From: Marmoricola sp.
Lineage (GTDB): Bacteria; Actinomycetota; Actinomycetes; Propionibacteriales; Nocardioidaceae
Direction: 5' to 3'
DNA: 46,027 bases
NCBI GenBank assembly: GCA_025964795.1
Contig: JAOPYC010000098.1
Span: 1 to 46,027, forward strand
The notes under the pieces are model-generated. The model was not told where the DNA came from. It saw only the letters and a list, made by a program, of their open reading frames with translations, and ran no database searches. Position numbers and translations under genes: made by a program. This document shows positions 1 through 46,027 of the stretch, one piece after another. Positions within the stretch are counted from its first letter, which is position 1; every line of letters begins with the position of its first letter.

Positions 1-241
1 CGTCCATCGTCTCGACCGGGTGCTCCGGCGCGAGGCGCAGGGACGCCATGTCGGCGCCGGCGCTGAAGCCCCCACCGGTGCCGGTGATGACGACCACCCG
101 CACGTCGTCCCGGGCCCGGGCTTCCTCGAGCGACGTGGCGAGCGAGACCATCATCGGGCCGTCGACGGCGTTGAGCACCTCCGGCCGGTTGAAGGTCAGC
201 CAGAGGACGCCGTCCTCGGTGCGGACCTCCAGGTCAGTCAA
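1..241 (-). CDS. Enoyl-CoA hydratase/isomerase family protein (partial)
   Basis: Reading leftward from a TTG at 241, the frame gives an N-terminus of crotonase type: a DGVLWLTFNRPEVLNAVD segment followed by the oxyanion-hole region GTGGGFSAGADM. It stays open to the window edge, so only about the first 80 residues are visible. Crotonases hydrate or isomerise acyl-CoA thioesters in the cytoplasm; the substrate cannot be told from this part. The start overlaps the 3' end of pncA by 8 bases, so it is probably translated from the same message as pncB-pncA, although no functional link to NAD salvage is known. TTG is chosen because the only nearby in-frame alternative would lie deep inside pncA. 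Confidence 0.85.
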   Translation of the reverse strand, partial: MTDLEVRTEDGVLWLTFNRPEVLNAVDGPMMVSLATSLEEARARDDVRVVVITGTGGGFSAGADMASLRLAPEHPVETMD

Positions 242-809
242 CGCTCACCCCCGCCGACCGCAGCTCGGCGAGGGCCGCGGCCGAGGTCTCCGGCGCGACA
301 CCCGCGCAGAGCGAGGTCAGCACCCGGGTCGAGAAGCCCGCGGCCAGCGCGTCGAGCGCGGTCGCCCGCACGCAGTAGTCCGTGGCGATGCCGCACACGT
401 CGACCTCGGTGACCTGGTGCGACCGCAGCCAGTCCGCGAGGGCGACGCCGTCCGCGGTCCGTCCCTCGAAGCCCGAGAACGCAGCCGACTGCTCGCCCTT
501 GAGGAAGACCGCGTCGAACGGCTGCGGGTCGAGATTGGGGTGGAAGGCCTCGCCGTCGGTGCCGACCTCGCAGTGCACCGGCCACGAGTCGACGTAGTCC
601 GGGGTGGACGACCAGTGGGCGCCCGGGTCGATGTGGTGGTCCTTGGTCGCCACCACCACGTCGTACGACGGGGCCTTGGGATCCTGCCTCGTCCGGTGGT
701 GCAGCAGCTCGGCTATGTCGCTGGCGACCCGGGCCCCGCCCCTGACGGGCAGCGAGCCGCCCTCGCAGAAGTCGTTCTGCACGTCGACCACGATCAGCGC
801 CCGCTTCAT
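234..809 (-). CDS. pncA: Nicotinamidase/pyrazinamidase
   Basis: 191-residue isochorismatase-fold amidase that deamidates nicotinamide to nicotinate, the first step of NAD salvage. The N-terminus ALIVVDVQNDFCEGG carries the catalytic Asp (residue 9). The metal-site segment TKDHHIDPGAHW, a lysine in FLKGEQSAAF, and the nucleophilic cysteine in GIATDYCVRATA complete the Asp-Lys-Cys triad of the family. Length matches mycobacterial PncA (about 186 residues). It lies 45 bases downstream of pncB on the same strand, so the two consecutive enzymes of the salvage route are co-transcribed. Its stop overlaps the start of the following crotonase gene. Confidence 0.95.
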   Translation of the reverse strand: MKRALIVVDVQNDFCEGGSLPVRGGARVASDIAELLHHRTRQDPKAPSYDVVVATKDHHIDPGAHWSSTPDYVDSWPVHCEVGTDGEAFHPNLDPQPFDAVFLKGEQSAAFSGFEGRTADGVALADWLRSHQVTEVDVCGIATDYCVRATALDALAAGFSTRVLTSLCAGVAPETSAAALAELRSAGVSVD

Positions 810-854
810 GCCGAGGAGGCTACCGATCCCCGAACCGATCGAACAACGCCGAGG

Positions 855-2177
855 TCACTCGTAGCCCTCGAACCGGGTCTCGATCGCCGCCTCGCCCTTG
901 GACAGCTGCCGGGCCACCAGGGGGAGCTCGTTGCGGGAGCGCAGGTGGCGCTCGCGGGCGGCCTCGAGCGACTCGCGCCCCACGACGGAGCCGTCGCGCA
1001 CCAGCGGGACCAGCAGGGACCGGTCGTTGCCGTCGTCGACCACGGGGTGCCCGATGCCGATCACCTCGGCCTCCGCGACGCCGTCGGGGGAGACCCGCCG
1101 CAACGCGTACTTGCGGCCCCCGATCGAGATCTTGTCCTTGCTCTTCTTGGCCACGCCGACGATCTGACCGCTCTCGTCCTCCCGGGCCACCAGCTTGTAG
1201 ACGAACCCGCAGGTGGGGTGCCCGCTGCCGACGACGAGCTGGGTGCCGACGCCGTAGCCGTCGACCGGCGCCGCCGCCAGGCCCGCGATCGCGAACTCGT
1301 CGAGGTCCGACGTCACCACGATCCGGGTGTCCGGGGCACCGAGCTCGTCGAGCTGGGCGCGCACCCGGTGGGCCAGCACGCCGAGGTCGCCGGAGTCGAT
1401 CCGCACGGACCCGAGCTCGGGACCGGCGATCTCCACGCCCAGCCGCACCGCCTCGGCGATGTCGTAGGTGTCGACCAGCAGGGTGGTCCCCTTGCCCAGC
1501 GACTCCACCTGGGCGCGGAACGCGTCGGACTCGGTGTCGTGCAGGAGCGTGAAGGAGTGCGCGCTCGTGCCGGTGGAGGGCACGCCGTACCGCTGCCGCG
1601 CGGCCAGGTTGGAAGTGGCCGTGAACCCGGCGACGTACGCCGCCCGGGCGCTGGCGACCGCCGCCGCCTCGTGCGTACGACGTGACCCCATCTCGATGCA
1701 CGGCCGCTCACCGGCGGCCCACGTCATCCGCGAGGCGGCCGAGGCGATCGCCGCGTCGTGGTTGTAGATCGACAGCAGCACCGTCTCGAGGAGCACGGCC
1801 TCGGCGAACGTCGACTCGACGACCATGAGGGGGGAGTAGGGGAAGTAGGTCTCCCCCTCGGGGTAGCCCCAGATGTCGCCGTTGAACCGGTAGTCGGCCA
1901 GGAAGGCCAGCGTGGCCTCGTCCACGATGCCCTCCGAGCGGAGGAAGCCGACCTCGTCGTCGGTGAACCGGAACGCCTCGATCGCGTCCAGGGCCCGACC
2001 GACGCCGGCGACCACGCCGTAGCGACGGCCCGCGGGCAGGCGGCGCGGGAAGAGCTCGAAGACGGAGCGCCGGTGGGCCGCGCCCGAGCCGATCGCGGAC
2101 TGGAGCATCGTCAGCTCGTAGTGGTCCGTCAGCAGCGCGGTCGAGGGTGCGGAGAGCGGCGCGGTGGGGGTACTCAC
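855..2177 (-). CDS. pncB: Nicotinate phosphoribosyltransferase
   Basis: 440 residues, GTG start. Converts nicotinate and PRPP (with ATP) to nicotinate mononucleotide. Family features seen: [12 protein letters not shown] near the N-terminus, the [14 protein letters not shown] segment, SRRTHEAAA, and [23 protein letters not shown] followed by [10 protein letters not shown], typical of the type II PRTase-like barrel. The C-terminal half ([41 protein letters not shown]) also fits PncB. Divergent from clpS with only 35 bases between the starts, the same arrangement as pncB1 and clpS in Mycobacterium tuberculosis. Operon with pncA. Confidence 0.95.
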
Positions 2178-2200
2178 CGGATCAGCGTAGTGATGCTGTG

Positions 2201-2206
2201 CACAAT
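2201..2206 (+). promoter_or_regulatory. Putative -10 box for leaderless clpS
   Basis: CACAAT lies 6 bases before the clpS GTG. Transcription starting 6 to 7 bases downstream would begin at or next to the start codon. No ribosome binding site is present in the 35-base pncB/clpS gap. No good -35 is visible. Confidence 0.4.
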
Positions 2207-2212
2207 GGCCCT

Positions 2213-2509
2213 GTGTCCACTTCTCCGGTCGAGCTCGACGAGCCCGAGGTCGACGAGATCTCCAAGCTGGCGACGCCGTGGGTCACCATCGTGTGGAACG
2301 ACCCGGTGAACCTGATGTCCTACGTCACGTTCGTCTTCCAGACCTACTTCGGCTATGCCAAGAAGAAGGCCGAGAAGCTGATGATGGAGGTCCACCAGGA
2401 CGGGAGGTCGGTCGTCTCGACCGGCACCCGCGAGGCGATGGAGCGCGACGTCCAGGCGATGCACGAGTACGGCCTCTGGGCCACGATGCAGAAGGCCGAC
2501 ACTCCGTGA
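2213..2509 (+). CDS. clpS: ATP-dependent Clp protease adaptor ClpS
   Basis: 98 residues from a GTG at 2213. ClpS binds the ClpA/ClpC N-domain and delivers N-degron substrates. Seen: [22 protein letters not shown], the conserved (W/L)xxDP.N(T/L)M.YV segment that contacts N-terminal residues, then the [18 protein letters not shown] helix-turn and a C-terminal ...WATMQKA. An upstream in-frame extension to 2147 would run into the divergent pncB gene and lacks similarity, so the GTG is preferred. The stop overlaps the start of the DUF2017 gene (GTGA), so the two are translationally coupled. Confidence 0.94.
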
Positions 2510-3084
2510 GCGGGTTCAAGAGGCACCGTCGTAGCGGGGCCAGCGTGGCCACCTTCACCGTGTTCGAGGCCGACCTGCTCCGGTCCCTGGCGGGCCAGCT
2601 GATCGAGCTGCTGCGCAACGAGTCGGCCACCGCGAGCGTCCAGCGGGACCCCTTGGAGGAGCTGCTGGACTTCACCGGTCCCACCACCGAGCCCGAGGAC
2701 CCGGTGCTCGCGCGACTGTTCCCCACGGCGTACCCCGACGACGAGGAGGCGGCCGGCGACTTCCGGCGCTTCACCGAGAGCACGCTGCGTGACGGCAAGG
2801 CCGACGCCGCGGCCTCGATCATCGACGCGTTGGAGGAGGCCGGCCTGCCCAGCGAGCCCGAGGACGGCATCTTCATCGACGTGGAGCTCGACGCGCCCGC
2901 GGCGATGACCTGGATGCGCTCGTTCACCGACATGCGCCTGGCCATCGCCACCCGGCTCGGGGTGGAGGAGGGCGACGAGGACTACTGGCACTCGCTGCCC
3001 GACGACGACCCGCGCGCCCAGGTGCACGACATCTACGACTGGCTGGGCTACCTCCAGGAGACGCTGATCCAGTCGGTGCGCTGA
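2506..3084 (+). CDS. DUF2017 family protein
   Basis: 192-residue acidic protein of the actinobacterial DUF2017 family, always found next to clpS; no biochemical function is established. It starts with a basic [11 protein letters not shown] stretch, then [17 protein letters not shown], a low-complexity acidic middle (PDDEEAAGD), and a conserved-looking C-terminus [22 protein letters not shown]...[15 protein letters not shown]. The GTG start overlaps the clpS stop by four bases. Orthologue of Rv1332 by position. A role in Clp substrate delivery or in regulation of clpS is only inference from adjacency. Confidence 0.85.
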
Positions 3085-3095
3085 GCGGTGTCCCG

Positions 3096-3138
3096 GACTA
3101 CGGTCCGCGCGCGGGGAGCAGCACCCGGGACCGTAGTC
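3096..3138. repeat. 11-bp perfect inverted repeat upstream of mec
   Basis: GACTACGGTCC at 3096-3106 is repeated as its exact reverse complement at 3128-3138, with a 21-base GC-rich loop. The right arm overlaps the putative mec -10 box. It could be the terminator of clpS-DUF2017 (no T tract follows) or an operator on the mec promoter. Confidence 0.7.
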
Positions 3139-3139
3139 T
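3134..3139 (+). promoter_or_regulatory. Putative -10 box for leaderless mec
   Basis: TAGTCT ends 7 bases before the GTG at 3147, the distance expected if the transcript begins on the start codon. The GGAGG at 3141-3145 is too close to the GTG to act as a normal ribosome binding site. Confidence 0.45.
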
Positions 3140-3146
3140 GGAGGGC

Positions 3147-3608
3147 GTGCTGACGATCTCCACGGCGACCCGCGACGCGATCGTCGCCCACGCCAAGCGC
3201 GACCACCCGGACGAGGCCTGCGGCATCGTCGCGGGTCGCGAGGGCAGCGACCGCGCCGAGCGGGTGGTCGAGATGATCAACGCCGCCGGTTCGCCCACGT
3301 TCTACGAGTTCGACTCCGGCGAGCTGCTGGCCCTCTACAAGGAGATGTGGGCCAAGGACGAGGAGCCGGTGGTGATTTACCACTCACACACCGCCACCGA
3401 GGCCTATCCCAGCCGCACCGACATCGGCCTGGCCAGCGAGCCCGGAGCGCACTACGTGTTGGTCAGCACCCGTGCGCACGGGAATAGTGAGGGACCGGTG
3501 GAGTTCAGGTCCTACAGAATCATCGACGGCGAGGTGACCGAGGAAGAGGTCCAGGTCACCGACGCGCCGCCGCACCAGCCCAACGAGCACACGAACGAGA
3601 GCGAGTGA
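3147..3608 (+). CDS. mec: JAMM/Mov34 peptidase, CysO-cysteine peptidase type
   Basis: 153 residues. In mycobacteria Mec hydrolyses the CysO-cysteine adduct, releasing free cysteine. The zinc motif is intact: a Glu in the YEFDSGELLALYKEM region and HSHTATEAYPSRTD (H-x-H-x(7)-S-x(2)-D) at about residues 78-91. Length fits the family. It is followed directly by cysO and cysM, the other two parts of the CysO-dependent cysteine pathway, and its stop lies within the upstream region of cysO. The last 20 residues are acidic and polar and probably disordered. Because CysO here ends in Gly-Gly-Cys-Ser, this enzyme may also be needed to mature the carrier. Confidence 0.9.
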   Translation: MLTISTATRDAIVAHAKRDHPDEACGIVAGREGSDRAERVVEMINAAGSPTFYEFDSGELLALYKEMWAKDEEPVVIYHSHTATEAYPSRTDIGLASEPGAHYVLVSTRAHGNSEGPVEFRSYRIIDGEVTEEEVQVTDAPPHQPNEHTNESE

Positions 3609-3613
3609 CGTCC

Positions 3614-3919
3614 ATGGCCATCGAGGTCCGCATTCCGACCATCCTGCGCACCTACACCAACGGCGAGAAGTCGGTGGAGGCGTCGGGTGCCACGCTCACC
3701 GCGCTGATCGACGACCTGGAGGCCAACCACCCCGGCCTCAAGGACCGCCTGCTGGAGACGAAATCCGACGGAGATGGGGAGGCGAAGATCGACCTGCGCC
3801 GGTTCGTCAACCTCTACGTCAACGACGAGGACGTCCGGTTCACCGGTGGCCTCGAGACCGCGCTCAACGACGGCGACCAGGTCGTCGTGCTGCCGGCCGT
3901 CGCCGGCGGCTGTTCCTGA
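3614..3919 (+). CDS. cysO: CysO-like ubiquitin-fold sulfur carrier with C-terminal Cys-Ser extension
   Basis: 101 residues from ATG 3614; a GTG at 3605 overlapping the mec stop is the alternative start. MoaD/ThiS-type beta-grasp protein that carries a thiocarboxylate on its C-terminal glycine for cysteine synthesis by CysM. Close to M. tuberculosis CysO through IPTILRTYTNGEKSVEASG, RRFVNLYVNDEDVRFTGGL and VVVLPAVAGG. Unlike that protein it does not end at the diglycine: two more codons, Cys-Ser, precede the stop, so the thiocarboxylate cannot form unless they are removed. An internal acidic loop (KSDGDGEAK) is longer than in CysO. Sits between mec and cysM. Confidence 0.9.
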   Translation: MAIEVRIPTILRTYTNGEKSVEASGATLTALIDDLEANHPGLKDRLLETKSDGDGEAKIDLRRFVNLYVNDEDVRFTGGLETALNDGDQVVVLPAVAGGCS

Positions 3920-3926
3920 TCTCTGA

Positions 3927-4889
<963 letters not shown>

Positions 4890-4910
4890 CCCCTCGATGA
4901 GGACGATCCC

Positions 4911-5270
4911 ATGAGGACCATCCAGGTGATCGTCACGGCCGCCTGCCTACTCAGCGCCCTGTGGATCGCGGTGCTGCTGGTCCGCGACCGCACGCCCGAC
5001 CGGCGCCTGCTGAACGTGATGCTGGGCGTCGAGATCCTGCTCGTCGTCCACCTCGTGGTGGGCATCGTCAAGGTCACCGACGCACCGGCCGGCGTCTCGG
5101 TCTGGGAGTACGTCGGCTACCTCGTCGGCACGCTGCTGATCGTCCCGGCCGGCGTGATCTGGTCCTCGGGGGAGAGGACCCGCGGCGGCACCGCGGTGCT
5201 GCTCGTCGCGACGCTGGTCGTCCCGTTCATGTTCCTGCGGCTCAGCGACATCTGGGCGGGCGGTGCCTGA
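4911..5270 (+). CDS. Small integral membrane protein, function unknown
   Basis: 119 residues, four predicted membrane segments: about 5-23 (VIVTAACLLSALWIAVLLV), 35-53 (NVMLGVEILLVVHLVVGIV), 69-84 (VGYLVGTLLIVPAGVIW) and 92-108 (TAVLLVATLVVPFMFL). A good GAGGA sits before the ATG. The stop overlaps the next gene start by 8 bases. In Mycobacterium the cysM-murI interval holds a rhomboid protease (Rv1337); there is no rhomboid Ser/His motif here, so this is not its orthologue. I do not recognise the family; small actinobacterial four-helix membrane proteins of this sort are common. Confidence 0.75.
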   Translation: MRTIQVIVTAACLLSALWIAVLLVRDRTPDRRLLNVMLGVEILLVVHLVVGIVKVTDAPAGVSVWEYVGYLVGTLLIVPAGVIWSSGERTRGGTAVLLVATLVVPFMFLRLSDIWAGGA

Positions 5271-5691
5271 GGTGACCACCCGCGAGGGCACGCGCACCGG
5301 GCACGGCTTCGGCCGGGTGCTGGTGTTCGTCTACGGGATCTTCGCGCTCGCGGCGACCGGCCGCTCGAGCGTGCAGCTGCTCACCAAGGCCTCGGACGCG
5401 CCGCTGCCCTACACGCTGAGCGCGGTCGCCGCCGTGGTGTACATCGTGGCCACCTACGCCCTGGCCACCGGCCGCCGCGGCCTGGCCCTGGCCACCGTCG
5501 GCCTCGAGCTCGCCGGGGTGCTCGTCGTCGGGCTGACCAGCCTGGTGTGGCCGCAGGACTACCCCGACGCGACCGTCTGGTCCGACTTCGGCAACGGCTA
5601 CGGCTACGTGCCGCTGGTGCTCCCCATGGTGGGCCTGTGGTGGCTGCTGCGTGGCAGTCGTACACCGGATCGTGACGTGGCGAACAGGTGA
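5263..5691 (+). CDS. Small integral membrane protein, function unknown
   Basis: 142 residues from a GTG overlapping the previous stop. Four hydrophobic segments: about 17-34 ([18 protein letters not shown] region), 49-67 ([19 protein letters not shown]), 72-93 ([22 protein letters not shown]) and 116-131 ([16 protein letters not shown]). A short polar N-terminus and a basic tail [10 protein letters not shown] flank them. Translationally coupled to the preceding membrane protein, so the two probably work together. No enzymatic motif is visible and I cannot assign a function. Confidence 0.75.
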
Positions 5692-5729
5692 CCTGAGTCG
5701 CAATCGACCCCGATCGAGAGGTTGGCCAC

Positions 5730-5735
5730 TAGCCT
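5730..5735 (+). promoter_or_regulatory. Putative -10 box for leaderless murI
   Basis: TAGCCT ends 8 bases before the GTG at 5744. No ribosome binding site is visible in front of that GTG, which fits a leaderless transcript. Confidence 0.4.
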
Positions 5736-5743
5736 TGCTCCTT

Positions 5744-6571
5744 GTGACTGACGCGCCCATCGGGATCTTCGACTCGGGCTTCGGAGGGCTCACCGTCGCA
5801 CGGGCGGTGATGGACCAGCTGCCCCACGAGGCCGTGGTCTACCTCGGCGACACCGCACGCCAGCCCTACGGTCCCAAGCCGATCCCCGAGGTCCGTGAGT
5901 ACGCCCTCGAGTGCCTCGACCACCTCGTCGACCAGGGCGTGAAGGCGCTCGTGATCGCCTGCAACTCCGCCAGCGCCGCCATGCTGCGTGACGCCCGGGA
6001 GCGCTACGACGTCCCCGTCGTCGAGGTGATCCTGCCCGCGACCCGACGCGCGGTCGCCGCCACCCGCACCGGCAACATCGGCGTGATCTGCACCCGGGCC
6101 ACCGCGGGGTCGCTCGCCTACGACGACGCCTTCGCCGCGGCCCCGCAGGTCACTCTCACCAGCCAGGCCTGCCCCCGCTTCGTGGAGTTCGTGGAGCAGG
6201 GCATCACGGGCGGGCCGGAGCTGCTGGCGGCAGCCCACGAGTACCTCGACCCGCTGGTCGCCGCCGACGTGGACACCCTGATCCTCGGCTGCACCCACTA
6301 CCCGCTGCTCACCGGCGTGATCTCGATGGTGATGGGCGACGGCGTCACCCTGGTCAGCAGCGCCGAGGAGTGCGCCAAGGACGTCTACCGGATGCTGGTG
6401 CAGCACGGCATCGAGCGCGCCCCCCTCAACGACGCCGAGCCGCCCGTGCACCGCTTCCTGACCACCGGCCAGCCCGAGGAGTTCGCGACCACCGGCCGCC
6501 GGTTCCTCGGCCCCGAGCTCGAGAGCGTCACGCAGTTCGCGGGTGGCGTCTGGACCGTCGGTGCACGATGA
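5744..6571 (+). CDS. murI: Glutamate racemase
   Basis: 275 residues from GTG 5744. Cofactor-independent racemase giving D-glutamate for peptidoglycan. Both catalytic cysteines are present, in [12 protein letters not shown] and LGCTHYPLL, with the usual N-terminal [17 protein letters not shown] and [11 protein letters not shown]. Length is normal for the family. A longer reading to 5651 would add a non-conserved stretch overlapping the upstream gene, so the GTG with its apparent -10 box is chosen. Followed 37 bases later by the MBL hydrolase, as in Mycobacterium (Rv1338-Rv1339). Confidence 0.94.
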
Positions 6572-6608
6572 TCACGGGACTCTGCACTCGCACAGCTCGG
6601 GGCCACGC

Positions 6609-7367
6609 ATGCGACTGACCGTGATCGGCAACTCCGGGTCCTACCCCGGCCCGCACTCCTCGGCGAGCTGCTACCTGCTCGAGGCCGACCTCGAGGGCCG
6701 CACCTGGCGGGTGCTGCTGGACCTCGGCAACGGCGCCCTCGGGTCGCTGCAGAAGTACGCCGACGCCCGCGCCATCGACGCCGTGTTCCTCTCCCACCTG
6801 CACGCCGACCACTGTCTCGACCTGTGCGGCTACTACGTGATGCGCAAGTACCACCCCGACGGCGCGCTGCCGCGGATCCCGGTGTGGGGCCCCGCGGACA
6901 CCGCCCGCCGGATGGCCAAGGCCTACGACCTCGACGAGGACCCAGGGATGAAGGAGGAGTTCGACTTCATCCCCTACACCCCGGACGCCGTGCACTACGG
7001 CCCGTTCACGGTCACCGTCCGCGAGGTGGTGCACCCGGTCACGGCGTACGCCCTGCGGGTCGAGGCCGGCGGCCGCACACTCGCCTACTCGGGCGACTCC
7101 GGGACCTGCCACGGCCTCGAGGACACCGCGCGTGACGCCGACCTGTTCCTGTGCGAGGCCTCGTTCATGGAGGGGGCGCCCAACCCGCCCGACCTGCACC
7201 TCACGGGGGCGGAGGCCGGTCGGACGGCGACCGACTCCGGGGCCCGCCGGCTGCTGCTGACCCACATCCCACCGTGGCACGACCCGGAGAAGGTGCTCGC
7301 CGAGGCGATCGGCACCTACGACGGCGACGTGGCCCTCGCGGCGCCCGGCACGTCGTACGACGTCTGA
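6609..7367 (+). CDS. MBL-fold metallo-hydrolase (Rv1339-like)
   Basis: 252 residues. Metallo-beta-lactamase fold of RNase Z/phosphodiesterase type: FLSHLHADHCLDL (HxHxDH metal motif, about residues 61-66), a further His in EVVHPV, the bridging Asp in LAYSGDSGTCHG, and a distal His in LLLTHIPPWHDP. The position after murI and before rph makes it the orthologue of Rv1339, which has been reported to hydrolyse cyclic AMP; that activity is inferred for this protein, not seen. In this genome an ABC exporter pair has come between it and rph. Confidence 0.85.
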   Translation: MRLTVIGNSGSYPGPHSSASCYLLEADLEGRTWRVLLDLGNGALGSLQKYADARAIDAVFLSHLHADHCLDLCGYYVMRKYHPDGALPRIPVWGPADTARRMAKAYDLDEDPGMKEEFDFIPYTPDAVHYGPFTVTVREVVHPVTAYALRVEAGGRTLAYSGDSGTCHGLEDTARDADLFLCEASFMEGAPNPPDLHLTGAEAGRTATDSGARRLLLTHIPPWHDPEKVLAEAIGTYDGDVALAAPGTSYDV

Positions 7368-7423
7368 GGCTGATTGGACCCACCGGGCGCGCGCCGGGCC
7401 CCGAAACGGGTTGCCGCCTTCGG

Positions 7424-7429
7424 CATAGT
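7424..7429 (+). promoter_or_regulatory. Putative -10 box before leader ORF of the ABC operon
   Basis: CATAGT ends 7 bases before the ATG at 7437, the same geometry as the other leaderless candidates in this window. No convincing -35. Confidence 0.35.
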
Positions 7430-7436
7430 GGTCCTC

Positions 7437-7496
7437 ATGCATTCACCCCACCAGGCTGCTCGCTTCGCCCACATCCCGGCGGGGACCCCGAAATGA
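7437..7496 (+). CDS. Leader mini-ORF (19 codons) coupled to ABC ATPase
   Basis: ATG 7437 opens a 19-residue frame, MHSPHQAARFAHIPAGTPK, whose TGA overlaps the ATG of the ABC ATPase gene (ATGA at 7493-7496). A -10-like CATAGT is correctly placed for a leaderless transcript starting at this ATG. If translated, ribosomes would reach the ATPase start by termination-reinitiation; the ATPase itself has only a weak GGCGGGG in front of it. Whether the peptide has a role (three His, no obvious attenuation run) is unknown. Confidence 0.4.
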   Translation: MHSPHQAARFAHIPAGTPK

Positions 7497-8419
7497 TCTC
7501 GATCGAGAACGTCACGAAGCGCTACGGCCAGTTCACCGCGGTCGACGACGTGTCCTTCGTCGCGGAGTCCGGCAAGGTCACCGGTTTCCTCGGCCCCAAC
7601 GGGGCCGGGAAGTCCACCACCATGCGGATCATGGTGGGGCTCACCCCGCCCGACGCGGGCACGGCGCGGATCGGGGGACACCGCTATCGCGAGATCCCCA
7701 ACCCGGCCCGGCACGTCGGCGTCCTGCTGGATGCCTCCGCCCAGCACGCCGGACGCACCGGTCGCGAGGTGCTCAGGCTCAGCGCCGACACGATGGGGGT
7801 CGGAGGAAGCCGCGTCGAGGAGATGCTCACGCTCGTCGGGCTCAACGAGACCGAGGCGAAGCGGCGCATCCGCAACTACTCGCTCGGCATGCGCCAGCGG
7901 CTCGGCATCGCCAACGCCCTGCTCGGCGACCCGTCGGTGCTCGTCCTCGACGAGCCGGTCAACGGCCTGGACCCGGCCGGCATCCACTGGATGCGCGGCC
8001 TGCTGCGCAACTTCGCCGGCCGGGGCGGCACGGTCCTGCTCTCCTCCCACCTCCTCCACGAGGTGGAGATGATCGCCGACGAGCTGATCGTCATCGGCCG
8101 CGGCAAGATCGTCGCCCAGGGGACCCGGGCCGAGCTGCTCCAGACGGCCGGCACCTACGTGAAGGGGCTGGACGCGACCGCGCTGGCGGGAGCGCTGCAG
8201 AGCTCCGGGATCCACGCCTCACCGTCGGGTGACGGTGGCTTCCGCTGCGAGGTCGAGCCCGTCGAGGTCGGTCGCGCGGCGGCCCGGGCCGGCGTGGTGC
8301 TCGTCGAGCTGAAGCCGGCCGAGGGGGCGGGCCTCGAGGAGATGTTCCTGCAGCTCACCGCCGACGACGCACGCGAACCGGTCGCCCCGGCGGCCGCCGA
8401 GGGAGGACTCACCGCATGA
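7493..8419 (+). CDS. ABC transporter ATP-binding protein (exporter type)
   Basis: 308 residues, one nucleotide-binding domain of the DrrA/CcmA-like class. Walker A GPNGAGKST (about residues 38-46), signature YSLGMRQRLGIA, Walker B SVLVLDEPVNGLDP, H-loop SSHLLHEVE. The signature has SLGM in place of LSGGQ, usual for this bacitracin/antibiotic-exporter subfamily. A C-terminal domain of about 90 residues ends in an Ala/Glu-rich tail. ATGA overlap with the permease downstream shows they form one exporter; the substrate is unknown. Absent from the equivalent place in mycobacteria, so probably inserted in the core cluster. Confidence 0.9.
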   Translation: MISIENVTKRYGQFTAVDDVSFVAESGKVTGFLGPNGAGKSTTMRIMVGLTPPDAGTARIGGHRYREIPNPARHVGVLLDASAQHAGRTGREVLRLSADTMGVGGSRVEEMLTLVGLNETEAKRRIRNYSLGMRQRLGIANALLGDPSVLVLDEPVNGLDPAGIHWMRGLLRNFAGRGGTVLLSSHLLHEVEMIADELIVIGRGKIVAQGTRAELLQTAGTYVKGLDATALAGALQSSGIHASPSGDGGFRCEVEPVEVGRAAARAGVVLVELKPAEGAGLEEMFLQLTADDAREPVAPAAAEGGLTA

Positions 8420-9219
8420 GCGCCACCGTGCCCACCGCCCCCACGACCCTGGACCTGTCGTCCACCCCGCGCGTGCCGTTCGCGAGGCTGGTCAAGGTCG
8501 AGCTCCGCAAGACCTACGACACCCGGGCCGGCGTGTGGCTGCTGGGGATCACCTCGTTCCTGGCGCTGGCCGTGATGGTCCTCGTGCTGATCATCGTGCT
8601 GGTGCAGGACGACAAGCTGACGCTCGACGACCTCGTCGGGGTCGCCAACTTCATCACCGGGTTCCTGCTGCCCGTGCTGGGCATCATGCTGGTCACCAGC
8701 GAGTGGAGCCAGCGCACGGCGATGGTGACCTTCACCCTCGAGGCCCACCGGGGCCGCGTCGTGAGCGCCAAGCTCGTGGCGGGGCTGCTGCTCGCGCTGA
8801 TCGTCAGCCTGATCGCGACGGTGTCGGCGTTCGTGGTCAACGGCATCTACGCCGTGGTCCACGGCGGCGCCGACTGGCACTTCGGCCTGCTCGCGTTCCT
8901 CGGCTTCCTGCTGACGCAGGTGTTCTCGATGCTGACCGGCTTCGCCTTCGCGACGCTGCTGCTCAACACGGCTGCGGCCATCGTCGTCTACTTCGGCTAC
9001 AAGTTCCTCATCCCGACCATCTTCGCCATCGCGGCGCAGTACCTCGGGTGGTTCGAGAAGGTGCAGCCCTGGGTCGACTTCGGCCAGGCCCAGTCGCCGC
9101 TGTTCGACGCCAGCATGGGTGGGAAGGACTGGGCCTACCTCGCCGTCACCGGCGTCGTCTGGCTGGCCGTCCCCGTCGCCCTCGGGATGTGGCGGATCCT
9201 GCGCGCCGAGCTGAAGTGA
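8416..9219 (+). CDS. ABC-2 type transporter permease
   Basis: 267 residues with about six membrane segments: around 42-64 (LLGITSFLALAVMVLVLIIVLV), 76-95, 118-141 (LVAGLLLALIVSLIATVSAFVV), 155-172, 176-200 (GFAFATLLLNTAAAIVVYFGYKFLI) and 238-257. N-terminus is polar with a PRVPFARLVKVELRKTYDTRAG motif typical of ABC-2 permeases fused to no ATPase. Starts inside the stop of the ATP-binding gene (ATGA). Together they would form a homodimeric-type exporter; neither gene suggests what is exported. Confidence 0.87.
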   Translation: MSATVPTAPTTLDLSSTPRVPFARLVKVELRKTYDTRAGVWLLGITSFLALAVMVLVLIIVLVQDDKLTLDDLVGVANFITGFLLPVLGIMLVTSEWSQRTAMVTFTLEAHRGRVVSAKLVAGLLLALIVSLIATVSAFVVNGIYAVVHGGADWHFGLLAFLGFLLTQVFSMLTGFAFATLLLNTAAAIVVYFGYKFLIPTIFAIAAQYLGWFEKVQPWVDFGQAQSPLFDASMGGKDWAYLAVTGVVWLAVPVALGMWRILRAELK

Positions 9220-9239
9220 GCCGCGTCGTACCTCCCAGC

Positions 9240-9245
9240 TAGGGT
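9240..9245 (+). promoter_or_regulatory. Putative -10 box for leaderless rph
   Basis: TAGGGT ends 7 bases before the ATG at 9253; only TCGCGGGC separates them. Fits an independent leaderless promoter for rph-rdgB after the inserted ABC operon. Confidence 0.45.
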
Positions 9246-9252
9246 CGCGGGC

Positions 9253-9981
9253 ATGACTTCCTCCCGCGCAGACGGTCGCGCCGACGACGAGCTCCGCCCG
9301 ATCACGATCACCCGCCACTGGCAGGACCACCCGGCCGGCTCGGTACTGGTCGAGTTCGGCCGCACCCGTGTGCTGTGCGCCGCGTCGACCTCCGAGGGGG
9401 TCCCTCGCTGGCGCAAGGGGTCCGGGCTGGGCTGGGTGACGGCGGAGTACGCCATGCTGCCCTCGGCCACCAACACCCGTTCCGACCGCGAGTCGGTCAA
9501 GGGCCGCATCGGCGGTCGCACCCACGAGATCTCCCGGCTGATCGGCCGGTCGCTGCGTGCGGTCATCGACTACCAGGCCCTCGGCGAGAACACGATCGTG
9601 CTCGACTGCGACGTGCTCCAGGCCGACGGGGGCACCCGCACCGCGGCGATCACCGGTGCCTACGTCGCGCTGGCCGACGCCGTGGCCCACCTCAAGGCCC
9701 AGGGGGCCCTGGCGGGCGACCCGCTCACCGGCTCGGTGGCCGCCATCTCCGTCGGCATCATCGACGGCGTCCCGCGCCTGGACCTGCCCTACGTGGAGGA
9801 CGTCCGCGCCGAGACCGACATGAACGTCGTGATGACCGGCGAGGGCAAGTTCGTCGAGGTGCAGGGGACCGCCGAGGCCGCGGCCTTCGACCGCACCGAG
9901 CTGGACGCCTTGCTCACCCTGGCCGAGAAGGGGTGCGTCGACCTGACCCGGCTGCAGCAGGAGGCGCTCGGCGGTGCCTAG
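9253..9981 (+). CDS. rph: Ribonuclease PH
   Basis: 242 residues. Phosphorolytic 3'-5' exoribonuclease that trims tRNA 3' ends. Family signatures: [27 protein letters not shown], the [13 protein letters not shown]...R motif, [21 protein letters not shown] (RNA/phosphate binding arginines), [19 protein letters not shown] and [15 protein letters not shown]. Length is standard. Its last codons overlap rdgB by 8 bases; the rph-rdgB pair is conserved in Actinobacteria. Confidence 0.96.
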
Positions 9982-10591
9982 CTCGCAGGTCTTCCTCGCC
10001 TCCCGCAACGCCAAGAAGATCGAGGAGATGCGCCGGATTCTCGACGCCGACCTCCCCGGCATCGTGGTCCTCGGTCTCGACGACGTCGCGGCGTACGACG
10101 AGCCCGTCGAGGACCAGCCGACCTTCGAGGGCAACGCCCTACTCAAGGCCTGGGCCGGCGTCCGCGCGACCGGGCTGCCCTCGCTGGCCGACGACAGCGG
10201 GCTCTGCGTGGACGCGCTCAACGGCATGCCGGGAGTGCTCTCCGCGCGCTGGTCCGGGCCGCCCAAGGACGACCACCGCAACAACACCCTGCTGCTCGCG
10301 CAGCTGCACGACGTCCCCGACACCCGACGCGGGGCGCAGTTCCGCTGCGCCGTCGCGTTCTGCCACCCCGACGGGGCCCAGAAGGTGACCGCCGGCGAGA
10401 TGCCCGGCCGCGTAATTCGCGACCTGCGCGGCGAGGGCGGGTTCGGCTACGACGTGCTGTTCGTCCCCGACGCGCAGAAGGGCGACCTCACCTCGGCCGA
10501 GATGACGGCCGAGGCCAAGGACCTGATCAGCCACCGGGGCCAGTCGCTGCGCGCGATGGCCCCGGTGGTCGCGGAGAAGCTCGGGTCGTGA
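9974..10591 (+). CDS. rdgB: dITP/XTP pyrophosphatase (RdgB/HAM1)
   Basis: 205 residues from a GTG overlapping the rph stop. House-cleaning NTPase that removes inosine and xanthosine triphosphates. Seen: [14 protein letters not shown] (substrate lysines), [23 protein letters not shown] (catalytic Asp and metal site), [10 protein letters not shown] and the C-terminal [12 protein letters not shown]. All the usual blocks are present at normal spacing. Confidence 0.95.
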
Positions 10592-10601
10592 CGACCCCGG
10601 G

Positions 10602-10683
10602 TGCCGAAGGGGGGACTTGAACCCCCACGCCCGAAGGCACAGGTACCTAAAACCTGCGTGTCTGCCGATTCCACCACTCCGGC
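10602..10683 (-). tRNA. tRNA-Leu (anticodon TAG)
   Basis: 82 bases on the minus strand. The acceptor arms GCCGGAG and CTTCGGC pair over 7 bp with one G-U; discriminator A. Anticodon stem CAGGT/ACCTG encloses the loop TTTAGGT, giving anticodon TAG, which reads CUA. The long variable arm (TGCCTTCGGGCG) and the GGGGGTTCAAGTCCCCC T-arm mark a class II tRNA. CCA is not encoded. It lies between rdgB and the convergent bcp gene. Confidence 0.96.
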
Positions 10684-10706
10684 CTGCAGGACGAGTCTAG
10701 GAACTC

Positions 10707-11195
10707 TCAGCCCAGGCCGAGGTCCCGGCGCAGCTTGGCGACGTGCCCGGTGGCCTTGACGTTGTACTGCGCGAGGGCGACCTTGCCGTCCTCGTCGACC
10801 ACGATCGTGGAGCGGATGACCCCCTGGACGACCTTGCCGTAGAGCTTCTTCTCCCCGAACGCGCCGTAGGACGTCATCACCTCGCGGTCCGCGTCGGAGG
10901 CCAGGGTGATCGACAACCCGTCGCGCTCGCGGAACCTGGCCAGCTTGGCGGGCTTGTCCGGGGAGATGCCGATGACCTCGTAGCCCGCGCCCTGCAGCGA
11001 CTCCAGTGAGTCGGTGAAGTCGCACGCCTGGGTGGTGCAGCCGGGCGTCATCGCGGCTGGGTAGAAGTAGACGATCACCTTGCGGCCGCGCAGGGCCGAC
11101 AGGGAGACGTCGTCGCCGGTGTCGCTCGGCAGGGTGAAGTCGGGGGCGGCGTCGCCGGGGGAGAGGCGCGCCGGCGCCTGCTGGGTCTCGCTCAC
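10707..11195 (-). CDS. bcp: Thioredoxin-dependent thiol peroxidase (Bcp/PrxQ)
   Basis: 162 residues from a GTG at 11195. AhpC/TSA peroxiredoxin of the Bcp class: APDFTLPSDTGDDVSLSALRGRKVIVYFYPAAMTPGCTTQACDF with the peroxidatic Cys in PGCTTQAC and a second Cys five residues later, the PrxQ arrangement. Length is normal. The common Thr before P is replaced by AAM in FYPAAMTPGC (usually YPKDNTPGC), which is still seen in the family. The frame stays open well upstream, but similarity begins only after the GTG. Divergent from the DUF3618 gene. Confidence 0.93.
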   Translation of the reverse strand: MSETQQAPARLSPGDAAPDFTLPSDTGDDVSLSALRGRKVIVYFYPAAMTPGCTTQACDFTDSLESLQGAGYEVIGISPDKPAKLARFRERDGLSITLASDADREVMTSYGAFGEKKLYGKVVQGVIRSTIVVDEDGKVALAQYNVKATGHVAKLRRDLGLG

Positions 11196-11227
11196 GGGTG
11201 GGGTTCTCTCTCTCGGTAGGAGTGGTG

Positions 11228-11239
11228 GCTTGTGCAAGC
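11228..11239. promoter_or_regulatory. Small palindrome in the bcp/DUF3618 divergent region
   Basis: GCTTGTGCAAGC has perfect 5-bp arms (GCTTG/CAAGC) and lies 33 bases upstream of the bcp start. It could be an operator for bcp. A TAGCCT at 11285-11290 may be the -10 of the rightward DUF3618 gene. Confidence 0.25.
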
Positions 11240-11359
11240 GTCTCGACCGTACCGCGCACCCTGCTGGCCGCGGCCGGGCATTGATAGCCTTCCTCACCTG
11301 AGCCGCCCGCCCCGTCCCGAGGGCACCGCAAGCTGCGTGACGAGAAGGAGCCAAGGACT

Positions 11360-11605
11360 GTGTCCGACCAGGTGTCGTCCCTCGAGAACGAGATCGAGCA
11401 GACCCGTGAGCGCCTCGGCGCCACCATCGACCAGCTCGTCTACCGCGCCAGCCCCAAGACGATCGCCCGCCGCGAGATCGCCTCGGTCAAGGGCTACTTC
11501 GTGGACCCCAGCGGGGCACCCCGCCAGGACAACATCATCAAGGTCGTCGGCGGCGTCGCGGGGGTCATCGCCCTGTTGGTGATCGTGCGCAAGATCGTCT
11601 CGTGA
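11360..11605 (+). CDS. DUF3618 family membrane-anchored protein
   Basis: 81 residues, GTG start with AAGGAG 10 bases upstream. DUF3618 proteins have an N-terminal helix of the form LENEIEQTRERLGATIDQLVYRASPK, seen here at residues 7-32, and one C-terminal membrane segment (VVGGVAGVIALLVIVRKIV, about 61-79). Widespread in Actinobacteria with unknown function, probably facing the cytoplasm with a C-terminal anchor. Followed 28 bases later by the GroES-like gene, likely one unit. Confidence 0.85.
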   Translation: MSDQVSSLENEIEQTRERLGATIDQLVYRASPKTIARREIASVKGYFVDPSGAPRQDNIIKVVGGVAGVIALLVIVRKIVS

Positions 11606-11633
11606 GGCTGCCCCTCCGGGCGCGGGGACGGCA

Positions 11634-11978
11634 GTGAGCAAGGACGTCTCCGGGGTCGGGGAGAAGACCCCGATCCGGATGCTGCACGACCGGGTCCTGG
11701 TCGCGGTCGACCAGGACCCGGGCGAGCGCCGCTCCAGCGGCGGCATCCTGATCCCGGCGACGGCGGCCCTCGGGGCCAGGAAGCTGGCGTGGTGCCGCGT
11801 CGTCGCGGTCGGCCCGAACGTGCGCACCGTCGAGGTGGACGACCGGGTGCTGTTCGACCCGGAGGAGAAGGCCGAGGTCGAGGTCACCGGTGAGCTCTAC
11901 GTCGTCCTGCGCGAGCGCGACGTGCACGCGGTGGCGGCCGATCGGCTGGGAGACGGCCCGACCGGCCTCTACCTGTAG
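11634..11978 (+). CDS. GroES/Cpn10-like co-chaperonin homologue
   Basis: 114 residues, GTG start. Cpn10 fold recognisable from IRMLHDRVLVAVDQDPGERRSSGGILIPATA (the GGILIP part is the mobile-loop motif that contacts GroEL), CRVVAVGPNV, VEVDDRVLFDP and the C-terminal ELYVVLRERDV. It is longer than GroES at both ends and there is no groEL beside it, so it is probably a stand-alone paralogue rather than the main co-chaperonin; partner unknown. Overlaps the convergent sensor kinase gene by 10 bases. Confidence 0.8.
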   Translation: MSKDVSGVGEKTPIRMLHDRVLVAVDQDPGERRSSGGILIPATAALGARKLAWCRVVAVGPNVRTVEVDDRVLFDPEEKAEVEVTGELYVVLRERDVHAVAADRLGDGPTGLYL

Positions 11979-14068
11979 TTCCGCGCCCGCACGGAGGGCC
12001 CGGGCTGCGTCGGCACCTCGGGCGCGACCGCGTCGCGCGTCCCGGTCAGCGGTACGACGAAGGTGAACGTGGTGCCCACCCCGGGCGCCGAGACGAAGTC
12101 GACGCGGCCGTGGTGGGCCTCGGCGATGCCCCGGACGATGTGCAGGCCCAGCCCCGTCCCCTGGATGGCGTACTCCGTGGCCAGCGAGGACCGGAAGAAC
12201 CGCTGGAAGAGCCGCCCCTGCTCCTCGAGCGGGATGCCCATGCCGGTGTCGCAGACCCGGAGCTCGGCCACGTCGCCGGTGACGGCGAGGGTGACGTCCA
12301 CCGAGCCGGCCCACTGGTTGAACTTCACGGCGTTGCTGACCAGGTTGAGCACGAGCCGCTCCAGGTAGGCCGGGTCACCCAGCAGCAGGACGGGCTCGTC
12401 GGGCACCGAGACGTGCATCGCCACCCGGCCCTTGTGCGCGGCGTGGGAGACCTCGTCGGTGGCCACGCGTACGGCGTCGCGCAGGTCGGTCTCGACCCGC
12501 TCGAGGGTCAGGTCGCCGTCCTCGACGCGGGCCAGGGTGAGCAGGTCCTCGACCAGGTGCAGCAGGCGCTCCCCGTTGCGGTCGATCCGCTCGACCAGCT
12601 CCTGCTGCTCGTCGCTCAGGTTGCCGGACAGGTCGTCGGCGAGCAGCTCGGTGTAGCCGACGATGCTGGTCAGCGGCGTGCGCAGCTCGTGGCTCACGGT
12701 CGAGACGAACTCGCCCTTGGCCCGGTCGAGCTCCAGCATCCGCTGGTTGGTCTCGCGCTCCTTGTCGAGCGCGAACACCAGCGCCTGCTCGGCCGCGCGT
12801 CGGTCGGTCACGTCGCGGACGACGTTGAGGTAGCTCTGCGGCCTCCCGTCGTCGTCACGCACGGCGGTGACGCTGAGCGAGACGGTTAGGCGGCTCCCGT
12901 CGCGGCGTACGTAGGTCCAGTCGCGGGTGTCCTGCTCGGCCCCGCCGTCCACGGCGTGGGTCACCACGTCGTACCCGGCGGGGATGCCGAGCTCGGCCGC
13001 CCGCGCGGTCAGCTCACGGCTCTCGTGGAAGGGCAGGGGCGTCATCCGGCCGACCACCTGCTCGGCGGTGAACCCGAGCAGCTGCTCGGCCCCGGGGCTG
13101 AACCAGGTGATCGAGCCGTCGAGGTCGGTTGCGATGAACGCCGTGCCGCTGGCCGAGTCGAGGAGCTGGCCCAGCTGCACCTCGTTCTCGCGGATGCGGC
13201 GCAGCGAGTCGCGCAGGTGCCCCATGGCGACCGAGAACGCGACCGAGGTGACGGCGCTGACCGCGACGAAGGTCTGGGCACTGGCGGCGAGGGCGAGGAC
13301 CGAGGACTCGCCGGTCACGTGCCCGAAGGGACCGCGGCCCAGGGCGGTCAGCAGGGCCATGCCCACACCCACCGCGACCATCTCGAGGTTGGCGAAGCGC
13401 GGGCTGAACCGGGCCGCAGCCCACATCAGGAGCGGGAGGAGCAGGAACGCCACCGGCTCGGTGGCGTCGGCGCTGAAGCACGTGAACGCGCCCAGGGTGA
13501 ACAGGGAGAGGTGGCTGAACACCTCGATGCCCGAGTGGCGCCCGTTGAAGCGGGGCTGCCGCATCGCCAGCGGCAGCAGCACGGCCTGGGCACCGAAGTG
13601 CGTGAGGGCCACCCAGATCAGCGGTTGCCACAGGTCGCGCCCGCCGTCGAGGCCGATGGTGATCCCGGTGATCGCCCCGGCAGCCAGGCCGGCCGCCGCG
13701 ATCGCCACCAGGAATCGCCGGTAGTCGGTCCAGGTGCGCAGCTGGGGTCGGTCCGCCCCGAGGCCGGTGAGCCAGCGGAGCACGAGCAGGGCCTCGACGG
13801 CGTTGGCCGCCGCGAAGCCGGTGGAGAACACGACACCGCGCCCGGCGACCAGCCCGGCGCCGAGGAGCAGCGCGGCCACCAGCCCGGTGAGCACGCGCCC
13901 GTGGCGTGGGGGAGCCAGGATCAGGACGATGGTCGTCAGCGCGGTGGCCGGCCACCAGCGTGCGATCAGCTCAGGGTCGGGAGTCGTGCGGAGCCCGTGC
14001 ACGGCGAGCGCCATCGCGGCAGCCAGCAGCCCGGAGGCCAGCAGACGGTGCGCTCGTGAGCCGTGCAA
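11969..14068 (-). CDS. Membrane sensor histidine kinase (MASE1-like, PAS, HisKA, HATPase)
   Basis: 699 residues from a TTG preceded by AAGGACG. About eight hydrophobic segments occupy residues 10-285 in a MASE1-like array, followed by a PAS domain (about 300-420; ATDLDGSITWFSPGAEQLLGFTAEQVVG and a PAC-like DWTYVRRDGSRLTVSLSV). The phospho-acceptor His is in FVSTVSHELRTPLTSIVGY, the N box in VLNLVSNAVKFNQWAGS, and ATP-lid glycines in CDTGMGIPLEEQGRLF and GTGLGLHIV. No response regulator is adjacent. It is a tandem paralogue of the next upstream gene with the same domain order. Ligand unknown. Confidence 0.88.
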   Translation of the reverse strand: MHGSRAHRLLASGLLAAAMALAVHGLRTTPDPELIARWWPATALTTIVLILAPPRHGRVLTGLVAALLLGAGLVAGRGVVFSTGFAAANAVEALLVLRWLTGLGADRPQLRTWTDYRRFLVAIAAAGLAAGAITGITIGLDGGRDLWQPLIWVALTHFGAQAVLLPLAMRQPRFNGRHSGIEVFSHLSLFTLGAFTCFSADATEPVAFLLLPLLMWAAARFSPRFANLEMVAVGVGMALLTALGRGPFGHVTGESSVLALAASAQTFVAVSAVTSVAFSVAMGHLRDSLRRIRENEVQLGQLLDSASGTAFIATDLDGSITWFSPGAEQLLGFTAEQVVGRMTPLPFHESRELTARAAELGIPAGYDVVTHAVDGGAEQDTRDWTYVRRDGSRLTVSLSVTAVRDDDGRPQSYLNVVRDVTDRRAAEQALVFALDKERETNQRMLELDRAKGEFVSTVSHELRTPLTSIVGYTELLADDLSGNLSDEQQELVERIDRNGERLLHLVEDLLTLARVEDGDLTLERVETDLRDAVRVATDEVSHAAHKGRVAMHVSVPDEPVLLLGDPAYLERLVLNLVSNAVKFNQWAGSVDVTLAVTGDVAELRVCDTGMGIPLEEQGRLFQRFFRSSLATEYAIQGTGLGLHIVRGIAEAHHGRVDFVSAPGVGTTFTFVVPLTGTRDAVAPEVPTQPGPSVRARNYR

Positions 14069-14155
14069 GGGACGCGTCCTTAGCTACCGAGGGTCGGGCG
14101 CCCTCCCGGAGGTCCGGGGGGCCTGGTTGAACGGTAGGGCAGAAATATCCTATTT

Positions 14156-14189
14156 GTCGGCAAGTTTGGCATTTCGAAACTTGGCCGAC
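14156..14189 (-). terminator. Hairpin between the two sensor kinase genes
   Basis: GTCGGCAAGTTT at 14156-14167 and AAACTTGGCCGAC at 14177-14189 form a 12-bp stem with one bulged G and a 9-base loop, immediately after the upstream kinase stop at 14199. In minus-strand RNA it is followed by an A/U-rich stretch (AAATAGGATATTTCT) rather than a pure U tract. Most likely a terminator separating the two kinases; an operator is possible. Confidence 0.5.
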
Positions 14190-14198
14190 CCCCATGTC

Positions 14199-16250
14199 TC
14201 AGGAAGGGACCCGGGGGACCGGGACCGTGCCGGTCTCCCCGAAGGTCACCGTGAACACCGAACCGTGTCCCGGCATGGACGTGGCGCTGATCCGAGCGCC
14301 GTGCCGCTGCGCGATGCTGCGCGCGATGGAGAGCCCGAGGCCGCTGCCCTTGATCGCCTCGGTCTGCGCGTAGGTGGAGCGGAAGAAGCGGTTGAACAGC
14401 AGCGGCTGCTCCTCCTGGGGGATGCCCACCCCGGTGTCCTGGACCTCGATGGCGGGTCGTTCGCCGTCGGTACGCAGCCGCAGCACGATGGTGCCGCCGT
14501 CGGGGGTGAACTTGACCGCGTTGGTGGCCAGGTTGGAGACCATCCGCTCCAGGTGTCCCTCGTCGCCGAGCACGACGACGGGTTCGCTCGGCACCAGCAC
14601 GTCGAGGCGCTGCCGGCGGTCGGCGAGGTCGCTGCCCACCCGTGCGCCCGTACGGCGGATCACCTCGCGCAGGTCGACCGGCTCCTGGGTGAGCTCCACG
14701 TCGAGCGACTCGATGCTCGACAAGGTGAGCAGGTCGTCGATCAGCTCGAGCAGCCGGTGGCTGTTCGCGTCGATGCGGCCGAGCGCCTCGTCCTGGGACC
14801 CGGTCGTGTCGCCGTACGCCCCGTCCATGAGCAGCTCGAGGTATCCCACGATGTTGGTGATCGGGGTCCGCAGTTCGTGGCTCACGCTGGAGACGAAGGC
14901 GTCCTTGGTGCGGTCGACCTCGGTGAGGTGGGCCACGGCCCGCCGTTCGGTGACCAGGGCGGCCTCGAGCGCGTCGTGGGTCCGGACCCGCTGGGTGATG
15001 TCCTCGGCGGTGATCAGGTAGCCGACCACCGTTCCTCGGTGGGCCTCGATCGGGGCCAGCGACATGGACACGCTGCGGACCTCGCCGTCCTTGCGGACGT
15101 AGCTCCAGTCCTGGGGCCCGGTGCCGGGTCCGGACAGGGCCAGCCCCACGTGGACGAGCTCGGCGGGGACGCCCAGCAGCTCGGCCTGCCGCACCATCTC
15201 TGTGCGGTCGTGGAACATCTCGGGGGAGTGGCCCAGGACCTCCCCCTCGCCGTACCCCAGGATCGCCTCCGCGCCGGGGTTGAACAGGGTGATCAGGCCG
15301 CGTACGTCGGTCTCGATGATGGCCATCCCGGTGGCGCCCTCGACGATGCGACGCAGCCGCTCGCGCTCGTTGGCCGCCTCGATCGAGCCCTGTCGCTGCC
15401 GGTTCACCGCCATCGCGAACGGGATGCAGACCAGGGCGCAGCCGAGCATGAACATCTGCTGCGGGATGACGCGGAGCTCGGGCCCGCGGTCGCGGATGAC
15501 CTGGAGCGCCTCGAACGGGCTGTGTCCCAGCTGCGCCATGGTGTTGGCGATGACTGCGACCGTGAGCAGCTGCCACAGCGCCTCACGCATCGAGGCCCGC
15601 AACGCGGTCCAGCCGAGCAGCGGCAGGATGAAGAACAGCACGGAGGGCAGGCCGCCCGGCACGAACGCGAGCAATGTCGCGGCCAGGGTCAGGGCCCAGC
15701 GGACCAGCCGCTCGGCGGAGCCGCCGGCGCCGGGCAGGCGCACCTCCTCCATGAAGAAGGCCAGCAGCGTGAGCTGCGAGGCGAAGTGGACGATGAAGGT
15801 GGCCAGCCCCACCTTGACCGGGTCCCCGAAGCCCGACGCGGCGGAGATGGTGAGGAACAGCGTCGCGCCGGTAGCAGCGCCCAGCACTGCCGCCACGGTG
15901 TAGCGACCCATGTCGAGGTCGTCGCTGAGCCGTCGGCGCTCGCCCCACCGGACACCGAGCACGTGCTGGGTCACCAGGCCCTCGAGCACGATGCCCACGG
16001 CGTACCCCGCGGCCACCTCGGTCGGGTAGCCGGCCAGGTCGATGGTGACGAAGGCCAGCACCAGGACGCCTGCGGCGGCCAGCGCCAGGTGCTCGCGGGC
16101 TACGTGGACCAGCAGGCCCGAGGCGAGTCCGACGGGCCACATGCCCGCCGCGTGCGTCCCGTCGGCCGAGGACCGGACGGCGAAGTAGCCGAGGACGGCG
16201 ATGAGCAGGACGAGCAGGCCGACCACGCGTGCGTGGGGCGACCTGGCCAC
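14199..16250 (-). CDS. Membrane sensor histidine kinase (MASE1-like, PAS, HisKA, HATPase)
   Basis: 683 residues from a GTG at 16250 with GGAGG four bases upstream; a longer frame to 16307 lacks a ribosome site. Eight or so hydrophobic segments in residues 10-275, then a PAS domain (about 295-415: GMAIIETDVRGLITLFNPGAEAILGYGEGEVLG, QDWSYVRKDGEVRSVSMSL), the acceptor His in FVSSVSHELRTPITNIVGYLELL, N box in VSNLATNAVKFTPDGGTIV, and QDTGVGIPQEEQPLLF and GSGLGLSIARSI in the ATPase domain. Same architecture and length as the downstream kinase, so the pair arose by tandem duplication. No cognate regulator in the window. Confidence 0.88.
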   Translation of the reverse strand: MARSPHARVVGLLVLLIAVLGYFAVRSSADGTHAAGMWPVGLASGLLVHVAREHLALAAAGVLVLAFVTIDLAGYPTEVAAGYAVGIVLEGLVTQHVLGVRWGERRRLSDDLDMGRYTVAAVLGAATGATLFLTISAASGFGDPVKVGLATFIVHFASQLTLLAFFMEEVRLPGAGGSAERLVRWALTLAATLLAFVPGGLPSVLFFILPLLGWTALRASMREALWQLLTVAVIANTMAQLGHSPFEALQVIRDRGPELRVIPQQMFMLGCALVCIPFAMAVNRQRQGSIEAANERERLRRIVEGATGMAIIETDVRGLITLFNPGAEAILGYGEGEVLGHSPEMFHDRTEMVRQAELLGVPAELVHVGLALSGPGTGPQDWSYVRKDGEVRSVSMSLAPIEAHRGTVVGYLITAEDITQRVRTHDALEAALVTERRAVAHLTEVDRTKDAFVSSVSHELRTPITNIVGYLELLMDGAYGDTTGSQDEALGRIDANSHRLLELIDDLLTLSSIESLDVELTQEPVDLREVIRRTGARVGSDLADRRQRLDVLVPSEPVVVLGDEGHLERMVSNLATNAVKFTPDGGTIVLRLRTDGERPAIEVQDTGVGIPQEEQPLLFNRFFRSTYAQTEAIKGSGLGLSIARSIAQRHGARISATSMPGHGSVFTVTFGETGTVPVPRVPS

Positions 16251-16421
16251 GATGCCTCCAACCCGACGGCGAACCGAGCGATCCCGGGACGCGAACCCGC
16301 CCCGCAACTTGGTTCGGGAACCGGATCGCGAGGACTATCCGGGATTACTAGACCAGCAATACCGAATTGGCGTGGCGGGTTGGCAGATTTCGATACCGGA
16401 GCGTGGCCGAGTGGCGAACGC

Positions 16422-16817
16422 TCAGATCTGGTCGCCGCGCTCGGCGCGGTGCCCGGGCGTGCCGTCCAGGTCGGGCTGGTAGTCCGTCGAGCGGTGGTCC
16501 ACGTCGGGGTCGACCGCGTCGGCCTCACGCACCGAGTTCTCCTGCTGGGCCCTGGTCATGTCGTAGGAGGTGCGCTCCTCCGCGGCCCTGACCTCGAGCT
16601 TGTCGGCCCGGGCGCGCACGCGAGCGGCTTCGGCCTCTGCCTCGCGGGCACGGGCCTCTTGCTCCTGCTTGGCAGCGGCGGTCGACGCCGCCTCCGAGCG
16701 CAGCTCGCTGGCGCGCTCGCGGCCGACCTGGTCCTTCTTCCGCTTCATGGCGGTCCAGATCAGGGCGGCGGCCAGCAGGACGGCCAGCACGATCAGGATG
16801 ATGACGACGTACTTCAT
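16422..16817 (-). CDS. Single-span membrane protein with charged helical tail
   Basis: 131 residues. One N-terminal membrane segment (YVVIILIVLAVLLAAALIWTA, about 3-23) followed by KRKKD and a long Ala/Glu/Arg-rich stretch (about 30-85, EARAREAEAEAARVRARADKLEVRAAEE) predicted to be a coiled coil, then an acidic disordered end. GGGAG lies 6 bases before the ATG. No known enzyme motif. A stress-sigma-type promoter and a GC-rich hairpin precede it, which suggests an envelope stress function; that is inference. Confidence 0.75.
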   Translation of the reverse strand: MKYVVIILIVLAVLLAAALIWTAMKRKKDQVGRERASELRSEAASTAAAKQEQEARAREAEAEAARVRARADKLEVRAAEERTSYDMTRAQQENSVREADAVDPDVDHRSTDYQPDLDGTPGHRAERGDQI

Positions 16818-16835
16818 TGATTGCTCCCTGGTTGC

Positions 16836-16859
16836 GGCGCCGGCTCTTGCGCCGGCGCC
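16836..16859 (-). other. Stable hairpin in the 5' leader of the membrane protein gene
   Basis: GGCGCCGGC and GCCGGCGCC form a perfect 9-bp stem around a 6-base loop, ending 18 bases before the ATG at 16817 and just ahead of the ribosome binding site. If transcription begins at the promoter at 16880-16904 the hairpin is in the leader and may affect stability or translation. Read on the plus strand it is followed by TGTTT, but no plus-strand gene ends here. Confidence 0.5.
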
Positions 16860-16879
16860 TGTTTCCTCCGTCTCGCTGC

Positions 16880-16904
16880 GTACCCGGCGGCTCGGGGAAC
16901 AAAC
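16880..16904 (-). promoter_or_regulatory. Putative SigB/SigF-type stress promoter
   Basis: On the minus strand GTTT (16901-16904) is followed after 15 bases by GGGTAC (16880-16885). This matches the GTTT-N14-17-GGGTA pattern known for actinobacterial SigB/SigF-class sigma factors. It reads toward the small membrane protein gene at 16817, with the start of RNA expected about 55 bases before the ATG. Confidence 0.55.
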
Positions 16905-16962
16905 AAACCGTCGGTACGTCGTAGGTGAGATGCGCGAGTCGGGTCGACCGCTCTGCCGGGGT

Positions 16963-16990
16963 GGGACCGGCCAGGCGACTGGCCGGCCCC
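16963..16990 (-). terminator. Hairpin terminator after yceI
   Basis: CCGGCCAG and CTGGCCGG pair perfectly around a tetraloop at 16967-16986; GGG/CCC beyond one mismatch extend the stem to 16963-16990. It lies about 31 bases after the yceI stop. There is no T tract, which is common for actinobacterial terminators. Confidence 0.55.
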
Positions 16991-17021
16991 GTTCCCCAGG
17001 AGCGGTGGGTGGAGCGGTGGA

Positions 17022-17594
17022 TCAGGCGGACTTGATCGCGGAGATCTCGAACTCGAGGGTGATCTTCTCGCTGACGAGGACGCCACCGGTCTCGAGCGCG
17101 GCGTTCCAGGTGATGCCGTAGTCCTTGCGGTTGATGACGACCGAGCCCTCGAACCCGACGCGCAGGTTGCCGAAGGGGTCGGTGGCCGCACCCTCGAAGT
17201 CGAAGGGGATGGTGACCGAGTTGGTCGTGCCCTTGATGGTGAGGTCACCGGTGAGCTCGAGGCTCGCGGGGCCGGTCTGCTTGACGGCGGTGGAGACGAA
17301 CGTGATCTGCGGGTGCTCCTCCATGCCGAGGAAGTCGTTGCTGCGCAGGTGCTCGTCGCGCTGGGCCTGGCGGGTGTCGATGCTGTTGGCCTCGATGGTC
17401 AGCTGGGCCGTGGACTTGGAGAAGTCCTCGGCGTCGACGACGGCGCTGCCGGAGAACTCGTTGAACGCGCCGCGGACCTTGGTCACCATCGCGTGGCGCG
17501 CGACGAACCCGATGCGGGTGTGCGCGGCGTCGAAGGTGTAGGTGCCGGACAGGGCGTCCAGCGTGGCCGGGGCGGTGTTGTCGGTGGTGGTCAT
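17022..17594 (-). CDS. YceI family protein
   Basis: 190 residues from ATG 17594 with GGAG five bases upstream. YceI proteins are lipocalin-like barrels that bind isoprenoid chains. Seen: GTYTFDAAHTRIGFVARHAMVTKVRGAFNEFSG, VVDAEDFSKSTAQLTIEANSIDT (family hallmark), RDEHLRSNDFLGMEEHPQITF, and GSVVINRKDYGITWNA. No signal peptide, so cytoplasmic, unlike E. coli YceI. Divergent from a MarR regulator, with promoters that overlap, so it is probably the regulator's target. Confidence 0.92.
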   Translation of the reverse strand: MTTTDNTAPATLDALSGTYTFDAAHTRIGFVARHAMVTKVRGAFNEFSGSAVVDAEDFSKSTAQLTIEANSIDTRQAQRDEHLRSNDFLGMEEHPQITFVSTAVKQTGPASLELTGDLTIKGTTNSVTIPFDFEGAATDPFGNLRVGFEGSVVINRKDYGITWNAALETGGVLVSEKITLEFEISAIKSA

Positions 17595-17636
17595 GTGAGC
17601 TCCTGAAGATCTGTGGCGGCTCGCGCCGTCAAGTGG

Positions 17637-17681
17637 TTGATGTGTCACTTACATCAGACTACAACTTAGGTGACGTGTCAA
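17637..17681. promoter_or_regulatory. Overlapping divergent promoters and operator between yceI and marR
   Basis: Rightward: TTGATG (17637-17642), 17-base spacer, TACAAC (17660-17665). Leftward: TTGACA (complement of 17676-17681), 17-base spacer, TCTGAT (complement of 17653-17658). The two promoters occupy the same DNA. Within them TGATGT (17638-17643) and ACATCA (17651-17656) are perfect inverted half-sites, and a larger imperfect repeat (9 of 12) joins 17637-17648 to 17670-17681. A MarR dimer bound here would block both genes. Confidence 0.6.
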
Positions 17682-17703
17682 CTATTCCGCTATGATGTTC
17701 CTC

Positions 17704-18168
17704 ATGAACACCGAGGTCCGATGGTTGAGCACGGCGCAGGAGCGCGTCTGGCGTCAGTGGGTGGAGCTGAACGCCCGCGTGACGGTGACCCTGCAACGTG
17801 AGATGCAGGAGGACTCCGGGCTGTCCATGCCGGACTTCGAGGTGCTGGTGAACCTCACCGACAGCCCCGAGGGGCGGGTCCGGGTCACCGACCTGGCCAC
17901 CCAGATGCTGTGGGAGCGCAGCCGGCTCTCGCACCACGTCACCCGGATGGAGCGCCGCGGGATGGTGGAGCGCTCCGACTGCGCCGAGGACGGGCGCGGC
18001 GCCTGGATCGTGATCACGCCGGCCGGGAGGGCCGCGATCGAGAAGGCCGCCCCGGGCCACGTCGAGACCGTACGCCGGCTGGTCTTCGACGTCCTGACCG
18101 AGGACGAGGCCGGCACGCTGGGCGCCCTGCTGGGGAAGATGCTCGACCCGACGGACGAGCAGCCCTAG
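17704..18168 (+). CDS. MarR family transcriptional regulator
   Basis: 154 residues from ATG 17704; ATGs at 17692 and 17695 are in frame and possible. Winged-helix MarR fold: MPDFEVLVNLTDSPEGRVRVTDLATQMLWERSRLSHHVTRMERRGMVERSDCAEDGRGAWIVITPAGRAAI, with the recognition helix around WERSRLSHHVTRM and the wing around DGRGAWIVIT. Divergent from yceI, so it probably represses both genes through the inverted repeat between them. Inducer not predictable; a cysteine in the wing region (RSDCAEDGR) could make it redox-responsive, which is speculative. Overlaps the convergent hypothetical gene by four bases. Confidence 0.88.
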   Translation: MNTEVRWLSTAQERVWRQWVELNARVTVTLQREMQEDSGLSMPDFEVLVNLTDSPEGRVRVTDLATQMLWERSRLSHHVTRMERRGMVERSDCAEDGRGAWIVITPAGRAAIEKAAPGHVETVRRLVFDVLTEDEAGTLGALLGKMLDPTDEQP

Positions 18169-18620
18169 TCCTGTCGCCGGCGGAACACGGGCCGCGGCGC
18201 GTCGCAGAGGGTGTCGCGGACCCACGCCGAGGCGTCCTGGACCGCCAGCTTCCGCGAGAGCAGCAGCGAGGCGAACTCGACGGCCGCCTCGGAGAGCCGT
18301 CCGTCCGGGGTGTCGGCGCCGTCGCGCCTCAGCGTCAGGGACGCCCAACGCGTGAAGCCGGCGCCGAGGAGGGCGGTCGACGTCGCGACGCCCGTGAAGT
18401 GGCGCACCTGACCGCGGCTGCCGTCGTCGTACGCCGGCTTGAGTCCTCGTCCGAGCACTCGGTTGCGGCCGCCGACGGCCAGGTCGACCAGGCCCAGGGG
18501 ACCCGACCGGATGCCCGCGCCCTCGCGGCCGAGAGCCATCAGGAACCGTCTCGGGACGGGGCCGCCCTCCGCGAGCCGCGCCACCAGTGCGACCAGCGTG
18601 TGGCAGGCGTCCTCAGCCAT
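18165..18620 (-). CDS. Hypothetical protein
   Basis: 151 residues, ATG start. I do not recognise the family. The sequence is basic, with GQVRHFTGVATSTALLGAGFTRWASL in the middle and SEAAVEFASLLLSRKLAVQDASAWVRDTLCD near the end, both helical-looking. No signal peptide or convincing membrane segment. The stop overlaps the marR stop by four bases; it is transcribed leftward and alone. Its third-position GC pattern is that of a real gene here and no better frame exists in this interval. Confidence 0.65.
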   Translation of the reverse strand: MAEDACHTLVALVARLAEGGPVPRRFLMALGREGAGIRSGPLGLVDLAVGGRNRVLGRGLKPAYDDGSRGQVRHFTGVATSTALLGAGFTRWASLTLRRDGADTPDGRLSEAAVEFASLLLSRKLAVQDASAWVRDTLCDAPRPVFRRRQD

Positions 18621-18726
18621 CGGTCGGGGGCGGCGAGTCGTGGGAGGTCGTCACCCGGCCATGCTAGGTCGGTGGGCACGGCGGGCCGGTTCGCGGGCGG
18701 GCTCGGCACCCGATTGGTTGTGGGCG

Positions 18727-18739
18727 TACAATCGTTGTA
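18727..18739. promoter_or_regulatory. Operator palindrome overlapping the MFS promoter
   Basis: TACAATCGTTGTA: perfect 5-bp arms around TCG. The left part, TACAAT, is a good -10 box whose expected start of RNA is the ATG of the 7-codon leader at 18739. A repressor here, presumably the MarR protein encoded after the efflux gene, would cover the -10. Confidence 0.6.
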
Positions 18740-18762
18740 TGAACACAAGTAGATGTCGCTGA
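18739..18762 (+). CDS. Seven-codon leader ORF before the MFS gene
   Basis: ATG 18739 encodes MNTSRCR and stops with TGA at 18760-18762, overlapping an in-frame ATG of the efflux gene at 18762 (TGATG). With the -10-like TACAAT 6 bases upstream, the RNA would begin at this ATG. No ribosome binding site precedes the efflux gene, so its translation may depend on reinitiation after this leader. Confidence 0.4.
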   Translation: MNTSRCR

Positions 18763-20207
18763 TGCCGGAGCTCAGCCACGGGCGCAGGATGCTGATCCTC
18801 GCGATCTGCTGCCTCAGCCTGTTGATCGTGGGCATGGACGTCACCATCGTGAACGTCGCGTTGCCGTCCATCCGGGCCGACCTCGACGCGTCGGTCTCCG
18901 GGCTGCAGTGGACCATCGACGCCTACTCCGTGGTGCTGGCCAGCCTGCTGATCCTGTCCGGGTCGACTGCCGACCGGCTCGGGCGTCGCCGTACGTTCCA
19001 GGTCGGGCTGGCGGTCTTCACGACCGGCTCGCTGCTCTGCAGCATCGCGCCGGGGCTGGGCTGGCTGGTCGCCTTCCGCATGGTGCAGGCCGTCGGTGGG
19101 TCGATGCTGAACCCGGTCGCCATGTCGATCGTCACGAACGTCTTCACCGAGCCGCGCGAGCGGGCGCGGGCGATCGGCATCTTCGCGGGGGTGGTCGGTC
19201 TGAGCCTCGGCATCGGACCGGTGCTCGGCGGGGTGCTCGTCGACTCGATCGGGTGGCGCTCGATCTTCTGGGTCAACGTCCCGATCGGGGTCGCGGCCTT
19301 CGTGCTGGCCGCGATCTTCGTCCCGGAGTCCAAGGCCCTGCGGGCCCGGCGGATCGACCCGGTGGGGCAGGTCCTCGTCATCGTCATCCTGCTGTCGCTG
19401 ACCTACGCCATCATCGAGACCCCGCGGCTCGGTGACACGTGGGAGATCTGGGGGCTGGGGGTGGTGTGCGGAGCCGCGCTCGTGGCGCTGCTGGGCTACG
19501 AGTCCCGTCGCGAGGACCCGCTGATCGAGCTGGCCTTCTTCCGGAGCATCCCGTTCTCGGGCGCGACCCTGATGGCGGTCAGCGGGTTCAGCGCGTTCAG
19601 CGCGTTCCTGTTCCTGAACACCCTCTACCTCCAGGACGTCCGCGGCCTGAGCGCCATGGAGGCCGGGCTGTTCCTGCTGCCGATGGCGGCCATGACCGCC
19701 GTCTTCCCGCCGATCTCCGGGCGCATCGTCGCCAGTCGCGGCCCGCGGATCCCGCTGCTGGTCGCCGGCTGCGCGATGCTCCTGGGGGCGCTGCCGCTGA
19801 CCAGGCTGACGTCCGACTTCAGTGACGGTGGGCTGCTCGCCTGCTACCTCGTGTTCGGGATCGGCTTCGGGATGCTGAACGCTCCGATCACCAATGCGGC
19901 CGTGTCCGGCATGCCGCGCAGCCGGGCCGGCGTGGCCGCCGCGCTCGCGTCGACCAGCCGCCAGATCGGTGCCTCGCTCGGCGTGGCCGTCGTCGGTGCC
20001 ATCGTGAGCGGCGGGGCGGGCGCGACCATCCGGACCGAGTTCGCGCAGGCCAGCCACGCCGGGTGGTGGGTCGTGGTCGGCTGCGCCGCCACCGTCCTCC
20101 TCCTCGCGGCGGCCACGACCGGCCAGTGGGCTGGGCGCTCCACCAGCAAGGTGGCCGAGCTGCTCGAGGTGGACGACCAGCAGCCGGTCCCGGCCGTGGG
20201 ACGGTGA
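18753..20207 (+). CDS. MFS efflux transporter, DHA2 (EmrB/QacA) family
   Basis: 484 residues (481 if it starts at ATG 18762). Fourteen-helix drug:H+ antiporter: the motif-C-like GMDVTIVNVALPSIRADLDASVSGLQWTIDAYSVVLASLLI, motif A STADRLGRRRTFQVG, FRMVQAVGGSMLNPVAMSIV, and the antiporter segment GVVGLSLGIGPVLGGVLVDSIGWRSIFWVNVPIG are all typical. Exports lipophilic toxic compounds across the inner membrane. Followed 4 bases later by its MarR regulator, and preceded by an operator palindrome, so it is likely induced by a substrate of the pump. Confidence 0.93.
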   Translation: MSLMPELSHGRRMLILAICCLSLLIVGMDVTIVNVALPSIRADLDASVSGLQWTIDAYSVVLASLLILSGSTADRLGRRRTFQVGLAVFTTGSLLCSIAPGLGWLVAFRMVQAVGGSMLNPVAMSIVTNVFTEPRERARAIGIFAGVVGLSLGIGPVLGGVLVDSIGWRSIFWVNVPIGVAAFVLAAIFVPESKALRARRIDPVGQVLVIVILLSLTYAIIETPRLGDTWEIWGLGVVCGAALVALLGYESRREDPLIELAFFRSIPFSGATLMAVSGFSAFSAFLFLNTLYLQDVRGLSAMEAGLFLLPMAAMTAVFPPISGRIVASRGPRIPLLVAGCAMLLGALPLTRLTSDFSDGGLLACYLVFGIGFGMLNAPITNAAVSGMPRSRAGVAAALASTSRQIGASLGVAVVGAIVSGGAGATIRTEFAQASHAGWWVVVGCAATVLLLAAATTGQWAGRSTSKVAELLEVDDQQPVPAVGR

Positions 20208-20211
20208 CGTC

Positions 20212-20643
20212 ATGAGCGAGCAGGATCCGGCCACCAGCGCCTGGACGTCGATGCGGCGCCTCGTGCTCGAGCTGCACGACCGGCGCGGAGTGGTCTCCGA
20301 CGCGATCGGGATGAGCTACCTGAGGGCCAAGGCCCTGAGCCGGCTGACGGCGCGGCCGCTGTCGCAGCGCGAGCTCAGCGCGACGCTGATGACCGACGCG
20401 CCGTACACCAGCGTCATCGTCGACGACCTCGAGCAGCGCGGTCTCGTACGACGGGAGGTCAACCCGGCCGACCGGCGCTCCAAGCTGGTCCGGATCACCA
20501 CGTCCGGCCGCGCCGTCGCGCGCAAGGCGCACCGGATCCAGTCCGCACCGCCGCCTGCCCTGGCGGAGCTGAGCGCGCCGGAGCTGGCCGCCCTGGAGGC
20601 GACGCTGCGGCGACTCGTCGAGAGCGCCGAGGACACGCCCTGA
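20212..20643 (+). CDS. MarR family transcriptional regulator
   Basis: 143 residues, ATG start. MarR winged helix: LSRLTARPLSQRELSATLMTDAPYTSVIVDDLEQRGLVRREVNPADRRSKLVRITTSGRAVARKA, recognition helix around DAPYTSVIVDDL and wing around DRRSKLVRIT. Co-transcribed with the MFS efflux gene, four bases apart; most likely represses that operon by binding the palindrome at 18727-18739. Not closely similar to the other MarR protein at 17.7 kb. Confidence 0.9.
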   Translation: MSEQDPATSAWTSMRRLVLELHDRRGVVSDAIGMSYLRAKALSRLTARPLSQRELSATLMTDAPYTSVIVDDLEQRGLVRREVNPADRRSKLVRITTSGRAVARKAHRIQSAPPPALAELSAPELAALEATLRRLVESAEDTP

Positions 20644-20666
20644 CCGGGTCGACCAGGCGGGGTCAG
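20640..20666. terminator. Possible bidirectional terminator
   Basis: CTGACC (20640-20645) and GGTCAG (20661-20666) are inverted around a loop that contains the palindrome GGTCGACC. It spans the 3' ends of the convergent marR and LLM oxidoreductase genes. The stem is only 6 bp. Confidence 0.3.
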
Positions 20667-21631
20667 CCCACCAGGTCGCGCAGGGCGGCGTCCGAGGCGA
20701 ACAGGGCGTCCCGGTCGTAGGTCGAGGTGCTCGCCATCAGCTCGTCGGGCGCGGTGTGCTCCACCAGCCGGTCCAGCGCGCGTCGTACGGTCTCGGGGCT
20801 GCCGGCGACGGCACGGTCCAGCGATCTCTCGACGCGACCCCGGAGTTGGTCCGTCCAGGCCGCCGCCCGGATCTCCGCCACCGGCTCCAGCGCGGGGAAC
20901 TCGCCGGTCTGCCGGGCCCGCGCCATCGCGTAGGCCTCCGGCAGGGCCAGCTCCCGCGCGGTCAGGTCGTCGTCGGCGACGGTGACGTCGAGGGACAGCG
21001 TCACCCAGGGCGAGCTGCCGCGGTGCGGCCGGAACTCGTCGCGATAGCCCTGCAGCGTGTCCGCGAGGTCGGCGCTCTGCAGGAGCGGGCCGCCCAGCAC
21101 GACCGGCAGGCCCAGCCGGGCGGCGACCTTCAGGCCCTGGCCGGTGGCCAGCACGAACATCGGCACGGTGCGGCCGGTGTCGGGCCGAACCGTGACCTGC
21201 GCGGTGCCCTCCAGATAGCGGCGCAGCTCGACCAGGTCCGGCTCGAAGGCCTCCGGGGCGGCCGTCTCCTGCCGCAGCGCGCGCCGCACGGGTGTCGTGA
21301 ACCCGAGTGACCTCCCGAGCCCGAGGTCGACGCGTCCCGGGTGGAGTGCGTCGAGCATGCGGAACTGCTCGGCCACCACCAGTGGCTGGTGGTGGGGCAG
21401 CATCACGCCCGCGGAGCCGATCCGGATCGAGGACGTGTGTGCGCCGACGGCGGCGAGCAGCACGGCCGGGGACCCCGAGGCGATGCCGGGCACAGCGTGG
21501 TGCTCGGCCACCCAGAAGCGGTCGTAGCCCAGGACCTCGGCGTGGACCGCCCGCTCGATGGTGCCGGTCAGGGCCTCGGGCTCCGGCCGGTCACGGCGGG
21601 TCCTGGAACGGTCGAGGAGGGAGAGCAGCAC
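20663..21631 (-). CDS. LLM class flavin-dependent oxidoreductase
   Basis: 322 residues from a GTG at 21631; the start is uncertain. Bacterial luciferase-like barrel: LLSLLDRSRTRRDRPEPEAL, RFWVAEHHAVPGIASGSPAVLLAAVGAHTSSIRIGSAGVMLPHHQPLVVAEQFRMLDALHPGRVDLGLGRS is the MsnO8-like group signature. Uses reduced FMN or F420; substrate unknown. It starts 37 bases after the SDR gene on the same strand and could be the last gene of the sugar-acid operon, though that pathway does not need it. Convergent with marR. Confidence 0.85.
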   Translation of the reverse strand: MLLSLLDRSRTRRDRPEPEALTGTIERAVHAEVLGYDRFWVAEHHAVPGIASGSPAVLLAAVGAHTSSIRIGSAGVMLPHHQPLVVAEQFRMLDALHPGRVDLGLGRSLGFTTPVRRALRQETAAPEAFEPDLVELRRYLEGTAQVTVRPDTGRTVPMFVLATGQGLKVAARLGLPVVLGGPLLQSADLADTLQGYRDEFRPHRGSSPWVTLSLDVTVADDDLTARELALPEAYAMARARQTGEFPALEPVAEIRAAAWTDQLRGRVERSLDRAVAGSPETVRRALDRLVEHTAPDELMASTSTYDRDALFASDAALRDLVG

Positions 21632-21668
21632 CCTGACCCAACGCAGCGAGCGGCCGGAGCCTTCCCGG

Positions 21669-22412
21669 TCAGCTGGGCAGCCGGAGCCTCGCCATGCCGC
21701 CGTCCACACCGAGCAGCGTGCCCGTGGTGGAGCTGCTGAGCGGGCTGGCGAGGTAGGCGATCGCGTGCGCGACCTCGTCGGCGGAGACCAGCCGACCGAT
21801 CGGCTGCCGCCCGCGCAGCGCCGCCGCGGCGGCCTCCGGGTCGTCCGCGGCGTCGAGGAGCCGGCCGACCCACGGGGTGTCCGCGGTGCCGGGGAGCACG
21901 GCGTTGACCCGGATGCCCTCCCGGACGTGGTCGGCGGCCATGGCCAGGGTGACGGCGGCGACCGCGCCCTTGCTGGCGGAGTACAGCGCCCTCTGGGGTA
22001 CGCCGACCGCGGCGACCACCGAGCTGACGTTGACGATCGCGGCGGCGCTCGACCGCCGCAGGTGCGGGAGCGCCGCGGACGAGACCCGGGCCAGGCCGAC
22101 CACGTTGACGTCCAGGACCCGGGCCCACTCCGCGTCGTCGTTCTCGGAGACGTCGCCCACGGCCCCGATGCCGGCGTTGTTGACCACCACGTCGAGGCCG
22201 CCGTGCGCGTCCACCACCTCGGCGACCGCGGCGTCCACGGCCGCCCGGTCGGTGATGTCGGCGGTGATCTCGAGGAACCCGCTGTCGCCGGTGTGCGCGC
22301 GGTCGAGGATGGCCACCGTGGCCCCGCGCTCGGCGACCAGCCGGGCGGTGGCGGCGCCGATGCCGCTCGCGCCCCCCGTGACGAGCGCGGTCAGTCCCTC
22401 GAAGTCACCCAT
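21669..22412 (-). CDS. SDR family dehydrogenase, probable 2-keto-3-deoxy sugar-acid dehydrogenase
   Basis: 247 residues from ATG 22412 (AAGGAG upstream). Classical short-chain dehydrogenase: TGGASGIGAATARLV dinucleotide site, NNAGIGAVGDV, the Ser of VNVSSVVAAVG, the YSASK catalytic pair, and NAVLPGTADTPWV. In the L-rhamnose/L-fucose diketo routes an SDR oxidises the 2-keto-3-deoxy acid at C4 before the FAH-type hydrolase acts, and the hydrolase is two genes upstream here. Starts inside the stop region of the zinc dehydrogenase gene (8-base overlap). Substrate is inferred from context only. Confidence 0.88.
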   Translation of the reverse strand: MGDFEGLTALVTGGASGIGAATARLVAERGATVAILDRAHTGDSGFLEITADITDRAAVDAAVAEVVDAHGGLDVVVNNAGIGAVGDVSENDDAEWARVLDVNVVGLARVSSAALPHLRRSSAAAIVNVSSVVAAVGVPQRALYSASKGAVAAVTLAMAADHVREGIRVNAVLPGTADTPWVGRLLDAADDPEAAAAALRGRQPIGRLVSADEVAHAIAYLASPLSSSTTGTLLGVDGGMARLRLPS

Positions 22413-23433
22413 GGTCGTCTCCTTGTCGTGGGTCCACGTGGATCTTGGGTCCGGGGCCGGCGTGCTCGGGCCGGGTGCCGCGCAGCACGTCGTCGACATC
22501 GGCCAACGTCACGGTCGCAGCGACGAGCCGACGCGGGTCGACCGCGCCGGCGGCGTACGCCTCGATCGCGCCGGCGAGGCCCGGGGAGGCGCTGAGCACG
22601 CCCACGGCGGTGACGTCCTTCATCGCCAGGGCACGGGTGTCCAGCAGGCTCGGGGTCTCGGACAGCCCGATGTAGACGATGCGGCGGCCGGCGTCGACGA
22701 GCGACGCCGCGAGCGCGGGGGAGGAGGGATGGTTGGAGGCGTCGACGACCGCGTCCCAGCGGAGGTCGGGCAGGTCGGCGCTCGTCCAGGCGCCGGTGAC
22801 GCGCAGCCCCGCTGCGAAGGACAGCGACGACGAGGTCACGCCGAGGACGTGCACCTCGCAGCCCTGGGCCAGTGCGAACTGGGCGGCGAGCAGGCCGATC
22901 GTGCCGGGCCCGATGACGAGCAGACGCTCGCCGGCGCCGAGCTGGGCGGCACGGACGGCCCGCAGCGCGTTGCCGCCGGGCTCGACCATCGCGCCGGCGG
23001 TGTCGTCGACGCTGTCGGGCAGCGGCAGCAGCGCCGTGACCGGGACCGCCATCTGCTCGGCCAGGGCTCCGTCGAAGCCGCGGCGGAGGCCGATCTCGTG
23101 GCGGTCCTCGCAGACGTGCTGACGGCCGCTGAGGCAGCGGTGGCAGTGCCCGCAGCCGAGCTGCGTGTCCCCGGTCGTACGACGCCCGAGCCAGCCCGGG
23201 TCCACCCCGACCCCGACCGCCGAGACCGTCCCGCACCACTCGTGGCCCAGGCGGACCGGGTAGGTGGCCAGCCCGTTGTGGAGGTACTCCATCTCGCCGC
23301 TGAACATCTCGGCGTCCGTCCCGCAGACGCCCACACGGGCGATGTCGACGACCACCTGGCCGGGCCCGGCCAGCGGCGCCTCGACCTCGAGCACCGCCGA
23401 CCGGCCCGGACCCGTCAGCACGAAGGCCCGCAC
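22405..23433 (-). CDS. Zinc-dependent alcohol/sugar dehydrogenase (MDR family)
   Basis: 342 residues. Medium-chain dehydrogenase with catalytic zinc ligands in VGVCGTDAEMF and LGHEWCGTV, and the four structural-zinc cysteines in GCGHCHRCLSGRQHVC. The Rossmann motif VIGPGTIGLLAAQFAL lies around residue 170. Resembles glucose-, sorbitol- and threonine-type dehydrogenases. In this operon (lactonase, FAH hydrolase, SDR) it is the natural candidate for oxidising the free sugar to its lactone. One base separates it from the FAH gene. Confidence 0.88.
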   Translation of the reverse strand: MRAFVLTGPGRSAVLEVEAPLAGPGQVVVDIARVGVCGTDAEMFSGEMEYLHNGLATYPVRLGHEWCGTVSAVGVGVDPGWLGRRTTGDTQLGCGHCHRCLSGRQHVCEDRHEIGLRRGFDGALAEQMAVPVTALLPLPDSVDDTAGAMVEPGGNALRAVRAAQLGAGERLLVIGPGTIGLLAAQFALAQGCEVHVLGVTSSSLSFAAGLRVTGAWTSADLPDLRWDAVVDASNHPSSPALAASLVDAGRRIVYIGLSETPSLLDTRALAMKDVTAVGVLSASPGLAGAIEAYAAGAVDPRRLVAATVTLADVDDVLRGTRPEHAGPGPKIHVDPRQGDDHG

Positions 23434-23434
23434 C

Positions 23435-24292
23435 TCAGCGTGGTCCGAGGACGGTCTGCCGCTGGGTGCCGAGGCCGTCGATGCCGAGCTCCATCACGTC
23501 GCCGGGCTGGAGCCACACCGGCGGGTCGAAGCCCATGCCGACGCCTGGGGGCGTGCCGGTGTCGATCAGGTCGCCCGGCTCGAGCACCATGAACTGGCTG
23601 AGGTGGTGCACGATCGCGTAGGGGTCGAAGACCATGGTCGAGGTCGAGCCCGTCTGCCGGCGTACGCCGCTCACGTCGAGCCACATCCCCAGTGACAGCA
23701 CGTCGCCGATCTCGTCGGTGGTGGCCAGCCACGGACCGGTCGGGTTGAACGTCTCTGCCGACTTGCCCTTCGACCACTGGCCGCTGCGCTCCATCTGGAA
23801 GGCGCGCTCGCTGACGTCGTTGACCAGCACGAAGCCCGCGATCGCGTCGCGGGCCTCCTCGACCGAGTCGAGGTAGGACGTGCGCCGCCCGATCACGATG
23901 CCGAGCTCGACCTCCCAGTCGGGCTTGGTGGAACCCCGGGGGATCCGGACGTCGTCGTTGGGCCCGATCATCGTGTTGGGCGACTTGGTGAACAGGATCG
24001 GCTCGGCCGGGACCTGCTGGCCCGTCTCCGCGGCGTGGTCGCTGTAGTTCAGCCCGATGCAGAGGATCTGGTGCGGCCGCGCGATCGGGGAGCCGACCCG
24101 CTCGTCGCCGAAGGTCCGTACGTCGCCGGCGGCGGTGCGTTCCTCGATGAGGGCGCGCAGCGGCTGCAGGCCGCCGGCGAAGAAGGCCTCGTCGAAGTCG
24201 GCGAAGGCGTCCGAGACGTCGACGTAGGTCGTCTCGTCGAGGCGTACGACGGGCCGCTCGCCGCCGACCGGGCCGAGGCGCATCAGCTTCAC
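23435..24292 (-). CDS. Fumarylacetoacetate hydrolase family protein, probable 2,4-diketo-3-deoxy sugar-acid hydrolase
   Basis: 285 residues from a GTG with AGGAGG five bases upstream. FAH C-terminal fold: ICIGLNYSDHAAETGQQVPAEPILFTKSPNTMIGPNDDVRIP, DWEVELGIVIG (metal-binding acidic residues), VLVNDVSERAFQMERSGQWSKGKSAETF and TGTPPGVGMG. The blocks are close to those I recall for the 2,4-didehydro-3-deoxy-L-rhamnonate hydrolase/ureidoglycolate lyase group, including the GQW(S/T)KGKS stretch. That enzyme splits the diketo acid to pyruvate and lactate. GTGA overlap with the lactonase gene. Confidence 0.88.
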   Translation of the reverse strand: MKLMRLGPVGGERPVVRLDETTYVDVSDAFADFDEAFFAGGLQPLRALIEERTAAGDVRTFGDERVGSPIARPHQILCIGLNYSDHAAETGQQVPAEPILFTKSPNTMIGPNDDVRIPRGSTKPDWEVELGIVIGRRTSYLDSVEEARDAIAGFVLVNDVSERAFQMERSGQWSKGKSAETFNPTGPWLATTDEIGDVLSLGMWLDVSGVRRQTGSTSTMVFDPYAIVHHLSQFMVLEPGDLIDTGTPPGVGMGFDPPVWLQPGDVMELGIDGLGTQRQTVLGPR

Positions 24293-25188
24293 GAGGTCCT
24301 CCTGGTGGGGGTGTCGAGACGGCCGGGCCACGCGAACGGGGCGAGGCCGGTGCATCCCGGGTCGGCGAGGAACAGGCTGCCGGACAGCGGGAACTCGGCG
24401 AGCTGCTCCTCGGTGAGCTCGGAGCGCGCCGTGGTGATCACCAGCCGGTCGAGGTCGTCGCCCACGAAGGCGACGCACGAGACGTGCGGGGCCGGGACGG
24501 CGATCGTGTCGAGGTGCTCGCCGTCCGGCGAGTAGCAGCGCACCTCGCCGCGGCCCCAGACCGCCAGCCACAGCCGCCCGGTCGCGTCGACCGCCAGGCC
24601 GTCGGGGGTGAACCCGTCGAGGTCGACGAGCAGCTCGCGCATCCCGGCCGACCCGGTCGACTGGTCGTAGGTGCGCCGCCACAGCCCTCCCGGCACGCTG
24701 TCGACGCTGTAGAGGGTGCCGGCGTCGGGCGAGAAGGCGAGCCCGTTGGACAGCCCGAGGCCCTCATCGAGCACCTTCGTCCCGTCGGCGTCGATCCGGA
24801 GCAGGAGCTGCGAGTCACGGATGCCCTGGAACGAGCAGGTGCCGACGAGGAGACGGCCCTCGGCGTCGCACAGGCCGTCGTTGAACCGGTCGCCGGGCCC
24901 GAGCTGCTCGACGTCGACGGTGCTGGTGCGGGTGCCGTCGGGAGCGACCCGGGTCAGCGTCCGGGTCTCGGCGACGAGGATCGAGCCGTCCTCGGCCAGG
25001 GCCAGCGCCCCGACGTAGGACTCGAAGCGGTGCTCCTTCTCGAGGACCACCTGGTCGCCCTCGAGCCGGCCGACGAGGACCAGGCCCTCCTCGATGTCGA
25101 GCCACAGCAGGCGCCGCCGGGCGGCGTCCCAGACAGGCCCCTCGGCCAGGGTGTACGAGGGCGGGGTGATCGGCACGGGAACGGTCAC
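24289..25188 (-). CDS. SMP-30/gluconolactonase family sugar lactonase
   Basis: 299 residues. Six-bladed propeller lactonase: YTLAEGPVWDAARRRLLWLDIEEG with the metal-binding Glu, GDRFNDGLCDAEGRLLVGT with the conserved Asn and Asp, GLSNGLAFSPDAGTLYSVDS with the second Asn, and FTPDGLAVDATGRLWLAVWG with the catalytic Asp. Opens sugar lactones to aldonic acids. First gene of the leftward operon and divergent from the dehydratase gene, so both steps flanking the sugar acid are controlled from the shared intergenic region. Confidence 0.92.
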   Translation of the reverse strand: MTVPVPITPPSYTLAEGPVWDAARRRLLWLDIEEGLVLVGRLEGDQVVLEKEHRFESYVGALALAEDGSILVAETRTLTRVAPDGTRTSTVDVEQLGPGDRFNDGLCDAEGRLLVGTCSFQGIRDSQLLLRIDADGTKVLDEGLGLSNGLAFSPDAGTLYSVDSVPGGLWRRTYDQSTGSAGMRELLVDLDGFTPDGLAVDATGRLWLAVWGRGEVRCYSPDGEHLDTIAVPAPHVSCVAFVGDDLDRLVITTARSELTEEQLAEFPLSGSLFLADPGCTGLAPFAWPGRLDTPTRRTS

Positions 25189-25253
25189 CGTGACACCTCG
25201 TTCAGGACGAGGACCGGGTCGGTCGGGCAGCGGCAGAGGTGGTCAGCGTCACG

Positions 25254-25288
25254 TTCCAGATGTTAGATCAGCGCTATGAGAACTGGAA
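25254..25288. promoter_or_regulatory. Divergent promoter region of the sugar-acid cluster
   Basis: The 104-base gap between the lactonase and dehydratase starts holds TTCCAG (25254-25259) and its inverse CTGGAA (25283-25288), and the palindrome AGCGCT at 25270-25275 followed by a TATGAG. It must contain both promoters and probably the operator. No regulator gene lies beside it, so I cannot match it to a family. Confidence 0.3.
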
Positions 25289-25292
25289 TCCG

Positions 25293-27008
25293 ATGACGTC
25301 ACCGCGCAGCGCCCAGTGGTACGCCGGGGACGACCGCAACGCCTACATCCACCGGGCGTGGATGCGCCGGGGCCTGCCGGCGCACGCGTTCGACGGGCGT
25401 CCGCACATCGCCATCGCGAACACCGCCTCGGACCTCACACCGTGCAACGCGCACCTGAACGAGGTGGCGGAGAGCGTCAAGCAGGGCGTCTACGAGGCGG
25501 GCGGCATCCCGCTCAACCTGCCCGTGGTGTCGCTGGGGGAGACGCTGGTCCGCCCGACCGCGATGCTCTGGCGCAACATGGCCGCGATGGCCACCGAGGA
25601 GATGCTCCGGGCCAACCCCGTCGACGGGGTGGTCCTGCTCGGTGGCTGCGACAAGACGATCCCCTCGCTGCTGATGGCGGCCGCCTCGGTCGACCTGCCG
25701 GCCCTGGTCGTCCCCGGCGGCCCGATGCTGACCGGCACCTTCCAGGGCGTGCCGCTCGGGTGCGGCACGGACGTGTGGCGGCTCAGCGAGGAGGTCCGCG
25801 CGGGGACGCTCTCCCGGGAGCAGTTCATGAAGTCGGAGTCCTCGATGATCCGCAGCCGGGGCCACTGCAACACGATGGGCACGGCCTCGACGATGGCGAT
25901 GGTGGCCGAGGCGCTGGGTGCCACCATCCCCGGCACGGCCGGGACACCTGCTCCGGACAGCCGGCTGCTCGAGGGCTCGCACGAGGCGGGCCGGCTCGCG
26001 GTCGAGATGGTCGCGGCGGGGCGGCGACCCAGCGAGGTCCTCACCCGCGGCTCGTTCCTGAACGCCGTCGTGGCCCTGGCCGCGGTGGGCGGGTCGACCA
26101 ACGCCGTCGTGCACCTGCTGGCCATCGCCGGGCGCCTGGGCGTGGAGCTGACCCAGGACGACTTCGACCGCACCGGCGCGGACGTGCCACTGCTGGTCAA
26201 CCTGCAGCCCGCCGGAACGTGGCTGATGGAGGACTTCCACCGGGCCGGCGGCCTGCTCGCCGTGCTCCGCGAGGTCGAGGACCTCCTCGACCCGGACGCG
26301 CTCACGGTCACGGGGAAGCCGCTGACCAGCTATTTGGGCGAGGCCGAGATCTGGGACCGTGAGGTCATCCGCCCACGCTCGGAGCCGTTCCAGCCGCACG
26401 CCGGGATCGCCGTCCTCCGCGGCAACCTCGCCCCGGACGGCGCGGTGATCAAGCCGGCCGCCGCGACCCCCGCGCTGTTGCAGCACCGAGGCCGGGCCTT
26501 GGTCTTCGACTCGATCGAGGACCTGCACGCGCGCATCGACGACCCCGACCTCGACGTGGACGCCGACTCGGTGCTGGTGCTGCGCGGGTGCGGCCCGCGC
26601 GGCTACCCCGGGATGCCGGAGGTCGCCAACCTCCCGCTGCCGACCAAGCTGCTCGAGGCCGGGGTGCGCGACATGGTCCGCATCTGCGACGGCCGGATGA
26701 GCGGCACGGCCTACGGCACGGTGGTGCTGCACGTCGCGCCCGAGGCCGCGGCCGGTGGGCCCCTGGGGCTGGTCCGGACCGGCGACTGGATCGTCCTCGA
26801 CGTGGCGGGACGGCGCCTCGACGTCGACGTGCCCGCCGACGAGCTGGCCGCGCGTACGCCGGAGCCGGCGGCCGTCGAGGCGTTCGCTGCCCCGACGCGC
26901 GGCTGGGAGCAGCTCTACGTCCGGACGGTCATGCAGGCCGACACCGGCGCCGACCTCGACTTCCTCGTCGGGTCGAGCGGCGACGAGGTGTCACGCGAGT
27001 CGCACTGA
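25293..27008 (+). CDS. IlvD/Edd family sugar-acid dehydratase
   Basis: 571 residues from ATG 25293. Fe-S dehydratase converting an aldonate to its 2-keto-3-deoxy acid. The three cluster cysteines are C51 (LTPCNAHL), C119 (LLGGCDKTIPSLLMA) and C192 (GHCNTMGTASTM). Their spacing (68 and 73) equals what I recall for Rhizobium L-arabinonate dehydratase, and the catalytic-Ser segment DGRMSGTAYGTVVLHVAPEAAAGGPLGLV is also of the sugar-acid type rather than true IlvD. Divergent from the lactonase operon. It is thus a pathway enzyme, not branched-chain amino-acid DHAD. Convergent with the crotonase gene four bases on. Confidence 0.9.
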   Translation: MTSPRSAQWYAGDDRNAYIHRAWMRRGLPAHAFDGRPHIAIANTASDLTPCNAHLNEVAESVKQGVYEAGGIPLNLPVVSLGETLVRPTAMLWRNMAAMATEEMLRANPVDGVVLLGGCDKTIPSLLMAAASVDLPALVVPGGPMLTGTFQGVPLGCGTDVWRLSEEVRAGTLSREQFMKSESSMIRSRGHCNTMGTASTMAMVAEALGATIPGTAGTPAPDSRLLEGSHEAGRLAVEMVAAGRRPSEVLTRGSFLNAVVALAAVGGSTNAVVHLLAIAGRLGVELTQDDFDRTGADVPLLVNLQPAGTWLMEDFHRAGGLLAVLREVEDLLDPDALTVTGKPLTSYLGEAEIWDREVIRPRSEPFQPHAGIAVLRGNLAPDGAVIKPAAATPALLQHRGRALVFDSIEDLHARIDDPDLDVDADSVLVLRGCGPRGYPGMPEVANLPLPTKLLEAGVRDMVRICDGRMSGTAYGTVVLHVAPEAAAGGPLGLVRTGDWIVLDVAGRRLDVDVPADELAARTPEPAAVEAFAAPTRGWEQLYVRTVMQADTGADLDFLVGSSGDEVSRESH

Positions 27009-27012
27009 CCGC

Positions 27013-27798
27013 TCAGCGACCCTTCCACACCGGCGGCCGCTTCTCGGCGAACGCCCTGAAGCCCTCGAGCCCGTCCTCGGAGCCGTAGAGGGCGTCCACC
27101 GTCGGCAGGGTGCGGCTGGTGACCAGGTCGAGGACCCTCTGGAACGGCTCACCCTCCGCGGCGCGCGCCGTCTCCTTGATCGCGGCGAAGACGAGCGGCG
27201 GCCCGGACTCGAGCAGTCGCGCCACTTCCCAGACGCGCTCGTAGAGCGAGTCCGCGTCCGGGAGCACCTCGTTGACCAGCCCCCAGCGATGGGCCTCCTC
27301 GGCCCCCATCCAGCGTCCGGTCAGCAGCAGCTCCATCGCCACGTGGTAGGGCATCCGCTTGGGCAGCTTGATGGTGGCGGCGTCGGCCAGCGTGCCGGCG
27401 TTGATCTCGGGCAGTCCGAACTGGACCGGCTGCGAGGCGTAGATCAGGTCGCAGGACAGGGCCAGCTCGAAGCCGCCGCCCATCGCCATCCCGTGCACGG
27501 CGGCGATCACCGGCTTGTTCAGGCCCGGCAGCTCCTGCAGGCCGGCGAACCCGCCCACGCCGTAGTCACCGTCGACCGCGTCGCCGTCCGCCGCCGCCTT
27601 GAGGTCCCAGCCCGCGGAGAAGAACTTGTCCCCGGCGGTCCGCACGATGGCCACCAGCAGCGTGGAGTCGTCGCGGAAGGACGCGAACACCTCGCCCATC
27701 ACCCGGCTGGTGGCGAGGTCGATGGCGTTGGCCTTCGGTCGGTCCAGCGTGACCTCGAGGATCCCGCCCTCACGGTGGATGCGTACGTCGTCGCTCAT
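27013..27798 (-). CDS. Enoyl-CoA hydratase/isomerase (crotonobetainyl-CoA hydratase-like)
   Basis: 261 residues from ATG 27798, which has GGGAGG nine bases upstream; the ATG at 27807 overlaps the preceding stop but lies directly on GGGAGG. Crotonase fold: ILEVTLDRPKANAIDLATSR, FFSAGWDLKAAADG and KPVIAAVHGMAMGGGFELALSCDLI (oxyanion hole), then FGLPEINAGTLADAATIKLPKRM. The KANAID(L/A) and FSAGWDLK segments recall the carnitine-type CaiD group. Last gene of the tetR-pot-amine oxidase-ACAD operon, so it probably hydrates the enoyl-CoA made by the dehydrogenase just upstream. Confidence 0.9.
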   Translation of the reverse strand: MSDDVRIHREGGILEVTLDRPKANAIDLATSRVMGEVFASFRDDSTLLVAIVRTAGDKFFSAGWDLKAAADGDAVDGDYGVGGFAGLQELPGLNKPVIAAVHGMAMGGGFELALSCDLIYASQPVQFGLPEINAGTLADAATIKLPKRMPYHVAMELLLTGRWMGAEEAHRWGLVNEVLPDADSLYERVWEVARLLESGPPLVFAAIKETARAAEGEPFQRVLDLVTSRTLPTVDALYGSEDGLEGFRAFAEKRPPVWKGR

Positions 27799-27803
27799 GA
27801 CGC

Positions 27804-28949
27804 TCATCCTCCCAGCGGGCGCAGCAGCCCGCGCGAGATGATGTGCCGCTGGATCTCCGAGGTGCCGTCCCAGATCCGCTCGATCCGCGCGTCGCGCCAG
27901 ATCCGCTCCAGCGGCAGCTCGTCCATCAGGCCCATGCCGCCGTGCACCTGGATCGCCTCGTCGGCGACCATCGCCAGCATCTCGCTGGCCTTGAGCTTGG
28001 CCATCGCGATGTCGGAGTCCGTGGCCGTCCCCTGGTCGTACTTCCAAGCCGCCTCCAGCGTGAGCAGCTCCGCCGCCCGCAGCTCCACGGCCATGTCGGC
28101 CAGCTTGAAGGAGATGCCCTGGAACTTGCCGATCTTCTGGCCGAACTGCACGCGCTCGGCGGCGTGGCGCAGGGAGAGCTCCAGGGCACGCTCGGCGCGG
28201 CCGAGACAGCTGGCGGCGACCTGCAGCCGGGTGCTGCCCAGCCAGGTCCCGGCGAGCTCGAAGCCCTTGCCCTCCTCGCCCAGCAGCGCGTCGGCGGGGA
28301 CGTGGCAGTCGAAGTCGAGGATGGCGTTGGTGTAGCCGCGGTGCGAGACGTTGCGGTAGCCGTCGTGCACGGCCACCCCGGGGGTGTCGAGGTCGATCAG
28401 GAAGGTCGACATCGCCTTGCGCCCGTCCTGCTCGGCGCTGACGGCGACCAGGATGACGAAGTCGGACTCCTGGGCGTGGCTGATGAAGTGCTTGGTGCCC
28501 TTGATCCGCCAGCCGTCCGCGTCGCGGGTGGCGCGGGTGCGCATGGCGCGCATGTCCGAGCCGGCCTCCGGCTCGGTCATGGCCAGGCAGTCGCGCCGCT
28601 CGCCCCGGATGCTCGGGTAGAGGTAGCGCTCGCGCTGGGCCTCGGTGCCGGCGAGCAGGATGTTGGAGGGGCGGCCCACGCAGGAGTGCAGCGCGTAGCT
28701 GGCCCGGCTCAGCTCCTTCTCGTAGAGCACCCAGGTCACGGTGTCGAGGCCGGCACCGCCGACCTCCTCGGGCATGTTCGCGGCGTGCAGGCCGGTGGCG
28801 ATCGCCTTGTCCTTGATCTGCTCGGCGAGCTCGTGCCGGACCACGCCGCTGCGCTCGACCTCGGCCTCGTGCGGGTAGAGCTCACGCTCGACGAACGAGC
28901 GGGTGACCTCCACGATGCTGCGCTGCTCCTCTGTGCGGGAGAAGTCCAT
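27804..28949 (-). CDS. Acyl-CoA dehydrogenase
   Basis: 381 residues with GAGGAGG before the ATG. FAD-dependent desaturation of an acyl-CoA. Family blocks: AANMPEEVGGAGLDTVTWVLYEKELSRASYAL, CLAMTEPEAGSDMRAMRTRA, IKGTKHFISHAQESDFVILVA, ERVQFGQKIGKFQGISFKLADMAVEL, and the C-terminal QVHGGMGLMDELPLERIWRDARIERIWDGTSEIQRHIISR. The acidic residue in IWDGTSEIQ is the usual site near the catalytic base; in CaiA-type enzymes similar sequence is found. Overlaps or abuts the hydratase gene and lies 43 bases after the amine oxidase gene. Confidence 0.93.
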   Translation of the reverse strand: MDFSRTEEQRSIVEVTRSFVERELYPHEAEVERSGVVRHELAEQIKDKAIATGLHAANMPEEVGGAGLDTVTWVLYEKELSRASYALHSCVGRPSNILLAGTEAQRERYLYPSIRGERRDCLAMTEPEAGSDMRAMRTRATRDADGWRIKGTKHFISHAQESDFVILVAVSAEQDGRKAMSTFLIDLDTPGVAVHDGYRNVSHRGYTNAILDFDCHVPADALLGEEGKGFELAGTWLGSTRLQVAASCLGRAERALELSLRHAAERVQFGQKIGKFQGISFKLADMAVELRAAELLTLEAAWKYDQGTATDSDIAMAKLKASEMLAMVADEAIQVHGGMGLMDELPLERIWRDARIERIWDGTSEIQRHIISRGLLRPLGG

Positions 28950-28992
28950 CAGCGCACCTCCTCTTCCTCGTCTCTGCTGGGTGGGTGAGTGT

Positions 28993-30306
28993 TCAGCGCT
29001 GGGAGAGAGCCGCGGCTGCCGCCGCCCGCCCGGTGCGTACGGCGCCCTCCATGTAGCCGGCCACCCACTGGTCCGAGCCGCACACGTAGAAGGGCGGCTC
29101 GTGGGTGCCGTGCAACGGGCCCACGGCCTCGACGTCGCCGGGTCGCCAGCTCGTCACGTAGCCCTGGGTCCACGGGTCGGTGCCCCAGAGGCGGGTCCAC
29201 GTCTGGAGTGGTGCGAGTGCGGGCTCGCCGTAGAGCTGGGCGGCCTGGGCCAGGGCCTCGGCGGTGCGGGTCTGCGGGTCGGTCGCGGCGAAGACGGCGT
29301 AGCGCTCCGGCGGGACCAGCGCGGAGAGCACGCCCTCCTGCTGCGGCCAGGTCGACCCGAGGACGCCCTCGCTCTCGGCGAGCGCGTTCTGACCGGCGTC
29401 GCGCCAGAACGGCCGGTCGTAGGCGGCGACGAACTTGGCGGCCCACGCGTGCCGCTGACGCCGCAGCGAGGTGAGCCGCTCGTCGCTGACGCCCGTGATG
29501 TCGAGGTCGCGGGCAGGCCCGGCCGGGACGGCGAGCACCACCGCGTCGGCGGTGAGCTCCTCCCCGGCCGTCGTGGTGACGGCGCAGCCGCCCGTCGCGA
29601 CGCGGACCCGGGAGACCGGCGTCGAGAGGCGTACGTCGGCCAGCCCGGCCGCCATCCTCAGCGCCACCGTGGCGGATCCCTCGGCCACGCGCTGGTTCTC
29701 CCACTCGGCGACGTCGTAGGCCGCGGTGCCGCCGCCGACCGCCTGCTTGCGGGCGTAGGCGAACATGCTCTGCCGTTCGATGGACCCGTCGGCGAGGCTG
29801 AGGTGGACGAGGTCGAAGGCGCGCAGCACCGCCGCGGTCGCACCGTTGTCACGCAGGAAGTCGCCGACGCTGAGCTGGTCGAGACGGTGCAGGTCGGGGC
29901 TGGCGAACGGGTCCGCAGGGTCGATGCCCGCGACGACCTTCTGCAGGGCTGCCTCGACGTGCTCGTAGGACGCGATGTCCGGCTCGGTCAGCCACGAGGG
30001 CCACGGGCCGACGTCGACCGCCTCGGGCACCTGTCGGGTGATCGCACCCGGCTCCACGACGTACGACGGCACCAGGGTCAGGCCGAGGTCGGCCACTAGC
30101 CCGAGATAGCTGGTGTGCGCGTCGCCGACAACCTCCCCGCCGAGCTGCACCCGGCGACCGTCGGGCAGCTCGACCTGCTCGACCCGTCCGCCGACGCGTG
30201 CGCGCGCCTCGAGCACGGTGACCGAGGCGCCCCCGGCCTCGAGGTCGCGGGCGGCGCTGAGCCCGGCGAGACCGGCGCCGATCACCAGGACGTCGGTGCT
30301 TGTCAC
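28993..30306 (-). CDS. FAD-dependent amine oxidase
   Basis: 437 residues, GTG start. Flavin-containing amine oxidase fold: VLVIGAGLAGLSAARDLEAGGASVTVLEARARVGGRV (dinucleotide site and the arginine pair), VQLGGEVVGDAHTSYLGLVADLGL, and the C-terminal FAD contact FYVCGSDQWVAGYMEGAVRTGRAAA typical of MAO/putrescine-oxidase enzymes. Oxidises an amine to the aldehyde with release of ammonia or a smaller amine and H2O2. Directly follows the ATPase of a polyamine-type importer (7 bases), so the imported amine is its likely substrate. Confidence 0.9.
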   Translation of the reverse strand: MTSTDVLVIGAGLAGLSAARDLEAGGASVTVLEARARVGGRVEQVELPDGRRVQLGGEVVGDAHTSYLGLVADLGLTLVPSYVVEPGAITRQVPEAVDVGPWPSWLTEPDIASYEHVEAALQKVVAGIDPADPFASPDLHRLDQLSVGDFLRDNGATAAVLRAFDLVHLSLADGSIERQSMFAYARKQAVGGGTAAYDVAEWENQRVAEGSATVALRMAAGLADVRLSTPVSRVRVATGGCAVTTTAGEELTADAVVLAVPAGPARDLDITGVSDERLTSLRRQRHAWAAKFVAAYDRPFWRDAGQNALAESEGVLGSTWPQQEGVLSALVPPERYAVFAATDPQTRTAEALAQAAQLYGEPALAPLQTWTRLWGTDPWTQGYVTSWRPGDVEAVGPLHGTHEPPFYVCGSDQWVAGYMEGAVRTGRAAAAAALSQR

Positions 30307-30313
30307 CGGCGCG

Positions 30314-31393
30314 TCACCTCAGCACGACGGCGTGCTCGGGCAACCAGCCGATCTCGACCCGGTCGCCGGCGTTCCACCGGTCGTCCGCACGCATCCGCGG
30401 GAGGTTCTGCTCGAGGACGGTGAGGGTGATGCCGGTGCCCACGGAGACGAGGTACTGCGTGGTGGCGCCGTGATAGCTGGTGGACACGATCGTGCCGGGC
30501 GTCTGCACCATCGCCGGGGTGAAGTCGCTCATCCAGATCTTCTCCGGGCGGATCGCGACGCTGACCTGGTCGCCGTCGACCGACGTGGTGTGGCCGGGCA
30601 CGGGGATCCTCAGGTCGGAGGTGACCGCCACCGTCCCGGACGCGTAGACGCCGGGCATCAGGTTGCTGGTGCCGATGAACCCGGCGGCGAACACCGAGGT
30701 CGGGTTCTCGTAGACGTCCTCGGGCGTGCCGCACTGCTCGATGACGCCGCCGTTCATGATCGCCACCCGGTCGCTCATGCTCAGCGCCTCGTCCTGGTCG
30801 TGGGTGACGAACAGGAAGGTGATGCCGACCTCGCGCTGGATCGACTTCAGCTCGGCCTGCATCGCGTGCCGCAGCTTGAGGTCCAGGGCCGCGAGCGGCT
30901 CGTCGAGCAGCAGCACCTTCGGCCGGTTGATCAGGGCGCGGGCCAGGGCGACGCGCTGGCGCTGCCCGCCGGAGAGCTGCGCCGGTCTGTCCCTGACGCG
31001 GTCGCCCAGCTCGACGAGCTCGAGCATCTCGCCGACCCGCTGGTCGATCTCGCCCTTGTCGATGCCCTTGCGACGCAGGCCGAACCCGACGTTGCGGCGT
31101 ACGTCGAGATGCTCGAAGAGGGCGTAGCTCTGGAAGACGGTGTTCACGTCGCGCCGGTGCGGGGGAGTGCTGGTGACGTCCTCGCCGCCGACCAGCACCT
31201 GTCCCGCCGTGGGGTCGCTGAACCCCGCGATCATCCGCAGCGTCGTGGTCTTGCCACAGCCGGAAGGGCCCAGCAGCGAGAAGAACTCACCGCTGTCCAC
31301 GTCGAGGTCGAGGGCGTCGACGACGGTCTGGCCGCCGAAGACCTTGGTCAGACCGCGCAGGGAGACGGCGTGGCCAGTCGTCGGTGGGGTCAT
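30314..31393 (-). CDS. potA: Spermidine/putrescine-type ABC transporter, ATP-binding protein
   Basis: 359 residues from ATG 31393, overlapping the permease stop (ATGA). Walker A LLGPSGCGKTTTLRM, Q-loop NTVFQSYALFEHL, signature LSGGQRQRVALARAL, Walker B VLLLDEPLAALD, switch His THDQDEALSMSDR, then a C-terminal TOBE-type regulatory domain (VSVAIRPEKIWM). PotA/FutC-like importer subclass. Energises the two permeases encoded upstream. The gene symbol indicates subfamily; the true substrate could be another cation such as a betaine. Confidence 0.92.
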   Translation of the reverse strand: MTPPTTGHAVSLRGLTKVFGGQTVVDALDLDVDSGEFFSLLGPSGCGKTTTLRMIAGFSDPTAGQVLVGGEDVTSTPPHRRDVNTVFQSYALFEHLDVRRNVGFGLRRKGIDKGEIDQRVGEMLELVELGDRVRDRPAQLSGGQRQRVALARALINRPKVLLLDEPLAALDLKLRHAMQAELKSIQREVGITFLFVTHDQDEALSMSDRVAIMNGGVIEQCGTPEDVYENPTSVFAAGFIGTSNLMPGVYASGTVAVTSDLRIPVPGHTTSVDGDQVSVAIRPEKIWMSDFTPAMVQTPGTIVSTSYHGATTQYLVSVGTGITLTVLEQNLPRMRADDRWNAGDRVEIGWLPEHAVVLR

Positions 31394-32226
31394 CGGCGTT
31401 CGCCTCCGGTGATGAGGTCCAGGCTGGAGCTCCTGGACTTGAACAGGCGCGGCAGCATCAGCGCCGCCACGATCAGCAGGGCCGAGACCAGCAGCATCAG
31501 GGTGCCGACCGCGTTGATCGCCGGCGAGACGCCGAAGCGGATCGAGGAGTAGATGCGGACGGGAAGGGGCTGCGGATCCACGCCCGTGGTGAAGAACGCG
31601 AGCACGAAGTCGTCGAAGACGAGCGCGAACACCAGCAGGCCGGAGGCGATCAGGGCCGGGACGAGAGCGGGCAGCGTCACCAGCCGCAGGGACTGCCACG
31701 GGGTGCAGCCGAGGTCGCGGGCGGCCTCCTCGACCTCGAGCGGGAAGCTGGCGAGCCGGCCGCGGACGATCACCGTGACGTAGGCGATCGAGAAGGTGAT
31801 CTCGGCCAGGATGACCGTGTCCAGGCCGAGCTTGAGACCGGCGCCGGTGAAGACGAGCAGGGCCGCGACGCCGGTGACGATCTCCGGCGTGACCAGCGGC
31901 AGCAGCGTGATCGCCCCGACCACGCGGCCACGGCGCGACCGGACCCGCTCCAGGCCGAAGGCCAGCATGGTTCCGAGGACCAGCGAGCCGACGGCGGAGA
32001 CCAGCGCGATGAGCAGGCTGGCGCGCAGCGACTCGAGGAGGGCCTCGTTGTGGAAGAAGTCGACGTACCAGCGGGTGCTGAAGCCGGAGAAGGCCGAGAG
32101 CGACTTCTTGTCGTTGAAGCTGAACAGGGCCACCGCGAAGATCGGCACGTAGAGCCAGGCGAAGAACAGCACCGTGACCACCACGGCCACCAGGGGCTTC
32201 CGCTCCAGCTTCTTCGCGCGGGCCAT
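31390..32226 (-). CDS. potC: Spermidine/putrescine-type ABC transporter permease (PotC-like)
   Basis: 278 residues. Six membrane segments starting at LVAVVVTVLFFAWLYVPIFAVALFSF; the importer EAA loop reads EVEEAARDLGCTPWQSLRLVTLPALVPAL. Typical PotC features include FSTRWYVDFFHNEALLESLRASLLIAL and LVFALVFDDFVLAFFTTG. ATG overlaps the PotB-like stop by one base (TGATG) and its own stop overlaps the ATPase start, so potD-B-C-A are tightly coupled. Confidence 0.92.
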   Translation of the reverse strand: MARAKKLERKPLVAVVVTVLFFAWLYVPIFAVALFSFNDKKSLSAFSGFSTRWYVDFFHNEALLESLRASLLIALVSAVGSLVLGTMLAFGLERVRSRRGRVVGAITLLPLVTPEIVTGVAALLVFTGAGLKLGLDTVILAEITFSIAYVTVIVRGRLASFPLEVEEAARDLGCTPWQSLRLVTLPALVPALIASGLLVFALVFDDFVLAFFTTGVDPQPLPVRIYSSIRFGVSPAINAVGTLMLLVSALLIVAALMLPRLFKSRSSSLDLITGGERR

Positions 32227-33119
32227 CAGAGCTCTCTGGCCTTCGTGGAGGTGGCGCGGAGGTAGACGACCATCAGCACGGTGAGAGCCGCCATCATCGC
32301 GACCGTCATCGCCGAGCCGAGCGGCCAGTTCTGGCCCTCGACGAACTGCTGCTGGATCAGGTTGCCGATCATGAACGTGCTGGACCCACCGAGGAGCTGG
32401 GCGCTGACGAAGTCGCCGAGGGCGGGCAGGAAGACGAGCAGCATCCCGCCGTACAGCCCCGCGCGGGTGGCCGGCAGCGTCACCGTGAAGAACGTCCGCA
32501 GCGGCGAGTGGTAGAGGTCGTTGCCGGCCTCGATCAGCGAGGTGTCCATCCGCTCGAGCGAGGCGTAGACGGGCAGGATCATGAACACCACGAAGCCGTA
32601 GACCAGTCCGCCGATCACCGCCCACGGCGTGTTCAGGAAGGAGATCCCGTCACCCAGGCCCGCCTTGCGCAGGCCGCTGTTGAGCAGGCCGTCGTCGGAG
32701 AGCAGCGCCTTCCAGGCGTACATCCGGATCAGGTAGCTGGCGAAGAACGGCACCACGATCGCGGCGATCAGCGCGTTCTTGTAGCGGCCGCCGTGCAGCG
32801 CGATCGCGTAGGCCACGGGGTAGGCGATCAGCACCGAGAGGGCGACGGTGGCCAGCGCGTAGAGCAGCGACCGGACGAACAGGCGCAGGTAGACCTCGTC
32901 CCACAGGGCGCTGAAGTTGCCGCTGTTGGTGCCGAAGACCGGGAAGCCGTCCCGGGTCGTCGTACCGAACGAGAGCAGCACCACGATGACCATGCTGGAG
33001 ATGAAGAAGGTGACCATCCAGACCGTCGGCAGCGCGAGCAGGTAGCCCCACATCCGGGTGTGCTGGGAGGAGCGCCGGCGCTGGACCCCGGGTGGGGCGT
33101 GGGGAGCCTCGGCCGCCAC
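32226..33119 (-). CDS. potB: Spermidine/putrescine-type ABC transporter permease (PotB-like)
   Basis: 297 residues, GTG start one base after the binding-protein stop. Six membrane segments following a polar N-terminus; EAA-type loop in SLIEAGNDLYHSPLRTFFTVTLPATRAGL. IVVPFFASYLIRMYAWKALLSDDGLLNSGL and FLPALGDFVSAQLLGG are characteristic of PotB/PotH permeases. Pairs with the PotC-like permease. Confidence 0.92.
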   Translation of the reverse strand: MAAEAPHAPPGVQRRRSSQHTRMWGYLLALPTVWMVTFFISSMVIVVLLSFGTTTRDGFPVFGTNSGNFSALWDEVYLRLFVRSLLYALATVALSVLIAYPVAYAIALHGGRYKNALIAAIVVPFFASYLIRMYAWKALLSDDGLLNSGLRKAGLGDGISFLNTPWAVIGGLVYGFVVFMILPVYASLERMDTSLIEAGNDLYHSPLRTFFTVTLPATRAGLYGGMLLVFLPALGDFVSAQLLGGSSTFMIGNLIQQQFVEGQNWPLGSAMTVAMMAALTVLMVVYLRATSTKAREL

Positions 33120-33120
33120 G

Positions 33121-34251
33121 TCAGCTCGCCTTCACTTCGGTCCAGGCGGCCGTGCGGGCCTGGACCTCCTTGGTGCTGAGCAGCCGGAACACGTCGGGGT
33201 TCTCCAGGTCCTTCACGTCGATGTCGCAGGCCGGCACCTCCTTGGCCAGCTCGGTGAAGGTCGCCACCGCGTCCCGCACGGGGAACGGGTAGTAGAGGTA
33301 GTTGATGTTGCGGATCGCGTTCTCCGGGCGGAGCAGGTAGTCGATGAACAGCATCGCCGTGCCGGGGTGCTGGGCGTTGGTCGGGATGGCGTAGGCGTCG
33401 GAGTTGATCGGCGTGCCCTCCCTGGGGGCCTCGAAGTCGTAGTTCTGCGGCTTGTTCACCAGGCCCTGGCGGAGGTACATGAAGTCGCCGCTCCACATGT
33501 GGTGGATCCAGGCGCCGCCGCCGTTCATGTTGTTGACGTCGTCGGAGGAGTAGGCGCGCAGCAGCCTCTTCTGGCTGACCAGCAGCTTCTTCATCTCGGT
33601 GAGGTGCGAGGCCTTGGCGGTGTTCACGTCGTAGCCCAGGCGCAGGGCGGCCATCCCGAGGGCCTCGTCCTGGTCGTCGAGGGTGAAGATGTGCCGGGCG
33701 CCCTGGGGGTTCCAGAGGTCCTCCCAGCTGCCGGTCATCCCGCTGACCTTGTCGGTGCGCCAACCGATGCCGGTCTTGTAGACGGTGAACGGCACCGAGA
33801 CCCGCGACCTCGGGTCGTACCACGGGTCGTTGAAGTAGGAGCCCGAGTAGAAGACCTGGTCGGCGTTCTTGAGCTGGCCGTGGTCGATGACGCGCAGCTT
33901 GCCCTCGCGCCGCATCTTCACGACCCACTTCGCGATCGGGAAGACGACGTCGTACTGGTTGCCGGCGGCGATATTGGCGTACATCCCCTCCATCGAGTCG
34001 AAGTTGGACTCGATGATGCTCACGCCGTACTCCCGCTGGAAGCCCTTGAGCACCTTGGGATCGAGGTAGTCGGCCCAGTTGAAGTAGACGAGGTCGCCGT
34101 CGATCTTCGCCTTGGCCGACTTCGGCAGGGGCGCAGCCACGGGTACGTCGTCGCGGATGTAGGCGCAGCCCGGAAGTGCGGCGGCGGCACCGAGGGCCAG
34201 CCCGCCCGTGAGCAACGTACGGCGGCTGGTCGTCGGCGTCGTCCAGGTCAT
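33121..34251 (-). CDS. potD: Polyamine-type ABC transporter substrate-binding lipoprotein (PotD-like)
   Basis: 376 residues. The N-terminus has a twin-arginine motif (SRRTLLTGG, residues 9-17) and a lipobox LPGC with Cys29, so it is probably a Tat-exported lipoprotein anchored on the outer face of the membrane. The mature part is PotD/PotF-like: LVYFNWADYLDPKVLKGFQREYGVSIIES, YDVVFPIAKWVVKMRREGKL, SVPFTVYKTGIGWRTDKV. Defines what the importer takes up; I cannot read the ligand from the sequence. ATGA overlap with tetR. Confidence 0.92.
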   Translation of the reverse strand: MTWTTPTTSRRTLLTGGLALGAAAALPGCAYIRDDVPVAAPLPKSAKAKIDGDLVYFNWADYLDPKVLKGFQREYGVSIIESNFDSMEGMYANIAAGNQYDVVFPIAKWVVKMRREGKLRVIDHGQLKNADQVFYSGSYFNDPWYDPRSRVSVPFTVYKTGIGWRTDKVSGMTGSWEDLWNPQGARHIFTLDDQDEALGMAALRLGYDVNTAKASHLTEMKKLLVSQKRLLRAYSSDDVNNMNGGGAWIHHMWSGDFMYLRQGLVNKPQNYDFEAPREGTPINSDAYAIPTNAQHPGTAMLFIDYLLRPENAIRNINYLYYPFPVRDAVATFTELAKEVPACDIDVKDLENPDVFRLLSTKEVQARTAAWTEVKAS

Positions 34252-34922
34252 GGGCGTGACCCCGCCACCAGGCCGGCCGGCTCGGGCAGCGGGCCGTCGT
34301 GGCCGACCAGCACGCCCACGGCGACGGCGAGGGTGGCCCGGGCGTCACTCAGCGAGAGGTTCGGGTCGTTGGCCAGCACGCGGGAGCCGAGGCCGTCGCA
34401 CAGGGCGACGGCGGTCTCGGCCACCATCCGCGGGTCGATGCTCCGGTGGAACGCGCCGCTCTCGACGCCCTCGGTGATGAGGCCCGCGATGGTGGCGTAG
34501 AGGTCCTCGTAGAGCTCGGCCCCCACCTTGGCCAGGTCCGGCTGCCGGATGCAGAGCAGCGCCAGCTCCTGCCAGAGCAGCCACTCGTGGGCCAGCCGCT
34601 CGTCGCTGGGCAGGCACCGGTCCAGGAACGAGGACAGCCGCTGGGCGGGCCGGTCTCCGGCGCTCTGCATGGCCTGCTCGTTGAGGACGCCGGAGACCTC
34701 GTGGGAGTAGGTCAGCACGTCGGCGAACAGCTGTTCCTTGGTGTCGAAGTGGTAGTGCAGCAGGCCCGCGGAGACGCCGGCGGCCCGCGCGATGCCGGCC
34801 ATCCGGACCTTCGCCAGCCCGTCGCGGACGATGCAGTCGGCGGTCGCTGCGAGGATCCGGTTGCGCGCCCCGGCGGCCGCCAGCTCGCGCTGGTTGGGCT
34901 CCTTGGGGCGGGTGTCCGCCAT
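34248..34922 (-). CDS. TetR family transcriptional regulator
   Basis: 224 residues with GGAGGGAG before the ATG. N-terminal helix-turn-helix at about residues 20-65: NRILAATADCIVRDGLAKVRMAGIARAAGVSAGLLHYHFDTKEQLFADVL. The C-terminal ligand domain is acidic and Leu-rich, not assignable, though the overall type is like BetI. First gene of the operon that carries the importer, amine oxidase, ACAD and hydratase, and divergent from the acyl-CoA synthetase gene. Probably autorepresses and controls the operator found twice in this region (34959-34976 and 38274-38291). Confidence 0.9.
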   Translation of the reverse strand: MADTRPKEPNQRELAAAGARNRILAATADCIVRDGLAKVRMAGIARAAGVSAGLLHYHFDTKEQLFADVLTYSHEVSGVLNEQAMQSAGDRPAQRLSSFLDRCLPSDERLAHEWLLWQELALLCIRQPDLAKVGAELYEDLYATIAGLITEGVESGAFHRSIDPRMVAETAVALCDGLGSRVLANDPNLSLSDARATLAVAVGVLVGHDGPLPEPAGLVAGSRP

Positions 34923-34958
34923 GGTGCTCCCTCCGGCCTCGAGCCGTACCGCATGTTG

Positions 34959-34976
34959 ACTGTTCAGTCAGTCAGT
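34959..34976. promoter_or_regulatory. TetR-type operator in the tetR/synthetase divergon
   Basis: ACTGTTCAGTCAGTCAGT. It contains part of the palindrome TGACTGTTCAGTCA (34957-34970, perfect 6-bp arms). The same 18 bases, with one change, occur at 38274-38291 before the Rieske gene. The site lies between the divergent tetR and synthetase starts and just upstream of the synthetase -10 box, where repressor would block both. Confidence 0.75.
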
Positions 34977-34981
34977 GATGC

Positions 34982-34987
34982 TAGGCT
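34982..34987 (+). promoter_or_regulatory. Putative -10 box for leaderless acyl-CoA synthetase gene
   Basis: TAGGCT ends 7 bases before ATG 34995, and no ribosome binding site precedes that ATG. TTGACT at 34956-34961 is 20 bases away, a long spacing for a -35. Confidence 0.45.
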
Positions 34988-34994
34988 CGCCGCG

Positions 34995-37151
34995 ATGAGG
35001 CGTCAAGGGTCCCCTCAGCGACCCCCTTCACAGTCAGGGCCCGGCTCCGCGTCCGCGACCGGACGGTCGCTGGACGCCCTCTTCGACCCCCGCTCGATCA
35101 CCGTCGTGGGTGCGAGCGACGACCCCGCCAAGTGGGGCCACATCCTCAGCCGCCGGGCGCTGGAGAACAGCGGCGACCGGCCCGTCGTGCTGGTCAACCG
35201 GCGCGGCGTACCCGTGCTCGGACGCGCCTCGCACCCCACCGTCGCGGCGGCCACCGCTGCGACCGGGGAGCCGCTCGACCTGGTGGTGGTGTGCGTGCCC
35301 TCCCGCGAGCTGGTGCCGGCGGTCGCGGCCGCCCTGGAGGCCGGTGCCCGGTCGCTGGTGGTGATCACGGCCGGCCTCTCCGAGCTCGGGGCCGAGGGGG
35401 CTGCGACCGAGGACGAGGTGGTGCGCCTCGTCCGGTCGGCCGGCGCCGTCCTCGTCGGGCCGAACTGCCTGGGGATCGTGGACACGAGCGTGGACCTCCA
35501 GCTCACCCACGACGTGCTCCCGGTCGGCTCGGTGGCCGTGCTCAGCCAGAGCGGCAACGTCGTGCTCGATCTCGCGGCGCTGCTCGACGACCGGGGCCTG
35601 GGTGTCTCGCGGTTCGTGTCCCTGGGCAACCAGGCAGATCTGTCGGTGGTGGAGTTGATGAGCTCGTGCCTCTCGCACGAGGGCACCCGGGCGGTGGCGA
35701 TCTACGCCGAGGACGTCGTCGACGGGCGCGCCTTCGTCGAGGCCGCGCGCACGCTGGTCGCGGCGGGCAAGCCGGTCGTGCTGATGGCGCCGGGCCGGTC
35801 CGCCGCGGCCGTCCGGAGCGCGGTCTCCCACACCGGCTCGCTGACCAGCGCCTCCCGGGTGGTGGACGCGGCCTGCGCCGCCGCGGGTGCGCACCGGGTG
35901 GACAACCCGACCCAGATGGCCGATCTGCTCCAAGGACTGCTCGCCGACCGCCGGATGGCGGGCCGAGGAGTCGGGATCCTCACCGACGGTGGTGGTCACG
36001 GGGCGATCGCCGGAGACGCCCTCTCCGCCGTCGGGCTCGACGCGCCCGTGCTGGCCGAGGACACGAGCAAGGCCCTGCGCCGCCTGCTGCGGCCGAGCTC
36101 CGTGGTCTCCAACCCGGTCGACCTGGCGGGGGCCGGGGAGCACGACCCGCTGACCTACGTCAGCGCCGTGACCACGCTGCTCTCGGCGGACGAGGTCGAC
36201 GGCGTGCTGATGACGGGCTACTTCGGCGGCTACTCGACCCAGGAGTCCCTGCTCGGCCCCATGGAGGTGGCCGCCGCGCAGGTGCTCGTGGACTTCGTGG
36301 CCGGCCAGTCGAAGCCCGTCGTCGTGCACACGATCTTTCCCGCCGGCCCGACCGCGGCCCTGCTGCGGGCCGGGGGGATCCCGGTGCACCGCGGCGTCGA
36401 CCGGGCGGCCGCCGTCCTGGCCGGGCTGGTGGAGGATCCGTCGCGTTCGCAGGAGTCGCTGGTGCTGCCGCCCGCCGCCGCTCCGGTGACGGACACGACG
36501 TACGACGGGGCGCGGGGGCTGTTCGCCTCAGCCGGCGTCGCGTTCCCTCCCGCGGCCACCGTGCGGGACCCGGCGGCCTTCGAGTCGGCGCTGCCCGGTC
36601 TGGCGTTCCCGGTGGTGCTCAAGGCGCTCGGCCAGGTGCACAAGTCCGACGGCGGTGGCGTGGTCCTCGGGGTCCAGGACGACGCCGCCGCACGGGTCGC
36701 CTACGACGATCTGCTGCTGCGTCTCGACCCGCCCGCGGTCTCCGTCGAGTCGATGGCCGACACCTCGTCCGGCGTCGAGCTCATCGTCGGCTGTGTCCGC
36801 GACCCGCGCTTCGGCCCGGTCCTGATGGTCGGCCTCGGCGGGGTCTTCACCGAGGTGCTCGACGACACCGCCCTGGCCATCGCCCCGGTCTCCGTGGCCG
36901 GCGCCGAGCGCCTGCTCCGCTCCCTGCGCGCCGCGGCGCTGCTCACCGGCGCCCGAGGCAGGGACCCGATCGACCTGCCCGCCCTCGCCACCCTCGTCTC
37001 CCGTGTCAGCCACCTCGCCGCCGAGCACCCCGAGGTGCAGGAGCTCGAGCTCAACCCCGTCCTCGCCACACCCACCGGCGCCGTCGCCCTCGACGCGAGA
37101 GTCGTCCTCGACCCCGGCCCCGCTGGTCAGCCTTCGACGTCGCGCAGGTAG
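34995..37151 (+). CDS. Fused NDP-forming acyl-CoA synthetase (acetate-CoA ligase-like)
   Basis: 718 residues. Alpha and beta parts of the ADP-forming acyl-CoA synthetase family in one chain: CoA-binding domain (about 28-150, ITVVGASDDPAKWGHILSRR), succinyl-CoA ligase-like domains (about 175-480; phospho-His279 in SHTGSLTSASR), and a C-terminal ATP-grasp domain (about 505-710; FPVVLKALGQVHKSDGGGVVLG, GVELIVGCVRDPRFGPVLMVGLGG). Activates a carboxylate to its CoA ester. Divergent from the tetR operon and sharing its operator, so it likely supplies the CoA ester for the ACAD and hydratase. Overlaps the Rieske gene tail-to-tail by 25 bases. Confidence 0.9.
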   Translation: MRRQGSPQRPPSQSGPGSASATGRSLDALFDPRSITVVGASDDPAKWGHILSRRALENSGDRPVVLVNRRGVPVLGRASHPTVAAATAATGEPLDLVVVCVPSRELVPAVAAALEAGARSLVVITAGLSELGAEGAATEDEVVRLVRSAGAVLVGPNCLGIVDTSVDLQLTHDVLPVGSVAVLSQSGNVVLDLAALLDDRGLGVSRFVSLGNQADLSVVELMSSCLSHEGTRAVAIYAEDVVDGRAFVEAARTLVAAGKPVVLMAPGRSAAAVRSAVSHTGSLTSASRVVDAACAAAGAHRVDNPTQMADLLQGLLADRRMAGRGVGILTDGGGHGAIAGDALSAVGLDAPVLAEDTSKALRRLLRPSSVVSNPVDLAGAGEHDPLTYVSAVTTLLSADEVDGVLMTGYFGGYSTQESLLGPMEVAAAQVLVDFVAGQSKPVVVHTIFPAGPTAALLRAGGIPVHRGVDRAAAVLAGLVEDPSRSQESLVLPPAAAPVTDTTYDGARGLFASAGVAFPPAATVRDPAAFESALPGLAFPVVLKALGQVHKSDGGGVVLGVQDDAAARVAYDDLLLRLDPPAVSVESMADTSSGVELIVGCVRDPRFGPVLMVGLGGVFTEVLDDTALAIAPVSVAGAERLLRSLRAAALLTGARGRDPIDLPALATLVSRVSHLAAEHPEVQELELNPVLATPTGAVALDARVVLDPGPAGQPSTSRR

Positions 37152-38236
37152 CGCTGGTCGAAGCCGTGCACCCAGGCGTCCTTGGCCGGGAACACCCCGT
37201 GGTCGAACGCGCGGGAGGTGACGCCGCGCTGGACACGCTCGCAGGCCTCGTTGTCCTGGCTGGTCACGAGCTCGTTGAACTGGATCACCGGCGACGGGTC
37301 GAACTCGGGGTCCTCGAGGGCCTCGGGACTGAAGAGGTACTCCGTCACCAGCGTGCAGCTGCGTGGACCGGTCGGGAAGACCGCGGTGGCCAGGCAGGTA
37401 GAGCCGTCGACGTCGATGAACATCGTCGGGTAGACCCCGGCGCCGTAGTAGGCCTCGGGATCGCCCTGGCCCTTGAAGCCCGGCAGGAGGGGGAGTCGGA
37501 GGCGGGGGTCGGTGACCATCGCCGTGCGCCCGTCGGCGAGGGTGACGCCGCCGTCCTCACGGCCGCTCTCGAACACGAAGCCCTTCTTGTACGCCGGGAC
37601 GACGGCTACCAGCTCCGGGTGGATCGTGGGGCAGTGCAGGCACTCGTTGTAGTTCTCCTGGACGATCTTCCAGTTGGCCTGCACCTCGACCGTGGAGATG
37701 TGCCCGATCCGCAGCTCGCTCAACCCGACCCGGGCCAGACCGAGCGCGTCGTCCTGCTGGTCGGCCAGGTGCTCCAGCAGCGGACGCGGCTCCTCGCGGG
37801 AGAGGTTGACGAAGACGAAGCCCTCCCAGACGTCGACGTGGACCGGCCACAGCGAGGTCGTCTCGCGGTTTATCTCCTCCTTCTCGATCATCGGAGTCGT
37901 GACGAGCGTGCCGTCCAGCGCGTAGCCCCACGCGTGGTACGGGCACCGGAGGTGCGAGCGGGTGAAACCCTGCTCGTCGTCGCACAGCCGCGAGCCGCGG
38001 TGGCGGCAGACGTTGTAGAAGCCGCGGATCTGCTCGTCCTTGCCGCGGACGACCAGGATGCTCTCGCCGGCGATCTCGAAGCGCAGCCACGACCCCGGCT
38101 TCTCCAGGCGCTCCGCGCGGCCGACGTAGATCCAGTTGCGGAAGAAGACCTTCTCGCTGTCGACGGCGTAGGTCTCGTCCGAGTGGTACGCCGTGCCGGG
38201 CAGCGTCTTCCGGACCGGTTCGGTGGTCGTCGTCAT
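37127..38236 (-). CDS. Rieske non-heme iron oxygenase, alpha subunit (carnitine/choline monooxygenase-like)
   Basis: 369 residues from ATG 38236 with CAGGAG upstream. Rieske centre: C77-x-H79 (NVCRHRG) and C98-x2-H101 (LRCPYHAWGY). Mononuclear iron: H201 and H206 in NYNECLHCPTIHPE plus D328 in TSQDNEACERVQRG. The residue bridging the two centres is Glu198, as in carnitine monooxygenase CntA, where most ring-hydroxylating oxygenases have Asp. That and the QDNE.CERVQRG ending suggest an N-demethylating or quaternary-ammonium oxygenase. The required reductase is not in the window. Preceded by the same operator as tetR. Confidence 0.9.
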   Translation of the reverse strand: MTTTTEPVRKTLPGTAYHSDETYAVDSEKVFFRNWIYVGRAERLEKPGSWLRFEIAGESILVVRGKDEQIRGFYNVCRHRGSRLCDDEQGFTRSHLRCPYHAWGYALDGTLVTTPMIEKEEINRETTSLWPVHVDVWEGFVFVNLSREEPRPLLEHLADQQDDALGLARVGLSELRIGHISTVEVQANWKIVQENYNECLHCPTIHPELVAVVPAYKKGFVFESGREDGGVTLADGRTAMVTDPRLRLPLLPGFKGQGDPEAYYGAGVYPTMFIDVDGSTCLATAVFPTGPRSCTLVTEYLFSPEALEDPEFDPSPVIQFNELVTSQDNEACERVQRGVTSRAFDHGVFPAKDAWVHGFDQRYLRDVEG

Positions 38237-38273
38237 GGTGACTCCTGAGTCGCGGATCCCGAGGGTTTCGCTA

Positions 38274-38291
38274 ACTGTACAGTCAGTCAGT
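38274..38291. promoter_or_regulatory. TetR-type operator before the Rieske oxygenase gene
   Basis: ACTGTACAGTCAGTCAGT, differing at one base from the site at 34959-34976. It contains the perfect palindrome ACTGTACAGT (38274-38283). It lies 38 bases upstream of the Rieske start and covers the stop codon of the HNH gene (38287-38289), so the Rieske promoter is built into the end of the neighbouring gene. Confidence 0.75.
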
Positions 38292-39654
38292 TCCGCATGG
38301 GGGCGCTCGGCGGCTGCTGATGTGGTCGTTGCCCTCCGGGCGTGCGTCGTACGCCGGGTGGTGGATCGAAGGCGAAGTCTCTGGGACCAGCTCTTCGGAT
38401 GGTCCACGGGCCTGCGTGCACGAGGCGGTGGTGGTGCCCGCACAGGAGCATCAGATTCTCCAGGGACGTGTCGCCGCCGTCGGCCCAGTGGACGATGTGG
38501 TGAGCGTGTGTCATCACCGGTGGCCGGGTGCAGTGGGGGAAGCGGCAGTGGCGGTCCCTGGCCACAAGTGCGGTCCACAGGGAAGCGGTGACGAGTCGCG
38601 ACGTCCGGCCGATGTCGAGGACCTGTGACTCACTGCCGAGGATCACCGGGACGATCTCGGCGTCGCAGGCCAGGCGGCGAATGGTGGCGGGGGAGAGGAC
38701 CTCGTCGGTCTCGGTGGTGCCGTAGCCGGTTGCCCGACGGAGGTGGTCGAAGTCCATCGTGACGGTGACGCGCGGGACGGTGCCGTGGGACGTGGGGAGC
38801 AGGTCAGCCGTCCGGGCTCGCCGACAGAGCTCGACGAACGCATCGAGCATCCGGGCACCGTGGTCGCGAGGGTCGCGGCCGTTGTGGCTGCAGCCGGGGA
38901 TGGCGCAGCTCCCGGGGTCACAGGTGGGCCCGTCGCTGGGCACTGGTGCGGCCAGGGACATCAGAGCGGTCCGGAGGTCGGTGGCGTCCTCGCTGCTGCA
39001 CCGGCCTCGGATGAACGCCCCGCCGGCGCCGTCGTCCTTGATGACCAGGTCGCGGTCGAGGTGGGCGGCGCGCTCGCCACGCTCGAGCTCCTTCTCGTCG
39101 CGGCGGGCCTGGCCGTCGGGGTCGACGACGCCGACGAGGTGGCGCACGACCTTGCGCAGCTCGGTGGCGTCGAGCCGCGCGGCCTCGGTGAGCAGGAACC
39201 GCACCCCGCGTGCCCGGATCGTGGGGTCGCCGGGCAGGAGGTCGATCGCGCGGGTGATGACCTGGGCCTTCGTGGTCGAGAGCCAGCCGTCGCGGATGGC
39301 TTCGCCGACCGGGACCATCAGCGGCTCCTCGACCACAGTGGCGAGCTTCACCACCGCAGGACCCTCGCTCTTGTGCCCACCGGAGGTCGCCGTGACGAAG
39401 TCCTGGGTCGAAGCCCATCCGCAGGGCTTGACCCCGCTGGTCGCGTGCAGCTCGCCGACCATCGCGAGCACGAGGCCGTCGATGCTGGTCTTCAACGACT
39501 CGGCCGCCGCGACGCCGTCCATGAGTTCCTCAGGAGTGCGCGCGGCCCACAACGTTTCGGCGAGCTCCGCAACCTGCGCCCGAAGTCCTTCCAGGACAGC
39601 CGCGACACCGCCGGCACCGGGGGTGCCGGGTGGGGTGTTCGGCTGGCTGGTCAT
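38287..39654 (-). CDS. DUF222 / HNH endonuclease domain protein (13E12 repeat family)
   Basis: 455 residues from ATG 39654 (TTG 39666 also possible). An N-terminal DUF222 domain (about 15-320; LDATELRKVVRHLVGVVDPDGQARRDEKELERGE) is followed by an HNH nuclease: CRFPHCTRPPVMTHAHHIVHWADGGDTSLENLMLLCGHHHRLVH at about 375-420, with the two CxxC-type cysteines and catalytic HH. Such proteins occur in many copies in actinobacterial genomes and are regarded as mobile or selfish genes (REP13E12 in mycobacteria). No link to the adjacent catabolic genes is expected beyond sharing DNA with the Rieske operator. Confidence 0.9.
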   Translation of the reverse strand: MTSQPNTPPGTPGAGGVAAVLEGLRAQVAELAETLWAARTPEELMDGVAAAESLKTSIDGLVLAMVGELHATSGVKPCGWASTQDFVTATSGGHKSEGPAVVKLATVVEEPLMVPVGEAIRDGWLSTTKAQVITRAIDLLPGDPTIRARGVRFLLTEAARLDATELRKVVRHLVGVVDPDGQARRDEKELERGERAAHLDRDLVIKDDGAGGAFIRGRCSSEDATDLRTALMSLAAPVPSDGPTCDPGSCAIPGCSHNGRDPRDHGARMLDAFVELCRRARTADLLPTSHGTVPRVTVTMDFDHLRRATGYGTTETDEVLSPATIRRLACDAEIVPVILGSESQVLDIGRTSRLVTASLWTALVARDRHCRFPHCTRPPVMTHAHHIVHWADGGDTSLENLMLLCGHHHRLVHAGPWTIRRAGPRDFAFDPPPGVRRTPGGQRPHQQPPSAPMRN

Positions 39655-39717
39655 GACTGAATTCAAGCACCGAGCACTGACAACGTTGGCCGAGAATCCG
39701 CTGTCTCCACAGGGGAT

Positions 39718-39733
39718 TCAAGAATTTTCTTGA
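39718..39733. repeat. AT-rich inverted repeat between HNH and DUF72 genes
   Basis: TCAAGA and TCTTGA form a perfect 6-bp inverted repeat around ATTT. It lies in a 271-base non-coding stretch (39655-39925), upstream of the HNH gene and about 190 bases after the DUF72 stop, both leftward. It could be a weak terminator or a binding site. Nothing else recognisable is in this stretch. Confidence 0.4.
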
Positions 39734-39925
39734 GTGCCGGACTGCTCTTGACGCAACGAGCCGTCGGTCCTGGTACGCAGGGTCACCTCAACGGCAAACG
39801 AGGTCCAGGGGGCCAGGCGGCGGGGCGTTCGGGCGAGGCACATCGTGCTCGACGGATGGGCGCCGAACTCTCCTGTGGCGGGGAGACATTTGCGGTGCAA
39901 TGACGCAGGTGTCGGACCTCACGCC

Positions 39926-40672
39926 TCAGCGCGTCAGTAGGTCGCGTAGCCGCCTCGCGTTGCGCACCGCGTTCGCGGCACCGTCGTTGTTGAAGTACGC
40001 GTACACCTCGCGCCCCGAGTCCTCCCACTCGCGGATCCGGTCGGCCCACCAGCCAAGGTCAACGTCGGAGTAGGAACCGCCGTACAGCCACCCGTGGTCG
40101 GGGCCGTGCAACCGCACGTACACGAAGGGCGCCGTCGCTCGAAGCACACAGGGCAAACCGGCCCCGCTCATCACGCAGTACGCCGCACCGTGCCGCCCTA
40201 GCAGCTCAAAGACCTCGTCGACGTGCCAACTGGGATGGCGCAGCTCCACAGCGACCTGAACCCACCAGGGCGCCCGGTCCAGGAACCAGCCCAGGCGCAG
40301 GTCGTCCCGTTCAAGGGTCGGGGGTAGCTGCACGAGCAGCACGGCTCGCTTGTCATAAAGCTCGTGCCACGACGCCGCGATCCGGTCCGCCCAGACCTCC
40401 GGTGAATAGAGCTTCTTTGCGTGCGTCAGTCCCCTGGGCGCCTTGACCGACATCCGGAACCCGTCAGGAAGGCGCCTGCGCCAGCTCGCGAACGTGGCGT
40501 TGCGCGGCCATCGGTAGTGGCTCGCGTTCAGTTCGACGGTGTCGAACTCCTGGGTGTAGAGGTCTAGCCGCTTCGCCGGTGTCGTCCCGGGCGGGTAGAG
40601 CACACCGTCCCAGTGGTCGTAGCTCCATCCCGAGGTCCCGACCCACGCCACGAAGAAAGCATCGCACCCCAT
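39926..40672 (-). CDS. DUF72 (YecE-like) family protein
   Basis: 248 residues from ATG 40672; a GTG at 40651 would start with VAWVGTSGWSYDHW and fits the family start better, so the N-terminus is uncertain. DUF72 TIM-barrel: GTSGWSYDHWDGVLYPPG, EFDTVELNASHYRWP, PDGFRMSVKAPRGLTHAKKL, LVQLPPTLERDDLRLGWFL, VAVELRHPSWHVDEVFELL, FVYVRLHGPDHGW and the C-terminal VYAYFNNDGAANAVRNARRL. Function is not established. Transcribed leftward, 46 bases after the SnoaL-like gene. Confidence 0.9.
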   Translation of the reverse strand: MGCDAFFVAWVGTSGWSYDHWDGVLYPPGTTPAKRLDLYTQEFDTVELNASHYRWPRNATFASWRRRLPDGFRMSVKAPRGLTHAKKLYSPEVWADRIAASWHELYDKRAVLLVQLPPTLERDDLRLGWFLDRAPWWVQVAVELRHPSWHVDEVFELLGRHGAAYCVMSGAGLPCVLRATAPFVYVRLHGPDHGWLYGGSYSDVDLGWWADRIREWEDSGREVYAYFNNDGAANAVRNARRLRDLLTR

Positions 40673-40718
40673 TCCGTGCAGCTGCGACGGGCACCCGGAT
40701 GCAGAGCCTGGCGCGCGG

Positions 40719-41132
40719 TCAGCGGGGCTCGGCGACGAGTTGACTGCGCAGTGTTGCGGAGTCCGATTCGAGCCAGCCCTCAGCGGCCTTGCCGTTCTCC
40801 ATGCGGAAGATCTCGATCCAGGTGGTCGTGACCTCGCGGCCGGATGCGGGGTACCCCATGAACTCGCCGCGGTGGGTCCCCTGGTCGGTGCCACGGACCA
40901 CGATCCGGTCGCCGTCGACCAGCACGTCTTCGAGCGTTGTGTGGAGGTCGGGGAAGGCCGCTCGGTAGGCGGTGACCGCCTCGCCGTAGTCGCGGGGCCC
41001 GACGATCCGAACGTCGAACGTGTTGTGGTTGATGAAGTCCGCGGCCAGGAACCTATCGGTCGGGTCGACGTTGCCCTTGTTCCGGACCTCGTCGAAGAAA
41101 CGTACGGCCGCTTCCACCTCGTCACCGGACAT
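40719..41132 (-). CDS. SnoaL-like ester cyclase family protein
   Basis: 137 residues, ATG start. NTF2-like fold: EAAVRFFDEVRNKGNVDPTDRFLAADFINHNTFD, DYGEAVTAYRAAFPDLHTTLEDVLVDGDRIVVRGTDQGTHRGEFMGYPASGREVTTTWIEIFRMENGKAAEGW is the standard SnoaL pattern. These act as small cyclases, isomerases or ligand binders; substrate unknown. Likely co-transcribed with DUF72. Divergent from the SRPBCC gene across 185 bases in which I see no clear operator. Confidence 0.88.
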   Translation of the reverse strand: MSGDEVEAAVRFFDEVRNKGNVDPTDRFLAADFINHNTFDVRIVGPRDYGEAVTAYRAAFPDLHTTLEDVLVDGDRIVVRGTDQGTHRGEFMGYPASGREVTTTWIEIFRMENGKAAEGWLESDSATLRSQLVAEPR

Positions 41133-41317
41133 GGTCGCCTCACTGGCTTCGAAGCCCGTGAAGCGCGGCGCTCGCTCTTCTTAGTAGACGCTCACCGCGA
41201 ACGGTCGGCAAGGGCCTAGAGAGCGGTCGAAGTCCTCAGGCGGTGATTGCTGTGCCTTCGGGAGGGGAACCGCCCTGGCTGCTGGACGTGTCGAGGCGCG
41301 GGTGCTCAACTGATCGA

Positions 41318-41764
41318 GTGCGGTTCGACGTTGAGACGAAGGCTTCGCCGGAGCAGGTTCGGCGCGCTTTCACCGACTTCACCGACCGTCGGTTGCAGAC
41401 CTGGAGCCGCACGCTCGACCCGAAGACGTATGAGTTGCGAGGTCTCGGTGAAACCTGGGCCGTGGTACGGGAGAGCAGCCCTGGCTCCCCGTTCTGGGTG
41501 GTTGTCCGCTATGACTGGTCCGAACCCGCCGTGATGCGATGGACGGTCGAGGAGAGCAGCTACGGGGGCGCCGGCGAGGGCATGATCAGGGTCGCTCCGG
41601 GAGACGGTGGAGGCAGCCGCGTACACGTCGAGTGGAACAACACCGACGCACGCCCGATGCAGAAGCCATTGTTGTTCCTGCTCCATCACAGCCCTATGGG
41701 CCGGGTCATCTCCCGGATGTACACCACCGCCTTGGACCGGTACGCACAATCGGGTGCGGACTGA
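41318..41764 (+). CDS. SRPBCC family protein
   Basis: 148 residues from GTG 41318; an upstream extension to 41243 is open but not conserved-looking. START/Bet v1-like fold suggested by VRFDVETKASPEQVRRAFTDFTDRRLQTWSRTLDPKTYELRGLGETWAVVRESS, an alternating beta pattern, and the C-terminal helix RVISRMYTTALDRYAQ. Such proteins bind lipids or polyketide-like ligands. No ribosome binding site is visible before the GTG. Probably stands alone. Identification is by pattern, without catalytic residues. Confidence 0.72.
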   Translation: MRFDVETKASPEQVRRAFTDFTDRRLQTWSRTLDPKTYELRGLGETWAVVRESSPGSPFWVVVRYDWSEPAVMRWTVEESSYGGAGEGMIRVAPGDGGGSRVHVEWNNTDARPMQKPLLFLLHHSPMGRVISRMYTTALDRYAQSGAD

Positions 41765-41942
41765 CGCTCTCGGCACAACCGGCGATTCACCGGATGTCCC
41801 GGTTTCCGGCGCACGACACACCCGACCGGCTATCGGGTACATGTCGGTCACGTCGAGTCGTCCGACAAGCGGCGGAGGGACGCGCGTCCTCAAGCCGATC
41901 GTTACGTGACAGTGCGCTCGGATGTCACGGAGACGCAGAAGG

Positions 41943-42203
41943 TCAGCGGTGTTCCAAGCGGCGAACTGCCCATTCGCTCAGGGTTGTCACCTTTGCGGCC
42001 GCGTAGACGCATCCACCGATGAGGCCCACGAGCACGACCTTCTCGAGCACCCCGGTGCTTCCTGTCCCGATACCCATGACGAACGAAATGGTCATACAAA
42101 CCAGCACGAGCATCAGAAGCACTCGCGCTACACGAACTATGGCGATCACCCTGAAGACGGTACGCCGACGGGTGCGGCTTGGGAATGCTCCAATACCGCT
42201 CAT
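41943..42203 (-). CDS. Small two-helix membrane protein (hypothetical)
   Basis: 86 residues from ATG 42203. A basic N-terminus (RTRRRTVFRVIAIVRVARV) is followed by two hydrophobic segments, about 29-45 (VLLMLVLVCMTISFVMG) and 53-68 (VLEKVVLVGLIGGCVYAA), and a basic tail. No ribosome binding site is evident and I recognise no family. It lies just left of the IS110 element. It could be a chance frame, but hydrophobic periodicity and charge flanks fit a real membrane protein. Confidence 0.45.
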   Translation of the reverse strand: MSGIGAFPSRTRRRTVFRVIAIVRVARVLLMLVLVCMTISFVMGIGTGSTGVLEKVVLVGLIGGCVYAAAKVTTLSEWAVRRLEHR

Positions 42204-42505
42204 CGCATGGGCGGGTGTCCGGTGGCACCGACACGCGGTGGTAAGACTGTGAGGATCGCCTACGCGGCCTGATGGTGATGGGCTGTGGTTGGTGACCGCG
42301 GGTGTGACCCCTGGAAAGACTGGCGTTTCTGCCTTGCTGCGACTTGTCCGCTCGTGGTTGCTGGCCCCGGCCCGAGGTGGAGGAGCTGGCCTGATCAGGA
42401 GCTTGACCACCAGGCGTTAGCCGCGCCTGGCGTGTCTCATCACAGTCCTGCCGACCTCCGTCCCGGACCGGAACCACGTCCCACTTCCGGCGAAGGAGAG
42501 AACGC
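42204..42505 (+). other. Non-coding left end of the IS110 element, candidate bridge RNA region
   Basis: No convincing gene in these 302 bases. It holds a perfect 7-bp stem-loop CCAGGCG/CGCCTGG at 42410-42430 (7-base loop), the palindrome CCTGATCAGG at 42390-42399, and further GC-rich inverted pieces, ending in GAAGGAG ahead of the transposase ATG. In IS110-group elements the non-coding end beside the recombinase encodes a structured bridge RNA that pairs with target and donor DNA. That this stretch does so is inference from position and structure. Confidence 0.45.
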
Positions 42506-43600
42506 ATGAACAGTCTGACCGATCTGCGCGAAGTGGTCGATGTCGTCATCGGCGTCGACACCCACGTCCACACCCACTCCGCGGCCGTGGTCGATGCTGC
42601 GACTGGTGGTGTCCTCGACGAGATCACCGTCGAAGCGACAGCCGAGGGCTATGCCGAGCTCGTGGAGTTCGCCAACAGCCACGCGATGCTGCGGGCCTGG
42701 GCGATCGAAGGGACCGGTGGTCACGGCGCCGGTCTGAGCCGTCACCTGTTGGAGACGTCGGAGATCGTCATCGAGTTGGACCGCCCGAAGCGGGCCGCGC
42801 GCCGCAACGGCGCGAAGTCTGATCCGCTCGATGCGATCCGCGCTGCGCGCGAGGCGATGGCTCGACCGCGGTTAGGAACCCCACGCAGCGCGGGCGAACG
42901 TCAAGCACTGTCGGTGCTCTTGGTTGCTCGACGCTCCGCGATCAACGCCTCCACCGAGGCCCAGCAGCAGGTCTTCAGCCTGATCATCGCAGCACCCGAA
43001 CCCATCCGAGTCAGGTTCCGCGGCCAGAAGCTTGCCGCGATGCTCAACACCGCCGCGAACCTGCGCGTGCACGCCTCCTGGGACACCGAGACGACCAGCA
43101 CCGTGATGGTGCTGCGCACCTTGGCACGTCGCGCGCACGCGATGCTGAAGGAGGCACGGGAGCTGCAGAAGGAGCTCGCGGCCATCATCCGTAGTTGGCG
43201 TCCTGACCTGCTCGAGGAGTTCGGCGTCGGACCGATCGTGGCCGCGACTGTGTTGTGCGCCTGGTCCCACCCGGGCCGTATTCACTCCGAGGCAGCGTTC
43301 GCGATGCTGGCCGGCGTGGCACCCATCCCAGCGAACAGCGGCCAAGTCACCACCCGATATCGGCTCAACCGCTACGGGGACCGGTACCTCAACAACGCAC
43401 TGCACACCGTGGTCCAGAGCCGGATCCAGTACCAGCAAGCCACCCGCGACTACGTCGCTCGCCGCACTGCCGAAGGCAAGACCGGACGCGAGATCAAACG
43501 CTGCCTTGCCCGCTACGTCGCCCGCGACCTCTATCGCCTACTCGAAAGTGGGGCCAAAGCTGCTTGACGAAGCATAGGAGCGTCGCACCCTCACGCGCTA
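42250..43600 (+). mobile_element. IS110-family insertion element (ends approximate)
   Basis: Contains one IS110-type recombinase gene with a non-coding left part of 200-250 bases and a short right part. IS110 members lack the inverted repeats and target duplications that would show their ends, so the limits given are estimates. Flanked by the small membrane protein on the left and the AT-richer island on the right. Confidence 0.65.
42506..43567 (+). CDS. IS110 family transposase
   Basis: 353 residues with GAAGGAG 7 to 13 bases before the ATG. N-terminal DEDD (RuvC-like) domain: VIGVDTHVHTHSAAVVD (Asp15-18 region), LRAWAIEGTGGHGAGLS (Glu), and LDRPKRAARRNGAKSDPLDAIRAARE with the last two Asp. 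C-terminal transposase_20 domain: EEFGVGPIVAATVLCAWSHPGRIHSEAAFAMLAGVAPIPANSGQVTTRYRLNRYGDRYLN, including the serine of SGQ proposed as nucleophile. Intact and full length, so the element may be active. Co-operates with an element-encoded bridge RNA in characterised members. Confidence 0.94.
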   Translation: MNSLTDLREVVDVVIGVDTHVHTHSAAVVDAATGGVLDEITVEATAEGYAELVEFANSHAMLRAWAIEGTGGHGAGLSRHLLETSEIVIELDRPKRAARRNGAKSDPLDAIRAAREAMARPRLGTPRSAGERQALSVLLVARRSAINASTEAQQQVFSLIIAAPEPIRVRFRGQKLAAMLNTAANLRVHASWDTETTSTVMVLRTLARRAHAMLKEARELQKELAAIIRSWRPDLLEEFGVGPIVAATVLCAWSHPGRIHSEAAFAMLAGVAPIPANSGQVTTRYRLNRYGDRYLNNALHTVVQSRIQYQQATRDYVARRTAEGKTGREIKRCLARYVARDLYRLLESGAKAA

Positions 43601-43781
43601 GCCGCGACGAGGGCCGGGTCGAGGCCGCTGGGCGGCACGAATGGGCTCGAACCCACGTCATGCCTGATGCGCGGCAGGACATCGGGCGCGCCGCGCGGCC
43701 GAGCTGCCGTTCTACACCTAGAACTGTCGGTGGCAATCCTTAAAGTGACAGGCACAACGATTCCAACAGTAAGGACACCTC

Positions 43782-44753
43782 ATGCCGGGCTTCCGACGAG
43801 TACCTGACGCGATCCGCGCCGAAGTCCAGGCCTGCGCATCCGAGTCGTTCATCGTCGCTGCATCGAGGACACTCGCTGTCAGCGAAGTGACGGGTGGAGA
43901 ACTTGCTCACCTCGGCGTACGCACCGAGGGCTCTCGCGTCGTATCTGACGCCTCGGCTCTTCCTGCTGCCAGCCGGGGGCGATGGTCCGGATACAACCAA
44001 GTTGGCCGGATCGTAGTGCGTAAGGACCTCCCGAAGGTGCGTAAGCAGATGGGCGGTTGGTACGCCCCGAACTTCGGTGATGCCAGCAAGGGCGAGCACT
44101 ACGTGTCGATCGAACGAGACGTGTATCAAAAGCAGCAGCTTCACGGGAAGCAGTTCCCGCTCAATGTGGCAACGCAAGAGATCGATGGCAATCGCGTGAA
44201 GGTCGCTGCGCACATCAACCGGGTCTTTACGGCCGAAGATGTCGACACACCGGATTTCCTACTCGCCATCTCGCTTGTACGCGAGAACCTCGGCCAGCCG
44301 CACATCATGCCAACCACACAGAGTGTTGACGACTGGCTCACCGATCAAGTCGTGACGTGGGAATTACTGCCTGTGGGAACGGGACCGAAGCGAGTGTCGC
44401 TTGAAACCGTGGCGCAGCGATTGGGCTTCACCGGGCGACCCGACCGACTGGCCGTGCTGACGGAGCGCTTCGAGGCCATGGCGAACACGGGCTATGTAGC
44501 GGTGATCGTGGGCCGAGAGGGCTTCCGCAGATATGTCGGTTACAAGTACAAGGACGACCTCGTCGTCCTGGAGAACTTCGACTACGGCAACGCGCTGTAT
44601 GTCATGTACACGGACTGGGAAGCGAGTAGTAGCAAGCCTCGACTAGAACTGATTGCGGAGCCTAACGCCAACTTCGACCGCGTACGCCACACTGAGGGCT
44701 GGCAAGAGCGAGTTGTCCACTTGCTGCGGCTCAAGGGCCACCGAGTGCCCTGA
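43782..44753 (+). CDS. Hypothetical protein, unrecognised (323 aa)
   Basis: 323 residues, ATG with AAGGA six bases upstream. I do not recognise it. Visible: a mixed N-terminus (FRRVPDAIRAEVQACASESF), basic central part (YNQVGRIVVRKDLPKVRKQMGGWYAPNFGD), then DTPDFLLAISLVRENLGQPHIMPTTQSVDDWL and a C-terminal beta-rich half with YVGYKYKDDLVVLENFDYGNALYVMYTDW and NFDRVRHTEGWQERVVHLLRLKGH. No signal peptide or membrane segment. Base composition is lower in GC than the core genes (33 of 60 at 44101-44160). Upstream of, and codirectional with, a membrane protein pair, it could be the sensor or enzyme of a small module. Confidence 0.75.
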   Translation: MPGFRRVPDAIRAEVQACASESFIVAASRTLAVSEVTGGELAHLGVRTEGSRVVSDASALPAASRGRWSGYNQVGRIVVRKDLPKVRKQMGGWYAPNFGDASKGEHYVSIERDVYQKQQLHGKQFPLNVATQEIDGNRVKVAAHINRVFTAEDVDTPDFLLAISLVRENLGQPHIMPTTQSVDDWLTDQVVTWELLPVGTGPKRVSLETVAQRLGFTGRPDRLAVLTERFEAMANTGYVAVIVGREGFRRYVGYKYKDDLVVLENFDYGNALYVMYTDWEASSSKPRLELIAEPNANFDRVRHTEGWQERVVHLLRLKGHRVP

Positions 44754-44859
44754 GCGGAAGCCTGGCTCGACACAGGCCAGTTTGTCCAGGGAGCACTTCG
44801 AACGCTGGGAGCAAGCGTGTGACAAGGGATGAGCTTGCGCATGGCGCACGAATCACCGC

Positions 44860-45405
44860 ATGAGTAACCAACAGGAACAGTCCGACGACGGGAGTTCGGA
44901 GTTCCTGCAGCAGGCGCGCTGGCTTCTCGAGTGGCACGATCGCCGGGGCGAAGCAATCACTACGCGAGCAACCGCCGTGCTTGGCTTCGTCGGAGTCGTT
45001 CTCGCCCTTCTCCTCCAGGCGGCTCAGCAAGACGGGTTCCAGCCAAGATGGTGGACGTGGGTGGCCATCGTGATCACGCTGCTGCTGCTTCTCACAGCTG
45101 GGATCTGCGCGGTAGTTGTGGTCATGCCAAGCGAGACCCAGATGCCCAGCGTCGAACAACTCCGCCGATGGTGGTCCGAGCAGATAAAGGACCCCACCAG
45201 AGCGCTGACCGGGGCCCAGATCGCCGAGAGCATCCTATTTGGGCAGGAGCCAACCAAGGACTCACCCATCTCCGCTGCATCCCGTGGTGCCACGAGGCGC
45301 GCGTCCTGGTTCAAGCGGTCTGCGATAGCGCTACTCGTTGCGCTGGTGCCGTTGGCTTTACTGATTGTGGACGTACTACTCCGACTTGAGAGGCAAAGGC
45401 ATTGA
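44860..45405 (+). CDS. Three-helix membrane protein, possible SLATT/Pycsar-TM-like effector
   Basis: 181 residues. A soluble N-terminal helix (FLQQARWLLEWHDRRGEAITTRATAVLGF) leads into membrane segments at about 38-55, 67-89 and 153-174, with a charged cytoplasmic-looking loop (about 90-150, MPSVEQLRRWWSEQIKDPTRALTG) between the second and third. The helix-plus-paired-helices layout and the LLEWHDRRGEAITTRATAVLGFVGVVLAL start resemble the small membrane effectors of cyclic-nucleotide defence systems; no cyclase gene is visible, so this is only a resemblance. Its stop overlaps the start of the acidic protein gene. Confidence 0.75.
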   Translation: MSNQQEQSDDGSSEFLQQARWLLEWHDRRGEAITTRATAVLGFVGVVLALLLQAAQQDGFQPRWWTWVAIVITLLLLLTAGICAVVVVMPSETQMPSVEQLRRWWSEQIKDPTRALTGAQIAESILFGQEPTKDSPISAASRGATRRASWFKRSAIALLVALVPLALLIVDVLLRLERQRH

Positions 45406-45575
45406 GCGAGGCGGAACCTGAGGCTGACGATGCAACAGCACAATCCAACTCCGAAGAGGAGGTCCAAGAGCCGGCTGTTATGAACCTGGACTCTCCTGAG
45501 GTCGACTACATCGAGTTGAGTCAGGACGGCGGCGAGACGTTCGAGAGGAAGTCGAATGACGACGAGGACCGCTGA
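45402..45575 (+). CDS. Small acidic protein (57 aa) overlapping the membrane protein gene
   Basis: A TTG at 45402 overlaps the preceding TGA (TTGA) and opens a 57-codon frame to TGA 45573-45575. The product is strongly acidic (SEAEPEADD, SNSEEEVQE near the start; KSNDDEDR at the end) with a central AVMNLDSPEVDYIELSQDGGETFER. No membrane segment. The stop-start overlap suggests translation coupled to the three-helix protein, for example as a soluble partner or inhibitor. Family unknown. Confidence 0.5.
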   Translation: MSEAEPEADDATAQSNSEEEVQEPAVMNLDSPEVDYIELSQDGGETFERKSNDDEDR

Positions 45576-45605
45576 CTTCTGAGTCTGCGAGCCGCATTGA
45601 CCGAA

Positions 45606-45632
45606 GCCAAGGCGGCACACGGCGTCCTTGGC
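45606..45632 (+). terminator. Putative terminator after the three-gene island
   Basis: GCCAAGG (45606-45612) and CCTTGGC (45626-45632) form a perfect 7-bp stem around a 13-base loop, 31 bases after the acidic-protein stop. AAGC before it and GCTT after it can extend the stem past a small bulge. No T tract. Confidence 0.4.
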
Positions 45633-45739
45633 GCTTGCACGATCGCGGCATGAGTCGGAGGTTTCAAGCTCTCCCAGAGGCGGTGGAATGACTCCCTCAA
45701 GCGATGAGAATCCGGCCACCGATGCGGTCTAAGGCGCGC

Positions 45740-46027
45740 CTACCGGTGCGCTGACGCAAGGTCGGGAAACCCAAGCTGGTAAAGGAGGCTGCGTTGGTGG
45801 CGGAGTGCGAACGCGTCGGAGAGTTGGTGAGAGCGGGGTGGCGATGCGTTAGCGACCGGACCGGAGGCTAGAGCTTCGACGGGGGTCTCACGCATGAGGT
45901 CGTTAATGGCTCCTATGGCCGTGGGCACGACGTGCTCAATGAACGCTCCGGGGTCCACGAATACACGGCCGGGTGTGAACTCGGTGAGACCCCACTCGTT
46001 TCCCCAACCGCGTCGCTGCACCACTGT
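45740..46027 (-). CDS. Hypothetical protein (partial, 5' end beyond window)
   Basis: Leftward frame open from the window edge to a stop at 45740, at least 95 residues. It includes NEWGLTEFTPGRVFVDPGAFIEHVVPTAIGAINDLMRETPVEALASGPV and ends with FALRHQRSLLYQLGFPDLASAHR. The sequence looks like a folded protein rather than a GC-rich shadow, but I recognise no family. The internal GTG at 46024 need not be the start. Confidence 0.45.
   Translation of the reverse strand, partial: TVVQRRGWGNEWGLTEFTPGRVFVDPGAFIEHVVPTAIGAINDLMRETPVEALASGPVANASPPRSHQLSDAFALRHQRSLLYQLGFPDLASAHR

Follow-up and report, generated by a model that had tools for sequence, protein, structure and literature searches.

Two sites differing at one base as predicted operators of a BetI-type TetR repressor over ten amine catabolism genes in Marmoricola sp.

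Does a single TetR-family repressor govern an importer, an amine oxidase, CoA enzymes and a Rieske oxygenase in Marmoricola sp.? The question is raised by two 18-base sequences in the window (the whole stretch of DNA that was analysed, 46,027 nucleotides), ACTGTTCAGTCAGTCAGT at 34959-34976 and ACTGTACAGTCAGTCAGT at 38274-38291, both on the plus strand, whose sole difference is the sixth base. A sequence-only reading had pointed out this pair and predicted one regulator for ten genes. Our analysis confirmed the coordinates and the one-base difference, and the conservation of the sites, their co-occurrence with the TetR and their scarcity in the genome support the prediction. From sequence, we consider it highly likely that the BetI-type TetR with its gene at 34248-34922 has the two sites as its operators, from which it would jointly repress the following ten genes; the differing base appears to be functional.

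27013..27807, minus strand: enoyl-CoA hydratase (top NCBIfam model crotonobetainyl-CoA hydratase, below cut-off)
27804..28949, minus strand: acyl-CoA dehydrogenase (ACAD)
28993..30306, minus strand: flavin amine oxidase (closest solved relatives are putrescine oxidases)
30314..31399, minus strand: PotA-like ATPase (longer frame scanned, TIGR01187 above cut-off; start by reading)
31390..32226, minus strand: PotC-like permease (longer frame scanned; start by reading)
32226..33119, minus strand: PotB-like permease
33121..34251, minus strand: PotD/PotF-like solute-binding protein
34248..34922, minus strand: TetR repressor with a BetI-type C-terminal domain (TetR_N and TetR_C_6, by domain search)
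34995..37151, plus strand: NDP-forming acyl-CoA synthetase (CoA_binding_2, Succ_CoA_lig, ATP-grasp_5)
37127..38236, minus strand: Rieske oxygenase (carnitine monooxygenase is the closest relative of solved structure; top NCBIfam model GbcA, below cut-off)

On the minus strand the genes run in the order tetR, potD, potB, potC, potA, amine oxidase, ACAD and hydratase, the succession that had been proposed for the tetR message. Neighbors either overlap, by at most 10 bases, or are separated by 1-43 bases, with the starts placed partly by reading. The N-terminal DNA-binding domain of the TetR scored 49.6 bits on PF00440 (cut-off 24), and the PotA-like protein reached 360.3 bits on the subfamily model TIGR01187 (cut-off 355.6). 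Scores on the PotB, PotC and PotD models were below the respective cut-offs, as were those of the hydratase on its best match, CaiD model NF002936 (291.6 bits, cut-off 500), and of the Rieske protein on the GbcA equivalog NF058607 (189.7 bits, cut-off 670). The FAH and IlvD/Edd neighbours were also considered as regulon members and rejected; tblastn found neither in the orthologous stretches, which reach a few kb beyond the cluster.

The gene starts bear out the placement of the sites that had been read from the sequence. Site 1 lies between tetR (start 34922, minus strand) and the acyl-CoA synthetase gene (start 34995, plus strand), and site 2 is 37 bases from the start of the Rieske gene (38236, minus strand). 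The shared site is real, but its extent is not exactly the 18-mer first taken as the operator. The conserved block begins two bases to the left, at 34957 and 38272, and has the form TRACTG-NNCAGT-CAGTCAG. Dyad pairs are present with a centre that is readable two ways, and symmetry alone could not decide the register because of a third CAGT unit and a 4-base period. At its right end, site 2 overlaps the final bases of a DUF222/HNH frame (38287-39666). The predicted operators are:

34957..34976, plus strand: operator 1 (TGACTGTTCAGTCAGTCAGT), in the tetR/synthetase divergon; contains 34959-34976; kept in 11/12 compared genomes
38272..38291, plus strand: operator 2 (TAACTGTACAGTCAGTCAGT), ahead of the Rieske gene; contains 38274-38291; kept in 12/12 compared genomes

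With up to 3 mismatches allowed, the 18-mer had no third place in the window, and 100 shuffles gave a mean of 0.01 places, no shuffle giving 2. The organism's own genome (4,322,372 bases, 204 contigs, 92.39% complete) was searched in the same way. The only two matches at ≤3 mismatches were the two sites themselves, both exact, and this search for copies at unrelated promoters brought up no others. Since a reversed-pattern control also gave 2 places at ≤3 mismatches, what goes beyond chance in a 4.32 Mb genome is how exact the two sites are and where they lie, not how many places turn up at 3 mismatches. To that extent the earlier judgement that a chance match is unlikely holds. A relaxed search of the same genome (TRACTG-N6-CAGTCA, 1 mismatch) gave one extra place, C88:2798, which is below the reversed-control count. 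A simple repeat or mobile element was rejected in view of the two copies in this genome and of the differing frame layouts beyond the cluster in seven orthologous loci.

Orthologous clusters were compared in 12 Nocardioidaceae genomes that hold a TetR 65-76% identical to that of the window. From the locus rows, L100 and L101 were dropped as repeats of L042 and L047, and L040 and L096 belong to a single genome, on separate contigs. All 12 genomes keep the motif before the Rieske gene, and 11 keep it in the tetR/synthetase divergon, where it forms a palindromic site of ambiguous dyad register near tetR's own start; the one exception seems to be without the synthetase. Flanking bases drift while the site is kept, and gene order was identical in the nine orthologous loci spanning the cluster. 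The comparison yielded 23 sites, which are not independent because their source genomes are related. Across 197 family genomes, a site with ≤1 mismatch was found in 9/9 with the TetR and 0/188 without it (p about 1e-15, kinship of genomes not corrected), and all 13 such places fall at the cluster in the nine TetR-bearing genomes. Family-wide counts at ≤2 mismatches were near background (35 places versus 29 for the reversed control). Likewise, TRACTG-N6-CAGTCA with 1 mismatch did not exceed the control in most of 10 relatives searched, which also held two perfect matches off-cluster (G066:C1:107272 and G008:C1:2685233). In one genome (G068), the search brought up neither synthetase nor amine oxidase, tetR stands behind the Rieske gene, and a single site is upstream of both. 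Two diverged clusters with the same gene kinds (L097 and L098, TetR identity 29-31%) each carry three to four similar sites at gene starts.

The differing base is itself fixed by position, being T in 11/11 divergon sites and A in 12/12 Rieske sites. This base appears to make operator 2 part of a putative promoter. Judged from the sequence, the following -10 elements are proposed:

38274..38279, minus strand: putative Rieske-gene -10 TACAGT, lying within operator 2 and beginning with the differing base (operator 1: AACAGT)
34982..34987, plus strand: putative -10 for the acyl-CoA synthetase gene, TAGGCT (in TGCTAGGCT), 7 nt before the start codon of that gene
34978..34983, minus strand: possible -10 TAGCAT of tetR, a weak candidate (GATGNTA by eye in 11/11 loci)

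A TANNNT hexamer is found inside the Rieske operator in 12/12 loci. The Rieske start codon follows it by exactly 6 nt in seven of these and at other distances in five, the window's being 37 nt. Before the synthetase, TANNNT stands exactly 7 nt 5′ of the start codon in 11/11 loci. No promoter of tetR was clearly defined.

Similar sites also accompany distant TetRs. Among 45 that carry the peptide HYHFDTKE, TGACTG-N6-CAGTCA (≤2 mismatches) was found upstream in 33, compared with 7 of 1576 control windows; the other 12 failed this palindrome test. Another tally gave 38/59 at ≤2 mismatches (control 6/1048), and the set of 45 was used instead. HYHFDTKE does not make up the entire code, since it is missing from the L097 and L098 TetRs, which nonetheless adjoin similar sites. 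We offer CTGACTGA...TCAGTCAG as a DNA code for a wide group of TetRs, many of them with HYHFDTKE, and it could serve for annotating regulons in haloarchaea and bacteria.

We infer that, when no inducer is present, a TetR dimer would sit on both operators. On operator 1 it would lie over the bases immediately 5′ of the putative synthetase -10 and over the tetR start region, and both divergent messages (the synthetase gene on one side, tetR-potDBCA-amine oxidase-ACAD-hydratase on the other) would be off. On operator 2 it would cover the Rieske -10 hexamer, which itself falls within the operator; here the T-to-A change would convert AACAGT on the Rieske strand into TACAGT, a TANNNT -10 element. 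The TetR would be freed by a ligand, which is probably a catabolite of a quaternary amine or the CoA ester of such a catabolite, and all ten genes would come on together.

Other explanations of the shared block were weighed against this one. The TetR might control only its own gene and near neighbours, with part of the pot-to-hydratase stretch under its own promoter or control, and the 43-base gap ahead of ACAD would fit this. We think it rather unlikely, given that the genes overlap or nearly touch, that their order is the same in nine loci, and given scans that found no further site within that stretch. It is less probable still that another regulator owns the motif while the cluster's TetR binds elsewhere. 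Stray perfect or near matches off-cluster in some genomes would fit that idea; against it, the site tracks the TetR among the family genomes, distant TetRs that share the helix peptide show a like palindrome before their own genes, and the single G068 site still lies upstream of both tetR and the Rieske gene. We give very little credence to the block being no operator but only core-promoter sequence common to the two places, or a small repeat, even though TANNNT hexamers lie in or beside it, it is built of CAGT repeats, and the DUF222/HNH frame ends on site 2. The block is upstream of the synthetase hexamer but overlaps the Rieske hexamer, it has dyad symmetry, the genome holds two copies only, and it is kept in the seven loci where the frame layout beyond the cluster differs.

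One repressor acting on two operators remains our preferred explanation, and regulation of this kind is familiar. BetI, as described in PMC12442346, is likewise a TetR-family protein with a BetI-type C-terminal domain, a palindromic operator and a role in quaternary-amine catabolism, and it too works at a divergon with sites over promoter elements (putative ones in the window). In contrast, the window's TetR scored 47.5 bits on TIGR03384, below the cut-off of 201.3, and betA, betB and betT types are absent among the ten genes scanned. By eye, the betI box as given there (ATTGACG*CGTCAAT) also differs from the window's CAGTCAGT-type site (TRACTG-NNCAGT-CAGTCA). SbtR (TTHA0167) of Thermus thermophilus is another TetR-family protein, with the operator TGACYrnnyRGTCA (PMC7022988). 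Its TGAC...GTCA arms are near the palindromes of the distant relatives, a likeness between consensus sequences; the targets described there are different, and the window sites have CAGT repeats and a TWCAGT spacer.

The gene set for uptake and breakdown of a charged amine is little described. A gamma-butyrobetaine/carnitine-type betaine is the most likely substrate, in what is close to an even call. The solved structure nearest in sequence to the window's Rieske protein is that of carnitine monooxygenase (6y8j, E 3.2e-40). Further down the list is 3vca, presumably an enzyme with a role in stachydrine metabolism. In the alignment, NYNECLHC of the window's protein falls opposite NYMECYHC of carnitine monooxygenase, which pairs the two Glu residues. 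According to PMC9508527, a bridging Asp or Glu is typical, with Glu in the E. coli enzyme; by our own reading, the aligned Glu would be this residue. The identity of the window's protein is, however, low. Unlike CntA/CntB, the related Rieske protein has no partner reductase domain among the cluster genes scanned, and the six PF00970 matches in the genome are all on other contigs.

A polyamine could be the substrate instead, and this is a serious though less favored alternative; the PotABCD-type importer and the putrescine-oxidase-like enzyme both point that way. Against it, the Rieske enzyme is closest to betaine and carnitine enzymes and the hydratase scores best as a crotonobetainyl-CoA hydratase, all below curated cut-offs. 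A BKACE gene is also present in all nine TetR-bearing family genomes. It comes immediately after the hydratase gene in L043, L045 and L046, and it adjoins an L-carnitine-dehydrogenase-like gene in the three loci scanned for that neighbor. In the eight TetR-bearing family genomes with BKACE off-cluster, a site precedes it in G028 only, as a remote third copy, and in none of the seven others, own genome included; the G028 copy is a hint of carnitine-type metabolism. A Pseudomonas carnitine route runs via carnitine dehydrogenase and BKACE (PMC12482172). Such genes stand side by side in our organism (contig C119), where, unlike the regulon described here, the pair is without an operator copy.

Among the papers listed from an open-licence library, none dealt with the cluster judging by title or abstract start, and the exact motif words gave no paper. 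More tentatively, the cluster may be an undescribed actinobacterial regulon of gamma-butyrobetaine type (import, CoA activation, beta-oxidation to carnitinyl-CoA, Rieske demethylation) under a TetR whose CAGTCAG code is common to haloarchaea through proteobacteria, the same operator being a block upstream in one promoter and, via one fixed base, the -10 itself in the other. Polyamine-type importers and putrescine-oxidase-like enzymes are here tied to probable betaine catabolism, and annotation by name only would mislead. The motif match has become a testable regulon with one repressor, two operators, ten genes and a predicted inducer class and key base. Beyond the ten genes that were first predicted, an eleventh, BKACE, has the site ahead of it in G028.

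The sequence-only reading had placed ten genes (tetR, potD-B-C-A, amine oxidase, acyl-CoA dehydrogenase [ACAD], hydratase, acyl-CoA synthetase and Rieske oxygenase) under a single TetR acting at two 18-bp sites. We judge this reading sound, and genome comparison extends it. Both 18-mers are present, at 34959-34976 and 38274-38291, with the sixth base as their single difference. Site 1 lies in the gap between tetR, which begins at 34922 on the - strand, and the synthetase gene, which begins at 34995 on the + strand; site 2 lies 37 bases from the Rieske start. In the whole genome (4,322,372 bases, 204 contigs, 92.39% complete), a scan allowing three mismatches returned only these two sites, each exact; the reversed control pattern returned 2 places in the same search. 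A relaxed TRACTG-N6-CAGTCA pattern with 1 mismatch gave one extra place, on contig C88, which is fewer than the control count. A DUF222/HNH reading frame (38287-39666) overlaps operator 2 with its 3' end; among orthologous loci, a DUF222 match was present only in L044, ~5 kb from the Rieske gene. An IS110-type transposase gene (42506-43567) also lies near the cluster.

Genes were assigned with Pfam and NCBIfam profiles. Of the NCBIfam matches relied on, PotA (TIGR01187) alone clears its curated cut-off, so the following names are leads:

TetR regulator with a BetI-type C-terminal domain
Importer parts, PotD-, PotB-, PotC- and PotA-like
Flavin amine oxidase
Acyl-CoA dehydrogenase
Enoyl-CoA hydratase, top NCBIfam score crotonobetainyl-CoA hydratase (below cut-off)
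Acyl-CoA synthetase, NDP-forming
Rieske oxygenase, top NCBIfam score GbcA (below cut-off)

No TetR relatives at 65-76% identity were found outside Nocardioidaceae; within it, they occurred in 8 of 53 loci in one search and in 8 of 197 family genomes besides the window's, these genomes being partly shared with the 53-locus set. We compared 12 genomes, the window's included (L042-L047, L093-L095, L041 of G068, and G062, represented by its two contigs L040 and L096); L100 and L101 were left out as duplicates of L042 and L047. Gene order and orientation matched the window in all nine cluster-spanning loci (L042-L047, L093-L095). The motif, predicted to persist in orthologous clusters, was retained before the Rieske gene in 12/12 genomes and in the divergon in 11/12. 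The 23 sites differ from ACTGTWCAGTCAGTCAGT at 0-2 positions, except for both sites of L044 and the divergon site of L093, with 3 differences each. The divergon exception, L041, has a single site followed by Rieske and directly afterwards tetR; searches of its genome (86% complete) found neither synthetase nor amine oxidase. In L093 (3170-8360, G008), FMO-like, two cytochrome P450 and zinc alcohol dehydrogenase genes lie immediately upstream of Rieske.

Across the 197 family genomes, the motif with at most 1 mismatch occurred at 13 places, all at this cluster in the nine TetR-bearing genomes (TetR match at E <= 1e-30), and at none in the other 188. This co-occurrence gives a Fisher p of ~1e-15 with genomes treated as unrelated. 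At up to 2 mismatches there were 35 places in 21 genomes versus 29 for the reversed control, and 2-mismatch matches outside the cluster are therefore background. Four of the 2-mismatch matches fell in G018 and G130. These genomes lack a close TetR but carry a diverged cluster in which a TetR of 29-31% identity accompanies ACAD, synthetase, Pot parts and Rieske, and each such cluster contains three to four similar sites. The diverged clusters of L097 and L098 encode a TetR (BetI-like in L098), a GSA-type aminotransferase, ACAD, NDP-forming synthetase, Pot parts and Rieske. Several AGACTGAACRRTCAGTCA-type sites lie where genes of these clusters begin; in L097 a glycine-oxidase-like gene adjoins ACAD.

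Actinobacterial promoters use TANNNT hexamers, and actinobacterial messages can be leaderless. A TANNNT hexamer lies exactly 7 nt upstream of the conserved synthetase start in 11/11 loci, and the Rieske operator contains TACAGT (TACGGT once) in 12/12. The hexamer precedes the Rieske start codon by 6 nt in 7/12 loci; for the remaining five, with the start as chosen by the script, the spacing is 12 to 37 nt. Based on their position, these hexamers are probably -10 elements of leaderless messages. The sixth motif base is T in 11/11 divergon sites and A in 12/12 Rieske sites. On the Rieske strand it is the hexamer's first base, turning AACAGT into TACAGT, and thus the sole difference between the window's copies completes a -10-like hexamer. 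This placement suggests that operator and -10 element are merged through one fixed base, which would be an unusual detail of the regulon.

The substrate was approached through neighboring genes. A gene for a beta-keto acid cleavage enzyme (BKACE) lies directly 3' of the hydratase in L043, L045 and L046 (93% and 90% identity of the first two to the third). In G028 it is distant from the cluster and has its own operator copy:

G028:C1:148462-148479 (L025) and L173:9463-9480, remote third operator directly before BKACE

BKACE is present in 21/197 family genomes, including 9/9 TetR-bearing ones. The following gene scores best as L-carnitine dehydrogenase, below cut-off, in 3/3 loci scanned (L166, L168, L171). 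L166 belongs to the window's own genome. There, on contig C119, the pair adjoins a regulator gene with BhcR as its best-scoring match, and an IS110-type transposase gene (L166:10471-11691) is nearby. According to PMC12482172, the Pseudomonas carnitine route employs carnitine dehydrogenase and BKACE. Taken together, these genes and this route favor a gamma-butyrobetaine/carnitine-type substrate, to which we give about an even chance. Counting against the BKACE link, eight TetR-bearing genomes have BKACE outside the cluster, and the operator precedes it in G028 alone; no operator stands there in G000, G008, G062, G066, G068, G105 and G117. The rival is a polyamine substrate. Among solved structures, the Rieske protein is closest by sequence to carnitine monooxygenase, the amine oxidase to putrescine oxidases and the binding protein to PotD/PotF proteins.

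A wider DNA code among related TetRs is worth testing. We gathered 45 distant TetR loci (L048-L092), most from haloarchaea and some from proteobacteria and mycobacteria, at 25-50% identity, with peptide patterns including HYHFDTKE, so the visibility of this peptide in 45/45 reflects selection. Within 270 bases before and into the TetR match, TGACTG-N6-CAGTCA (<=2 mismatches) occurred in 33/45 loci versus 7/1576 control windows from the same loci, which are not independent because several are near-duplicates (Haloferax). CTGACTGA-N4-TCAGTCAG palindromes are frequent before these TetRs' own genes and may represent a general recognition code. HYHFDTKE is missing from the L097 and L098 TetRs (VVYYFGTKDH-type), yet similar sites adjoin them. 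The N6 register accommodates the window sites (TGACTG-TTCAGT-CAGTCA), and N2 fits equally because of the 4-base period. The SbtR consensus TGACYrnnyRGTCA, as given in PMC7022988, is of the same type, whereas the BetI box in PMC12442346 is unlike these palindromes.

In a class-wide TetR search, 15/394 genomes passed 1e-25, and 12 of the 15 loci (all but G000, G105 and G028) were fetched and scanned for TGACTG-N6-CAGTCA at <=2 mismatches. One match lies before tetR in L142 (TetR 51%) and one 30 bases before the Rieske match in L143. In family f20, a match lies ~100-260 bases before the Rieske match in 6/7 loci (L144, L145, L146, L148, L150, L151); the seventh, L147, had no Rieske match in the scanned locus. 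L152 and L153 have a 2-mismatch match before tetR, and L149 has none at this threshold. Single weak matches mean little, since five more 2-mismatch matches lie elsewhere in L142, L145, L147, L148 and L152. Away from the cluster, perfect TGACTG-N6-CAGTCA palindromes occur at G066:C1:107272-107289 (L106) and G008:C1:2685233-2685250; other TetRs of this group may use them as operators.
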